NCBI GenBank assembly: GCA_018333525.1
Contig: JAGXTF010000091.1
Location: 1-50,672 of the forward strand
Direction: 5' to 3'
Source: Bacteroidota bacterium
GTDB taxonomy: Bacteria > Bacteroidota > Bacteroidia > NS11-12g > UBA955
Length of the DNA stretch: 50,672 nucleotides
The translations under genes were made by a program, and so were the position numbers. Every line of letters starts with the position of its first letter. Within the stretch, counting starts at the first letter, position 1. Under the pieces are notes generated by a model. The model had not been told where the DNA came from, ran no database searches, and saw nothing but the letters and a program-made list of their open reading frames with translations. Of the stretch, positions 1 through 50,672 are shown in pieces.

Positions 1-300
1 TCAGAAGCAATATAGCACCGGTATTGCTATTTTCTCATTGTCTGGACTATGATTAAATTGATTTTTTGATTACCTATGATTTTGCTTACTGGTAATTTAG
101 AGGTTCAATTTCTTAGATGTATACAAATCGTAATCAATGCAATTACTCAATCAGAAGCAAAATAGCACCGGTATTGCTATTTTCTCTTTGTCTGGACTTT
201 GATTAAATTGATTTTTTGATTACCTATGATTTCGCTTGGTGCTAGGTTATTAGTTCAATTATAAAAATATATACAAATCGTAATCATGCCAATCATTTAA
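1..300. repeat. Tandem direct repeat, two 150-bp units
   Basis: Two head-to-tail units, 1-150 and 151-300, match closely. Both begin tcagaagcaa, share a central block around gattttttgattacctatga, and end with a tacaaatcgtaatc block; they differ mainly near 95-115 and 238-265. A third unit may start at 301 (tcaaaagaat) but decays at once. The array may continue past the left edge. It lies just 3' of the GxxExxY gene. From memory, AT-rich repeats of this flavour occur near such genes in other Bacteroidota, but I could not check this. No ORF of note lies within it. Confidence 0.85.
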
Positions 301-396
301 TCAAAAGAATCACAGTCAGGATACGGTGTTTTTATTAACAAATATTCCAATTAACACGCGGCATAAAATATGGTATAAATATACCCCAATGTTTTT

Positions 397-783
397 TCAT
401 TTCATTACCCGTTTAAACTCGAGGCTTTTTGCACCAAAATTTACCAACAAGCCAATGTGCATATTATACGCTTCGAGGTAATTGATTGCCTGAGCCAGAT
501 GCATATCTTCCAGGCATTTTACGGCTTTCAATTCCAGCATGATTTTACCTTCTACAAAAAAATCAACTCTTCGATTACCGATATGGGTTCCTTTGTAAAA
601 AATCTCCATTTCATGTTCTCTGCTGAATGTTATTTTTTGTAAATGCATTTCCATGGCCAATGCTTTTTGATAGATTTTCTCCTGAAAGCCATTTCCAAGA
701 AAGCGATGCACTTCCATGCAACATCCAATAATTCTCCCTGTCAATTCACTCTCAGGGTAACGCCTATTTACAAGTTCACTCAT
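397..783 (-). CDS. GxxExxY family protein
   Basis: A small protein (128 aa from the ATG at 783; a TTG nine bases upstream would add three residues). It matches the GxxExxY family, whose hallmark appears at about residues 30-40 as LGNGFQEKIYQKAL. The C-terminal half has a PD-(D/E)XK-like pattern: RRVDFFVEGKIMLELKA supplies an Asp and then an E-x-K, as in nuclease-fold proteins. Family function is unproven; a nucleic-acid role is suspected from the fold. It stands alone on the minus strand, with a tandem 150-bp repeat starting about 100 bp beyond its 3' end. No Shine-Dalgarno site is evident. Confidence 0.85.
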   Translation of the reverse strand: MSELVNRRYPESELTGRIIGCCMEVHRFLGNGFQEKIYQKALAMEMHLQKITFSREHEMEIFYKGTHIGNRRVDFFVEGKIMLELKAVKCLEDMHLAQAINYLEAYNMHIGLLVNFGAKSLEFKRVMK

Positions 784-942
784 CGCGTTCAAATAAATAA
801 ATTATCTGTATACCAGATAAAAATCAACTAATATTAATCGATTAAGTGCGTTGAATTAATAAATTAATTATCGTTTTCCGTATACTTGTTCAACGGGATT
901 ATTTTCAATGATCCCTACTATGCGAAGTCTACATCCAATTTT

Positions 943-966
943 ACCATTCTGCGAATGGTTTTTTTA
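943..966 (+). terminator. Possible lone rho-independent terminator
   Basis: A six-base stem (accatt/aatggt) with a five-base loop is followed by a run of T on the plus strand. No plus-strand gene lies to its left, so its role is unclear. The stem is short and may be chance. The rest of 784-1013 shows no gene or convincing signal. Confidence 0.3.
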
Positions 967-1013
967 TTTGTGCTCATCTGCCCTTGAGCAAGCTCAGAGG
1001 CGGATTTCGCACC

Positions 1014-1042
1014 AATAAAAATGCCCCTGCTTTACAGGGGCA
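1014..1042 (-). terminator. Terminator of tRNA-Arg
   Basis: An eight-base perfect stem (tgcccctg/caggggca, loop of five) is followed on the minus strand by a T-rich tail (1016-1021). It lies 18 bases beyond the 3' end of tRNA-Arg, in the right orientation to end that transcript. Confidence 0.8.
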
Positions 1043-1059
1043 AAAATTAGATGCTTTAG

Positions 1060-1133
1060 CGGACCAGTAGGGATTCGAACCCCAAACCTCTTGATCCGTA
1101 GTCAAGTGCTCTATCCAATTGAGCTACAGGTCC
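1060..1133 (-). tRNA. tRNA-Arg (anticodon ACG)
   Basis: A full cloverleaf folds on the minus strand. The acceptor stem GGACCTG/CTGGTCC has one T-T mismatch at 6-67. The anticodon stem CTTGA/TCAAG carries loop CTACGGA, giving anticodon ACG (A34 probably edited to inosine, reading CGN). The T arm has loop TTCGAAT. The discriminator base is G and CCA is not encoded. It has its own promoter upstream and terminator downstream, so it is a single-gene unit. Confidence 0.95.
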
Positions 1134-1145
1134 GTTTTAGGGCTG

Positions 1146-1176
1146 CAAAGATAAGCGATTAGATTAATTTTGCAAA
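1146..1176 (-). promoter_or_regulatory. Promoter of tRNA-Arg
   Basis: On the minus strand TATCTTTG (1153-1146) is a perfect Bacteroidota -7 box (TAnnTTTG). It is preceded after 19 bases by TTTG (1176-1173), a -33 box. The box ends 12 bases before the tRNA 5' end. Confidence 0.8.
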
Positions 1177-1192
1177 AGGAAACTAAAAAACC

Positions 1193-2059
1193 TTACGGGA
1201 GCTCAAACTTCCTTATCGGACGCACCCTGTAATAGCGCCATCGGTCTGTTTTAATACTACTCCCATCCTTCATAGAAACTAAAATAGCATTGTCGTCATC
1301 ATAGGCACTGGAACTCCAGTAATATTCAGGTCTAAGTTTTCCCAATCCTCTGCTTGCTAAATATTTATACATGGTATCTAGCTCATTTTTGGATGGCAAA
1401 TACCATTCAGGCAGTTTGTTAAAATCGCCATAACGGCAGAAACCAGCAGCATTTATGAGGGAATAACACTTTGGACTTATATTGGTTGTATTTGATGGGC
1501 CATCTCCAAAGCTAAGGCCGGTTGTCATTGGTTGTCCACTGCACCCCCAGGGAAATAAAGAGTCGGTAAATTCCGGGCCAATTTCCAATCCGGTTTTTTT
1601 GTCCTTCATCCAAAAAATAATCCCTCCAGCCGGGCCAATTCCTCCGACAAAATAGTTCAATTGCAATGTCTCAAATTCAAGTTGGGCCTCTCCCCTTTTG
1701 CCCGATTTTAACTGGAAAAAGGGTCGGATCAAATACTTGGTTTTAGGCTGTAAATTTTGGATTTTAACGATGTAACCGGTATGTCCGGTATCTACAAATA
1801 CGACCGAATCTGTATTGTTAGGCAAGATGCTTTTTGTCCAATAAAGTCCTTGTGAAACCAAAGTATCCAACGAATCCATTTCAAATTTTACTTCTATGAT
1901 AACACTGAAAGAATCAATATCAATTGTCTTAACAGAGGTAAAACCGGTATGCGGAAATCTACCATCAGGTGGTATTTCACAATCCCTGCATCTTTTGTCG
2001 CATGTTAGTCCCGAAATTAAAAAGACACATAAAATATAAATTATCGTTCTAAAATTCAT
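1193..2059 (-). CDS. Secreted protein with Fn3-like and DUF1566-like regions
   Basis: 288 aa with an N-terminal hydrophobic segment (residues 3-18) followed by Cys-rich CDKRCRDC; the cysteine after GLT could be lipidated, although the lipobox is not canonical. Residues about 35-130 resemble a fibronectin type III domain (hydrophobic alternation, TKYLIRPFF). Residues 135-288 contain GPAGGIIFW, LPSKNELDTMYKY and YYWSSSAYDD, and end in YRVRPIRKF; this is the pattern of the DUF1566/Lcl-type C-terminal domain of secreted proteins, which is related to the C-type-lectin-like FGE/sulfatase-modifying fold. The ligand is unknown. It is the last gene of a minus-strand pair after the giant PKD protein (48 bp gap) but has its own promoter. 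Function is not assigned. Confidence 0.75.
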   Translation of the reverse strand: MNFRTIIYILCVFLISGLTCDKRCRDCEIPPDGRFPHTGFTSVKTIDIDSFSVIIEVKFEMDSLDTLVSQGLYWTKSILPNNTDSVVFVDTGHTGYIVKIQNLQPKTKYLIRPFFQLKSGKRGEAQLEFETLQLNYFVGGIGPAGGIIFWMKDKKTGLEIGPEFTDSLFPWGCSGQPMTTGLSFGDGPSNTTNISPKCYSLINAAGFCRYGDFNKLPEWYLPSKNELDTMYKYLASRGLGKLRPEYYWSSSAYDDDNAILVSMKDGSSIKTDRWRYYRVRPIRKFELP

Positions 2060-2071
2060 AAATATTAATAG

Positions 2072-2101
2072 TAAAAATATTTCAATTTATTCTTGTATCA
2101 A
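2072..2101 (-). promoter_or_regulatory. Promoter of the 288-aa secreted protein gene
   Basis: On the minus strand TTG (2101-2099), 19 bases, then TATTTTTA (2079-2072), one mismatch from TAnnTTTG. The start codon is 12 bases further on. It overlaps the short gap after the giant gene's stop, so the downstream gene can be transcribed independently. Confidence 0.55.
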
Positions 2102-2107
2102 AATCAA

Positions 2108-5100
2108 TTACCTCACCAGCGTAAAACTGCCACTTGCCGTTTGCTGCTCGTGGTTGAAGGGGCCGTTGGAGTATGTATAGTTTACATAGATGATGTAAAC
2201 CCCATCCTGCGCATTAGCATTCATATAAGTACCATCCCAGCCCGGACTCTGCAAATCGCCTTTGTATACCAGCTCTCCCCAACGGTTGTATATGAGATAC
2301 TCCATCTTGTCCAGATTGAACACTACAGGCTTGTAACGGTCATTGATATTGTCTCTGTTTGGAGTGAATGCAGTGGGTAAAAAGAAGCGGCAATTGATAT
2401 CCCGGAATTGCACGTCAATGGTGTCTGATTTCGTACCACACATATTACTCACGGTTACCCAATATCTTCCCGGTTGTGTGATGCGAATTTCCGGACTGTT
2501 GTTTCCTGTACTCCAGATGTATTTGCTACTGAAAGAATTTAATTTCAAAAACAAAAATTCCTGTTTACACAAGGCAGTGTCGTTGCCGATATCAGCTACC
2601 GGTCCCGGATAAACCTTTGTCAATTGGGTGCTGCTGTCTGTGCAGCCATTTACAGTTACAATATATTTCACAGTATCATCCCATAAAATTTGCGGAATGT
2701 AATTCGGGTCTGAAATATTGTGACCAAAATAATTTCCCCCTGCAGTTAAAGGTTGAAATAAATATGGACCTGTATTCTGACAATAAAATTTATCCAGTTT
2801 TTCAAAAGTAGGATCCGGCATTGGCTTTACATACACAAGCCTGGTGCTGGTATCCATGCAGCCTCTCAGAGAACTCGCAATTAAAGTAATTGTTTTATAC
2901 CCGGCACTTTTGAAAACATAATTGGCAGTTTTGGTGGTTTGTATATTTTCACTATTAATATCCCAATAATATTGGTTTACTCCAAATGAATCAAAACTGT
3001 TGTCTGTGAATATGTAATTATTCTGAAACAAACATTGCGCAGAATCGTTGTAATCAAACCAACCGGCAGGTTTCGGATACACCCTGATTAAATTGGAAAA
3101 ACTATCCGTGCAACCACTGTCCGATGTAGTGGTTAACTTAATTTTATAGCTTCCTGCATTCGGATAGAAACTTCCTGTCACATTTTTATTATCGAAATTT
3201 CCATTACCCAAATCCCAGAAAATACTTTGAATTTTTCCCGCTGCAATTTTACTCGTATTGGTAAAAATATAATTCTGCTGATTCTGACACTGGTCGCTGT
3301 CATTGGTGATAAAAGATGCACTGGCATTGGCAAATACGCGCAAAGATTTATCCAGAGAATCCATGCAGCCATAATTAGTAGTGGAAATATTTCGCACCAA
3401 ATAATTTCCAAAATTGGAATACAAATGGGTGGTATTGTTCTGATTAGAAATCTGGTTATCTCCGAAATTCCATTGTGTTTGGAAAGTGCCAGATGCCAGA
3501 GTTGTAGTAGTGGTAAATATAAAATTCTGATCGTTAAAACACTGGGAAGGATCGTTTATTGTAAAGTTCGGAACCGGCATGGCACCCACAATCACAGGAA
3601 TTTCGGCACTATCTGTACAACCGAGATCCGATGTTGCTTTTAAACCTATATTGTAATTTCCATGCAACCCGTATGCATAGGAAATATTATTCGTTGTAGC
3701 AGAATTTCCATCTCCCATGCTCCACAAATAAACAAGCAAACCATATTTAATTTTTGAAGTATTGTTGGAATTAAACTGATTTTGTCGTAAGCACTGAATG
3801 CTGTCATCTAATGAAAATAAAATTGAAGGTTTGGGGTATACCGTGAGCGTGTGGTAAACAGAATCCATGCAGCCTTTATCACTGGTTTCTATTAGTTTTA
3901 CTACATAACTGCTGTCCAATATATAATTATGGGTTACATTTTGATTGCCATCGATATTGCCATCTCCAAAATTCCATAAATGAAACAGATTGCCGGAAGT
4001 GATGTTGCTGTTATTAGTGAAAATAAAATTCTGTGCATTCACACATTGGCCTGTGTCATTTATAATGAAAGCGACCTGCGGCATCGGGTGCACGATAATG
4101 CTTTTTATTATTGTATCCGTACAGCCATTTTCGGACAGCGCTGATAACTGTATGAAATATGTTCCGGGATTGGTGTATCTGTGGCTTGGATTTGTTTGTA
4201 TATCGTATTTGTTATCTCCAAAATTCCATACAAAAGCCATCGTATCTTTTCGTATTTTACTGGTATTTGTAAAAACATAAAAATTCTGTTGCAGGCACTG
4301 GTCGCTGTCGTTGGCAGCAAATGAAACCGTTGGAGCTGAAAATACTTCCACCTTTTTTGAAAGAGAATCCATGCAACCAAATGCAGAAGTTTGAACCAAT
4401 TTCACGATATGAAAAGTATCCGTATTAAAATTGTGCAACCAGGGAGAAACTCCTGCATTGGAATTATCGTCACTGCTCCAATTTCTGATTAAATTTCCAT
4501 TTGCGATATAACTGTTATCTGTGAATATAAAATTCTGTCTGTTAAAACACTGATCGCTGTCATTCACGCTGAAACCTGTAACCGGCATGGGATACACATC
4601 GACCAAATGTGAACTTGTATCTGCGCAATAGAAATCGGATGTTGCAATTAATTGTACTTTAAATTGCCCGTGTTTTAAATAAGAATGCGAAGGCGTCTGT
4701 AAAGCACTGGAATTGCTGTCGCCAAAATCCCAGGCATATTGCATGACCCCGCTCGAAATAATGCTGTTATTGTTGAAATCAAACCGGTTCTGACGCAAAC
4801 ACTGCGTGCTGTCGTTCATTCCGAAAATACTCGCCGGCATTGGATACACTTCTATATTTATTCCTGTTGAATCCGTGCATCCATTGGTACTTATTGGTTT
4901 GAGTTTTACGGTATAAGTTCCGGGTGTGGAATAACTGTGATTCACCGAACTCCCTGTTCCATAATTTCCATCGCCATAATTCCAATTGTATATCAAAGCA
5001 CCACTATCTATAGTGGTGTAACTGGTAAAGGTGAACTGGTTTTGGCGAAAACACTGGGTACTGTCATTGATTCCAAATGAAGGATATGGTTTTGCAAAAA

Positions 5101-8100
5101 CACGAATCGTTACAGATGCAGAATCACTGCAATTTTTATCTGAAATTTCCGTAAGCCAAACTTTGTAATTTTTTGGATACAAAAATGTTTTAGAAACAAC
5201 GGCATTGTTGTCTGTAGTACTATCTCCAAATTTCCATTTCCGTATAAGTGATCCTGAAACAATATTGCTGCTGTCTGTAAAAATAAAATTTTGATTGTTA
5301 ATACAGGAATTCATAGCATTCACCAACAATTTCATCTGCGGCATGGGATACACTTCCATGGGCTTGGTGATAGAATCCATGCAGGTATTGGAAGAAACCA
5401 CCACGAGTTTTACGCTGTAATTTCCCTCTGTAGCGTATGAATGGGTGGCGTTGGTGCTGCTAGCTGAATTTCCATCACCCATGGTCCAGGAGTGCGTTAT
5501 AATGCCATTTGCAATGCTGCTGGTATTGTTCCAGTTGAATCCATTTCCACGCAAACACTGGGTGGAATCATTTACAGTAAATCCGGCTTTTGGATCCGGA
5601 TATACTTCCAAAGCCTTTTTTATGGAGTCTATACAACCCTTGTTGCTGGTTGCATGCAAGGCAACTGTATTCAAACCAAAATTGTTGTAAATATGTGTAG
5701 GGCTTGTAGTAGTTGAATTCTGTCCATCCCCAAATTTCCAGTTGTAATTTAAAGTGCCATAAACTATAGTTGTATTATTGCTAAAAATAAAACTATTTCC
5801 TTTCAAACATTGAAGAGAATCGTTAATTGCAAATGCAGGTTTAGGCATTGGATACACCGCAATCCATTCTTCCGCAGTATCTCTGCATCCTTTGTTGGAA
5901 GACAATATTTGTCTGAATAAGTAAGATCCGGAATCTGCATAATGATGTTGCGTATACGCCGCTGAAGCTGTATCCCCATCACCAAATTCCCAAAGGATTT
6001 CATAGCTTCCTTCATTAATAAATCCTTTATCTGTGAACTGAAATAAATTGGTACTTTCACAATGTTCAATTACATCCAATTGATATTTTGCCTGTGGTTC
6101 ATACATCACATTTACGGTATCGGAAATGGTGTCTCTACAGCCAAAATTACTCACAGAATAGAGTCTTACTCCATATGTTCCAACATTGGCATATATATAT
6201 TCCACAACAGCAGTATCGGCAGTATCGCCAACATCAAAAAACCATTTGGCAAATACAGTTCCGGATGAGATAGTGCTCGAATCTGAGAAAATAAATCGAT
6301 GGTTGGTAAAACATTGATCCGGATTGTTGATATGAATTTTGGCAACAGGATTTGGATAAATCTGGATAGTTTTCTGTGTAGAATCCATACATCCTTTTAC
6401 CGTTGTCGCAATTAACCGAATATTATAATTTCCGGATGGATTGTATACATGGGAGGGGTTCGTTAGAGCAGAAGTATTCCCATCCCCAAAACGCCAGAGG
6501 TAATTGCTGATACTTTGCTTTCCCGTTGTTGTATTCTCCATACTTGCTGTTTGATTTGCACAAACATTTTTCAATGTAAAATTGGTTATAGGTTTGCTGA
6601 ATACCAACACATTCCGTGTAGTGCTGTCACTGCATCCTGCCACATTGGTTACGCGTAATTTTACCGTATATGTAGTGTCTTTTGGAAAAATATGATTTGG
6701 ATTTTTTTGGTTGGAAATACTTCCATCACCAAATTCCCATCTCCACAAATAAATGCGGTCGTTAAATGCAAAACTGGAATCTTTAAAAGTGTTGGCATTA
6801 CCGAAACAGGCATCTGAATACCCGAACCATGGAATAGGTGCAGGCGAAACCATAATATTCCGAACGATCGAATCTTCACAACCATGGTCGCTGGTAATTC
6901 GCAAAACAATCCTATAATTTCCGGTATCTGCATATGCATGTACAGGATTAATAGAATCGGAAAAACTTCCATCTCCAAATGCCCAGAAATAATTGGTAAT
7001 ACTCCCACTTTGCATGGTTGTAATATTTTTAAAACTGGTTGTACCTGTTGCGCAATTCGTACTCCAGATAAAATCCGGCTTTGGTAATTCCCAAACAGTT
7101 ACAGATTTGTTTACTGCTACACTGGTATCGGGATAAATAGCATCGCAAACTCTTGTTACTCCATTCTGCGTAAATGAACCCCGTGCTATCAAATGCGGAT
7201 AAAATGTACCAAAACCTTTGTAATAAAATACCACGTTGGTATCCATTTTTGTTCCAAAAGAACTGTTTAATTTATCACCAAATTGCCAAATCCACTCCGT
7301 TGCAAAAAGACTTTCATTTTTAAATTCAATTCTAAGTGGTTCGCATCCAATGGTATCACTTAAAATACTGAATTTAGATTCCGGACCAATTACCACAAGA
7401 TTTTTAGTTATGCTATCCGTACAACCAAAAGAATTGGTAACTTTTAATTGTATTTGATAATCACCTGTTGCAAAATATCTTTGGGGATTACGAACCTGAC
7501 TTTTGGGATAATTATTGCCGAAACTCCAATCGTAATATTTAATATAATCACCGGCCATTCCCTTCATCACACTGGAATCCACAGTCGTTGCCGTTGCTGT
7601 AAATTTCACACTTTGCGGACACAAAACACTGTCTTTGGGAAAAGTAAATCCCGCATAAACTCCTGAAACATTTACCACATATAAATTAGATAGTGTATCT
7701 CTACAACCTGCACTATCTTTTATTGCCATGGATATTTTATAATTGCCGGGATAATTATAACTTAAGACAGGATTTGGCCCAATATTTTGAAAACCATTTC
7801 CATCGCCCAAATCATACCAAACCAATTCCTTTCCGGCTGCCGCCCTGGATGCATCGCTCCAGTATGGATATGAATAACCCCATCGGGAATTATAGCGGTT
7901 ATTTTCCTGAATTACAAAAGTGTCGTTTACACATTTGGTATTGTTGCTGATCGTAAAATTCTTATCCACTCCCACACTTATCCATAATGCCGTATCACCG
8001 ACACAACCTTTGGGATTTACTACGGTCAGATGTACATAATAACTTCCCGATTTGTTATAGGTATGTTTCTTATAAGAACTGTCTGTGGTTACCAATGTGG

Positions 8101-10489
8101 AGCCATCTCCAAAGCTCCATTGGTATTGGGTTCCGGCAGTCTGATTGCTGTCTTTCAGAAAGAAATAAAATGTGCTGTTTTTACAATAATATTTGGAAGA
8201 ATCATAGGAACTGGAAAATAAAGGACTCATATGTGGCACATGAATAATTTCATGAAACCATCCGGTATCCCTGCATACTTTTCCCAAGGTATCATAACCA
8301 TTCTCTACAATTAATCCTATGGTTACATTTCCATTGGAATCTCCTGCATATGGCTCATATGGATAGGTATTGGAATTGGAATTGTACATCCAACCCGAAT
8401 CAAAATTACCGCTCTTTCTTGCGGCCAGAGAATCCCACATTACCCAGTATGCATATTTCAAACAGGTAGGTTGTGGAATATTATAATTAAATGACAGGGT
8501 TTTATATATTTCCGGCCCGGGACATGGAGAGGTATCTGATGGGAAAAATAATCCTTTTGCCTGAGGAGCCATTAGTGGAATAGGATAAGTTATGCTATCC
8601 GAACAACCGATAATGGTGTCTTCCACTACCAATTTCAAATAATAACATTGTTCCTTCCCTTTTTGATACATGTGATGGAATTTGAATGAATCCAGGGAAT
8701 ACCGGCAATTCATTCCAACGTTCTGGGTTAATTTGCTAATTTGTGTACATTGTGGCCCATAACCATCCCCGGCATCCCACCGTACGTTGGCACCTTTGTT
8801 TCGAAAAAGCAAACTGCTGTTTTGCACATAAACCGAATCTTTTATCTGGCACTGAAATCTATTCGTAAATCCACTTGCAACCGCCTGCGGACCATGCACA
8901 ATTATGGAGTCCAGCTGAAGAAAACTATCACACCCATTTTTGCTGATTAAAACTACCGGAATATATTTTCCAACCTGATTATAAGTCATTGTGGTTGTAA
9001 AAGTGTTTCTGGGCAATCCCAGCCCCAGATTCCAGTTGATGGTTGCACCGCTGATCGGTGTTTGTTTGAAAATAAAATAATTGTTGCTCTTGCAAATTCC
9101 TCTGGAAGAGTCCAGATGGGCATCTACTGTATAATTGGTATTCTTAACCGGTTGTGTTGCAATAAAACTGTCTACACATCCATCAGAATTCTGAATCCAT
9201 AATTTCACATTAAAACTGCCATCTGTTTGGTAAGTATACGTCAGATTATTCCAGGTAGAATTGTTGGAATTTCCATCTCCAAAATCCCAACGGAACAGAT
9301 TTACTTTGGGTGGTGACTGATTGCTGGTATTGGTAATGAAAATTTTGGTTTTGAAACAACCGCCAGATGTGGTAAAGGTGAATTTGCTTTCTATTCTGGG
9401 ATGTATGAGTACTGCCTTTGATTTGGTAAGCGTTGCAGTACAATTATTCGAATCTATTAATTCCACTGTAATGCTATAAATACCACCAAAAATATCTGAA
9501 TAGGAATGGCAGATATTATAATTGTTTAAGGGTGTAAAATCATCTACATATCCATCATCAAAAAAAACGGAACGGTATTTTATTTTCTGATTGGTATTGG
9601 TAATTTGAACACAAACATTATTTCCGGTAAAACACTGGGTATCTGAAGGAATATCAAAAGAAGGATCCGGTGGAGGATGAATGCGTATACTGTCTAATAT
9701 TACGGCACATTTTGTATTGCCAAAATCAAGAGTTAAAATGGGATAATAAACCCCGGAATTTTTATAAATATGTGAAACGCTGCGCTGGGTAAAATAAGAT
9801 GAATCTCCAAAATCCCAATTAAAAGTCAGCGCTGCATAACTGGTATCCGCAGTAAAATTTATGCTCCCATTTTTACAGGCTGCCTGGAGGTCTGCTGTTG
9901 GAATTGGTTTTTTATGAATTTGAACACTCTTTATTACAGTGTCCTTACATCCTGCGGAAGAAGTAAGAATAAATTGAACCGTATAATTTCCGGTTGATCC
10001 ATAATTTACCTTGGGATTTTGATTTGTTCCCGTAGTAGCATTTCCAAAATCCCAAAATCTCTGCACAATATTATCCGAACTATCCGTAACATTGTTTTCC
10101 GTAAATTGGGTTTGTAAACCGGCACAACCATTGGAATAATTAAAATCTGCTATTGGATTTTTAAATATCTGAATGGTTTTTATTACTGTATCCGTGCAGC
10201 CTAAACTGTCTGAAACTGCTAATTGAACCTGAAAAAATCCTGATGCAGAAAATACATGTACAGGGTTTGCAGTGCTATCCTCATTATCTGTCCCTGAAAG
10301 GGGATCTCCAAAAATCCATCGATAATTCAGGCCATTTCCGGTATTTACTGCCTGAAATGAAATTCCTTTTCCTAAACAACCGGTACTGTCACTTTGAAAA
10401 TCTGCAGAGCATTGGGCAACGCCTTTACTTGCAGGCAAAGCCAGCAACCCAATATATATCAGGTACCTTAAAATGCTTCGAATTTTCAC
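2108..10489 (-). CDS. Giant PKD-repeat surface protein with T9SS type B domain
   Basis: 2793 aa, starting at GTG (10489). Residues 1-25 form a signal peptide (hydrophobic IYIGLLALPA, ending near VAQ). The body is built of PKD domains, recognised by many copies of WxFGDG followed by a Y-x-x-x-G-x-Y strand. Residues about 1380-2560 are 14 tandem units of about 84 aa sharing an ND(S/T)xQC start and a GC-x-DS end. A looser set with extra cysteines fills residues 50-1380. The last 95 residues (LPTAFTPNRDNINDRY, then YNRWGELVYKG) are the gliding-motility-associated type B sorting domain, so the protein should cross the outer membrane through the T9SS and stay on the surface or be released. No catalytic domain is visible; adhesion is likely by inference. 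It is a paralogue of the protein at 46497-50117. Confidence 0.93.
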   Translation of the reverse strand: MKIRSILRYLIYIGLLALPASKGVAQCSADFQSDSTGCLGKGISFQAVNTGNGLNYRWIFGDPLSGTDNEDSTANPVHVFSASGFFQVQLAVSDSLGCTDTVIKTIQIFKNPIADFNYSNGCAGLQTQFTENNVTDSSDNIVQRFWDFGNATTGTNQNPKVNYGSTGNYTVQFILTSSAGCKDTVIKSVQIHKKPIPTADLQAACKNGSINFTADTSYAALTFNWDFGDSSYFTQRSVSHIYKNSGVYYPILTLDFGNTKCAVILDSIRIHPPPDPSFDIPSDTQCFTGNNVCVQITNTNQKIKYRSVFFDDGYVDDFTPLNNYNICHSYSDIFGGIYSITVELIDSNNCTATLTKSKAVLIHPRIESKFTFTTSGGCFKTKIFITNTSNQSPPKVNLFRWDFGDGNSNNSTWNNLTYTYQTDGSFNVKLWIQNSDGCVDSFIATQPVKNTNYTVDAHLDSSRGICKSNNYFIFKQTPISGATINWNLGLGLPRNTFTTTMTYNQVGKYIPVVLISKNGCDSFLQLDSIIVHGPQAVASGFTNRFQCQIKDSVYVQNSSLLFRNKGANVRWDAGDGYGPQCTQISKLTQNVGMNCRYSLDSFKFHHMYQKGKEQCYYLKLVVEDTIIGCSDSITYPIPLMAPQAKGLFFPSDTSPCPGPEIYKTLSFNYNIPQPTCLKYAYWVMWDSLAARKSGNFDSGWMYNSNSNTYPYEPYAGDSNGNVTIGLIVENGYDTLGKVCRDTGWFHEIIHVPHMSPLFSSSYDSSKYYCKNSTFYFFLKDSNQTAGTQYQWSFGDGSTLVTTDSSYKKHTYNKSGSYYVHLTVVNPKGCVGDTALWISVGVDKNFTISNNTKCVNDTFVIQENNRYNSRWGYSYPYWSDASRAAAGKELVWYDLGDGNGFQNIGPNPVLSYNYPGNYKISMAIKDSAGCRDTLSNLYVVNVSGVYAGFTFPKDSVLCPQSVKFTATATTVDSSVMKGMAGDYIKYYDWSFGNNYPKSQVRNPQRYFATGDYQIQLKVTNSFGCTDSITKNLVVIGPESKFSILSDTIGCEPLRIEFKNESLFATEWIWQFGDKLNSSFGTKMDTNVVFYYKGFGTFYPHLIARGSFTQNGVTRVCDAIYPDTSVAVNKSVTVWELPKPDFIWSTNCATGTTSFKNITTMQSGSITNYFWAFGDGSFSDSINPVHAYADTGNYRIVLRITSDHGCEDSIVRNIMVSPAPIPWFGYSDACFGNANTFKDSSFAFNDRIYLWRWEFGDGSISNQKNPNHIFPKDTTYTVKLRVTNVAGCSDSTTRNVLVFSKPITNFTLKNVCANQTASMENTTTGKQSISNYLWRFGDGNTSALTNPSHVYNPSGNYNIRLIATTVKGCMDSTQKTIQIYPNPVAKIHINNPDQCFTNHRFIFSDSSTISSGTVFAKWFFDVGDTADTAVVEYIYANVGTYGVRLYSVSNFGCRDTISDTVNVMYEPQAKYQLDVIEHCESTNLFQFTDKGFINEGSYEILWEFGDGDTASAAYTQHHYADSGSYLFRQILSSNKGCRDTAEEWIAVYPMPKPAFAINDSLQCLKGNSFIFSNNTTIVYGTLNYNWKFGDGQNSTTTSPTHIYNNFGLNTVALHATSNKGCIDSIKKALEVYPDPKAGFTVNDSTQCLRGNGFNWNNTSSIANGIITHSWTMGDGNSASSTNATHSYATEGNYSVKLVVVSSNTCMDSITKPMEVYPMPQMKLLVNAMNSCINNQNFIFTDSSNIVSGSLIRKWKFGDSTTDNNAVVSKTFLYPKNYKVWLTEISDKNCSDSASVTIRVFAKPYPSFGINDSTQCFRQNQFTFTSYTTIDSGALIYNWNYGDGNYGTGSSVNHSYSTPGTYTVKLKPISTNGCTDSTGINIEVYPMPASIFGMNDSTQCLRQNRFDFNNNSIISSGVMQYAWDFGDSNSSALQTPSHSYLKHGQFKVQLIATSDFYCADTSSHLVDVYPMPVTGFSVNDSDQCFNRQNFIFTDNSYIANGNLIRNWSSDDNSNAGVSPWLHNFNTDTFHIVKLVQTSAFGCMDSLSKKVEVFSAPTVSFAANDSDQCLQQNFYVFTNTSKIRKDTMAFVWNFGDNKYDIQTNPSHRYTNPGTYFIQLSALSENGCTDTIIKSIIVHPMPQVAFIINDTGQCVNAQNFIFTNNSNITSGNLFHLWNFGDGNIDGNQNVTHNYILDSSYVVKLIETSDKGCMDSVYHTLTVYPKPSILFSLDDSIQCLRQNQFNSNNTSKIKYGLLVYLWSMGDGNSATTNNISYAYGLHGNYNIGLKATSDLGCTDSAEIPVIVGAMPVPNFTINDPSQCFNDQNFIFTTTTTLASGTFQTQWNFGDNQISNQNNTTHLYSNFGNYLVRNISTTNYGCMDSLDKSLRVFANASASFITNDSDQCQNQQNYIFTNTSKIAAGKIQSIFWDLGNGNFDNKNVTGSFYPNAGSYKIKLTTTSDSGCTDSFSNLIRVYPKPAGWFDYNDSAQCLFQNNYIFTDNSFDSFGVNQYYWDINSENIQTTKTANYVFKSAGYKTITLIASSLRGCMDTSTRLVYVKPMPDPTFEKLDKFYCQNTGPYLFQPLTAGGNYFGHNISDPNYIPQILWDDTVKYIVTVNGCTDSSTQLTKVYPGPVADIGNDTALCKQEFLFLKLNSFSSKYIWSTGNNSPEIRITQPGRYWVTVSNMCGTKSDTIDVQFRDINCRFFLPTAFTPNRDNINDRYKPVVFNLDKMEYLIYNRWGELVYKGDLQSPGWDGTYMNANAQDGVYIIYVNYTYSNGPFNHEQQTASGSFTLVR

Positions 10490-10506
10490 GAATTTACCGG
10501 AACTAA

Positions 10507-10537
10507 CAAAGATAGCGCAGCAAAAGAGATTTCACAA
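10507..10537 (-). promoter_or_regulatory. Promoter of the giant PKD protein gene
   Basis: On the minus strand TTG (10537-10535), 20 bases, then TATCTTTG (10514-10507), identical to the -7 boxes of both tRNA promoters in this window. The GTG start lies 17 bases downstream, giving a short leader with no clear Shine-Dalgarno. Confidence 0.7.
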
Positions 10538-10618
10538 GCTAAGGGTTCCGGCTTTATTGAGATTCAGGGAATTCACGCAACAGGGAGAATATTTAACTCT
10601 GATTCCATGGCAATTTCA

Positions 10619-10626
10619 TAATTTTA
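10619..10626 (+). promoter_or_regulatory. -7 box directly before rarA
   Basis: TAATTTTA (one mismatch from TAnnTTTG) is followed by only four bases and the GTG start. Transcription would then begin at or within a few bases of the start codon, making a leaderless mRNA. No TTG is found at the -33 spacing, so this is a weak call on its own. Confidence 0.4.
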
Positions 10627-10630
10627 CATC

Positions 10631-11902
10631 GTGATTGAAAGTCCTGAAATACCGCTGGCAGAGAGAATGCGACCAAAACGTTTATCGGATTACATTGGTC
10701 AGGAACACTTAACGGGTGAAAATGGACCTATCCGTTTGGCTTTACAAAGCCATACTGTGCCAAGCATGGTGTTTTGGGGCCCTCCGGGTACGGGTAAAAC
10801 CACATTGGCAAACCTGATTGCTGCAGAAACCGGAATGCCGGTTCGCACACTCAGTGCAATTAGTAGTGGTGTAGCGGATCTCAGAAAGGTTATTGAAGAA
10901 GCAAAAGTTGGACAAAAAACTTTATTGTTTATCGACGAAATTCACCGTTTCAATAAAAACCAGCAGGATGCGCTGCTCGGCGCGGTGGAAAAGGGATGGA
11001 TTACCTTAATTGGTGCAACTACTGAAAATCCAAGTTTTGAAGTAAATGGTGCATTGTTGAGCAGGGTTCAGGTGTATGTTTTACGCGAATTTGGAAGAGA
11101 AGAATTGGAAAAAATGTTGCATCGCGCTTTGGACCAGGATGCATTTTTAAAACAATTTAAAATTGAATTAAAAGAAACGGAAGCCATGCTTTTATTTTCC
11201 GGCGGAGATGGGAGAAAACTATTGAATCTTTTGGAACTTCTCGCTTCAGCAGTAAAGGAAAATAAGCTGGAAATTACGAATGAACTGGTGCATCAAATTT
11301 TACAGAAAAAATTAGCGGTTTATGATAAAAGCGGAGAACAACATTATGATATTATTTCCGCATTTATCAAAAGTATGCGCGGCAGCGATCCCAACGCTGC
11401 GGTTTATTGGCTTGCCAGAATGCTGGAAGGTGGAGAAGACATTCGGTTTATTGCAAGAAGAATGGTGATTTTAGCCGCGGAAGATATTGGAAATGCGAAT
11501 CCAAACGCACTATTGATGGCAACACAATGCTTTCAGGCCGTGGAAATGATTGGAATGCCTGAGGCCAGAATTATTCTCAGCCAATGCGCCATCTATTTGG
11601 CGTCTTCTGCCAAAAGCAACAGCTCTTATGAAGCCATTGAAGCTGCATTTGCAGCAGTTAGAAATAGCGGAGACCAACCGGTACCGCTGCATTTGCGCAA
11701 TGCCCCGACCAAACTGATGAAAGATTTGGATTACGGGAAAAACTACCAATATGCGCACAGCTTTGCCGGTAATTTTGTTGACATTGAATTTTTACCTGAG
11801 AAATTATCCGGATCAAAATTCTATGAACCGGGGAATAATTCACGCGAAAAAGAATTGCGCGAATGGCTAAAATTGCGCTGGAAAGAAAAATACGGATACT
11901 GA
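10631..11902 (+). CDS. rarA: Replication-associated recombination protein RarA (MgsA)
   Basis: 423 aa, the usual length for this AAA+ ATPase, which acts at stalled replication forks and binds single-strand-binding protein in the family. Seen: N-terminal [19 protein letters not shown]; Walker [10 protein letters not shown] at residues 50-58; Walker B and DEIH at 100-105, followed by [10 protein letters not shown]; sensor 1 [12 protein letters not shown]; then the C-terminal tetramerisation part including [23 protein letters not shown]. The start is GTG with a -7 box four bases before it. It heads a three-gene run with the S4 protein (4 bp gap) and a conserved unknown (1 bp overlap). Confident family assignment. 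Confidence 0.95.
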
Positions 11903-11906
11903 TTTT

Positions 11907-12119
11907 ATGGAAGAACATGCCATACATAGCGAATATATACAATTAAACCAACTGCTGAAACTTTTGGGTTGGGCGGAGAATGGAGCTCAGGCCAATGCCA
12001 TGATAGACGAGGGTTTGGTAATGGTTAACGGAATTAAAGAATTGCGGAAACGCAACAAAATATATCCGGGAATGAAAGTACAACTGGATGATAATTCCAT
12101 TATGGTAATTAAAAAATAA
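11907..12119 (+). CDS. Small S4-domain RNA-binding protein (YbcJ-like)
   Basis: 70 aa, nearly all one S4 domain. The pattern YIQLNQLLKLLGWAENGAQA, followed by IDEGLVMVNG and ending in G-x-K-V-x-L, fits the small YbcJ/YaaA-like RNA-binding group. Such proteins are thought to bind structured RNA, probably rRNA or tRNA; the target here is unknown. It starts 4 bp after rarA and its stop codon overlaps the next start (taATG), so translation is probably coupled across the three genes. Confidence 0.88.
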   Translation: MEEHAIHSEYIQLNQLLKLLGWAENGAQANAMIDEGLVMVNGIKELRKRNKIYPGMKVQLDDNSIMVIKK

Positions 12120-12598
12120 TGGACAATGCTTCATTAAATGATATTAAAAAAGCGCTTCAAATTCTGCCACAGGAAAAAATGGTAGAACACTTTCTGCGCC
12201 TTGCGAAATACAAAAAAGAAAATAAGGAATTATTGGGATTTATTTTATTTCTGGAAGAGGATTTGCGCCAATATCTGGTGGATGTAAAACTGGAAATAGA
12301 TGCAGCTTTTTCTGAATTAAATGCCACTTCAGCATATTACAGTGCCAAGGGATTGCGGAAAATTCTGAAAATGACGAATAAGCATATCAAGTTCGCAGCA
12401 AACAAAGAAATAGAAGCAGATTTACTTATCCATTACTGTAAAAAGATGAAAGAAATTCCCTTTCGGATTGGCTCGAGCGTGGTGCTCACCAACTTGTATA
12501 ACCGACAGGTTGAACGCGTAATCAGGGCCATTGAAACCCTGCATGAAGACAAAATAATGGATTACAGAGAATCCCTGAATTTGATAGAGAAAATATAA
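12119..12598 (+). CDS. Conserved protein of unknown function
   Basis: 159 aa, predicted cytoplasmic, mostly alpha-helical, rich in Lys and Glu, with no signal peptide or membrane segment. Residues 1-60 (QILPQEKMVEHFLRLAKYKK) and 75-150 (YYSAKGLRKILKMTNKHIKF) look like helical bundles. I do not recognise a named family. Its ATG overlaps the stop of the S4-protein gene by one base and it ends the rarA run before a strong terminator, so it is probably co-expressed with rarA. A role with RNA or DNA would be a guess from context only. Confidence 0.75.
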   Translation: MDNASLNDIKKALQILPQEKMVEHFLRLAKYKKENKELLGFILFLEEDLRQYLVDVKLEIDAAFSELNATSAYYSAKGLRKILKMTNKHIKFAANKEIEADLLIHYCKKMKEIPFRIGSSVVLTNLYNRQVERVIRAIETLHEDKIMDYRESLNLIEKI

Positions 12599-12660
12599 AT
12601 AATATCTTTTGGAATTTCCGATAAAATTCCATCGCATAAAATCTCAAATTTGAACCAAAG

Positions 12661-12690
12661 AAAAAAGAGAATCTTGCGATTCTCTTTTTT
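12661..12690. terminator. Bidirectional terminator
   Basis: A 13-base perfect stem with loop ttgc: the inner part is gagaatc/gattctc and the outer part is A-run against T-run, so it works on either strand. It sits between the converging rarA operon and the FKBP gene. Confidence 0.9.
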
Positions 12691-12712
12691 GAAATTATAT
12701 TAAATTTCGAAA

Positions 12713-13444
12713 TTATTTTATTGGCATTTCCGGAGCCTTTTCAGGAGCCGGTGCTTTGCCTGGAATTACACGGATCAATTCGAAAGTATAAATACTAATG
12801 CCATACAAATCTTCCAAAGGCTGATCCCCACCCATTTGTTCCATAGCATCATTTTGTACGTACACCTCAAAAACCGCACCTTCAGTAACTTTTTGGAAAC
12901 TTTCTTCAACGGCTGGTAAGCCCATATTGCTGATGACTCTTTTAGGAACCTGCGGACCTTTTTTGCTATCGTACAATTCTTTGCCTTTATGGTTCTTTAC
13001 AACCAAATGGTATTCTACTGTATCATAAGCCCCGGGAGTTGCCCCTTTGCCTGCTTTTATCAATTTAAACTGTCCTTTTGAAGGCAACAAACTAACACCT
13101 TCTTTTTTCGCATTTTCAGACATCCATTTTTTGCTGGCATCCTGATATTCTTTCTTCTTTTTGTCGCGTGCCTTGGTCATAAAATCGCGTTGAATTCCAT
13201 TCATTTTTTCAGGATTGATGGTATAGCCACTGTCTTTTTTAGTAGCTTCTTCCATTCCTTTGATGAATGAACTGTAATCCAGCTTTTCAATTCCCTGTTC
13301 TTTCATGGATTTTCCAATTTGGAAACCCACTGAATAACTGAAAGAATCCAAAGAAGTTTTAGGGGCTTTGTTCGGATTCACGGTGCGGCCGCAAGAAGCA
13401 AAAATCAATGCAGATGCTATGGCCAAATAACTATATTTTCTCAT
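12713..13444 (-). CDS. FKBP-type peptidyl-prolyl isomerase-like lipoprotein
   Basis: 243 aa. A lipoprotein signal ends in FASC (residue 18), so it is probably membrane-anchored in the periplasm or outer membrane. Residues 32-110 match the FKBP N-terminal dimerisation domain (SYSVGFQIGKSMKEQG, then FIKGMEEA). Residues 125-230 match an FKBP catalytic fold (YDTVEYHLVV, then KELYDSKK), but the usual V-I-x-G-W loop is replaced by GLPAVEESF and the Trp floor of the active site is missing. It may be a chaperone with weak or no isomerase activity. It follows the ABC-F gene after 12 bp on the same strand, so the two are probably one operon. Confidence 0.85.
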   Translation of the reverse strand: MRKYSYLAIASALIFASCGRTVNPNKAPKTSLDSFSYSVGFQIGKSMKEQGIEKLDYSSFIKGMEEATKKDSGYTINPEKMNGIQRDFMTKARDKKKKEYQDASKKWMSENAKKEGVSLLPSKGQFKLIKAGKGATPGAYDTVEYHLVVKNHKGKELYDSKKGPQVPKRVISNMGLPAVEESFQKVTEGAVFEVYVQNDAMEQMGGDQPLEDLYGISIYTFELIRVIPGKAPAPEKAPEMPIK

Positions 13445-13456
13445 ATGTAAATTCTG

Positions 13457-15196
<1,740 letters not shown>

Positions 15197-15359
15197 TTAC
15201 CAGACAGGGCCGCAAATTAGGAATTAAATAAAAGATGGATTCCATGTCAAAATGAAGTAATTTTAAATCTATGTTTCATGCTTAATACCGCATAAAAAAA
15301 ACCTAATTTCGCGTCGAAATAAAAACCGTTGTTCCTATTCATTTGTTAATTATTGAAAC

Positions 15360-16676
15360 ATGTCTAACTCCGGAATTCACACCGGTTCGCTCGGTGTTCC
15401 AGATTCCCCGCTCCCCAGAGTAATTATTGCAGGAGCCGGATTCGGTGGTTTGAAAGCCGCCAAAGTTCTTAAAAACAAAGCCTTTCAGGTAGTTATTATC
15501 GATAAAAACAATTACCATCAGTTTCAGCCGTTATTCTATCAGGTTGCCATGAGCGGTCTGGAGCCAAGTAGTGTTGTTTTTCCTCTTCGCAAGGTTTTTC
15601 ATGGAGCAAAAAATATCCATTTTCGTACAGCCGAAATTCAAAGTTTGGATGTTCAAAGAAATATTTTAATCACTTCCGGAGGAGAAATTTCTTACGACTA
15701 TTTGCTGTTGTCCATGGGCGCGAAAACGCATTATTTTTCCAATAACAACCTGGAAGATAATTCCATTGGAATGAAATCGGTAAGCGAATCATTATACCTC
15801 AGAAACCAGGTATTGCAAATGCTCGAAGATTCTGTTGCCGGAATTCAAAGTCAGAACACCATAGACATTGTAGTGGTCGGAGGCGGGCCAACGGGAGTGG
15901 AGCTTGCCGGCTCGTTGGCGGAAATGAAAAAAATGATGTTTCCCCGCGATTATCCTGAAATGAATTTTGATACCATGAAAATCACTTTGGTGGAAGGTTC
16001 AGAAAGGATACTCTCAGCATTGCATCCCAAAAGCAGCGACCGCGCCGAAAAATATCTAAAAAAACTGGGTGTGGAAGTTATTCTCAATGCCAGAGCCACC
16101 AAGGTTGAAAACCATGTATTAATATTAGATAACGGAAAGGAAATTCCACATGGATTGATGATTTGGGCAGCTGGTATTACACCCAATCCAATTGCTGGAT
16201 TACCTGCAGAAAGCATTGCAAAAAACGGACGAATTTTGACGGATGCTTATTTGAAAGTACGAGGCACTTCCAATATTTATTGTATTGGAGATCAGGCCTG
16301 GAATGAAGAATTGCAATACCCTAAAGGACATCCGCAGGTAGCACAACCCGCGATACAGGGTGGTGATTTGTTTTCTAAAAATTTATTGCGTTCATTAAAA
16401 AAACAAGAACCCAAACCCTTCCATTATAAGGATTTAGGTTCCATGGCTACAGTTGGAAGAAACCTCGCGGTTGCAGAAATATTCGGATTAAAATTAGGCG
16501 GTTTTATTGCATGGGTAATTTGGATGGCTGTTCACTTAATGTCAATCGTTGGTGTAAAAAACAGACTTATTATTTTCATAAACTGGTTGTGGAATTATAT
16601 TACATACGATCAAAGCCTGAGACTTTTAATTAAGCCATTTCTAAAAAACAAAAACCAAACTAACGAGAAAGTTTAA
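15360..16676 (+). CDS. ndh: Type II NADH dehydrogenase (NDH-2)
   Basis: 438 aa FAD-dependent pyridine nucleotide-disulfide oxidoreductase. NDH-2 passes electrons from NADH to quinone without pumping protons, on the inner face of the cytoplasmic membrane. Seen: FAD-binding GAGFGGLKAAKVL (from about residue 25), NAD-binding VVGGGPTGVELAGS (about 172-185), the second FAD motif YCIGDQAWN (about 305), and a C-terminal amphipathic and hydrophobic stretch (FIAWVIWMAVHLM) typical of membrane attachment. It is a single gene, divergent from the ABC-F gene and convergent with the glycosylase gene 20 bp away. A candidate -7 box (taatttcg, 15302) lies about 50 bp upstream. Confidence 0.92.
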   Translation: MSNSGIHTGSLGVPDSPLPRVIIAGAGFGGLKAAKVLKNKAFQVVIIDKNNYHQFQPLFYQVAMSGLEPSSVVFPLRKVFHGAKNIHFRTAEIQSLDVQRNILITSGGEISYDYLLLSMGAKTHYFSNNNLEDNSIGMKSVSESLYLRNQVLQMLEDSVAGIQSQNTIDIVVVGGGPTGVELAGSLAEMKKMMFPRDYPEMNFDTMKITLVEGSERILSALHPKSSDRAEKYLKKLGVEVILNARATKVENHVLILDNGKEIPHGLMIWAAGITPNPIAGLPAESIAKNGRILTDAYLKVRGTSNIYCIGDQAWNEELQYPKGHPQVAQPAIQGGDLFSKNLLRSLKKQEPKPFHYKDLGSMATVGRNLAVAEIFGLKLGGFIAWVIWMAVHLMSIVGVKNRLIIFINWLWNYITYDQSLRLLIKPFLKNKNQTNEKV

Positions 16677-16696
16677 GCCCTATTTTTATAAATATT

Positions 16697-17290
16697 CTAT
16701 TTAATTGTTGCCTGATTTTTCCAAACAAACCTATAAGGTAATTTCGCGTCTTCCCCTGCATAATCCACACCGATTCTCGGTGTTGCCAAAATATCCTTCA
16801 GTGGTATATGAAGATTTGAATTTTCAATCCATATTTTATTGCTACGGATTAAATTTTCCTGATTTAATTGCAAATCAATTCCCAAACTTTTTGAAACATT
16901 GCCGGGTCCAATACCAATTTTAGAAAACAATTTCCGATTGCGTCTTTCTGCAATAATCTCCAGCCCATCTGAAGGAATAATTCCCCGAATCAATACAGCA
17001 TGAGGAATTCCCTGATAGTTGGTAACCACATTAAACAGGTTATGAATTCCATAACACAAATAAACATAGGCATATCCACCTTCGAAAAACATAACATCCG
17101 TTCTCGCAGTTCTTCTTCCTCCAAAAGCATGACTTGCGCGGTCATCAACTCCCGCGTACGCTTCAGTTTCGCAGATGATACCGGAGGTTAATTCACCTGA
17201 CAAATTGGTAACCAAAGTTTTGCCCAATAATTCACGGGCGATTTGCACTACATCAGGTCGTTGGTAAAAAGCCGCCTCCAATCGCATCAT
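16697..17290 (-). CDS. mpg: DNA-3-methyladenine glycosylase (AAG/MPG family)
   Basis: 197 aa, the normal length of the bacterial alkyladenine glycosylase family, which removes alkylated purines in base excision repair. Seen: ETEAYAGVDDRASHAFGG (about residues 41-58), containing the catalytic Glu and the conserved Asp-Arg-Ala-Ser-His; GRRTARTDVMF; GYAYVYLCYGIHNLFNVVT, which forms the flipped-base pocket; and AVLIRGIIP. Two adjacent ATG codons (17290, 17287) can serve as start. It is divergent from the kinase-like gene, with 42 bp between starts. Confidence 0.94.
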   Translation of the reverse strand: MMRLEAAFYQRPDVVQIARELLGKTLVTNLSGELTSGIICETEAYAGVDDRASHAFGGRRTARTDVMFFEGGYAYVYLCYGIHNLFNVVTNYQGIPHAVLIRGIIPSDGLEIIAERRNRKLFSKIGIGPGNVSKSLGIDLQLNQENLIRSNKIWIENSNLHIPLKDILATPRIGVDYAGEDAKLPYRFVWKNQATIK

Positions 17291-17320
17291 TGCGTTGCAA
17301 ATTTAAGAGAAGGAAAGAAT

Positions 17321-17328
17321 TATATTCG
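17321..17328 (+). promoter_or_regulatory. -7 box directly before the kinase-like gene
   Basis: TATATTCG (one mismatch from TAnnTTTG) followed by four bases and the ATG at 17333. A TTG lies 23 bases upstream, slightly too far. The layout predicts a leaderless or nearly leaderless mRNA. Confidence 0.4.
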
Positions 17329-17332
17329 CCCT

Positions 17333-18175
17333 ATGTTATTGGTTGCAGATAGCGGCAGTACCAAATGCGATTGGCTGTTGGATCAGGAAAACGGCAATTC
17401 ACTTGCGTTCACTACCGTTGGTTTTAATCCATTATTTCATTCCACTGAATTTATTGTGGCTGAAATCTGGAAGAATGAAGGGTTGATGGAACATACCACA
17501 AAAGTTACTGAGGTACATTTTTTTGGTGCAAGTATAAGCAGCGATGAAAGGAAAACTGTGGTGGTAAATGCTTTGAAACAGGTATTTCGCGGAGCTGAAA
17601 TTCATGCCGACCATGACCTCGCAGGTGCTGCAATTGCAACCTGCAATGGAGATCCCGGAATAGCATGTATTCTGGGAACAGGAAGTAACAGTTGTTTTTA
17701 TGACGGGAAAGAAATTTATGAAAAAGTTCCTGCACTCGGATATATACTGGGAGATGAAGCAGGTGGAGCCTGGTTTGGAAAGGAATTTTTGCGTTTATAT
17801 TTATATCATCAATTGCCTGCATTAATTGAACAGGAATTAGAACATAACGGTGTATTTAAGGAAATTATTTTTAATCGCGTGTATCAGCAGGAAGGAGCGA
17901 ATGTCTATTTGGCTTCATTCATGACTACCATTAAAAAATATAAGGATGAAAAAATTGTTCAGCAATTGTTATTTGAAGGCTTTCGTGAATTCCTGAAAGC
18001 GCATGTAATTTGCTATAATAATTATAAATTGTTTCCTGTACATTTTGTGGGATCTGTGGCGAAATATTTCCGAATGGAATTAGAGCAGGTTTGCAGTGAA
18101 TTGGGCATACAAAGTGGTGTTTTCACCAATGAACCTGTTCAGGGATTATTGGAATATTACCGAAATAAAAAATAA
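17333..18175 (+). CDS. BadF/BadG-type ATPase, N-acetylglucosamine kinase-like
   Basis: 280 aa. I chose the ATG at 17333 because the conserved phosphate-1 motif (LLVADSGSTKCDWLL) begins right there; a longer reading from 17243 would run into the divergent glycosylase gene. Seen: CILGTGSNSCFYDG (about 121-134), the second ATP-binding motif, and GYILGDEAGGAWFGKEF (about 145-161), as in N-acetylglucosamine kinase-like ASKHA proteins. The substrate is probably an amino sugar from cell-wall recycling, by family inference. The bestrophin gene starts 3 bp downstream, so they are co-transcribed, though no shared function is obvious. Confidence 0.88.
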   Translation: MLLVADSGSTKCDWLLDQENGNSLAFTTVGFNPLFHSTEFIVAEIWKNEGLMEHTTKVTEVHFFGASISSDERKTVVVNALKQVFRGAEIHADHDLAGAAIATCNGDPGIACILGTGSNSCFYDGKEIYEKVPALGYILGDEAGGAWFGKEFLRLYLYHQLPALIEQELEHNGVFKEIIFNRVYQQEGANVYLASFMTTIKKYKDEKIVQQLLFEGFREFLKAHVICYNNYKLFPVHFVGSVAKYFRMELEQVCSELGIQSGVFTNEPVQGLLEYYRNKK

Positions 18176-18178
18176 AAA

Positions 18179-19057
18179 ATGCGCTCCTACGATACCAAAA
18201 ACTGGTTCAGTGTACTTACTTTTTACCGGCATGATACTGCCAGAACTCTGTGGCCTGTAATACTATTTACGGGAATTTATACCTTCGGTGTTGTATATTT
18301 TATTGATAATTCTGAAGCGTTAAAAGAAAGTAATGTAATAAAAAATATTTTTGTTATTCATAGCCTCCTTGGTTTTGTAATTTCCATGCTTTTGGTGTTC
18401 AGAACCAATACAGCTTATGACCGTTGGTGGGAAGGCAGAAAACTATGGGGCTCTCTTGTAAATAGCAGTAGAAATCTGGCAATCAGGCTTCATTCGATAC
18501 TCGACAAAGATGACCAGACAAACCGCCAATATTTTACGACATTTATTTCCTTATTTCCGCGTGCATTGGATCAACATTTAAAGTCTAAAGCACTTCAACT
18601 TTCACTGGACGAAAACGAACATCCGGAACTCGCTAAACTTGACCCTGAAAAGCATTTACCCTTCCAAATTTCCGCGATGATACAAAGTAAAATTTACTCC
18701 TTGCATCGCGAAAATAAAATTGGAGAGGCGCCCTTAATTACCTTATCCAACGAAATGGCATCGTTTATGGATATATGCGGGGCTTGTGAGAGAATAAAAA
18801 ACACCCCTATTCCTTACAGTTATGCATCATTTATCAAGAAATTCATTATTCTTTATATTCTATCTCTCCCTTGGGGATTAAACCATATTTTGAGCTATTG
18901 GAGCATTGCAGTAGTCATATTTGTAATGTACGCGCTCAGCAGCCTGGAAGTTATAGCAGAAGAAATAGAAGAACCATTTGGTGAGGATGCCAATGATTTG
19001 CCAACTGGAAAAATAGCAGACAATATTGGAAAAAATGTGAGAGAGATTCTCATGTGA
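18179..19057 (+). CDS. Bestrophin-family anion channel-like protein
   Basis: 292 aa membrane protein. The family hallmark FRTNTAYDRWWEGRKLWG lies at about residues 80-97, after two hydrophobic segments (25-42, 60-79); further segments are at about 220-250 (FIILYILSLPWGLNHIL). The C-terminal part has the conserved acidic EEIEEPFGEDANDLPT, which matches the calcium/gating region of bestrophins. Bacterial members are ion channels, some cation-selective. It is the second gene of a unit with the kinase-like gene. 19058-19257 downstream holds no gene. Confidence 0.9.
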   Translation: MRSYDTKNWFSVLTFYRHDTARTLWPVILFTGIYTFGVVYFIDNSEALKESNVIKNIFVIHSLLGFVISMLLVFRTNTAYDRWWEGRKLWGSLVNSSRNLAIRLHSILDKDDQTNRQYFTTFISLFPRALDQHLKSKALQLSLDENEHPELAKLDPEKHLPFQISAMIQSKIYSLHRENKIGEAPLITLSNEMASFMDICGACERIKNTPIPYSYASFIKKFIILYILSLPWGLNHILSYWSIAVVIFVMYALSSLEVIAEEIEEPFGEDANDLPTGKIADNIGKNVREILM

Positions 19058-19257
19058 TTCATATCATTTTTCATCGCATTCATCCTCACTTTTGTCGAGT
19101 GGCAATGGCGATTTGACATAAGTTTAGATGGTCTATAACAAATTGATTTAAAATCATATACGATTTTATTTATCGTTGAAGTGACCGTTTATCGACAAAA
19201 AAATATTGTAACTCCAAACAAACGTGTTGCGTAAAAGGGGAAACAAAAATCAAAATC

Positions 19258-20262
19258 ATGAAACTTCAACATTACTCCTTTTCACTACTTGCAATCTCCT
19301 TAAACTTTGCTAATGCGCAAGTCCAAATTAATTCCGATGATGTATATGCGCCCGGAACTTACCAAATAGCTACCGCTAAAACCGGCGGATTCAATATTGG
19401 CACGTCTGGTGAAAATAAGGTTTGGGATTTTTCCGGACTCCAAAAAGATCAGACTTACAATTTCAATTTGTCTGCTTACCAATCTTCAGGAAATAAACCC
19501 GATGCCAACTTTATTCGAACTGAAGGCACAGACACATTTGAATACATAAAAAAATCCCATTCAACGATGTATGAAATCAGATCCATAGTGAATTTTTCAG
19601 AAATAAATTATTATCCCATTCAATACCTTCAGTTTCCTATGGCATATAACCATAGTATTATGGATTCCATCGATTTTATTTATTACTATAAAGGCTCGGA
19701 TTTGGGAGTAGATAAAGATTCTGTAAGACTGGTATACCACGAACACAAAAACACCATTGCGGATGCCTGGGGAAAATTGAAATTACCCAATGGTGAATAC
19801 GATGCGTTGCGAATCAAAACTACAGATAAATTTAAACTATATATGGAAGGGAAATCCGGCTCAGAATCCTGGGCACATGTGGATGGTTACGACTACGATG
19901 AATCAATTACAGATTACAATTGGTACACCAATAACAAAGGAACTGTTTTAGCAACATATAATGTTGAAAGTGATGCAATGAATTTCATGGTATCCGCTAA
20001 TATTGGAATTAAACACAGAGCTCCAAACGAAAATGGGGTTTGTTTTTTGAATCCGATGAGTGAAGCCTGGAAAGTAAGAAACCCGGGTAAAAAAGAAATT
20101 ACCATACGCTTATATGATGGTACCGGGAAAACGGTAAAACAGGAAAATTTGTTACCTGAATCAGAACTCATCATGAATACCAGTTATTTGAACAACGGAA
20201 TTTATTATATGGAAACAATTGATTCCGATGGCATAAAACAGGGTTTTAAAGTGATGAAGTAA
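19258..20262 (+). CDS. Secreted protein with T9SS type A sorting tail
   Basis: 334 aa. A signal peptide covers residues 1-20 (LLAISLNFANAQ). The middle (residues 25-240) is rich in aromatic and polar residues (KVWDFSGLQ, YDYDESITDYNWY) and probably beta-sandwich; I recognise no catalytic motif. The last 75-80 residues, with EITIRLYDGTGKTVKQE and LNNGIYYMET, and a final KQGFKVMK, match a type A (Por secretion) sorting domain, so it should be exported by the T9SS and possibly glycolipid-anchored. It is transcribed alone, ending at a strong terminator. Function unknown. Confidence 0.82.
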   Translation: MKLQHYSFSLLAISLNFANAQVQINSDDVYAPGTYQIATAKTGGFNIGTSGENKVWDFSGLQKDQTYNFNLSAYQSSGNKPDANFIRTEGTDTFEYIKKSHSTMYEIRSIVNFSEINYYPIQYLQFPMAYNHSIMDSIDFIYYYKGSDLGVDKDSVRLVYHEHKNTIADAWGKLKLPNGEYDALRIKTTDKFKLYMEGKSGSESWAHVDGYDYDESITDYNWYTNNKGTVLATYNVESDAMNFMVSANIGIKHRAPNENGVCFLNPMSEAWKVRNPGKKEITIRLYDGTGKTVKQENLLPESELIMNTSYLNNGIYYMETIDSDGIKQGFKVMK

Positions 20263-20305
20263 CACTTCCGCAGATAACGAACTGCGATTCATTATATGGT
20301 TTTAG

Positions 20306-20330
20306 AAATCCCCGATTGGGGATTTTTTTT
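20306..20330 (+). terminator. Terminator of the 334-aa secreted protein gene
   Basis: A perfect stem aaatcccc/ggggattt with loop gatt, followed by a run of T, 44 bases after the stop codon. Confidence 0.9.
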
Positions 20331-20352
20331 GTGAATTACTGTAAATATTTTT

Positions 20353-20527
20353 CCTCCGGTTGGTCTTTTTGAATTCATCTAAATCCATTGAAATTAACAC
20401 AAATCTCCATGAATTCATGAGACCAATCGGGCATTTTGGGAGAATAATATGGATTGAAGTTCGGTCTCGCCCCGCTGGGGTGGCGGTTGGTCTCGCTCCG
20501 CTTAGCTTTGCAAAGACCAACCGCGGG
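20353..20527. repeat. MITE-like repeat R1 (full length)
   Basis: 175 bp. Ends are inverted: ggttggtcttt near the left, aaagaccaacc near the right. Inside are two back-to-back hairpins. The left one pairs tgaattcat with atgaattca plus ggttggtc with gaccaa; the right one pairs gcggttggtct with agaccaaccgc. It has no coding capacity. It is one of five related copies (R1-R5) in 5.2 kb. Together with the terminator it fills most of the gap 20263-20631. Confidence 0.85.
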
Positions 20528-20631
20528 AAAGGAACCTAATAATAAATGCTTGAATTTATTAAATGGATGATCTGGCACACCATTTGGTTCGGCACCTAAA
20601 ACAAAAGTCCAACAAATTAATCCAAAAGAAA

Positions 20632-21534
20632 ATGAAATCAAGAGTGTTCAAAATCTGGAGTGCGACAATTACTTTTTTTGTCATTCTTGTTCTGGTAATC
20701 GCCTGCAGGAAGGAATTTTTAACGAACAATACTCATAATGGAGCGCGCAATTTACAGATTTATCTCACCGATCATCCCTGCCCATTTGACTCTGTATTTG
20801 TCGAAATTCTATTTGTGGAAGTCAGGCTGGATACTGGTAATTGTGATGATGATGATGATGATCGTCCTGTAGGGTATCACGATAACGATGATGATCAGGG
20901 CGATGACGATGATGATGATGATGAACATGGCTGTGGAAGTGTCTGGGATACATTGGCGATATCTCCCGGTGTTTACAATATCATGGATTTGAGAAACGGA
21001 GTAGATACTCTTTTAGCGAATGGAAGTTTACCTGCTGGCAATGTGAAACAAATACGCCTTACACTTGGTACAAATAACTCAGTAGTAATTGGTGGAACTA
21101 CCTATCCATTAAACTTATTCCCCGGTTCAAGCCACTATGCTTACGTAAAATTAGATGATGATGAACTGGAACATCTCAGTTCAGGAAAATATGCAATATG
21201 GCTGGATTTTGATATCTGCAGATCCATTGTACAATACAACGGAAGTTATTTCCTGAAACCATATCTTAAAGCATTCACTATTTCAAGATTTGGAGCAGTG
21301 GAAGGGGAAGTGGGACCTCGCGCCGCCAAAGCATTTGTTACTGTTTATAATTATACAGATACCGGCACTGCAATTCCCGATGATGACGGTGAATTCAAGA
21401 TTCGTGGATTGATTCCCGGCGTCTATACGGTATTATTTGATGGTAACAACGGTTATAACGATACCATCTTGTACAATGTGCAGGTGTCCGCAGGCAGAAC
21501 CACGGAATTACGAAGAATATCGCTCAGTAATTAG
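20632..21534 (+). CDS. DUF4382 lipoprotein with Asp-rich loop
   Basis: 300 aa from the ATG at 20632 (a longer reading from 20563 would add 23 residues before the signal and is unlikely). The signal has lipobox VIAC, so it is a lipoprotein. Residues about 38-210 match DUF4382 (LQIYLTDHPCPFDSVFVEI, then YNIMDLRNGVDTLLANGSLP). Inserted at about 70-100 is a highly acidic loop with runs of Asp encoded by gat triplets. Residues 220-295 form a carboxypeptidase-regulatory-like beta-sandwich (DDDGEFKIRGLIPGVYTVLF). The function of the family is unknown; the acidic loop may bind Ca2+, by inference. It is flanked by repeats R1 and R2. Confidence 0.85.
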   Translation: MKSRVFKIWSATITFFVILVLVIACRKEFLTNNTHNGARNLQIYLTDHPCPFDSVFVEILFVEVRLDTGNCDDDDDDRPVGYHDNDDDQGDDDDDDDEHGCGSVWDTLAISPGVYNIMDLRNGVDTLLANGSLPAGNVKQIRLTLGTNNSVVIGGTTYPLNLFPGSSHYAYVKLDDDELEHLSSGKYAIWLDFDICRSIVQYNGSYFLKPYLKAFTISRFGAVEGEVGPRAAKAFVTVYNYTDTGTAIPDDDGEFKIRGLIPGVYTVLFDGNNGYNDTILYNVQVSAGRTTELRRISLSN

Positions 21535-21550
21535 TTTTGATATGCAAAGT

Positions 21551-21584
21551 GAAAAAGCAGTCGGAAGGCTGCTTTTTCTTTTTT
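21551..21584 (+). terminator. Terminator of the DUF4382 gene
   Basis: A ten-base stem gaaaaagcag/ctgctttttc with an eight-base loop and a T tail, 16 bases after the stop codon. 21585-21714 beyond it shows nothing. Confidence 0.88.
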
Positions 21585-21714
21585 GAGAATTTTTTTTTCA
21601 AATTGAGAATGAATTTTACATTTAAATAAATCCTGGTGAAGTTTAGCAATCTAAAAAATATAATTTCTCTTGTGATTATTGATCGTTTAATAAAGACCTA
21701 AACAAAATACTTTT

Positions 21715-21886
21715 CTCCCTCGGTTGGTCTTTTTGAATTCAATTAAATCCATTGAAATTAGTACAAATCTCCATGAATTCATGAGACCAATCAAACATTT
21801 GTGGAAGAGAACATAGGAAGGTAGAGGGTCGAGGTCCGCATGGTGGCGGTTGGTCTCGCTGCGCTGCACAAAGACCAACCGCGGGG
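21715..21886. repeat. MITE-like repeat R2 (full length)
   Basis: 172 bp, same plan and orientation as R1: ctccctcggttggtct at the left, agaccaaccgcggggg at the right, and the internal gaattcatgagaccaa block. It ends five bases from the stop codon of the next, minus-strand gene, so it is at that gene's 3' end. Confidence 0.85.
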
Positions 21887-21890
21887 GATA

Positions 21891-22595
21891 CTATTTTATT
21901 ACTTTAAAGTCCATCAATTCCCATGACACCCCACTATTCAACTCATATTTTATCAATCCGATATCTTTTGCCCACCATGTTTGGGTAATTGTATTCTTTA
22001 GAAAATCAGAAATTATAACCGAATCCGAACAGCCAACATGTCTCACATTTTTGTAAATTTTACCTGCGATATTGATATCTAATGTATCCATAAGTCGGTA
22101 AATTCGGAAGTCATTTCTATTCAGGGAATATTTTCCATCCCCACTGGTATAAGCAGATGTTTGTGTGTTGAAGTCCAGAAACCACTCATAATTTGGAGGG
22201 CCAAATCCAATGATTATTTCGGTAATGTTGGAAAGATTCGAATGGGGAAATTCCAATTCATTGGTGTGACTAAATTTCACCCTCCAGGTTCCTTCACAAA
22301 AATCCAGACCAGGTTCTAATTTATCTGTACAACCACTTCCATTATATGATTCATCACGATCCACAACGTAAAACGTGTCCATCACGGTTGTATCAGGGTA
22401 TTTCCGGAATTTCCACCAGCTGCCTTTTTGAAATGCATAATATTTGAATATTTCCGGATCTTGACGGTGCGCAATACTGTCGCAATCGCAAGAAGGTTTC
22501 TTTTTACAAGACGTTAATATCTGTGTTGAATGATATACAAACAGGAATAAAATCCCGAATTTTAAGATTCTTCGAAAATATTTAGCAATGGTCAT
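21891..22595 (-). CDS. Predicted lipoprotein of unknown function
   Basis: 234 aa. A long N-terminal hydrophobic segment ends in LTSC (Cys at about residue 30), a lipobox, followed by KKKPSCDCD. The mature part is rich in Trp, Tyr and Phe and has several cysteines (CTDKLEPGLDFCEGTW), which suggests a disulfide-stabilised beta-fold. I recognise no family. It stands alone on the minus strand with repeat R2 at its 3' end and R3 upstream of its 5' end. Position in an accessory block of diverse lipoproteins suggests a lineage-specific gene. Confidence 0.7.
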   Translation of the reverse strand: MTIAKYFRRILKFGILFLFVYHSTQILTSCKKKPSCDCDSIAHRQDPEIFKYYAFQKGSWWKFRKYPDTTVMDTFYVVDRDESYNGSGCTDKLEPGLDFCEGTWRVKFSHTNELEFPHSNLSNITEIIIGFGPPNYEWFLDFNTQTSAYTSGDGKYSLNRNDFRIYRLMDTLDINIAGKIYKNVRHVGCSDSVIISDFLKNTITQTWWAKDIGLIKYELNSGVSWELMDFKVIK

Positions 22596-22686
22596 TGAGC
22601 ATTATAATTTTAAAAGTTAAAACAAATTCAATATGCAAGTTATCCATATTTTTCGGAAAGCCAAATTTCAGTTGGTATGATTATTC

Positions 22687-22861
22687 TCCCCTGGTTGGTC
22701 TTCTTGAATGCATTAAAAACCTCAGAAATTTGCTAAAATCTCCAAGAATTCATGAGACCAACCGGTATTTGGGGAGGATAATATGGGAAGGTAGTGAGAG
22801 AGCCCCGCATGGTGGCGGTTGGTCTCGCTCCGCTGCGCTGCACAAAGACCAACCGCGGGGG
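22687..22861. repeat. MITE-like repeat R3 (full length)
   Basis: 175 bp, same plan as R1 and R2: ctcccctggttggtct at the left, agaccaaccgcgggg at the right. The right half (gcatggtggcggttggtctc) is almost identical to R2. It lies in the gap between two minus-strand lipoprotein genes, nine bases beyond the 3' end of the downstream-coordinate one. Confidence 0.85.
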
Positions 22862-22870
22862 TATAAAAAG

Positions 22871-23407
22871 CTAATTACCCAGTTTTAAGTTAAAATGACC
22901 TTGCGTAAATCTAAGTGTGTCAGAAAGATTTGTTTCAATTTCCCCCTTTCGACTTCTCACTAATTCGATTTGAAAATCCCCATTGATCTCACGAAAATTG
23001 TCAATTTCGGAAACAATTTCAATTCTATTCTCAAACAACGAACTATCATTTACCCGATATATATCGTTAATCATTTCTCCGGATTCTTTGTATGTCAGAA
23101 AGTTTGCAATTGCCCGAAGTTCGTGCGCATTGGCTCCAGATTTAGTATATATTATTTGCTTACCAAGTTTAAGCAGACCAAAAATATAAAGTTCATCTTT
23201 CAAATTATCGGTTGGCGGTATTTCATTTACCAAATGTATTTTGAACCAAGCTACCCCGCTATCTTCTCCACGATCACAATAAACCACCCTTTCGTAATTG
23301 ACACCATTTAGCACTACTTCGATTTTACCAAAAGAGTTTTTTGGATTGCTTTTTTTACATCCTATCGAGAGAAATAAAATGGTTATGAAAGGTATTAAAT
23401 ATTTCAA
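22871..23407 (-). CDS. Predicted lipoprotein of unknown function
   Basis: 178 aa, starting at TTG (23407). The signal ITILFLSIGC ends in a lipobox Cys at residue 17, followed by KKSNPKN. The mature part is a mixed beta-rich sequence with no motif I recognise (KIEVVLNGVNYERVVYCD, and YRVNDSSLFENRIEIV). The short start resembles other small Bacteroidota lipoproteins of unknown role. Repeat R3 lies at its 3' end and R4 upstream of its 5' end. Confidence 0.7.
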   Translation of the reverse strand: MKYLIPFITILFLSIGCKKSNPKNSFGKIEVVLNGVNYERVVYCDRGEDSGVAWFKIHLVNEIPPTDNLKDELYIFGLLKLGKQIIYTKSGANAHELRAIANFLTYKESGEMINDIYRVNDSSLFENRIEIVSEIDNFREINGDFQIELVRSRKGEIETNLSDTLRFTQGHFNLKLGN

Positions 23408-23447
23408 AACTCCACAATTGTTATTTTAGAACATATTAGTTTAATTT

Positions 23448-23562
23448 CTCAAGGTTACACTTTTTGTATTCATCTAAATCCACAGAAGTTAACTAAAATC
23501 TCTATGAATTCATGCGACCAACCAGGCACGCTCCGTATAGCTCCGCAAAGGCCAACCGTGGA
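23448..23562. repeat. MITE-like repeat R4 (internally deleted)
   Basis: 115 bp. It keeps the left block (tttttgtattcatctaaatcc) and gaattcatgcgaccaacc, then jumps to the right end (gcaaaggccaaccgtgg). The middle part with the inner ggttggtctc word is missing. It ends eight bases from the stop of the glycine-rich gene. Confidence 0.75.
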
Positions 23563-23570
23563 AGAAAATG

Positions 23571-25370
23571 CTATTCTACCCAAACTTTTTTTGTTTGAAT
23601 TTCGCCATTGGAATATTTCAGACAAACATAGAAAAGACCATTGCCCTGTATTAATACAGAACCGGTTTTTTGTGCAGGAATTTGCTGATGTAGCATTAAT
23701 TTTCCGGTCATTTCATAAACGAAAACTGATGCGTTTTGAAGCCGATTATTTGTTATACTCACCATTCCATCAGGACTCGGATTTGGAAATACTTCCAAAG
23801 AATATTTTTGCGTAATTTTTTCTGTATTTAAAAATAAATTGCAAGGATCCTGAATATAAGTTTTTGGAATAATTGTATCTTGAATTTTCCCTGCTAATGA
23901 AAATACAATTCCGGATATTCCATCTTTACCGGTCAAAGAATCCGGAGAGCCAATGCCACCCAGACCGAAATTCCCGGCCAATCCACCTTCCATTTCATTA
24001 CCGGAACGATAAATATTTGAGTTGATTCCATAAATACCAATTGCATCTCCACCAGAACCTCCTCCGCCGCCACCGCTGTTTCCGCCGTCACCACCGTCAC
24101 CTCCATTTCCTCCCGGTCCTCCATCTACGGATGAAATTCCCAAGCCACCTTTGCCGCCCTTACCGCCTAAAGTACCTTTCCCTGATTTCCCACCATTGCC
24201 ACCTGCACCACCCTGTCCAATAAATATTTTGCAATCCATAAATTTTGCTGATGAAGAATAGAGTATCACAGCGAAACTATGGCCTCCACTCATTCCGCCA
24301 GTACCACCTTTGGTGGATGCAATCCCACCTGATCCACCTCCACCGCCGCCGGCACCATAAGCATCCGTCAGATAATCACAACCACCGGCACCTCCACCTC
24401 CACCGCCTCCAGTACCATCCAGTCCGATAGTGCCATCACTTCCATTATTACTAACCCAAAAATTGGATACAATTATGTCGGTGTCTTTGGCACTATTACC
24501 ACCATGCCCATGATTTGTTCTGCCTGGATTTCCTGCAAAGCCATCAGCGCAGGGAGAACTTCCAAATCCTCCATAACCCGCATTATTGGGGCCGGTTTGT
24601 ACCGCATTGTTTCCGTTTATTCCCGGAGTGGCATTATAATCCGGTCCAAATGGATTGCAATCTGTGTCCATAAATCCACCTCTGCCACCTTTTCCTCCTG
24701 CAGTGGAACTATAACCCGGCGTAACAGCACCGGAACCACCACTACCAGAATTTGTGTTGTCACAACTGACTGAATATTCTTTTGCATCGCCTCCGTTACT
24801 GCCTATTACTGCTTGAACAGTGGCATCGTTTCCATCCACACCATTGGTGCCATTTGAACCTTTTCCTCCTTTGAAAATTATTCTTTGAAATACCAAATCG
24901 CTACAATTAAATCCATGCAATCCATAGGAGCTTTTTCCAGCATCTATTGCATCCGGCGCAATAATGGTGAGGTCTGAAAGTATGGTTTTTTTAGAAAAAT
25001 TCTCCGCGCGGACCGCATAGTATTCCCCATTAGTTGCTTTAACACCGGAAATAGTGGTGGTTCCATTAAAATTCCAATTGTTATCAAATCCACCCCAGAG
25101 GCTTATTCCGTTTGCGAGCTCAATAGTCTCAGTATAATGACCTGCAGCAATTCTCAACAATGTATCGCCGGTAATTTTAGCCCTGTTTATGCCGTATTGA
25201 ATGCTTGCACAAGGCGTATTTTCAGAACCACAAGTTGTGCTGTCTTTACCGTTAACATTGCTCACATGCGTAACGAAAGAACAACTTTTCTGTGCATTGC
25301 TCATAAATGGAATAAAAACAAATACGGCAATCGCAAAAGCGCGACAGAACCGGCCTTTTTTAACGTTCAT
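23571..25370 (-). CDS. Glycine-rich surface protein with T9SS type A tail
   Basis: 599 aa. Signal peptide at residues 1-26 (FVFIPFMSNAQ). Residues 30-150 resemble the start of a DUF1565-type parallel beta-helix (CASIQYGINRAK, AAGHYTETIELANGISLWGG). Residues about 165-490 are extremely Gly-rich, with runs such as GGGGGGGAGG and repeated GGxGGxGG, and should form an elongated stalk or coil. The last 75 residues (YSLEVFPNPSPDGMVSITNN, then KTKKVWVE-like end) are a type A sorting domain for T9SS export. No catalytic motif is seen. It may be a surface adhesin or matrix protein. R4 lies at its 3' end. Confidence 0.85.
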   Translation of the reverse strand: MNVKKGRFCRAFAIAVFVFIPFMSNAQKSCSFVTHVSNVNGKDSTTCGSENTPCASIQYGINRAKITGDTLLRIAAGHYTETIELANGISLWGGFDNNWNFNGTTTISGVKATNGEYYAVRAENFSKKTILSDLTIIAPDAIDAGKSSYGLHGFNCSDLVFQRIIFKGGKGSNGTNGVDGNDATVQAVIGSNGGDAKEYSVSCDNTNSGSGGSGAVTPGYSSTAGGKGGRGGFMDTDCNPFGPDYNATPGINGNNAVQTGPNNAGYGGFGSSPCADGFAGNPGRTNHGHGGNSAKDTDIIVSNFWVSNNGSDGTIGLDGTGGGGGGGAGGCDYLTDAYGAGGGGGGSGGIASTKGGTGGMSGGHSFAVILYSSSAKFMDCKIFIGQGGAGGNGGKSGKGTLGGKGGKGGLGISSVDGGPGGNGGDGGDGGNSGGGGGGSGGDAIGIYGINSNIYRSGNEMEGGLAGNFGLGGIGSPDSLTGKDGISGIVFSLAGKIQDTIIPKTYIQDPCNLFLNTEKITQKYSLEVFPNPSPDGMVSITNNRLQNASVFVYEMTGKLMLHQQIPAQKTGSVLIQGNGLFYVCLKYSNGEIQTKKVWVE

Positions 25371-25519
25371 TTTTTTATTTTAAATGGTATTATATTCATG
25401 AAAAAGGATTGATGCATTGGTCTTATACAATTTATGTCGTATTTCTAAAACATCAATCTGTTTGATTCAAATTTATAGGATTGTTTTAAAAAAAGCCATC
25501 TTTTGACAATTTCCATTTT

Positions 25520-25584
25520 CTCCCTCTGTTGGTCCAGCTTGGCGATTGGCTTCGCTTCGCTTCGAAAAGATGAGCCATGGGAGA
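25520..25584. repeat. MITE-like repeat R5 (short, end-only copy)
   Basis: 65 bp. Only the two ends remain: ttttctccctctgttggtc at the left and gagccatgggagaaaa at the right, with ttttctccc/gggagaaaa as a perfect outer inverted repeat. It ends eight bases from the stop of the next minus-strand gene. 25371-25519 before it has no feature. Confidence 0.65.
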
Positions 25585-25591
25585 AAAGACC

Positions 25592-26053
25592 CTAATCTGA
25601 TTGCATCATCCATTCATGTATACAAAACTCACATTTATAAATCTCAAAGGTTACGGTTTTATCATCATTTGTACACAATAAATTTAAGATATATGAAGCA
25701 CCGGCTTCCAAATTGAATAAATTCGGCCCTTTCATATCAGATTTATATTGAACATCTTTTTTCGTTAAAATAACATTAACTTGATTTGCATCTTTACTCC
25801 ATGTATTTGAATCTAAATATAGCTTTTGGGCCTTATCATATTGCTCAATAGTCAAATAAACCGGTTGAAAATTTACTACTAAATTTAATTTATATGAGTT
25901 GCTTATTTTATCAGATTTCATAACCTTCAACCAAATGAAATCTGACGTATTTGGTAGTTCTAATGATACAAGGCGTTGCTTTTGAACTTTAGTATCACCG
26001 GCACAGCCAATTAAAATCAAAATATATACTATTAATTTATTGTTTTTTGCCAT
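25592..26053 (-). CDS. Small predicted lipoprotein
   Basis: 153 aa. Signal VYILILIGC has its lipobox Cys at residue 17. The mature part has alternating hydrophobic residues (YKLNLVVNFQPVYLTIEQY) typical of a beta-sandwich, and two cysteines near the C-terminus (YKCEFCIHEW). I recognise no family. It is a single minus-strand gene between repeat R5 and the tRNA unit. Probably exported to the periplasm or outer membrane; function unknown. Confidence 0.65.
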   Translation of the reverse strand: MAKNNKLIVYILILIGCAGDTKVQKQRLVSLELPNTSDFIWLKVMKSDKISNSYKLNLVVNFQPVYLTIEQYDKAQKLYLDSNTWSKDANQVNVILTKKDVQYKSDMKGPNLFNLEAGASYILNLLCTNDDKTVTFEIYKCEFCIHEWMMQSD

Positions 26054-26159
26054 TCCTATACGTCACCCATTTAGAACTGGTTTTATTATCAATTTGTTTT
26101 CCTGGAGTATGACTTGTCCTGAAACAGCTTGTCATAGGAACTATTCATCATGCAAGATA

Positions 26160-26191
26160 AAACAAAAGGGTTTCAATTTCTTGAAACCCTT
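26160..26191 (-). terminator. Terminator of the CAT tRNA
   Basis: A perfect eleven-base inverted repeat (aagggtttcaa/ttgaaaccctt, four-base loop) followed on the minus strand by ttgtttt, 10 bases beyond the tRNA CCA end. Confidence 0.9.
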
Positions 26192-26201
26192 GTCTGATCT
26201 T

Positions 26202-26278
26202 TGGTGGGCCCACTTGGAATCGAACCAAGCACCTACTGATTATGAGTCAGTTGCTCTAACCGAATGAGCTATAGGCCC
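26202..26278 (-). tRNA. tRNA with CAT anticodon (elongator Met or Ile2)
   Basis: A complete cloverleaf: acceptor stem GGGCCTA/TGGGCCC fully paired (one G-T), anticodon stem ACTGA/TCAGT with loop CTCATAA, T loop TTCGATT, discriminator A and an encoded CCA end. The anticodon stem lacks the three G-C pairs of initiator tRNA, so it is not the initiator. Sequence alone does not tell me whether C34 is modified to lysidine (tRNA-Ile2) or stays C (tRNA-Met). The promoter lies upstream of a decayed tRNA copy, so both are in one transcript. Confidence 0.93.
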
Positions 26279-26296
26279 AATTTTTTGATGTTTTAT

Positions 26297-26375
26297 CTGG
26301 ACATCCACCAGGCACTTACTGCCCTGTAAGCTATCGGGGGAGTCAGTTGCTGTATACGAATGTGTTATAGGCTTT
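26297..26375 (-). pseudogene. Decayed tRNA copy upstream of the CAT tRNA
   Basis: The 35 bases at 26340-26374 match 28 of 35 bases of the 5' half of the neighbouring tRNA (gagtcagttgct and gttataggc words). Bases 26305-26321 match 13 of 17 of its 3' arm, and a T-arm-like stem (ctgg/ccag, seven-base loop) survives. The anticodon region has 19 bases instead of 6, and the acceptor stem no longer pairs. It cannot be a working tRNA. It sits between the promoter and the intact tRNA. Confidence 0.75.
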
Positions 26376-26384
26376 ATTGGGGTG

Positions 26385-26415
26385 CAAAGATACCAAATTC
26401 TAAATTGGATTTCAA
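26385..26415 (-). promoter_or_regulatory. Promoter of the tRNA unit
   Basis: On the minus strand TTG (26415-26413), 20 bases, then TATCTTTG (26392-26385), identical to the -7 box of tRNA-Arg. The predicted transcription start falls at the 5' edge of the decayed tRNA. Confidence 0.75.
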
Positions 26416-26423
26416 GTTAAATG

Positions 26424-27530
26424 CTATACAACCGCAGCTGCTATGTTTGGCTTTCTCCCCAACCCCTTCAGCAACCTGTAATGCGATACAATTGCTGCCG
26501 TAAAAGAAGGAAATTCGGTATAAGCCAATCCATGCTTTTCCGCTATCGGGCGAATGATTTTGCCCAAAGCCGGATAATGCGCCGCATTGATCTGCGGAAA
26601 TAAATGATGCTCTATCTGGTGGTTTACACCTGCAATATACCAGTTGAAAATTGGCCCGGTTTTGAAATTGGATGTGCCCAGCAACTGGTTTTCAGACCAG
26701 GATAGATTCTTAACCATTGCTGCGTTTTCGGCGCGAAAGGTTTTTTCATTCAGATGCTCTACCTGCAAAACATGGGTGATCAGGCTGCTGCCCACAAAAT
26801 TCATGATCAGATATCCCAGTAAAGTTGCGCCAATCGAATAACCTGCCATGAGCGGAGCTACAAACATGGTAAACAAATACAGGATTTTGGTAACCCAAAA
26901 TATCCAGCGTTCCAACCTTGGATGTTTTTCACCTTCAATAAATTTTCGGTACCTAATCCATTTATCGATATCCAGCCATAACGCCCAGGCAATGGTAAAA
27001 ATGCCATAAGCCAGAAAACCGTAAATATGCTGATACCGATGTCGGGGAAGCCATCGGGCCTCCTCGGAAAAGCGAAAAGTCTCGTCTTCTTTCAATGCTT
27101 CATCCCATTCAAAAACATTGGTGTAACTGTGGTGAAAAACATCATGCTTCATGTGCCACATATAATCACTCATTCCAACCAGATTAAAACTCAAACTCAT
27201 CACCCGATTTATCCTGTCTTTGTTGCTAATTGCGCCATGCGCAGCCTGATGGCTGATGGCAAACCCAATTCCGGAAAGCCCCAGTCCCATAGCCACACAC
27301 AATAAAATCGCAAGCCATACAGGAGGATGAAAAAACAAAATGCTAAAATAAGAACCCGCATATAACAACAACATTAAAATAGCGCGAATCCAAAAACCAC
27401 ATGTTGCAAAACGGTTCCTGCGGTTGTTATTAAAATACGCATCCACAGCGGCTTTTAATTCTACCCGAAAGGCCTGGTTATCTGTTCTGAAAAGACCTGA
27501 AACAGGTTTGATTTGTACGTGGTGAAACAT
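26424..27530 (-). CDS. Membrane fatty acid desaturase (acyl-lipid type)
   Basis: 368 aa integral membrane di-iron enzyme that introduces a double bond into acyl chains. The three histidine boxes are intact: HQAAH (residues 94-98), HDVFHH (129-134) and QIEHH (305-309, after the His at 304). Hydrophobic segments surround them (48-90, 170-190, 215-255). The third box with a leading Gln is typical of front-end (delta-6-type) and linoleoyl-CoA desaturases. No cytochrome b5 domain is fused, so an external electron donor is needed. It probably adjusts membrane fluidity. It is divergent from the PNGase F-like gene; the exact regiospecificity cannot be read from sequence. Confidence 0.92.
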   Translation of the reverse strand: MFHHVQIKPVSGLFRTDNQAFRVELKAAVDAYFNNNRRNRFATCGFWIRAILMLLLYAGSYFSILFFHPPVWLAILLCVAMGLGLSGIGFAISHQAAHGAISNKDRINRVMSLSFNLVGMSDYMWHMKHDVFHHSYTNVFEWDEALKEDETFRFSEEARWLPRHRYQHIYGFLAYGIFTIAWALWLDIDKWIRYRKFIEGEKHPRLERWIFWVTKILYLFTMFVAPLMAGYSIGATLLGYLIMNFVGSSLITHVLQVEHLNEKTFRAENAAMVKNLSWSENQLLGTSNFKTGPIFNWYIAGVNHQIEHHLFPQINAAHYPALGKIIRPIAEKHGLAYTEFPSFTAAIVSHYRLLKGLGRKPNIAAAVV

Positions 27531-27593
27531 GAATCAAAGAAGCAATAATAATCTCAAATGGGATGGGTTGAAACGAAGATAACTCAAAAACAG

Positions 27594-27601
27594 TAAGTTT
27601 G
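27594..27601 (+). promoter_or_regulatory. -7 box before the PNGase F-like gene
   Basis: TAAGTTTG, a perfect match to TAnnTTTG, ends eight bases before the ATG at 27610. A TTG lies 23 bases upstream, slightly beyond the usual spacing. The leader would be only a few bases. Confidence 0.5.
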
Positions 27602-27609
27602 CATTCCGA

Positions 27610-29535
27610 ATGAGATTCACCATTTTTTCCTTTCTCATTTTCCTCGCTGCAGGATTGAGTGCAAATAATTCAGATACATTTAAAATCCGATCGCACAATT
27701 CAGTGCTGATTCAAACCAATCCTGCTATAGGTCATACTGAATATTCCGAGTGGGCTGTTTTTCCATCCGCCGGAAAATCATGGAGCAAAATGTATATTGA
27801 ACTCACCATGAAATGCCCGCCTGGCATGACATGCGGTGAATGGGATTACCTCAATTACATATTTATTGGCAAACGCCATGGAAAAACCAAAGACACCCTG
27901 AATTGGGAAATAGCAAGATTTATTACCGCCTACGGATTACAATTTAACAATACCTGGAAACATACATGGAGATTCGATATTACAGATTTTGCGTCGCTGT
28001 TTCACGACAGTATAGAAATCTGGCACCAGCACACCGGATATGAGGCCAAAAACGGTCGTGGCTGGCTCATAGATATTGATTTTACCATGATAGAAGGTCC
28101 AGTTTCAAAACGCGTGGTTAATGTGCAACAAATACTGCGCAAAAGTGTGGGTTATGGCAATGACAGTTTGTTCGATGCGAGAATGAATGAGGATACTTTT
28201 AAAGTTGGAAATTTCACCACTTCGGTACGGTATAAAATTCTCCAAACCGGCCATGGCAATGATGGGAAGGATGGTTGCGGAGAGTTCTGCGCAAAAAAAA
28301 GATACATTCAATTCGATGGCAAAACGATAGACACCAGTTTAGTTTGGCGCGATGACTGCGGTGCAAATGCGGTTTATCCGCAAGCTGGCACGTGGATTTA
28401 CGACAGGGCTAATTGGTGTCCGGGTGCCGATGTGAAGGAATACAATTTAGATATTCCAGTGGATCCCGGCTCTGTTCATCGACTGGATATGGATATGGAA
28501 TCTTATTCCGGTGGGGGAAATTATATGACCACGTTATACCTTTTGGAATTGGCAGATGCGAACTTTTCTACTGATGCATCGCTGGAAGAAATAATAAAAC
28601 CAAGTGATGAATTGCAATATTTACGTATCAATCCCTCTTGTGGCGCACCATTAATTAAAATCAGAAATAATGGTGCAGATGTTTTGCATGATTTGCATTT
28701 GGAATATGGCTGGAAAGGATACCAATTAAATCGGTTTCACTGGACAGGGAATTTAAAATACAATCAAACAGCTGAGGTGGAATTACCTGCTCTAAGCGGA
28801 GAAGCGCCTGCGGGAACTCCTTTTGTTGTGCACATTATCTGGACCAATAACAGGCAGGATCAAAATGCGAACAATGACAGAATTCAATCTATACCAATGT
28901 TAAAAGTTCCGCAACACAATGGAAATTTTGTGGTGATTTTGCGCACCAATAATGCGGCAACAGAAAATTATTATACATTGAAAAAAGCAGATGGAACCTT
29001 GATTAAGCAAAGGGGAAATCTGGTAAATAATACTTTATACCGCGATACTTTTAATTTACCGGATGGCTGTTATTTTCTGAATCTGATGGATGACGGAGTA
29101 CCTCCTCCAGCTTATGCCCTCAATGAAGACGGTCTTGGATGGTGGGCAAATAATTATGATGGTACCGGCTTATTTCAATTGCGAAACGGAAGTGGAAATA
29201 CATTAATTAAAAATTTCCCGGTGGATTTTGGAACAGGTATTTGGTATCAGTTTCAGGTTGGACCGGGAGCCATAAGTCAGGCTGCACAGGCGAATCTACG
29301 CGTTTATCCGAACCCCGCAGAAAATACACTTCTAATTGATTTAGGCGCAAACAGCACCGAAACTTTAAATATAAAAATGTACAATACCGTTGGTAAAAAA
29401 GTGATTGATGAAAGTCGCTCCGGAAATCTGGATGCCCTGCAATATTTGGAATTATGCAAATTGTCTCCCGGTATTTATACCATTTCCATACAAATCGGTG
29501 CACAAAATCTCACCCAAAAAATAATCAAACGCTGA
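27610..29535 (+). CDS. Peptide-N-glycosidase F-like secreted protein, T9SS type A
   Basis: 641 aa. Signal peptide residues 1-18. Residues about 25-330 match PNGase F of Elizabethkingia, which cleaves N-glycans from Asn in glycoproteins. Conserved: CPPGMTCGEWD with the catalytic Asp (D79, PNGase F D60); ARFITAYG; GCGEFC with E225 (PNGase F E206); DRANWCPG with R266 and C270. All six disulfide cysteines of PNGase F have counterparts (69/75, 223/227, 250/270). The counterpart of E118 is not a Glu. Residues 330-550 are extra beta-rich sequence. The C-terminal part (LRVYPNPAENTLLIDLG) is a type A sorting domain, so it is exported by the T9SS. One base separates it from gmk. Confidence 0.85.
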   Translation: MRFTIFSFLIFLAAGLSANNSDTFKIRSHNSVLIQTNPAIGHTEYSEWAVFPSAGKSWSKMYIELTMKCPPGMTCGEWDYLNYIFIGKRHGKTKDTLNWEIARFITAYGLQFNNTWKHTWRFDITDFASLFHDSIEIWHQHTGYEAKNGRGWLIDIDFTMIEGPVSKRVVNVQQILRKSVGYGNDSLFDARMNEDTFKVGNFTTSVRYKILQTGHGNDGKDGCGEFCAKKRYIQFDGKTIDTSLVWRDDCGANAVYPQAGTWIYDRANWCPGADVKEYNLDIPVDPGSVHRLDMDMESYSGGGNYMTTLYLLELADANFSTDASLEEIIKPSDELQYLRINPSCGAPLIKIRNNGADVLHDLHLEYGWKGYQLNRFHWTGNLKYNQTAEVELPALSGEAPAGTPFVVHIIWTNNRQDQNANNDRIQSIPMLKVPQHNGNFVVILRTNNAATENYYTLKKADGTLIKQRGNLVNNTLYRDTFNLPDGCYFLNLMDDGVPPPAYALNEDGLGWWANNYDGTGLFQLRNGSGNTLIKNFPVDFGTGIWYQFQVGPGAISQAAQANLRVYPNPAENTLLIDLGANSTETLNIKMYNTVGKKVIDESRSGNLDALQYLELCKLSPGIYTISIQIGAQNLTQKIIKR

Positions 29536-29536
29536 C

Positions 29537-30103
29537 TTGGAAAAATTAGTCATTTTTTCTGCGCCATCGGGCTCCGGCAAAACAACTGTTGTAAAACATC
29601 TGTTGCAGATTATGCCCGACAAACTGGGTTTTTCTATCAGTGCTACCACCAGAAAACCCAGGCCGGGCGAAGAACATGGAAGGGAATATTATTTTATGGA
29701 AACCGAAGAATTTGAACGCAAGGTGGAAAATAATGAGTTTCTGGAACATGAAGAGGTGTACGCAGGAATTTTATATGGAACGCTTTGGAGCGAAGTACAT
29801 AAAATCTGGAATCAAAATAAAGCGGTAGTTTTTGATGTGGATGTACAGGGAGGTTTAAATTTGAAACGAAGATTTAAAGGTGATGCGCTAGCTGTTTTTT
29901 TGCGTCCACCCAGTGTGGATATACTTATGGACCGCTTGCGGAACAGAAGCACAGAGGTAGAACACCATTTACAGGAAAGAATTGCAAAAGCCAATTTTGA
30001 ATTGAGTTTCGAATCGCAATATGATGTGGTGGTGGTAAATGATGTTTTAGATAATACTTTTATTACCTGCGAAAAACTTGTTTTAGATTTTCTAAATTCC
30101 TGA
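29537..30103 (+). CDS. gmk: Guanylate kinase
   Basis: 188 aa, the usual length. It phosphorylates GMP to GDP using ATP. Seen: P-loop APSGSGKTT (residues 9-17), GMP-binding SATTRKPRPGEEHGREYYF (about 34-52), EFLEHEEVYAGILYGT, and DVDVQGGLNLK in the core, with the lid region RLRNRSTE. The start is TTG, one base after the stop of the PNGase F-like gene and with no better start nearby. Its stop overlaps the nadD start by one base, so gmk and nadD are translationally coupled. Confidence 0.96.
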   Translation: MEKLVIFSAPSGSGKTTVVKHLLQIMPDKLGFSISATTRKPRPGEEHGREYYFMETEEFERKVENNEFLEHEEVYAGILYGTLWSEVHKIWNQNKAVVFDVDVQGGLNLKRRFKGDALAVFLRPPSVDILMDRLRNRSTEVEHHLQERIAKANFELSFESQYDVVVVNDVLDNTFITCEKLVLDFLNS

Positions 30104-30660
30104 TGGCAAAAATTGGTCTGTATTTTGGCTCTTTCAATCCCATTCATATCGGGCATCTGATCATTGCAGATTATATGATGCAGTTTGCCGGATTTGATAA
30201 AATACGGTTTGTGGTATCCCCTCAAAATCCATTTAAACAAGAAGGTGAATTGATGCCTGAAAACCTTCGGTTACAAATGGTAAAATTGGCAATAGACAAC
30301 AACCCTAATTTTGAAGTATCAGACATTGAATTTCAATTGCCAAAACCATCCTATACCATTCAAACCATTAGAGAATTTTTGAAGACAGAGAATCATTCAT
30401 TTTCGCTGATTATGGGTAGTGACAATCTCGAAAAATTACCGGAGTGGAAAGAGGTGGAAACCTTGCTGGAACAATGTGAGGTGCATCTTTACAATCGACG
30501 TGGCTCTGAAAAGTATAAAACAGATTTGCCTGGAAAATTCATTTACCATGAAGCCCCGTTTTTGAATATTTCCGCCACCTATATCCGGGAATTGCTGGAT
30601 CAAAATAAAATACCCAGATATTTGGTTCCGGAAAAGGTTTTGGATTTGTTGATGAAATGA
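30103..30660 (+). CDS. nadD: Nicotinate-nucleotide adenylyltransferase
   Basis: 185 aa, typical length. It joins nicotinate mononucleotide with ATP to make deamido-NAD in NAD biosynthesis. Seen: GLYFGSFNPIHIGHLIIADY with the nucleotidyltransferase GSFNPxHxGH signature (residues 5-24), MGSDNLEKLPEWK (about 106-118), and ISATYIRELL near the C-terminus, the second ATP-binding motif. The ATG overlaps the gmk stop codon (tgATG). No terminator is seen after the stop codon. Confidence 0.96.
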   Translation: MAKIGLYFGSFNPIHIGHLIIADYMMQFAGFDKIRFVVSPQNPFKQEGELMPENLRLQMVKLAIDNNPNFEVSDIEFQLPKPSYTIQTIREFLKTENHSFSLIMGSDNLEKLPEWKEVETLLEQCEVHLYNRRGSEKYKTDLPGKFIYHEAPFLNISATYIRELLDQNKIPRYLVPEKVLDLLMK

Positions 30661-30712
30661 AGGGATTAGATAGAAATTACCTCTACGGATTCAGGTGTTA
30701 TATAGGAAATAG

Positions 30713-30767
30713 GTGTTTTAATCAGAGCAATTAATGTTCTAAATGTTTCCCATATTTAACTCGCGAA
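30713..30767. repeat. Direct repeat, copy A
   Basis: A 55-bp block (gtgttttaatcagagcaatt ... actcgcgaa) matching copy B at 30941-30994 at almost every base. The copies lie 173 bp apart in a gene-free gap and flank the hairpin pair between them. Confidence 0.8.
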
Positions 30768-30860
30768 TTCTCGCATTATTCCCATTGCATGAATCATTTT
30801 ATTGTTTGTCATTTTTTTTGCTTTCCTGCGGCGCAAAAAAATCGCCAAACCATTTCATAA

Positions 30861-30920
30861 AATATTATTATTTCCCGTGGTTGAAACCCCGGGCTAATAA
30901 TATTTGACCCCTACGGGGTC
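30861..30920. repeat. REP-like double hairpin
   Basis: An imperfect palindrome of about 44 bp (outer arms aatattatta/taataatatt, inner arms around cccgtggtt and ccccggg) is followed at once by a perfect hairpin gacccc/ggggtc (30906-30920). The layout is that of REP-type extragenic palindromes, which are often spread through a genome. No coding content. Confidence 0.7.
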
Positions 30921-30940
30921 ATGCGTAACACAGAAAATTC

Positions 30941-30994
30941 GTGTTTCAATCGGAGCAATTAATGTTCTAAATATTCCCATATTTAACTCGCGAA
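30941..30994. repeat. Direct repeat, copy B
   Basis: Second copy of the block at 30713-30767, one base shorter (attccc for gtttccc). The two copies bracket the REP-like hairpins. Confidence 0.8.
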
Positions 30995-31003
30995 AATATC
31001 TCT

Positions 31004-31270
31004 GCGGCCCGGAATGGCCATTAAAGGCCCATGCCTGCGGCATGGGCGAGCGGGAATTCGCAAATAGTGAGTGCAAGGCGGCTGCAGTTTTTGCTGTTGC
31101 AAAGAGCATATACCGCGTTGCGCCCCTTCGCAAAAATCTTTGCCGCCTCCTAAAAGGGCCATTGTAGTTTTCAAGCAATTTGTCTGAAGGGCCTAGCTAT
31201 GGCCCGCCCGACATTGTCATTCGGGCAAGGCTCCACAAATGGGCAACCTGTCCGTACCAGTATGGGCGGA
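31004..31270. repeat. GC-rich intergenic mosaic with inverted repeats
   Basis: This part of the 672-bp gap between nadD and the transporter gene is clearly richer in GC than its neighbours. It holds a perfect hairpin gcccatgcc/ggcatgggc (31027-31047), an interrupted inverted repeat (ggcggc and tttttgc at 31077-31094 against gcaaaaa and gccgcc at 31130-31147), and a small hairpin gcccg/cgggc (31206-31226). No ORF shows protein-like sequence. It looks like stacked dispersed repeats. Confidence 0.6.
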
Positions 31271-31332
31271 TGCCAAAGGTGGTAAAATCAAATTTTTATA
31301 AGATTTTTTAGAAAAAAAGCTGCTACCAGAAA

Positions 31333-32232
31333 TTATAATTCCGATTTTTCCGGAACCCGGCTGCCATACATGCGCATCATAATCCAGGCAATTAAAAATG
31401 TAATTACAAATGAAAACATCGCATATACCAATGCGGGTTTTTGCATAGCCGGATTTGCAATTTTGTCTCCTGCTATAATCAACGCCAGTGCAGTGTTGTG
31501 GAGCCCCACTTCTACTGCAATGGTTATTTTATTTTTGAAATGTAATCTGAATGATTTTCCTACTACAAATCCCGCAATCATGCTGCCAATATTCAAGGCA
31601 ATTACCCAGCCTGCGAGTTGGTAAATTTCCTCCATTTTCATGCCTGTTCCACCGCTTTCTTTTCCGGCAAAAAACTTAAAAAGAAATACAAGCAACAAAA
31701 GCACCGGTAATATATAATTCAAATATTTTTCTGCCTGTTGGGCAAAGGATTTGAATTTATGATGGACAAATACACCCAGGCTTGCAGGAAGTACAGTAAT
31801 GATAAAAATTTCCGTCATGGTTTTCAGAAACGGCAGAGAAATCATTTGATCCGCTGCAAGAAAATATTTCAGAAAAAGATTTACCAGAACCGGTATGGTA
31901 AAAAGGGAAAGGAATGCATTACAAACTGTTAGTGAAATGGCCAATGCAACATTTCCTTTCACGAAATAACTTACCAGATTGCTGGTTATTCCACCGGGGC
32001 AAACGCTCAGAATCATAATCCCAACTTTCAGTTCGGGAGAAACCGGTGCCAGCGAAGCAATAATAAAAGCGATAATTGGCAATAAAACCATTTGGGAAAA
32101 CAAACCCACAGCAAGTGATTTAGGTTGTTTGAACAGTCTTTTAAAATCAGATGGTGCCAATGACAGACCCAATCCAAAAAGGATGAGAGCCAAAACTATA
32201 TTCAGGAGAATATTAATATTAAAAATTCCCAA
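31333..32232 (-). CDS. Bile acid:sodium symporter (BASS/SBF) family transporter
   Basis: 299 aa with 9-10 hydrophobic segments and no signal peptide. Seen: a first segment LNIVLALILFGLGLSLAP, then DFKRLFKQPKSLAVGL; the family's VCPGGITSNLVSYFVKGNVA (residues about 78-97), around the substrate and Na+ sites; and VEVGLHNTALALII in the second repeat. In bacteria these carry organic anions such as keto acids or sterol acids with Na+; the substrate here is unknown. The start is TTG (32232), overlapping the LysE-family gene by 14 bases, so the two form an operon. Confidence 0.9.
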   Translation of the reverse strand: MGIFNINILLNIVLALILFGLGLSLAPSDFKRLFKQPKSLAVGLFSQMVLLPIIAFIIASLAPVSPELKVGIMILSVCPGGITSNLVSYFVKGNVALAISLTVCNAFLSLFTIPVLVNLFLKYFLAADQMISLPFLKTMTEIFIITVLPASLGVFVHHKFKSFAQQAEKYLNYILPVLLLLVFLFKFFAGKESGGTGMKMEEIYQLAGWVIALNIGSMIAGFVVGKSFRLHFKNKITIAVEVGLHNTALALIIAGDKIANPAMQKPALVYAMFSFVITFLIAWIMMRMYGSRVPEKSEL

Positions 32233-32884
32233 TATGAAAATATTTGAGGAGCAGAATAATAAAATGATAAAAGAAATATGCCCCTAGCAACAACATAATG
32301 AGACCGAAGTACTTGTTTACATAAAAATACACCTTATTGCTGAGTTTTCTGCCCAGAAAATCACTTAGAAATACCTTACCCAAATCCATTGCAAATAAAG
32401 TAAGCAATATGGCAATCAGGTTGATGAGGATGGATACTTTATAATTGACATCTTCCTGCTCATAACTTACGCTCACTGCCGCCAACAGGCCCACCCAAAG
32501 AAACAATACAAATGGATTGGCCAGATTCAGCAAAAATCCCTTTAAAAAGGATTCCTTACCTGTAGCGTGCACCTGGATGCTTTCTAAAAAATCTGTATAT
32601 TTTTTAGAAAATCCTTTTACACCGATAAATATGATGGAGACAGCAGCGACAAATGAAAAACCGAGCTGAAATTCAGGATAGGTGAATATTCTGGAAAGCC
32701 CCATGAAACAAACAAAAGCCATGGTAAGTTCGCTGAGAAATATGCCCAAAGCCACGCGCATTCCGTGTTTTTTCCCTCCTGTAATACCTGAATATATCAA
32801 AGTAAAAAAGGCAGGTCCAAAACTGAGCAGGCTGATTAAAACCCCCTGCCCGACCCCTTTGATCAACGGCATCAACCAAAACAT
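32219..32884 (-). CDS. LysE-family exporter
   Basis: 221 aa with six predicted membrane helices. The N-terminal pattern FWLMPLIKGVGQGVLISLL followed by GPAFFTLIYSGITGGKKHG is that of the LysE/RhtB amino-acid exporters (usually G-P-x-x-x-x-v). Substrate unknown; threonine, lysine or other small solutes are typical for the family. It is upstream of, and overlaps by 14 bases, the BASS-family gene. The 119 bp before it (32885-33003) contain no clear promoter, but tattttg at 32898-32904 on the minus strand is a weak candidate. Confidence 0.88.
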   Translation of the reverse strand: MFWLMPLIKGVGQGVLISLLSFGPAFFTLIYSGITGGKKHGMRVALGIFLSELTMAFVCFMGLSRIFTYPEFQLGFSFVAAVSIIFIGVKGFSKKYTDFLESIQVHATGKESFLKGFLLNLANPFVLFLWVGLLAAVSVSYEQEDVNYKVSILINLIAILLTLFAMDLGKVFLSDFLGRKLSNKVYFYVNKYFGLIMLLLGAYFFYHFIILLLKYFHIGNF

Positions 32885-33003
32885 ATATGAATGCGCAAAA
32901 TACGATGGTTTGACCTTTGCCGCAAATGCAGCTCAGCTATTCCGACAGAAGTACCCAAACCTGCGATGTGAATAACCCCAATCCCATAGCGGAATTCTTG
33001 CTT

Positions 33004-33786
33004 TTATTCAGAAATATGCAATTGGATAATATCTAAAAAATCCCCATAAACTTCCTTATTGGAGGCCACAATGCTTTTGCCGTAAATGTAATCTCCTTCT
33101 CCTTTGAAATCTGAAACCATACCACCTGCTTCTTCAATCAACAATACCCCGGCTGCTACATCCCAGGCATTTAAACCATATTCAAAAAAGCCATCAAATC
33201 GTCCACAGGCCACATACGCAAGGTCAATGGCTGCCGAGCCCATTCTTCGAAGCCCGTGTGTTGTTTTCATCAACTGTGCCAGGGTTTTCAGGTATCCCTT
33301 CATATGGTCAAATTCGTAATATGGAAATCCTGTGGCAATTAAAGTGTCGGATAACCTGATGTTTTTAGTTACAGCAATGGGCTCACCGTTGAGAAATGCG
33401 CCGCCATTTTTCTCCGCGGTAAACATTTCATTCCAATGTGGAATATATACCACTCCATATTTAATCTCGCCACCTTCCACATAAGCAATACTGATGCTAA
33501 ATGCACCAAGACCATGCAAAAAATTGGTAGTGCCGTCCAGTGGATCAATAATCCAGTATTTGTCCGATTTTTGATTCTGAACAATTGTATTTTCTTCTGT
33601 TACAAATGTGCTGTCCGGTACCAGTTTCTGCAGTCCCTGAACCAACATTTTTTCAGTTTCAATATCCACAAAGCTCACCAATTGGTTTAAGCCCTTATCC
33701 ACTATCATATCCGTTTCTACAGAGCGAAAATGGCCCAATTGAAAGGTGCCCGCCTGCCTGCACAATTCTGCAATCTGATTTAACAT
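33004..33786 (-). CDS. suhB: Inositol monophosphatase family protein
   Basis: 260 aa. Metal-dependent phosphatase of the IMPase family; it hydrolyses inositol-1-phosphate or related sugar phosphates, and SuhB also affects rRNA transcription in E. coli. Seen: FVTEENTIV (metal-binding Glu, about residue 70), WIIDPLDGTTNFLHG (about 83-97, the metal and substrate motif), and AWDVAAGVLLIEEAGG (about 205-220). It lies 6 bp after the M4 protease gene on the same strand, so the two are probably co-transcribed despite unrelated functions. The gene symbol is by family, not proven orthology. Confidence 0.9.
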   Translation of the reverse strand: MLNQIAELCRQAGTFQLGHFRSVETDMIVDKGLNQLVSFVDIETEKMLVQGLQKLVPDSTFVTEENTIVQNQKSDKYWIIDPLDGTTNFLHGLGAFSISIAYVEGGEIKYGVVYIPHWNEMFTAEKNGGAFLNGEPIAVTKNIRLSDTLIATGFPYYEFDHMKGYLKTLAQLMKTTHGLRRMGSAAIDLAYVACGRFDGFFEYGLNAWDVAAGVLLIEEAGGMVSDFKGEGDYIYGKSIVASNKEVYGDFLDIIQLHISE

Positions 33787-33792
33787 TTGAAT

Positions 33793-36700
33793 TTATCGCA
33801 ATAAAGTTACCACACCTTTTTCCGTATGCACCTGCTCATCCGTATCTAAAATATTGATGAGATAAATGTAATTTCCGGGTGACCACGCTATTCCATTTTC
33901 ATCTATACCTGTCCAGCCGTTGTGCATGTCATCAGATTCAAATACTTTCATTCCCCAACGGTTATAAATTACCATATGGAATTTCTTTATACCACGACCT
34001 GAAGTTACAAATTGGTCATTGATTGTATTTCCATCCGGAGTAAATGCAAGTGGCCTGAATAATTTGTAAACGTCTTTTATACGCACCATTTTTGAGATAG
34101 TGTCTACACAACCCGGATCCACTGATACAGCAAGACTTACACTGTACCAACCGGTGTCATTGTAAATATGCATTTGATCGCCAGAAGTGTTGGAATTAAA
34201 CCCATCTCCAAACTGCCAGAAATAAGAAGTTGCTCTCTGGCTTTTATCCGTAAATTGAATTTGTGGATTGTCAAAAGTTGCGATACCCGGAACTGCATCA
34301 AATCCGGCAACAGGATAATCTACAATCGTTATATTTTTGTTTAAATCAAATGTGCCAATGCAATTATTTGAAGTGGTAATTTTAGCTTTTGCCGTATAAT
34401 TTCCGGATGATTTAAAAATCCATGGCAAATCAATCGCGGTTCCTAAAGCATCTTCATTGGATGAAAAATACCAACGAACTTCAGAAGCATCCGGACTGGT
34501 GTATTTGAAATTTACAGGATCTCCAATACAGACTTTATCCGGCGTTGCGTCCAGCGTAGCAAAAGCAGAATCGTAAACCAAAATATTATTTGCTGCAGAT
34601 GCATCCTTGCTACACCCGTCACTCAATACCAATGTATAATTGGTGTTTAAAACAGGCTTGATGGTTTGATTTTTATATATTACCGGAATTGCATTTAATG
34701 TCCAGGTATACGACGCAGTTTTTCCCCCTGAAAAAACAAAATTCATATTTGCAGTATCGCCCATACAAATACCCTTTGGACTGATATTTAATTGCGCATT
34801 TAACGGCAAAAGTTTTTGAATTTTAAAATTTGTGGTATCATTTTTCACCGTACATGCATCACTCAGAATGGCGCGGTAATTGGTAATACCTGCCGGGGGA
34901 TTCAGATTAACTGAAAACCCGGTAACCGCCTGATTCCATGAAATATTATACGTGGAATTCCTGCCACCTGATGCTAACAGATTTAATGGCAATGTTTGAA
35001 TATCGCACAAAACGGTATCTGAAACTCGTGTCAATTTTAAAGGTGCAAAAAGATCAACCATCACACTGTCAGAAATATCCGGTGAACAGCCATCAGAAAC
35101 CCGGAGTGAAAAATATTTTTTTACTGTTGGTGTTTCCAAAATGGTAGCGGTATTTTTACCATTCGACCAAATATAACTGTATCCGGAACCAAGGCCTCCA
35201 GTTACATTGGCATTGATGTTAACAGAAGTTCCAAGGCAAATAGTGGTATCCGAATTTAAATTTAATTGCAATGCGGGATAAGCATAAATCGTTAATGTAT
35301 CCGATGCGCTTTTTACAGAACAGCCGTCATTTACCGTTGCAATATATCTGAGTGTATCCAGAATTTGCACATTTTTACTAAATCCATTTCCCATTGCCGG
35401 ATTCCAGCTTACAACATATTTACTCGTATCGCCGCCACTTACTGCAGCATTTAAATTCACAAATTGCCCAATGCACACCAAAGAATCCGATGCAGATAAA
35501 ATAATTTTCAAAGCCGGTTTTACAATTACTTTTTGGTACGCCGTATCTGGAAATGCAGTGCATCCGTCATTGAGCACTACCATGTAAGTTGTAGAGGTTA
35601 CCGGTGACACCATCTGACTTGCGAAATTTCCAAATCCATTGCTCCATTTGTAATTGTATGCGGTGGAAATTCCACCTTTGGGTTTTGCGGTAAGCCTTAC
35701 TGAATTTCCGCTACAAATGGTGGTATCCCTGCCCAAAGTCACATCCAATGGCTGCCTTACCAATACATTTACAGAATCCTTTACAGTGAGTTTGGTACAA
35801 ACATCTTTTAATGTTACAAAGTATTTGGTATTGATTATCGGTCCTGCGAGTAACGAATTTCCGGTAGAACCATTAGACCAGATATAACGATAATCTGGCG
35901 CAAAACCACCACCAGACTTAGGAACCAGCAATGCGCTGTCGCCAAAACAAATAGTAGTATCTGCACCCAAATCCACCGTTAATGGATTGCGAATTCCTTC
36001 AAATTCAATTTTAAATCCTTTACCTTCTACTAATGGGTCGCTGTAGTGTTTTAGCCATAATGCACTCGCTGTAACTGTTTGCCAGCTCCCTCCAAACGGC
36101 AGGGTCTGCCCGGTAAATCTTCCAATTTTATTGCTTTGTAATGTATTGTTTTTAAACAAAACAATACTGTCATATCCATTTTCATAATCCAAAACCAAAA
36201 ACCGAAATCGAATGGAAGTCGCATTCGGAATTTTTACTTTTAAATTGGTTTGAATCAATGCAGTATACTCGCCTTCTCCTCCATCATCATAAATAAATCC
36301 GTTGCATTTTACTACACTGTCGGTGCCGCTTTGCGGCATTAAAACAGCGTTGCAAATGTCGTAAGTACTATCGATTACCACATAAGCCATGCGAGTTAAA
36401 CTATCGTATTTATTTTTGAAACAGGATTTCGCAACCAGTTTAATATTGAATTTTCCGTAGGATGAATAATAATACGTTGGATTAAAAATAACGGAATTAT
36501 TTCCATCTCCGAAATACCATTTACAACTGGCGGAATTTTCACTTCTATTGCTGAATTTTATTCCGGTGCTGATGTTACACGCAAATGTATCTGCAGAGAA
36601 ATTCGCTTTAACATACCCGCTGTCATATTTGGTGCCTACACCGCAAACCCACCAGGCATTGGTAACTGCAATTTCATGTTTGCTGCAATGTCCGAAAAGA

Positions 36701-38268
36701 TCCCCTGCTGCCATAATGCTGAAAATTCTGGCATCGGCATATTGAGAATTTTTGGTGAGATATACACTTAAATTTCTGTATGCAATTCTGGATGCATCTA
36801 AAAATCCAAGACTGTCTATATCAAATACATTTCCTTTTTCATTGGTCCCTGAAACGCCATCTGTGATCAGATAAAACCAATAATTCTGTACCCCGCTGTT
36901 GGTGTGCACACCTCCATTGTCACCTGTACCTGCATACCATTTATTGCCCAAATAATATTTGGGATGGTTGTATGCATTTGGATTGGACATATTGCGAATT
37001 CCATTACCGGATGTAGTAAAATCCTCTCCTATTTTCCAACTGTGTTTGGTTGGTCGTGTCCAAATTTCAATGGCATTTCCAAAGATATCCGAAAAACTTT
37101 CATTCAATGCACCACTTTCATAGCTATAAACCAATCCGGCAGTGTATGTAGTAACCGCATGCGAGATTTCATGTCCGCAAACATCCAGTGATGTTAACGG
37201 CTTCCATGTACTTCCGTTTCCATCGCCATAAGTCATATAGGAACCATTCCAAAATGCATTGGCATAATTGGAACTGTAATGTACATAACTGATAATTTTT
37301 GCATTGCTGTTATCGAAACTTTTGCGATTTAAAATGGAATCAAAAAAATCATAGGTTTTTTCTGCACCCCAATGCGCATCCGTTGCTACTTCATCTTTTG
37401 CAACATTTACATTATTCCAATAATTGTCTGCATCGGTAAAATCTACCGCAGATCCATATGTGGTGCTTGTTTTGAGATTGTAAGTTTCAATTCCTTTTCC
37501 CCTTGCTTTTTCACGCAAACGAAAACTTCCCGGAGCCAGGCTATCTGTGGTAATTGCTCTTGTACCGGAATATGCAGTAACTGCTTTTCCCTTTACATCC
37601 GTGTGCAGAATCAGGTCTTCTGATGCCACAATTTCCAGAGTTTCCGCATCTATATAAACGGTTTTACCAAATAAAGGTTGCAGCGAATAAATGCGAAATT
37701 TGTAGCAGATTTTATGTTCATTCTCATATAATAAATTTTGAGGACAATATACAATTTCACCTTTGGGGAAATAAGAGGTATCCGGATTTCCGGTAATTTC
37801 CTGGAGAATTTGATCCTGCATTTTATCCTGCCAGTAATACATTTCAGAAGGGAATAAAGCAATTGCCCGTGCCCTTGCGGTTTCTTCAGTAACGACAACC
37901 TTTCCGGATAATTGTTTCAATGAAATTATTTCTCCATTAAAGGATAATATTTTCCCTTCTTTGGTATGAATAACGATTACCCCATTTTCGAGGGCAATAT
38001 TTTGATAATATTGTTGTGCGCGATAATGTACCTGCCCCAATTCATCTTTTAATTCAGAATAAATTTTCCATGAATAATCTCCCTGGAGATTTAACTTGTT
38101 AAGAATCGCGTTCTGCCAGTTATTAAAGTTAGGAAGATTCTGAGTTTCAAAAGCATAATATCCGGTGATGGTACCGGAAGATGAATTAGGAGAAAGATTA
38201 TCCTGTGCGGTTACCGCAATGCGAAAACAAATAAGTCCAGTGAGCAATAGTATGCCCTTCAACCTCAT
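33793..38268 (-). CDS. M4 (thermolysin-like) metalloprotease, T9SS type B
   Basis: 1491 aa. Signal peptide 1-22. Residues 30-215 form a FTP/PepSY-type propeptide. The peptidase follows: HEISH at 366-370 and E390 in NESFSD are zinc ligands in exact thermolysin spacing (24 residues between H366 and E390); GVHTNSGVQN carries the later catalytic His. After about 560 come a PKD domain (KWYFGDGNNS), a CUB-like part (DDGGEGEYTALIQ, then DYENGYDSIVLF), then six or so Ig-like repeats (LGRDTTICSGNSVRLTA), another PKD domain (YFWQFGDGF) and a C-terminal gliding/type B domain (LAFTPDGNTINDQF, IYNRWGMKVFE). It should be secreted and self-activated outside the cell. A -7 box lies four bases before the ATG. 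Confidence 0.93.
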   Translation of the reverse strand: MRLKGILLLTGLICFRIAVTAQDNLSPNSSSGTITGYYAFETQNLPNFNNWQNAILNKLNLQGDYSWKIYSELKDELGQVHYRAQQYYQNIALENGVIVIHTKEGKILSFNGEIISLKQLSGKVVVTEETARARAIALFPSEMYYWQDKMQDQILQEITGNPDTSYFPKGEIVYCPQNLLYENEHKICYKFRIYSLQPLFGKTVYIDAETLEIVASEDLILHTDVKGKAVTAYSGTRAITTDSLAPGSFRLREKARGKGIETYNLKTSTTYGSAVDFTDADNYWNNVNVAKDEVATDAHWGAEKTYDFFDSILNRKSFDNSNAKIISYVHYSSNYANAFWNGSYMTYGDGNGSTWKPLTSLDVCGHEISHAVTTYTAGLVYSYESGALNESFSDIFGNAIEIWTRPTKHSWKIGEDFTTSGNGIRNMSNPNAYNHPKYYLGNKWYAGTGDNGGVHTNSGVQNYWFYLITDGVSGTNEKGNVFDIDSLGFLDASRIAYRNLSVYLTKNSQYADARIFSIMAAGDLFGHCSKHEIAVTNAWWVCGVGTKYDSGYVKANFSADTFACNISTGIKFSNRSENSASCKWYFGDGNNSVIFNPTYYYSSYGKFNIKLVAKSCFKNKYDSLTRMAYVVIDSTYDICNAVLMPQSGTDSVVKCNGFIYDDGGEGEYTALIQTNLKVKIPNATSIRFRFLVLDYENGYDSIVLFKNNTLQSNKIGRFTGQTLPFGGSWQTVTASALWLKHYSDPLVEGKGFKIEFEGIRNPLTVDLGADTTICFGDSALLVPKSGGGFAPDYRYIWSNGSTGNSLLAGPIINTKYFVTLKDVCTKLTVKDSVNVLVRQPLDVTLGRDTTICSGNSVRLTAKPKGGISTAYNYKWSNGFGNFASQMVSPVTSTTYMVVLNDGCTAFPDTAYQKVIVKPALKIILSASDSLVCIGQFVNLNAAVSGGDTSKYVVSWNPAMGNGFSKNVQILDTLRYIATVNDGCSVKSASDTLTIYAYPALQLNLNSDTTICLGTSVNINANVTGGLGSGYSYIWSNGKNTATILETPTVKKYFSLRVSDGCSPDISDSVMVDLFAPLKLTRVSDTVLCDIQTLPLNLLASGGRNSTYNISWNQAVTGFSVNLNPPAGITNYRAILSDACTVKNDTTNFKIQKLLPLNAQLNISPKGICMGDTANMNFVFSGGKTASYTWTLNAIPVIYKNQTIKPVLNTNYTLVLSDGCSKDASAANNILVYDSAFATLDATPDKVCIGDPVNFKYTSPDASEVRWYFSSNEDALGTAIDLPWIFKSSGNYTAKAKITTSNNCIGTFDLNKNITIVDYPVAGFDAVPGIATFDNPQIQFTDKSQRATSYFWQFGDGFNSNTSGDQMHIYNDTGWYSVSLAVSVDPGCVDTISKMVRIKDVYKLFRPLAFTPDGNTINDQFVTSGRGIKKFHMVIYNRWGMKVFESDDMHNGWTGIDENGIAWSPGNYIYLINILDTDEQVHTEKGVVTLLR

Positions 38269-38272
38269 TTTA

Positions 38273-38280
38273 CAAAAATA
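38273..38280 (-). promoter_or_regulatory. -7 box directly before the M4 protease gene
   Basis: On the minus strand TATTTTTG, a perfect TAnnTTTG match, is followed by four bases (taaa) and the ATG. No -33 TTG is found at standard spacing. It predicts a leaderless mRNA. Confidence 0.5.
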
Positions 38281-38322
38281 ACGAAAATTCGCGGTGCCTC
38301 AGCTATCCGCAAACCAGACTGT

Positions 38323-38739
38323 TTAGCAGTACTGATCGTATACGGCTGCCAAATGGTCTGCAACCATATCTGCAGTGCGTCCTTCTATCATGTACCGCTC
38401 CACCATATGTACCAGTTGACCGTCTTTAAACAGTGCAATAGCGGGGGATGACGGTGGATAAGGCAACATATATTCGCGGGCTTTGCTGGTTGCTTCCAAA
38501 TCCTGTCCGGCAAAAACCGTTAACAATTGATCAGGCTTTTTATTTCCGGCAAGACTTTTCAAAATACCCGGTCGGGCTGCTCCTGCCGCACATCCGCACA
38601 CAGAGTTTACAACCACCAATGCGGTTCCTTTAGAATCATTCATCGCTTGTTCTACCTCTTCAGGGCTTTTTAATTCTGTAAATCCGCTTTGGGTCAACTC
38701 GTTGCGCATAGGCGCCACTAACATTTCAGGATATGGCAT
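38323..38739 (-). CDS. Bacilliredoxin (BrxA/BrxB, YphP/YqiW family)
   Basis: 138 aa, typical length. Thioredoxin-fold protein that removes bacillithiol from mixed disulfides in Firmicutes; many Bacteroidota carry homologues. Seen: MLVAPMRNELTQSGF at the start; the active site NSVCGCAAGAARPG (CGC, about residues 52-56); PPSSPAIALFKDG near the C-terminus. A disulfide isomerase or thiol-repair role is inferred from the family. It lies 54 bp upstream of the M4 protease gene on the same strand, though the protease has its own -7 box. Confidence 0.93.
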   Translation of the reverse strand: MPYPEMLVAPMRNELTQSGFTELKSPEEVEQAMNDSKGTALVVVNSVCGCAAGAARPGILKSLAGNKKPDQLLTVFAGQDLEATSKAREYMLPYPPSSPAIALFKDGQLVHMVERYMIEGRTADMVADHLAAVYDQYC

Positions 38740-38809
38740 GTCTTAATTTTTTGAATTCTTTACTGCAAAATAACAATTCTATTGCCAAATGGTTTCAGAT
38801 GAAAAATTG

Positions 38810-40048
38810 TCAGGGGTTTAAGTTCCATTCCTCCCCTCCGATGAACAATCGATATAGGTGATTCTGTCCAAAGTAATAAGGAATATTCCGGATGGAATTT
38901 TCGAGCGAAGAGATTACGAAATCTGCACGTTTTCCTATGGAAATAGAGCCGCATTCCTTCTCTAGTCTCAATGCCCGCGCAGCGTTGAGCGTGATTGCAT
39001 GAAAGGCTTCTTCAGGTAATAATTTCATTTGTGAACATGCAAGACTCCAAACCATTTGAAGGTTCGCTAAAGGACTGCTACCCGGATTAAAATCCGAGGC
39101 CAGACAGAATGGCAATCCGGCATCGATGATATTTCTGCCTGCGGCATAAGGAATTCCCAAAAAGTACGATGTGCCGGGCAAACCCACTGGCATCGTCACC
39201 CCACCTCGCAAAGCTTCTATTTCTTCTTGACCGCAATATTCCAAATGATCTGCGCTCCAGGCCATTTTTTCTACTGCAACCTGCACCCCGCCTGTATATC
39301 CCAACTCATTTGCATGGATTTTCCCGGGTAATCCTGCAGCCGCACCGGCATCCAGAATTCTGGCAGTATCGTCCATGCTAAAAAAACCGCGATCACAAAA
39401 CACATCGATATGGTCGGCTAAACTTTCAGCAATAACTGCGGGAAGCATGGTTTGAATAACAAAATCCACATACCCCTTTCTATCTCCCTTGAATTCAAGC
39501 GGAACTGCATGTGCACCCAAAAAAGTTGCTTTTATCGTAATTGGAAAATCAGCTTTTAGCTGTCTAATTACGCGCAACATTTTTAATTCCGATTCCAGAT
39601 CCAAACCATAACCGCTTTTTATTTCCAGGGTAGTGGTACCATGCGCAATCAGGCGTTTGACGTTTTCGCGTGCTTTTTTTAAAAGCAAACTTTCAGGCAT
39701 GTCGCGTAATTTTTGGGCTGAATTTAAAATTCCACCACCCGCTTCTGCTATTTCTTCATAACCCGCACCCTTAATGCGCAATACAAATTCATCGGATCGC
39801 TCTGTGGCAAATACCGCATGGGTATGACTATCGACAAACCCGGGTAATAATTCCTTACCTTCTATATCAATTTGTTCATCGGATTCAGGAATTGCTCCTT
39901 CACCAAAATCGAGAATTTTTCCATCTTCTATCAAAATCCATGCATTCGACAATGACTGAACTTTTGACATTTCTACACCGGCGTAAAACGATTTATCGCT
40001 GGTTTCCATGCCCCAGATTTTACCAATATTGTGTAGTAACTTGCGCAT
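38810..40048 (-). CDS. hutI: Imidazolonepropionase
   Basis: 412 aa from the ATG at 40048 (a TTG six codons upstream is possible but less likely). Amidohydrolase that opens imidazolone propionate in the third step of histidine degradation. Seen: GFVDSHTHAVFA (metal-binding His-x-His, about residues 74-82), TTLEIKSGYGLDLESEL, HANELGYTGG with a further metal ligand, and SDFNPGSSPLANLQ near the C-terminal part of the barrel. No other hut gene lies in the window. It is divergent from the carbonic anhydrase gene, with 30 bp between the two starts. Confidence 0.94.
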   Translation of the reverse strand: MRKLLHNIGKIWGMETSDKSFYAGVEMSKVQSLSNAWILIEDGKILDFGEGAIPESDEQIDIEGKELLPGFVDSHTHAVFATERSDEFVLRIKGAGYEEIAEAGGGILNSAQKLRDMPESLLLKKARENVKRLIAHGTTTLEIKSGYGLDLESELKMLRVIRQLKADFPITIKATFLGAHAVPLEFKGDRKGYVDFVIQTMLPAVIAESLADHIDVFCDRGFFSMDDTARILDAGAAAGLPGKIHANELGYTGGVQVAVEKMAWSADHLEYCGQEEIEALRGGVTMPVGLPGTSYFLGIPYAAGRNIIDAGLPFCLASDFNPGSSPLANLQMVWSLACSQMKLLPEEAFHAITLNAARALRLEKECGSISIGKRADFVISSLENSIRNIPYYFGQNHLYRLFIGGEEWNLNP

Positions 40049-40078
40049 ACGCAGCAAAAAAAGCAAATTTGAAACGGA

Positions 40079-40603
40079 ATGGTGCAGAAAAGTTTAACAT
40101 CTATATTAAATACCCCGATAAAAAAAGGCAAATCTGTATTTATTGCGCCCGGAGCAACCGCAATAGGCAATGTTACTTTGGGAGATCATGCTTCTGTATG
40201 GTTTGGCGCGGTTTTAAGAGGTGATTCCGATCAGATTTCAGTAGGAGCAAGAAGCAATATTCAAGATAATGCAGTCATACATGCAGACCCCGGAGATCCC
40301 TGTATTATTGGCGAAAATTGTATTATTGGACATAGCGCAATAGTTCATGGCGCCAGGTTAGCACATCATGTATTGGTTGGAATGAATGCTACGGTTTTAA
40401 ACAATGCGGAAATCGGAGAATATTGCATCATTGGTGCAAACGCACTTGTTCCTGCAGGAATGAAAATACCTCCATATTCTTTGGTTTTGGGCATACCAGC
40501 AACAATTGTAAAGGCATTAGGCCCGGAAGTGGAATCCAAAATTCAAAAAAATGCGGATGAATACGTAACCAGAGCGGCTCAATATCTGGAAGCCGGAATC
40601 TAA
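40079..40603 (+). CDS. Gamma-class carbonic anhydrase-like protein
   Basis: 174 aa left-handed beta-helix protein with hexapeptide repeats. Seen: NVTLGDHASVWFGAVLRGD, NAVIHADPGDPCIIGENC, and IGHSAIVHG; the three histidines (in VIHAD, GHS and VHG) match the zinc or iron ligands of the Cam family, with H-x4-H spacing in the last pair. Some YrdA-like members lack measurable activity, so carbonic anhydrase is a family call. It is probably a trimer in the cytoplasm. It is divergent from hutI; a gap of 62 bp leads to the M23 peptidase gene. Confidence 0.9.
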   Translation: MVQKSLTSILNTPIKKGKSVFIAPGATAIGNVTLGDHASVWFGAVLRGDSDQISVGARSNIQDNAVIHADPGDPCIIGENCIIGHSAIVHGARLAHHVLVGMNATVLNNAEIGEYCIIGANALVPAGMKIPPYSLVLGIPATIVKALGPEVESKIQKNADEYVTRAAQYLEAGI

Positions 40604-40665
40604 ACGATTAGTACAGCCCTTCTCATTCCATCTTCGATTGCAATTCATTATAATTGCATTCCGAC

Positions 40666-41625
40666 ATGGCGCGTAAAACAAAATATTTTTTTAACCCTAA
40701 AAGCCTTGAGTTTGAAAGGGTGCGCGACAATATTAAATACCTCACCTGGCGATTCATAGGTTTTACATCTATGATTATTGTGCTGGGAGTATTGATGGCA
40801 TTCGTGTTTTCCAGATTGTTTGCATCTCCACGGGAAAGGGCTATAATGAATCAGAACCGCGAACTCAAGAGCCAAATTCATGTGATTGACAGGCAGATTT
40901 CAGAAATAGAAGAACAAATGACGGATTTAAAAGACCGTGATTTAAAAATTTACCGTGCCATGTATGAAGCAGAGCCACCTGTTCCTTTGGATTATCGCGG
41001 AAAAGATTATGCGGAATTGTTGACATTGCCACAGGGAGAATTAATTCAGAGAATTCATACTAAAATGGACCGATTGCAATTGGATGCGAAAGCCCAGGAA
41101 AAATCTTATGCGATGTTAAAAAAACTCATTAGAACCAAAGAAGAAGTAATCGCTTCCATACCGGCCATACAACCCGTTGCCAACAGAGAATTAAACAGGC
41201 TTGCAAGTGGTTTCGGATATCGTATGGACCCATTTTATCATACTGCAACATTTCATCAGGGAATGGATTTTACCTGTGATATTGGAACAGAAGTATATGC
41301 AACGGGAGATGGTATGGTACAAAAAAGCATGAATGACGGATGGGGATATGGTAATCATGTAATCATCAGTCATGGATTTGGATATACTACATTATACGGG
41401 CATTTAAGCCGCATTGCCGTACGACCCGGATCCAGGGTGAAAAGAGGGCAAGTAATTGGATATGTTGGTTCAACAGGAAGAAGTACAGGTCCGCATTTGC
41501 ATTATGAAGTGCGAAAAAATGGAAATCCGCTGAATCCTGCATTCTTTTATCATAACGATTTAACAGATGAACAATACAGGCGTATGTTGGAAATGAGCAA
41601 ACGCGAAACAAAACGATTTGACTAA
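40666..41625 (+). CDS. M23 family metallopeptidase, membrane-anchored
   Basis: 319 aa from the ATG at 40666; the reading from a TTG at 40654 adds four residues and is less likely. A transmembrane segment covers residues 35-52 (SMIIVLGVLMAFVFS), then a coiled coil (about 60-95), then the LytM domain: GYRMDPFYHTATFHQGMDF (zinc-binding HxxxD), SHGFGYTTLYGHL, and STGPHLHYEV with HxH at the C-terminus. This is an endopeptidase of the peptidoglycan cross-bridge or an activator of an amidase. All key residues are present. It is the first of four genes that overlap one another. Confidence 0.93.
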   Translation: MARKTKYFFNPKSLEFERVRDNIKYLTWRFIGFTSMIIVLGVLMAFVFSRLFASPRERAIMNQNRELKSQIHVIDRQISEIEEQMTDLKDRDLKIYRAMYEAEPPVPLDYRGKDYAELLTLPQGELIQRIHTKMDRLQLDAKAQEKSYAMLKKLIRTKEEVIASIPAIQPVANRELNRLASGFGYRMDPFYHTATFHQGMDFTCDIGTEVYATGDGMVQKSMNDGWGYGNHVIISHGFGYTTLYGHLSRIAVRPGSRVKRGQVIGYVGSTGRSTGPHLHYEVRKNGNPLNPAFFYHNDLTDEQYRRMLEMSKRETKRFD

Positions 41626-41963
41626 TGGAACACGAAGAAAATAAACCGATAAAAAAATATTATAAAATTGGGGAAGTCAGCAAAATGCTGGAAGTTCCAC
41701 CCAGTACACTGCGTTTTTGGGAAAAGGATTTTCGACAACTGAAGCCAATGAAAAATAAAAAGGGCGACAGAATTTATTCCCTGAAAGATATTGAGGTATT
41801 AAAAGAAATTAAATACCTCACCCACGACAAAGGAATTAAAATTTCGAAAGCAACGAAAAAAGTGAAAAGAAATTCACCTGTGGAAGACCACAAACATGAG
41901 CTTGCAAAAAAATTATTATCCCTAAGAGAATTACTATTAAATTTTAAAGAACAACTGGATTGA
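41625..41963 (+). CDS. MerR-type transcriptional regulator
   Basis: 112 aa. A winged helix-turn-helix of MerR type covers residues 8-76: YYKIGEVSKMLEVPPSTLR, then FWEKDFRQLKP and RIYSLKDIEVLKEIKYL. The C-terminal tail is basic and short, without a cysteine-rich metal site, so it is not a classic metal sensor; it resembles the small MerR proteins found next to M23 genes in Bacteroidota (from memory). Its ATG overlaps the M23 stop (taATG) and the next gene starts inside its stop (TTGA), so translation is coupled. The regulated gene is unknown. Confidence 0.88.
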   Translation: MEHEENKPIKKYYKIGEVSKMLEVPPSTLRFWEKDFRQLKPMKNKKGDRIYSLKDIEVLKEIKYLTHDKGIKISKATKKVKRNSPVEDHKHELAKKLLSLRELLLNFKEQLD

Positions 41964-42739
41964 GATATTGGTTGATCCCTGTATTTCTCGTGGCAGCGGG
42001 CAATGCAAAGGGTCAGGCCGGAGCAAATTGCATTGCTCTTGGCGGAAATGCTGCCAACCCATTTGCAAGCATTTCCCTTGTCGGAAATGCCGCTATTTTT
42101 AATTCGAAATCCCGGGAATTTGGATTTTGGGGTACAAAACCATTTACCGGAACTTCCATTTTAAGAAGTGGAATTGCCGGCCATATTTCAGGGAACAATT
42201 ATGCGGTAGGATTTTCAGATGAGTATTCCGGAACCGGATATTATTTTCGAAATTCTTTATTTACACATTTTGCACAAAAATGGAATGAAAATACTTCTGC
42301 CGGCATTTCCATTGGTTACCTCAACATCCACCAGGCAATGGGTTTCGAATCCGGACATTATCTGGAAGGGAAATTGGGATTGCATTCCAAACTTGGAAAA
42401 AAATCCACCTTTTCCATGGTAATTAAAAACCCATGGGTACACCAAAAACAAGTCGATTATACTGCTTCTGCCGATATTTCTGTTGGATATATTCTCGCAA
42501 AAAACAGCCGGGTTTTTGCACAATTTCAAACCGGAGGAAATAAAGAAACAGCGTTCGGTCTGGCTTTGTTGCATTCCATTTCTGAAAAATTCAAACTGCG
42601 CGGAGCCATGCAGACCGGGCATTCGCCTGTTTCTGCAGGATTGGAATATCAAAAGAATAACTTTTATTTTTCGTTTGCAGGGAATTATCATTTATATCTG
42701 GGTTTCACCCCTTCATTTACTTTGGTATGGAAAAAATAA
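41960..42739 (+). CDS. Small predicted outer-membrane beta-barrel protein
   Basis: 259 aa, starting at a TTG that overlaps the MerR stop by four bases. Signal peptide 1-19 (IPVFLVAAGNAKGQ). The start of the mature part, GANCIALGGNAANPF followed by NAAIF, recalls the GA-x-x-x-ALGGA pattern of the PorV/PorQ-type outer-membrane family. The remainder is a series of amphipathic strands with alternating aromatic residues (YYFRNSLFTHFAQKW) ending in FTLVWKK, as in barrels. The T9SS relation is an inference from pattern only. It overlaps the next gene by 13 bases. Confidence 0.6.
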   Translation: MRYWLIPVFLVAAGNAKGQAGANCIALGGNAANPFASISLVGNAAIFNSKSREFGFWGTKPFTGTSILRSGIAGHISGNNYAVGFSDEYSGTGYYFRNSLFTHFAQKWNENTSAGISIGYLNIHQAMGFESGHYLEGKLGLHSKLGKKSTFSMVIKNPWVHQKQVDYTASADISVGYILAKNSRVFAQFQTGGNKETAFGLALLHSISEKFKLRGAMQTGHSPVSAGLEYQKNNFYFSFAGNYHLYLGFTPSFTLVWKK

Positions 42740-44706
42740 GATACTTTTTCTTATTCCTTTTTTTGTTCATTTGGAAAATTCCATTGCACGCTCAAATACC
42801 TGAAGAAGCGAAAGAGGCCATTGAAAAGTGGCTTGAAAATTCAGAATCTGAAGGTGATTATTCTCAATTAATGGAGGAACTTTTATTTTATACAGAACAT
42901 CCAATTCCATTGAACCAAGCTGACTATGATGAACTTGTACGATGTCCTTTAATATCACCGGCACAGGCTATTTCCATCATTAACCACAGAAATAAATTCG
43001 GCGTTTTCATTCATATTCATGAATTACAAGTATTGGGATTTCCACCGGAACAAATAATTATACTGCTACCATTCATTACACTTCAGCCTGATTTTAAAGA
43101 AAATATAACGCGTTGGAAAGAGCTGATTTCACTTGGTAAAATTCAGTCGTTTACCACAGTAAAACGAAAAACGCCAACAGAATTACCTCAGGGTTCCATG
43201 GGCAATACCCTTTCTCAAAGCTTGCGATTCCGATATTATTTACCCAATTATTTCAGTATGGGATTCAGCATGGAAAAAGATCCCGGTGAAAAATACTGGA
43301 ATCGCGGACCGGATTTTATTTCCGCTCATTTGTTTCTGGAAAATCAAGGCAAAATAAAAACGCTTGCCTTAGGAGATTATGTGCTCGGATTTGGTCAGGG
43401 TCTGGTTATGGGTTCCGGATTTGGCATGGGCAAATCCGCAATGGTAAATATGATAAAAAGAACCCCTGTAAATTTAAAAGCCTACCGAGGAATCAATGAA
43501 TTCCAATTTCACCGCGGTATGGCCATTCGCCTGAAATTTGGAAAGTTGGACTGGATTACGGCCATTTCACATCTGCGCCTGGATTCCAGAACACAATCAG
43601 ACACCAATGGAAATATGATTTTTCTGAATCCCGATTTGGATGGTTTGCATCGGACAGAAAAAGAAATTTCAGGAAAAAAAACCAACACTCGGTCAATGCT
43701 TGGCAGTTGGTTACAACAAACGTCCGGCAACAGCCAGTATGGTTTTGGAGTTTGTTATTATTTGTACGGAAATGCTTCTATTCCTTCACCAGATCTCTAC
43801 AAATTATTTGATCCAAATAAGGAGTCGCAAAGTTTTTTTCATTTTTTTCAATCCAAAACAATTGGAAGAATTCACGCCTTCAGCGAATGGGCGCTGAGCC
43901 CTGAAAACCGAAGCAAGGCCGCAGTTGCAGGCATACTTACCACATTGGGGAAATGGATGGAATCCTCGTTCATATGGCGCCATTATGATCCGGGATTTAT
44001 TGCCCCTTTTTCAAATGCTTTCGGAAACCATAGTTCCAATGAAACCGGTGTTTATTCAGGAATTCGATTGTTCATAAAATCAAAAATAATTCTGAGCCAA
44101 TATATCGATATGTATCGCAATCCCTGGTTACAATACCGAATTTACAATTCCTCTTATGGTATGGATAATTTATGGCAATTGGAAGTACAAATGAATAAAA
44201 AAACACATTGGTATCTGCGCTATAGATTGCAGGAAAAGCCACAGGCGGAAAACAATACTGAACCAATGAAATTATCCTCCATAAATCACATGCAATCCTT
44301 AAGAATGCATCTTTCTTCGGCATTGGACAAAAGCACCGAAATTCAACTCAGAGGCGAATACAGCATCAGCAATTTCACCGGAAATACATGGAAATCTTCT
44401 ATGTTCTTCTTCCATATCCAAAGATCTTTATTGCGAAATCGTCTGAAATTTCAAATCAGGTATACTTTATTTGATGTTCCTTATTTTTATAACCGGATTT
44501 TTGCATTTGAAAATCAACTGTATTATGATTTCGGAACAGCATCCTTTTACGGCGCAGGGTATTCCGGTTTTTTCATGTTCCAGTATAAATTAAATTATCG
44601 CTGGAAGGTGGGTTCACGCCTGTCTTACATGAAATATACAGACGCAGTTACCGGTACGAATCAGGACAAATCCGGAGTATTTTTGCAATTCATTTATCAG
44701 AATTAA
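42727..44706 (+). CDS. Outer-membrane protein with ComEA-like helix-hairpin-helix
   Basis: 659 aa. Signal peptide 1-19 (LFLFLFIWKIPLHAQ). Residues about 60-115 match a ComEA-type helix-hairpin-helix pair (PIPLNQADYDELVRCPLIS, FGVFIHIHELQVLGF), but the usual PGIG turn reads PLIS, so DNA binding is uncertain. Residues 130-659 are long amphipathic strands rich in Tyr, Phe and Arg (FRYYLPNYFSMGF, YLRYRLQEK), ending FLQFIYQN, as in a large outer-membrane barrel. It is the fourth gene of the overlapping M23-MerR unit. Role unknown; DNA uptake or anchoring would be speculation. Confidence 0.7.
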   Translation: MEKIRYFFLFLFLFIWKIPLHAQIPEEAKEAIEKWLENSESEGDYSQLMEELLFYTEHPIPLNQADYDELVRCPLISPAQAISIINHRNKFGVFIHIHELQVLGFPPEQIIILLPFITLQPDFKENITRWKELISLGKIQSFTTVKRKTPTELPQGSMGNTLSQSLRFRYYLPNYFSMGFSMEKDPGEKYWNRGPDFISAHLFLENQGKIKTLALGDYVLGFGQGLVMGSGFGMGKSAMVNMIKRTPVNLKAYRGINEFQFHRGMAIRLKFGKLDWITAISHLRLDSRTQSDTNGNMIFLNPDLDGLHRTEKEISGKKTNTRSMLGSWLQQTSGNSQYGFGVCYYLYGNASIPSPDLYKLFDPNKESQSFFHFFQSKTIGRIHAFSEWALSPENRSKAAVAGILTTLGKWMESSFIWRHYDPGFIAPFSNAFGNHSSNETGVYSGIRLFIKSKIILSQYIDMYRNPWLQYRIYNSSYGMDNLWQLEVQMNKKTHWYLRYRLQEKPQAENNTEPMKLSSINHMQSLRMHLSSALDKSTEIQLRGEYSISNFTGNTWKSSMFFFHIQRSLLRNRLKFQIRYTLFDVPYFYNRIFAFENQLYYDFGTASFYGAGYSGFFMFQYKLNYRWKVGSRLSYMKYTDAVTGTNQDKSGVFLQFIYQN

Positions 44707-44727
44707 TGCAGGCAACCGGGTAAGTTG

Positions 44728-44735
44728 TAATTTTG
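44728..44735 (+). promoter_or_regulatory. -7 box directly before pdxJ
   Basis: TAATTTTG, a perfect TAnnTTTG match, then four bases (cccc) and the ATG. No TTG at -33. It predicts a leaderless mRNA. Confidence 0.5.
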
Positions 44736-44739
44736 CCCC

Positions 44740-45474
44740 ATGCCCGCAAAGCTGTCTGTGAATATTAACAAACTTGCCACCATCCGAAATGCGAGGGGAG
44801 GCAATAATCCCGATATCATTCAGGCTGCAAAGGATATCCAGAATTGGGGTGCTGAAGGTATCACTGTTCATCCAAGACCGGATGAAAGACATATTCGATA
44901 TTCGGATGTAAGAAATCTAAAACAGGTTGTAAACACAGAATTTAATATCGAAGGATATCCGGACAAACGTTTTTTAGAACTGATTGCAGAAATACACCCT
45001 GAACAGGTCACTCTGGTGCCAGACCCTCCGGATGTACTCACCAGCAATGCGGGTTGGGATACCATTGCAAATCAAACTTTATTGCAGGATATTATTTCTG
45101 AAATCAAAAGTTCAGGCAGCCGTGTAAGTATTTTTTTGGATGCAAATCCGTTTATGGTAGAAGGCGCAAAAAAATGTGGTGCGGACAGAATTGAACTCTA
45201 TACAGAACAGTATGCAAGCCATTTTCATACAGATGCCGAAGCCGCCATCAGAAATTATGTATTCACGGCGAATGAAGCAGAAAATGCAGGTCTTGGAGTA
45301 AATGCCGGACATGATCTGGATTTGAATAATCTTCATTATTTCGCCAAAAACATTCCTCAATTACTGGAAGTTTCCATTGGCCACGCGCTGGTTTGTGATG
45401 CATTGTATTACGGATTGCAAAATGCAGTTCAGATGTATAAGATCCGATTAAATCCGGAATTCGGTTCTATTTAA
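44740..45474 (+). CDS. pdxJ: Pyridoxine 5'-phosphate synthase
   Basis: 244 aa, the family length. It condenses 1-deoxyxylulose 5-phosphate with 3-amino-2-oxopropyl phosphate in the last ring-forming step of the DXP-dependent vitamin B6 pathway. Seen: LSVNINKLATIRNARGG (residues 4-20), HPRPDERHIR (about 46-55), EQVTLVPDPPD, CGADRIELYTEQYA, LGVNAGHDLDLNN and EVSIGHALV (catalytic and phosphate-binding parts of the barrel). It is a single gene with a -7 box four bases before the start. Confidence 0.97.
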   Translation: MPAKLSVNINKLATIRNARGGNNPDIIQAAKDIQNWGAEGITVHPRPDERHIRYSDVRNLKQVVNTEFNIEGYPDKRFLELIAEIHPEQVTLVPDPPDVLTSNAGWDTIANQTLLQDIISEIKSSGSRVSIFLDANPFMVEGAKKCGADRIELYTEQYASHFHTDAEAAIRNYVFTANEAENAGLGVNAGHDLDLNNLHYFAKNIPQLLEVSIGHALVCDALYYGLQNAVQMYKIRLNPEFGSI

Positions 45475-45486
45475 TTTTTTTATTTG

Positions 45487-45513
45487 CCGGATTTTACGAA
45501 ATTGCAAATCCGG
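45487..45513 (+). other. Hairpin covering the ribosome-binding site of the nuclease gene
   Basis: A perfect eight-base stem (ccggattt/aaatccgg, eleven-base loop). Its right arm overlaps the first bases of GGAG (45512-45515), two bases before the ATG at 45518. This is one of few plausible Shine-Dalgarno sites in the window, although the spacing is short. Folding might limit translation; the T-rich stretch before it could also end pdxJ transcripts. Confidence 0.4.
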
Positions 45514-45517
45514 AGAT

Positions 45518-46480
45518 ATGAAAAGATTACTGGCAGGTATTCTCTCCATTGCAATTGCAAATACTACTGCAGCATGGGGATTTTTAGGTCATAAAACCAT
45601 CAACAACAGAGCGGTTTTTGCATTACCACCCGAATTATTCGGTTTTTATAAAAAACATTTGGAATATATTACCCAACATGCGGTGGACCCCGATAACCGA
45701 AGGTACTTATTCGAAAATGAAGGATGCAAACATTTTATGGATTGTGACCATTATGAAAAACGGGCACCATTGGATACAATTCCGCATCAATGGTATAAGG
45801 CTGTGGCGATTTATGGAGAAGATTCCCTGAAGCTTCACGGCATTGTACCATGGAATACCTATATGGTTTTTAAACAACTCACGAAGGCATTTTCCGAAAA
45901 AAATGTTCCGCGTATTTTGAAACTCAGCGCGGATATTGGACACTACATAGCAGATGCACATGTTCCCCTTCACACATCCGGGAATTATAACGGACAGAAA
46001 ACAGGCCAGGAAGGAATTCATGCACTATGGGAAAGCCGCATTCCACAATTGTTTCTGGACAGCTTTCAATTGATGAATGGCACCGTTTCTTATTTGGATA
46101 ATCCACATGAATATTTATGGAAAATTGTAGAAGAAAGTTTTTCTGAAATTGATTCAGTTTTAATCATTGAAAAAGCCCTTTCAGTGAAAATGGAGAATAA
46201 AAAATATGCATTTGAAACTGTGGGCAACAGCATTCAAAAAGTGGTGAGCAGCGAATACTGTACTGCATATAAAAATGCCATGAACAGCATGGTAGAACGC
46301 AGAATGCGCAAGGCTATTTATTCTGTTGCCGGATTTTGGTACACGGCTTGGGTGGATGCAGGACAACCAATTCTTGAAACAGAAACACCTTCTCCAGAAG
46401 CAGATCCGATGGATGCGCTCGCAGAAAAAATAAAATCACAAGGGAAAATTAAAGGCAGAGAAGAACAAGGGGGTGAATGA
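45518..46480 (+). CDS. S1/P1 nuclease-like secreted zinc enzyme
   Basis: 320 aa. Signal peptide ends in TTAA, so the mature chain begins WGFLGHKTIN, the Trp start whose amino group binds zinc in S1/P1 nucleases and phospholipase C. The zinc site continues: ADIGHYIADAHVPLHT (about residues 144-159) and GIHALWESRIP. Other conserved stretches are CKHFMDCDHYEK and FWYTAWVDAG. It probably degrades single-stranded nucleic acid or phosphodiesters outside the cytoplasm; a phospholipase role is the alternative. The C-terminal 40 residues are charged and disordered-looking. It converges with the PKD gene, 16 bp apart. Confidence 0.82.
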   Translation: MKRLLAGILSIAIANTTAAWGFLGHKTINNRAVFALPPELFGFYKKHLEYITQHAVDPDNRRYLFENEGCKHFMDCDHYEKRAPLDTIPHQWYKAVAIYGEDSLKLHGIVPWNTYMVFKQLTKAFSEKNVPRILKLSADIGHYIADAHVPLHTSGNYNGQKTGQEGIHALWESRIPQLFLDSFQLMNGTVSYLDNPHEYLWKIVEESFSEIDSVLIIEKALSVKMENKKYAFETVGNSIQKVVSSEYCTAYKNAMNSMVERRMRKAIYSVAGFWYTAWVDAGQPILETETPSPEADPMDALAEKIKSQGKIKGREEQGGE

Positions 46481-46496
46481 CAAAAGTGAAATGCTT

Positions 46497-49400
46497 TTAC
46501 CGCAACAAATTTATACTGCCGTTCACCGTGTATAATTTATCCTCACAAACCGGTTTGTATTGCAATTGATAAAAATAAGTACCGGAAGGCAAAGATGCAC
46601 CGGTATTGAAAACGTTTCCATTCCATTCCACTTTGGGATCATCAGAAGTAAATATCAATTCACCCCAGCGGTTGAAAATGCGCATGTGAAATTCCTTTGC
46701 CCCTTGCATGGGAACTTTGTATGTGTCGTTATATCCGTCTTTACCGGGAGTAAACACATTGGCGATAAAAACATTGCCCTGAACAAATACCTGTTTGCAA
46801 ATTTTACCTCCGCAAACTTTATCATTTTTTAAACCCAAACAAACCCATTTTATTCCAGTTTCATCTCCGAAATCATAGATTAAATCATAACTGGAATCCA
46901 GCAGTTTTTCTGTAGAATCTTCCGGATCAAATAAAGTCCACTGGTATCCGTTTAATTGCACATCAGACAAATTCTTCAATACAAGTTCCGAACCCTTTAA
47001 TGGATTGCATTCCTGTTTAAAATCAGGATTTAAAATCACTACCTGAATCTCCTTTTCTGCAGTATCCTTGCATGCCTCCAACGTTGCCTGACTTAAGTTT
47101 CCATACATTCTGATTTTGTATTTTCCGGATGAACCATATTTGTATAAAAATGTATCTTTTTTTCTGTTAAATGTATCTCCGTTACCCATATCCCAATGGA
47201 AACTGGCAGCATCGCCAACTGCAGTATTTAAAACGGCTACTGAATCGTGAACACAAAAAATATCTGGAATTTGAAAGGAGGCCAACGATGTTTCATATAC
47301 CACAATTTTCAAGGCCTCTTTTCCCGCAGGCGGATACGTAATGGAACAAAAATATTTACTTCCTGTTGTCGGATTATAAAAGCTATCGCCACCAACTAAT
47401 TTTGCATAATAAGTACCTGCTTTTTTATATGTAAAATTCACATTGGTATCTCTCTTTGTGGAGTAAACTGTATTTGCCGGATCTCCATATTGCCAGATAT
47501 AAGTGCGCGATTGTTTGGATAGATTGGTGAATTCCACTTTCAACGGATTGCAACCCACTGAATCTGAAATAATTTTTCCAAAAACTTCCGGCCCAATTAC
47601 ATGAAAAATGGCTGTAGTGCTGTCTTCACAACCCAAATTGGTTTTCACCCACAAGCGGATTTTATAGTCTCCGCCACCGGGGAAAACATGCACCGGATTT
47701 TTTACCGGGGATTTTGCCGTTCCGTCTCCAAAATCCCACGACCATTGGTTGATGGTTTGGCCATTATTTGGCTGCACAATAAATGAGGAATCAAAATACT
47801 GTCTTATTTCGCTGCAATACACTGGTGGTGGTATTCTGATTTTAGCACTTGGCCCGGTAACTCTAATCGTATCTTTGGCTATCACATCACATCCATCGGT
47901 ATTTCTTGCTGCCAGAGAAACTATATAAGTTCCAATTCCGGGAAATGTATGACACATTTTATATCCGGTATCTTTTGTGCCATCTCCAAAATCCCAATAT
48001 AATTCGCCATATAAACCAATAGGTGTCCATCGGTTGTCAGGTGCAGAGATTCCCAGTTGCAGAATAGAATCATAAAAACATACCTTCTGATCCGGACATC
48101 GAATTATACTTCGAAAATGTACTTCATGTGAAAAACGTACCTCCCGATATCCACTGCCTTCACAACCCTTATACGGAATTAAACGTATTACAATCCGATA
48201 TAGTCCTCCTGTCTTAAAAGTATGCTCCAGCGATTTTAAATGATGAATTGTATCCTTAAATCCGGTGAGAATTTCCAATGTATCACCCCAATGTGCATAT
48301 AAGGTATCCGGATACAACCAATTGCTATCTAAAAAATCCAGACGCACTTTAAACGGATCACATTGCGATACCATCACCATATTAAATTGGCCATTGGATT
48401 GCGGATCTACGTGCACCGCATTTAAAAAAGTATCAGCAACCCATCCGTCTCCTTTGCGAATAAAGTCCACAACGATTTTGCCATTTTTTTCAGTCCAAAC
48501 GGTATCATTATCATAATACCTCCACAAAACCGGGCTTTTTGTCCCATTGGTTTTATATTTATAACTGGTAAATCCAAAATACATAATGAGTGTATCTCGA
48601 TCTATTGTACCATTTATATCGGTAATTAAGAAATTATTATTCCCCACTTTTTCGCGCATATTCAGTGGCATGGTGAAAAACGAACTCTGTCCTGTACAAG
48701 CGGTTTTGGGCAATTGAAATTCAGGGCAATAATCCTGGCGATATACCCGAAGAGCAGTATCGTCAAAACAACCCACAGAAGAGTCATAAACCGTTAAGCG
48801 CGGATTATAACAATTTGTATCTCCGTAAAAATGTCTTGCTATGCTGTCTTTACTGTAATTGCAGTTCTTATTTATATCAATTCCGAGCTTGGTATCGGTA
48901 GTACATTTTTCTGCTTTAGGATCACCAAAATTCCATAATCTGCTGCTTTTCCCGCCCGGTTTGTATGCAGTAAGATCGATCATAAAAACAGTATCTTCTA
49001 TTCTGCGGCGATTGTAATTAAATGTTTTGCCAATTGCACGAATACCCAACACCTCAAATGAGTCTCTGATATAGCCGGTGCAGCCTCCAATGCGTTTTGC
49101 TATTACATAATTCCACCCCACATGCGCATCCTGGTTTGCATAAAAAACCGTATCAATTCCAATATTATTTCCAACACCATTTCCATTTAAATACCATTCT
49201 ACATCTTCACCGGAAGAAAATACTTTTGCAGAGCCAAAAATTAATTCATTAGAACAAATTTTATTGCGATTTTTGCGCATAAAAAATTTGGAAGGCGGTA
49301 CATCATAAGAAAATGTAGTACTGTCCATGCATTGAAATTCGTTACTGCTCACCAGTTTCAGGCTCCAGGATTTTGCCGGTTGAATTACTTTACAAAACGG

Positions 49401-50117
49401 TACGGAAGCAGTTACAGGAATCCGACCGGGCATTTGATACCAATCATTGGTAATCGAATTTCCCCCACTTACATTGTTATTGATGCAAACTTTTACTGAA
49501 TCACAATAGGGAAATTCTGAATAAGTAATGTTGTGTTTTATTGACGGAAAAATATAAACATTCACACTGTATTGGCTCTTACAACCTGCGCTGTCTTCCA
49601 GCTCCATGATATTGGTGTACCATCCGGAATCGGGAAAAGTATGGCACCATTTTTTGGAATATGGTACTACAAATTGAGATAATTTTCCATCCCCCCAAAC
49701 CATGCTCACTTTGTATAATGGTCTGGATGCTTTTTTGGAAGAATCATTAAAACAAAGGATATTATTATTTTGGCAGAAAAGCGAGGCACTACTATCCAAT
49801 TTGAATTTTGCAAATGGAAGTGGTAAAATTTCAATTTCGTGTGTATCAGAATATTTTTGACCTCCGCTCAGTGTAGCGGTGCAGCTCACCACCAATTTGC
49901 CCGTGGCTGTAAATTTTATGGAAGGGCTCGTATTGCTGCTTGTTCCAAAAGTTCCAAAATCCCAGTCATAAGAAACTACTGTGCCTCCTGTAACATTGGC
50001 ATTGAAATTACCTATATCATTCAGGCAAAAGTCTCTTTTTGCAACAATGGTGCATTGCCCGAACAGAGAATGAAGGGTAAAAAACGAAAACAACAAGTAG
50101 AAATAAAATCGCAACAT
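46497..50117 (-). CDS. PKD-domain surface protein with T9SS type B domain
   Basis: 1206 aa from the ATG at 50117 (a TTG two codons upstream is possible). Signal peptide about 1-20 (FYFYLLFSFFTLHSLFGQ). PKD-type WDFGDG motifs occur through the chain (YWDFGDGTKD, WSWDFGDGTA); several modules carry paired cysteines. The last 90 residues (IANVFTPGKDGYNDTY, then IFNRWGELIFTSDD) are the gliding-motility-associated type B sorting domain. Several modules match the 2793-aa protein at 2108-10489, so they are paralogues. No catalytic motif; surface adhesion is inferred. No promoter is certain. Confidence 0.92.
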   Translation of the reverse strand: MLRFYFYLLFSFFTLHSLFGQCTIVAKRDFCLNDIGNFNANVTGGTVVSYDWDFGTFGTSSNTSPSIKFTATGKLVVSCTATLSGGQKYSDTHEIEILPLPFAKFKLDSSASLFCQNNNILCFNDSSKKASRPLYKVSMVWGDGKLSQFVVPYSKKWCHTFPDSGWYTNIMELEDSAGCKSQYSVNVYIFPSIKHNITYSEFPYCDSVKVCINNNVSGGNSITNDWYQMPGRIPVTASVPFCKVIQPAKSWSLKLVSSNEFQCMDSTTFSYDVPPSKFFMRKNRNKICSNELIFGSAKVFSSGEDVEWYLNGNGVGNNIGIDTVFYANQDAHVGWNYVIAKRIGGCTGYIRDSFEVLGIRAIGKTFNYNRRRIEDTVFMIDLTAYKPGGKSSRLWNFGDPKAEKCTTDTKLGIDINKNCNYSKDSIARHFYGDTNCYNPRLTVYDSSVGCFDDTALRVYRQDYCPEFQLPKTACTGQSSFFTMPLNMREKVGNNNFLITDINGTIDRDTLIMYFGFTSYKYKTNGTKSPVLWRYYDNDTVWTEKNGKIVVDFIRKGDGWVADTFLNAVHVDPQSNGQFNMVMVSQCDPFKVRLDFLDSNWLYPDTLYAHWGDTLEILTGFKDTIHHLKSLEHTFKTGGLYRIVIRLIPYKGCEGSGYREVRFSHEVHFRSIIRCPDQKVCFYDSILQLGISAPDNRWTPIGLYGELYWDFGDGTKDTGYKMCHTFPGIGTYIVSLAARNTDGCDVIAKDTIRVTGPSAKIRIPPPVYCSEIRQYFDSSFIVQPNNGQTINQWSWDFGDGTAKSPVKNPVHVFPGGGDYKIRLWVKTNLGCEDSTTAIFHVIGPEVFGKIISDSVGCNPLKVEFTNLSKQSRTYIWQYGDPANTVYSTKRDTNVNFTYKKAGTYYAKLVGGDSFYNPTTGSKYFCSITYPPAGKEALKIVVYETSLASFQIPDIFCVHDSVAVLNTAVGDAASFHWDMGNGDTFNRKKDTFLYKYGSSGKYKIRMYGNLSQATLEACKDTAEKEIQVVILNPDFKQECNPLKGSELVLKNLSDVQLNGYQWTLFDPEDSTEKLLDSSYDLIYDFGDETGIKWVCLGLKNDKVCGGKICKQVFVQGNVFIANVFTPGKDGYNDTYKVPMQGAKEFHMRIFNRWGELIFTSDDPKVEWNGNVFNTGASLPSGTYFYQLQYKPVCEDKLYTVNGSINLLR

Positions 50118-50220
50118 TCTCAATAAGTTGACGGCATTTTCCTGGTACGTTGCAGGAAATACGCGGAAAAATAAGAATTTAAACTTGCATTTGAACCATT
50201 TTTCTGTAAAAATGTGATAA

Positions 50221-50672
50221 TCAGAAATTGGGTTTCATGCTGTATTTCTCATAAAAACTCAGTATCACTTCCACTGCCTCATCTGATGTATCCACCAGTT
50301 TGAACAGGTCCATATCATCGGGTGAAATGTATTTCTCACTATCGCGAAGCGAATCCCGAATCCAATCCATCAAAGGAGTCCAGAATTTTACATCCACCAA
50401 TACAATTGGATATTTTGCCCTTTTATCTGTTTGTACAAGAGTAAGTGCTTCGAATAATTCATCCATGGTGCCAAATCCTCCAGGAAGAATAACGAAACCC
50501 TGGGCGTATTTCATAAACATCACCTTGCGCACAAAAAAGTAATCAAAATGAAGCATTTGGGCCCGATGCTGGTAAGGATTCGGCGTTTGTTCAAACGGCA
50601 GATTGATATTGAGACCAACCGACGGCCCTCCGCCTTCTCTGGCGCCTTTATTGGCTGCTTCCATAATACCCG
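50221..50672 (-). CDS. LOG-family (TIGR00730) Rossmann-fold protein, 5' end cut off
   Basis: Only the C-terminal 150 residues lie in the window; the frame stays open to the right edge. Seen: GIMEAANKGAREGG, SVGLNINLPFEQTPNPYQ, FFVRKVMFMKYAQGFVILPG and GGFGTMDELFEALTLVQT, the PGGxGTxxE active-site motif of the LOG/lysine-decarboxylase-like family. Family members hydrolyse cytokinin riboside 5'-monophosphate or related nucleotides. The N-terminal Rossmann part, probably about 80-100 residues, is beyond the edge. It is on the same strand as the PKD gene, 103 bp upstream of it. Confidence 0.9.
   Translation of the reverse strand, partial: GIMEAANKGAREGGGPSVGLNINLPFEQTPNPYQHRAQMLHFDYFFVRKVMFMKYAQGFVILPGGFGTMDELFEALTLVQTDKRAKYPIVLVDVKFWTPLMDWIRDSLRDSEKYISPDDMDLFKLVDTSDEAVEVILSFYEKYSMKPNF

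Follow-up and report, generated by a model that had tools for sequence, protein, structure and literature searches.

Paired REP-like hairpins between genes of a Bacteroidota genome and their probable movement by RAYT transposases with a subclass 2.6 signature

Results

The window, i.e. the whole stretch of 50,672 nucleotides analysed here, contains between 20.3 and 25.6 kb a block of genes whose products comprise two T9SS-sorted proteins, one protein with DUF4382 and three small proteins, two of which are lipoprotein-like. None of the three small proteins matched a Pfam family, and BLASTP shows no kinship among the genes of the block. In agreement with the original prediction, each of the five consecutive gaps from 20262 to 25592 holds one copy of a repeat (R1-R5) and no further related copy was found in the rest of the window; the gap after the block, which contains the tRNA gene at 26205-26278, has none. 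Two other repetitive stretches were noticed in the window, namely a run of aspartate codons (GAT repeats, 20830-20930) within the gene of the DUF4382 protein (20563-21534) and a tandem direct repeat of about 150 bp with 84% identity at the contig end (1-307).

R1-R5 all lie on the plus strand and are mutually related elements of about 175, 175, 175, 115 and 70 bp. R1 (20350-20528; hairpin H1 at 20358-20428, hairpin H2 at 20485-20522), R2 (21713-21886; H1 21722-21792, H2 21848-21880) and R3 (22684-22861; H1 22693-22763, H2 22817-22854) are full doublets of REP-like hairpins. R4 (23452-23565) is a doublet that has lost its spacer and the left half of H2 by deletion and whose left H1 arm has decayed, and R5 (25518-25586) is a remnant consisting of the outer ends and one decayed hairpin. 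R4 and R5 are decayed relics, and their broken arms show no compensating changes. As predicted, every full copy contains two hairpins. In R2 either strand folds better than its shuffled versions (z -2.9 and -3.4). Full GGTTGGTC-N-GACCAACC hairpins were found three times in the window with the exact pattern, compared to none in 100 shuffles.

A full copy has roughly the layout TTTTCTCCC-GGTTGGTCTTTTTGAATTCAT..loop..ATGAATTCATGAGACCAACC (H1), a spacer of about 55 bp and CGGTTGGTCTCRCTCCGCTKCGCTGCRCAAAGACCAACC-GCGGGAGAAA (H2). H1 and H2 have their arms in common in head-to-head orientation, with outer GGTTGGTCTTT..AAAGACCAACC and inner TGAGACCAACC..GGTTGGTCTCR. The loop of H1 is enlarged, unlike that of H2, and this asymmetry of the doublet counts against its reading as a pair of REPs. 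The elements extend a few bases beyond the ends first proposed and have a CTCC../..GGAG-like edge (TTTTCTCC..GGGAGAAA). The GT[AG]G foot, the 5' GTAG or GTGG tetranucleotide of canonical REPs, is absent from them, and Rfam gave no match above the gathering score at the elements.

R2-R5 lie about 5, 9, 5 and 5 bp from the minus-strand stop codons at 21891, 22871, 23571 and 25592, R2 being situated between convergent genes. The predicted closeness to minus-strand stops thus holds for these four copies and not for R1, which is located 88 bp downstream of a plus-strand stop, beyond a separate hairpin with a T-run at about 20308-20332. Such positions would also fit a functional mRNA 3'-end element, a stabiliser or terminator that was spread or retained for that role, the more so as no terminator-like site was found just past the stops of the minus-strand genes while the plus-strand gene 20563-21534 has one. 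However, the hairpins of R1-R5 are not followed by a T-run and the elements are therefore not intrinsic terminators. Moreover, the arms of R4 and R5 are broken without compensation and a related copy on contig C90 lies between divergent genes. We consider it very unlikely that the elements owe their presence to such a role. A stabilising effect on mRNA 3' ends is possible; the position behind stop codons is the usual niche of REPs, and any effect on the 3' end would be secondary.

Since the genes between R1 and R5 are mutually unrelated, the five copies did not arise by duplication of a gene together with its repeat, and a simple local duplication of the region is excluded. Likewise, the elements are not confined to the block. 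In the 3.7-Mb assembly, related copies occur at six other loci (C31:88.96k; C118:123.3k, 126.5k and 369.3-369.5k; C90:87.6k; C3:2.4k) as full doublets, solo H2, H2-H2 and H2-H1-H2 mosaics. The family thus amounts to about 11 loci, all of them between predicted genes save for short ORFs that overlap the repeats themselves. This copy number is low for REPs and was counted against a REP doublet. Outside the block the copies stand singly beside ordinary genes. R1-R4 share 72-82% identity among themselves and 65-76% with the remaining full copies in the assembly, a mild sign that may point to local spread. The clustering of five copies in one 5-kb block could be due either to local spread or to arrival of the block together with its repeats. 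A synteny search for an empty site, started from the desaturase gene adjoining the block, gave best matches of about 35% identity, which were too distant for use.

Exact GTTGGTC..GACCAAC hairpins were found 42 times in a pattern scan of the genome, while the reversed control pattern was not found. Most of these hairpins belong to a second type of 42 nt, e.g. GTTGGTCGCCTTGCGCTGCGCCGGCAAGGCATGAGGACCAAC. Across 29 distinct 42-nt sequences, pairing holds in 97.5% of cells, compared to 21-50% in slid controls, and six of seven inner pairs show changes on both sides. In the 42-nt family, conservation thus extends to the hairpin itself, beyond mere sequence. The 42-nt hairpins often form alternating arrays (C12, C75, C31). 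Enterobacterial BIMEs are likewise arrays of alternating hairpin types; R1-R5 themselves, in contrast, are doublets and not arrays.

Several further observations were made on these hairpins. At 5407-6506 of one locus (L043, contig C32) three identical 42-nt GTTGGTC hairpins lie between short ORFs, and the 3' end of a 142-aa gene there (6320-6456) recurs as a fragment at 5758-5894, ahead of the middle hairpin. At another locus (L087, contig C80) a hairpin together with some 90 bp of its non-coding surroundings recurs with 82% identity behind two adjacent genes (52695-52821 and 54273-54401). Many 42-nt hairpins, e.g. at 4780-4821 of L084, have the loop GCTTCGC. Its complement GCGAAGC is an unusually stable DNA mini-hairpin and might mark the folding strand. 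Of 14 stretches matched by GAATTCATGAGACCAACC in a search of the whole collection, nearly all represent the same conserved coding sequence, which by eye resembles aconitase; the element itself was among these only in two contigs of the sister genome MAG-354.

The H2 hairpin also occurs in other genera of the family. Two genomes (G034 and G038) contain H2 as inverted doublets with a 45-bp spacer, an architecture as in H1-H2; inverted pairs of REP palindromes separated by a spacer are thus found in R1-R3, C31 and C118a as well as in G034 and G038. H1 corresponds to an inverted REP whose inner part differs.

The original prediction had proposed a non-autonomous transposon and suggested searching for a RAYT gene with matching ends. 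Such a gene was found in G018, a genome of another genus (g8), where H2 brackets a RAYT gene of 172 aa, which supports the proposal. Two inverted H2 units lie upstream, GGTTGGTCTTTACGCAACGCAGTGGAGTGAGACCAACC and a second copy ahead of the start codon, and one lies downstream as inverted GTTGGTCTCGCTGCGCAAAGACCAAC, 8 bp past the stop. Its best NCBIfam match is to the REP-associated tyrosine transposase, at 4e-19, which falls short of the curated cut-off; the protein matches Pfam Y1_Tnp above the cut-off. The genome of the window encodes three relatives of this RAYT (on C58, C104 and C59) with 46-51% identity. GTTGG-type hairpins lie near each of them, and the C59 gene has the 42-nt type on both sides. 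Together with the G018 RAYT and one RAYT of MAG-354 (G008) they form a supported clade (96/95). A RAYT directly flanked by the REP type of the window was not found in this assembly; the cognate RAYT of R1-R5 may have been lost, may be unassembled or may have been replaced by related RAYTs acting in trans. An initial RAYT search was based on Pfam Y1_Tnp, for which the relevant RAYTs scored too low. Five candidates from Pfam Y1_Tnp, of a DHxH type, were rejected as they form a separate branch with different hairpins; one of them has a 42-nt GTTGG hairpin at a distance of about 220 bp, which was judged coincidental.

A GTTGG..CCAAC palindrome was present within about 300 bp at 25 of 41 such RAYT loci from the family and the class, at 15 of them on both sides, compared to an expected background of about 0.1 per locus, as estimated from distant flanks at these loci. 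The control words were found at 10, 5 and 1 of the 41 loci, and the word with 10 is GGTTG..CAACC, which overlaps the signature itself. On the RAYT tree the signature is clustered, with 7 changes versus 14 in shuffles. The bracketing palindromes are often GTTGGTGTTNTCACCAAC, e.g. at loci L112, L114, L122, L136, L142 and L149.

These results bear on two other explanations. A classical MITE would have arisen by deletion from a DDE-type insertion sequence, would have the terminal inverted repeats TTTTCTCCC..GGTTGGTC and would move in trans, leaving a short target duplication. The ends had indeed been likened to terminal inverted repeats; inverted repeats do form the outermost parts, but every such end is a single arm of its own hairpin. 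At R2, R3 and C118a, a 5-nt word common to both flanks would fit as well. Such shared words are weak evidence, being present near both ends of three of six copies (null 7% each) and noticed before being tested, and their offsets vary. No consistent short target duplication was found around the copies, as was stated before. In addition, solo and mosaic hairpins exist and the same hairpins bracket RAYT genes. The elements are thus hardly a MITE in the sense of a DDE transposase, and we regard that origin as highly improbable.

A second explanation, close to the earlier proposal of a recombination site for swapping lipoprotein genes, is an integron attC-like cassette array in which a gene and its downstream hairpin form an exchangeable unit. 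Several unrelated genes each have one element behind them, in the same orientation relative to four of them. However, no integron integrase in the genome passes the TIGR02249 cut-off, the matches all being generic tyrosine recombinases, and copies elsewhere are single beside ordinary genes or lie between divergent genes. The arms do not match the attC core RYYYAAC/GTTRRRY when compared by eye, and again RAYT genes are bracketed by the same hairpin. An exchange site of this kind is extremely unlikely.

Long direct repeats lie beside three related copies. On C31 (L042) they span 87981-88139 and 89134-89292 (159 bp, 89% identical), with a 258-aa gene between the first repeat and the element, and at C118c (L039) they span 369208-369288 and 369536-369616 (81 bp, 89% identical). 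In MAG-354 (end of L057, start of L056) the repeat comprises the terminal 94 bp of an nth-like gene, with 93 of 94 positions identical; here two contig ends were joined over a 135-bp overlap, the adjacency is inferred and a tandem array is an alternative. These direct repeats of 81-159 bp are copies of the 3' end of the neighbouring gene. No long direct repeats above shuffles flank R1-R5. Insertion of a REP doublet may produce a target duplication of 80-160 bp that usually covers the 3' end of the adjacent gene, which we consider doubtful. We know of no very long target-site duplication for RAYT elements; long direct repeats beside three copies are unexpected for movement by a RAYT and were counted against a REP doublet. 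Since unrelated direct repeats occur at about eight places in the same 270 kb, chance may also account for them.

Discussion

R1-R5 are very probably non-autonomous, REPIN-like REP doublets that were formerly moved by a RAYT of the G018 clade via single-stranded, hairpin-guided cutting. The doublet anatomy, the copies across the genome and in other genera and the H2-type REP on either side of the G018 RAYT were observed directly, as were the genome's own RAYTs of that clade and the conserved pairing in the sister REP family. In the proposed mechanism, two inverted palindromic REP units (H1 and H2) with a spacer of about 55 bp and CTCC/GGAG-like edges would constitute the mobile unit. A RAYT of the TnpA-REP subclass 2.6 type, which is an HUH/Y1 nuclease, would recognise the hairpins in single-stranded DNA, excise the doublets and paste them elsewhere, and this spread may be ongoing or past. 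The part of a G018-clade RAYT as the mover and the single-strand cut-and-paste chemistry are proposed by analogy with studies of E. coli TnpA-REP.

In the description by Quentin et al. (2018, PMC6006769), TnpA-REP subclass 2.6 consists of Bacteroidetes proteins of about 179 aa with the motifs NH[LIV]H and YIH[QN]NP. Their genes have "atypical" structures on their flanks, which lack GT[AG]G and have further copies in the genome. The G018 protein (NHVH/YIHNNP) fits these motifs fully, and those of C104 (NHIH/YTHNNP), C59 (NHIH/YIHDNP) and C58 (NHFH/YIHKNP) differ by one or two substitutions. By comparison of motifs, these RAYTs bear the subclass 2.6 signature. Compared to the subclass 2.6 (Bertels group 5) REPtrons as described in PMC6006769, our system is alike in its Bacteroidota hosts, RAYTs of about 170-180 aa that bear NHxH and YIHxNP, and flanking hairpins without GT[AG]G that have genomic copies elsewhere; in contrast, the H2 REP adjoins its cognate RAYT only in the sister genus. 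The GTTGG..CCAAC foot, which is common here and absent from the main text of that study, is possibly the common foot of subclass 2.6 REPs.

Similar structures are the REPINs, defined by Bertels and Rainey (2011, PMC3116915) as doublets of inverted REPs that are associated with RAYTs. R1-R5 resemble them in having two inverted REPs with a spacer, in the ability to fold into a single hairpin, in their extragenic position and in the link to a RAYT, but the R1-R5 family has a low copy number, is asymmetric owing to the enlarged H1 loop and lacks a GTAG tag. In the "TIRtrons" of Di Nocera et al. (2013, PMC3733652) the inverted repeats on both sides of a RAYT are likewise partly self-complementary and occur as dispersed dimers as well. 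Their TIR sequences differ from ours, and the section on TIR-flanked RAYTs gives no example from Bacteroidetes. Accordingly, the R1-R5 family would be new while its kind, the subclass 2.6 REPs, is already known, and it is most probably neither a DDE-type MITE nor an integron site.

With this study a previously unexplained repeat is placed in a little-studied group of RAYTs, the Bacteroidetes subclass 2.6. The GTTGG..CCAAC signature makes the "atypical" REPs of this group searchable. Moreover, it provides a concrete substrate for asking how a RAYT without a GTAG guide locates its DNA.
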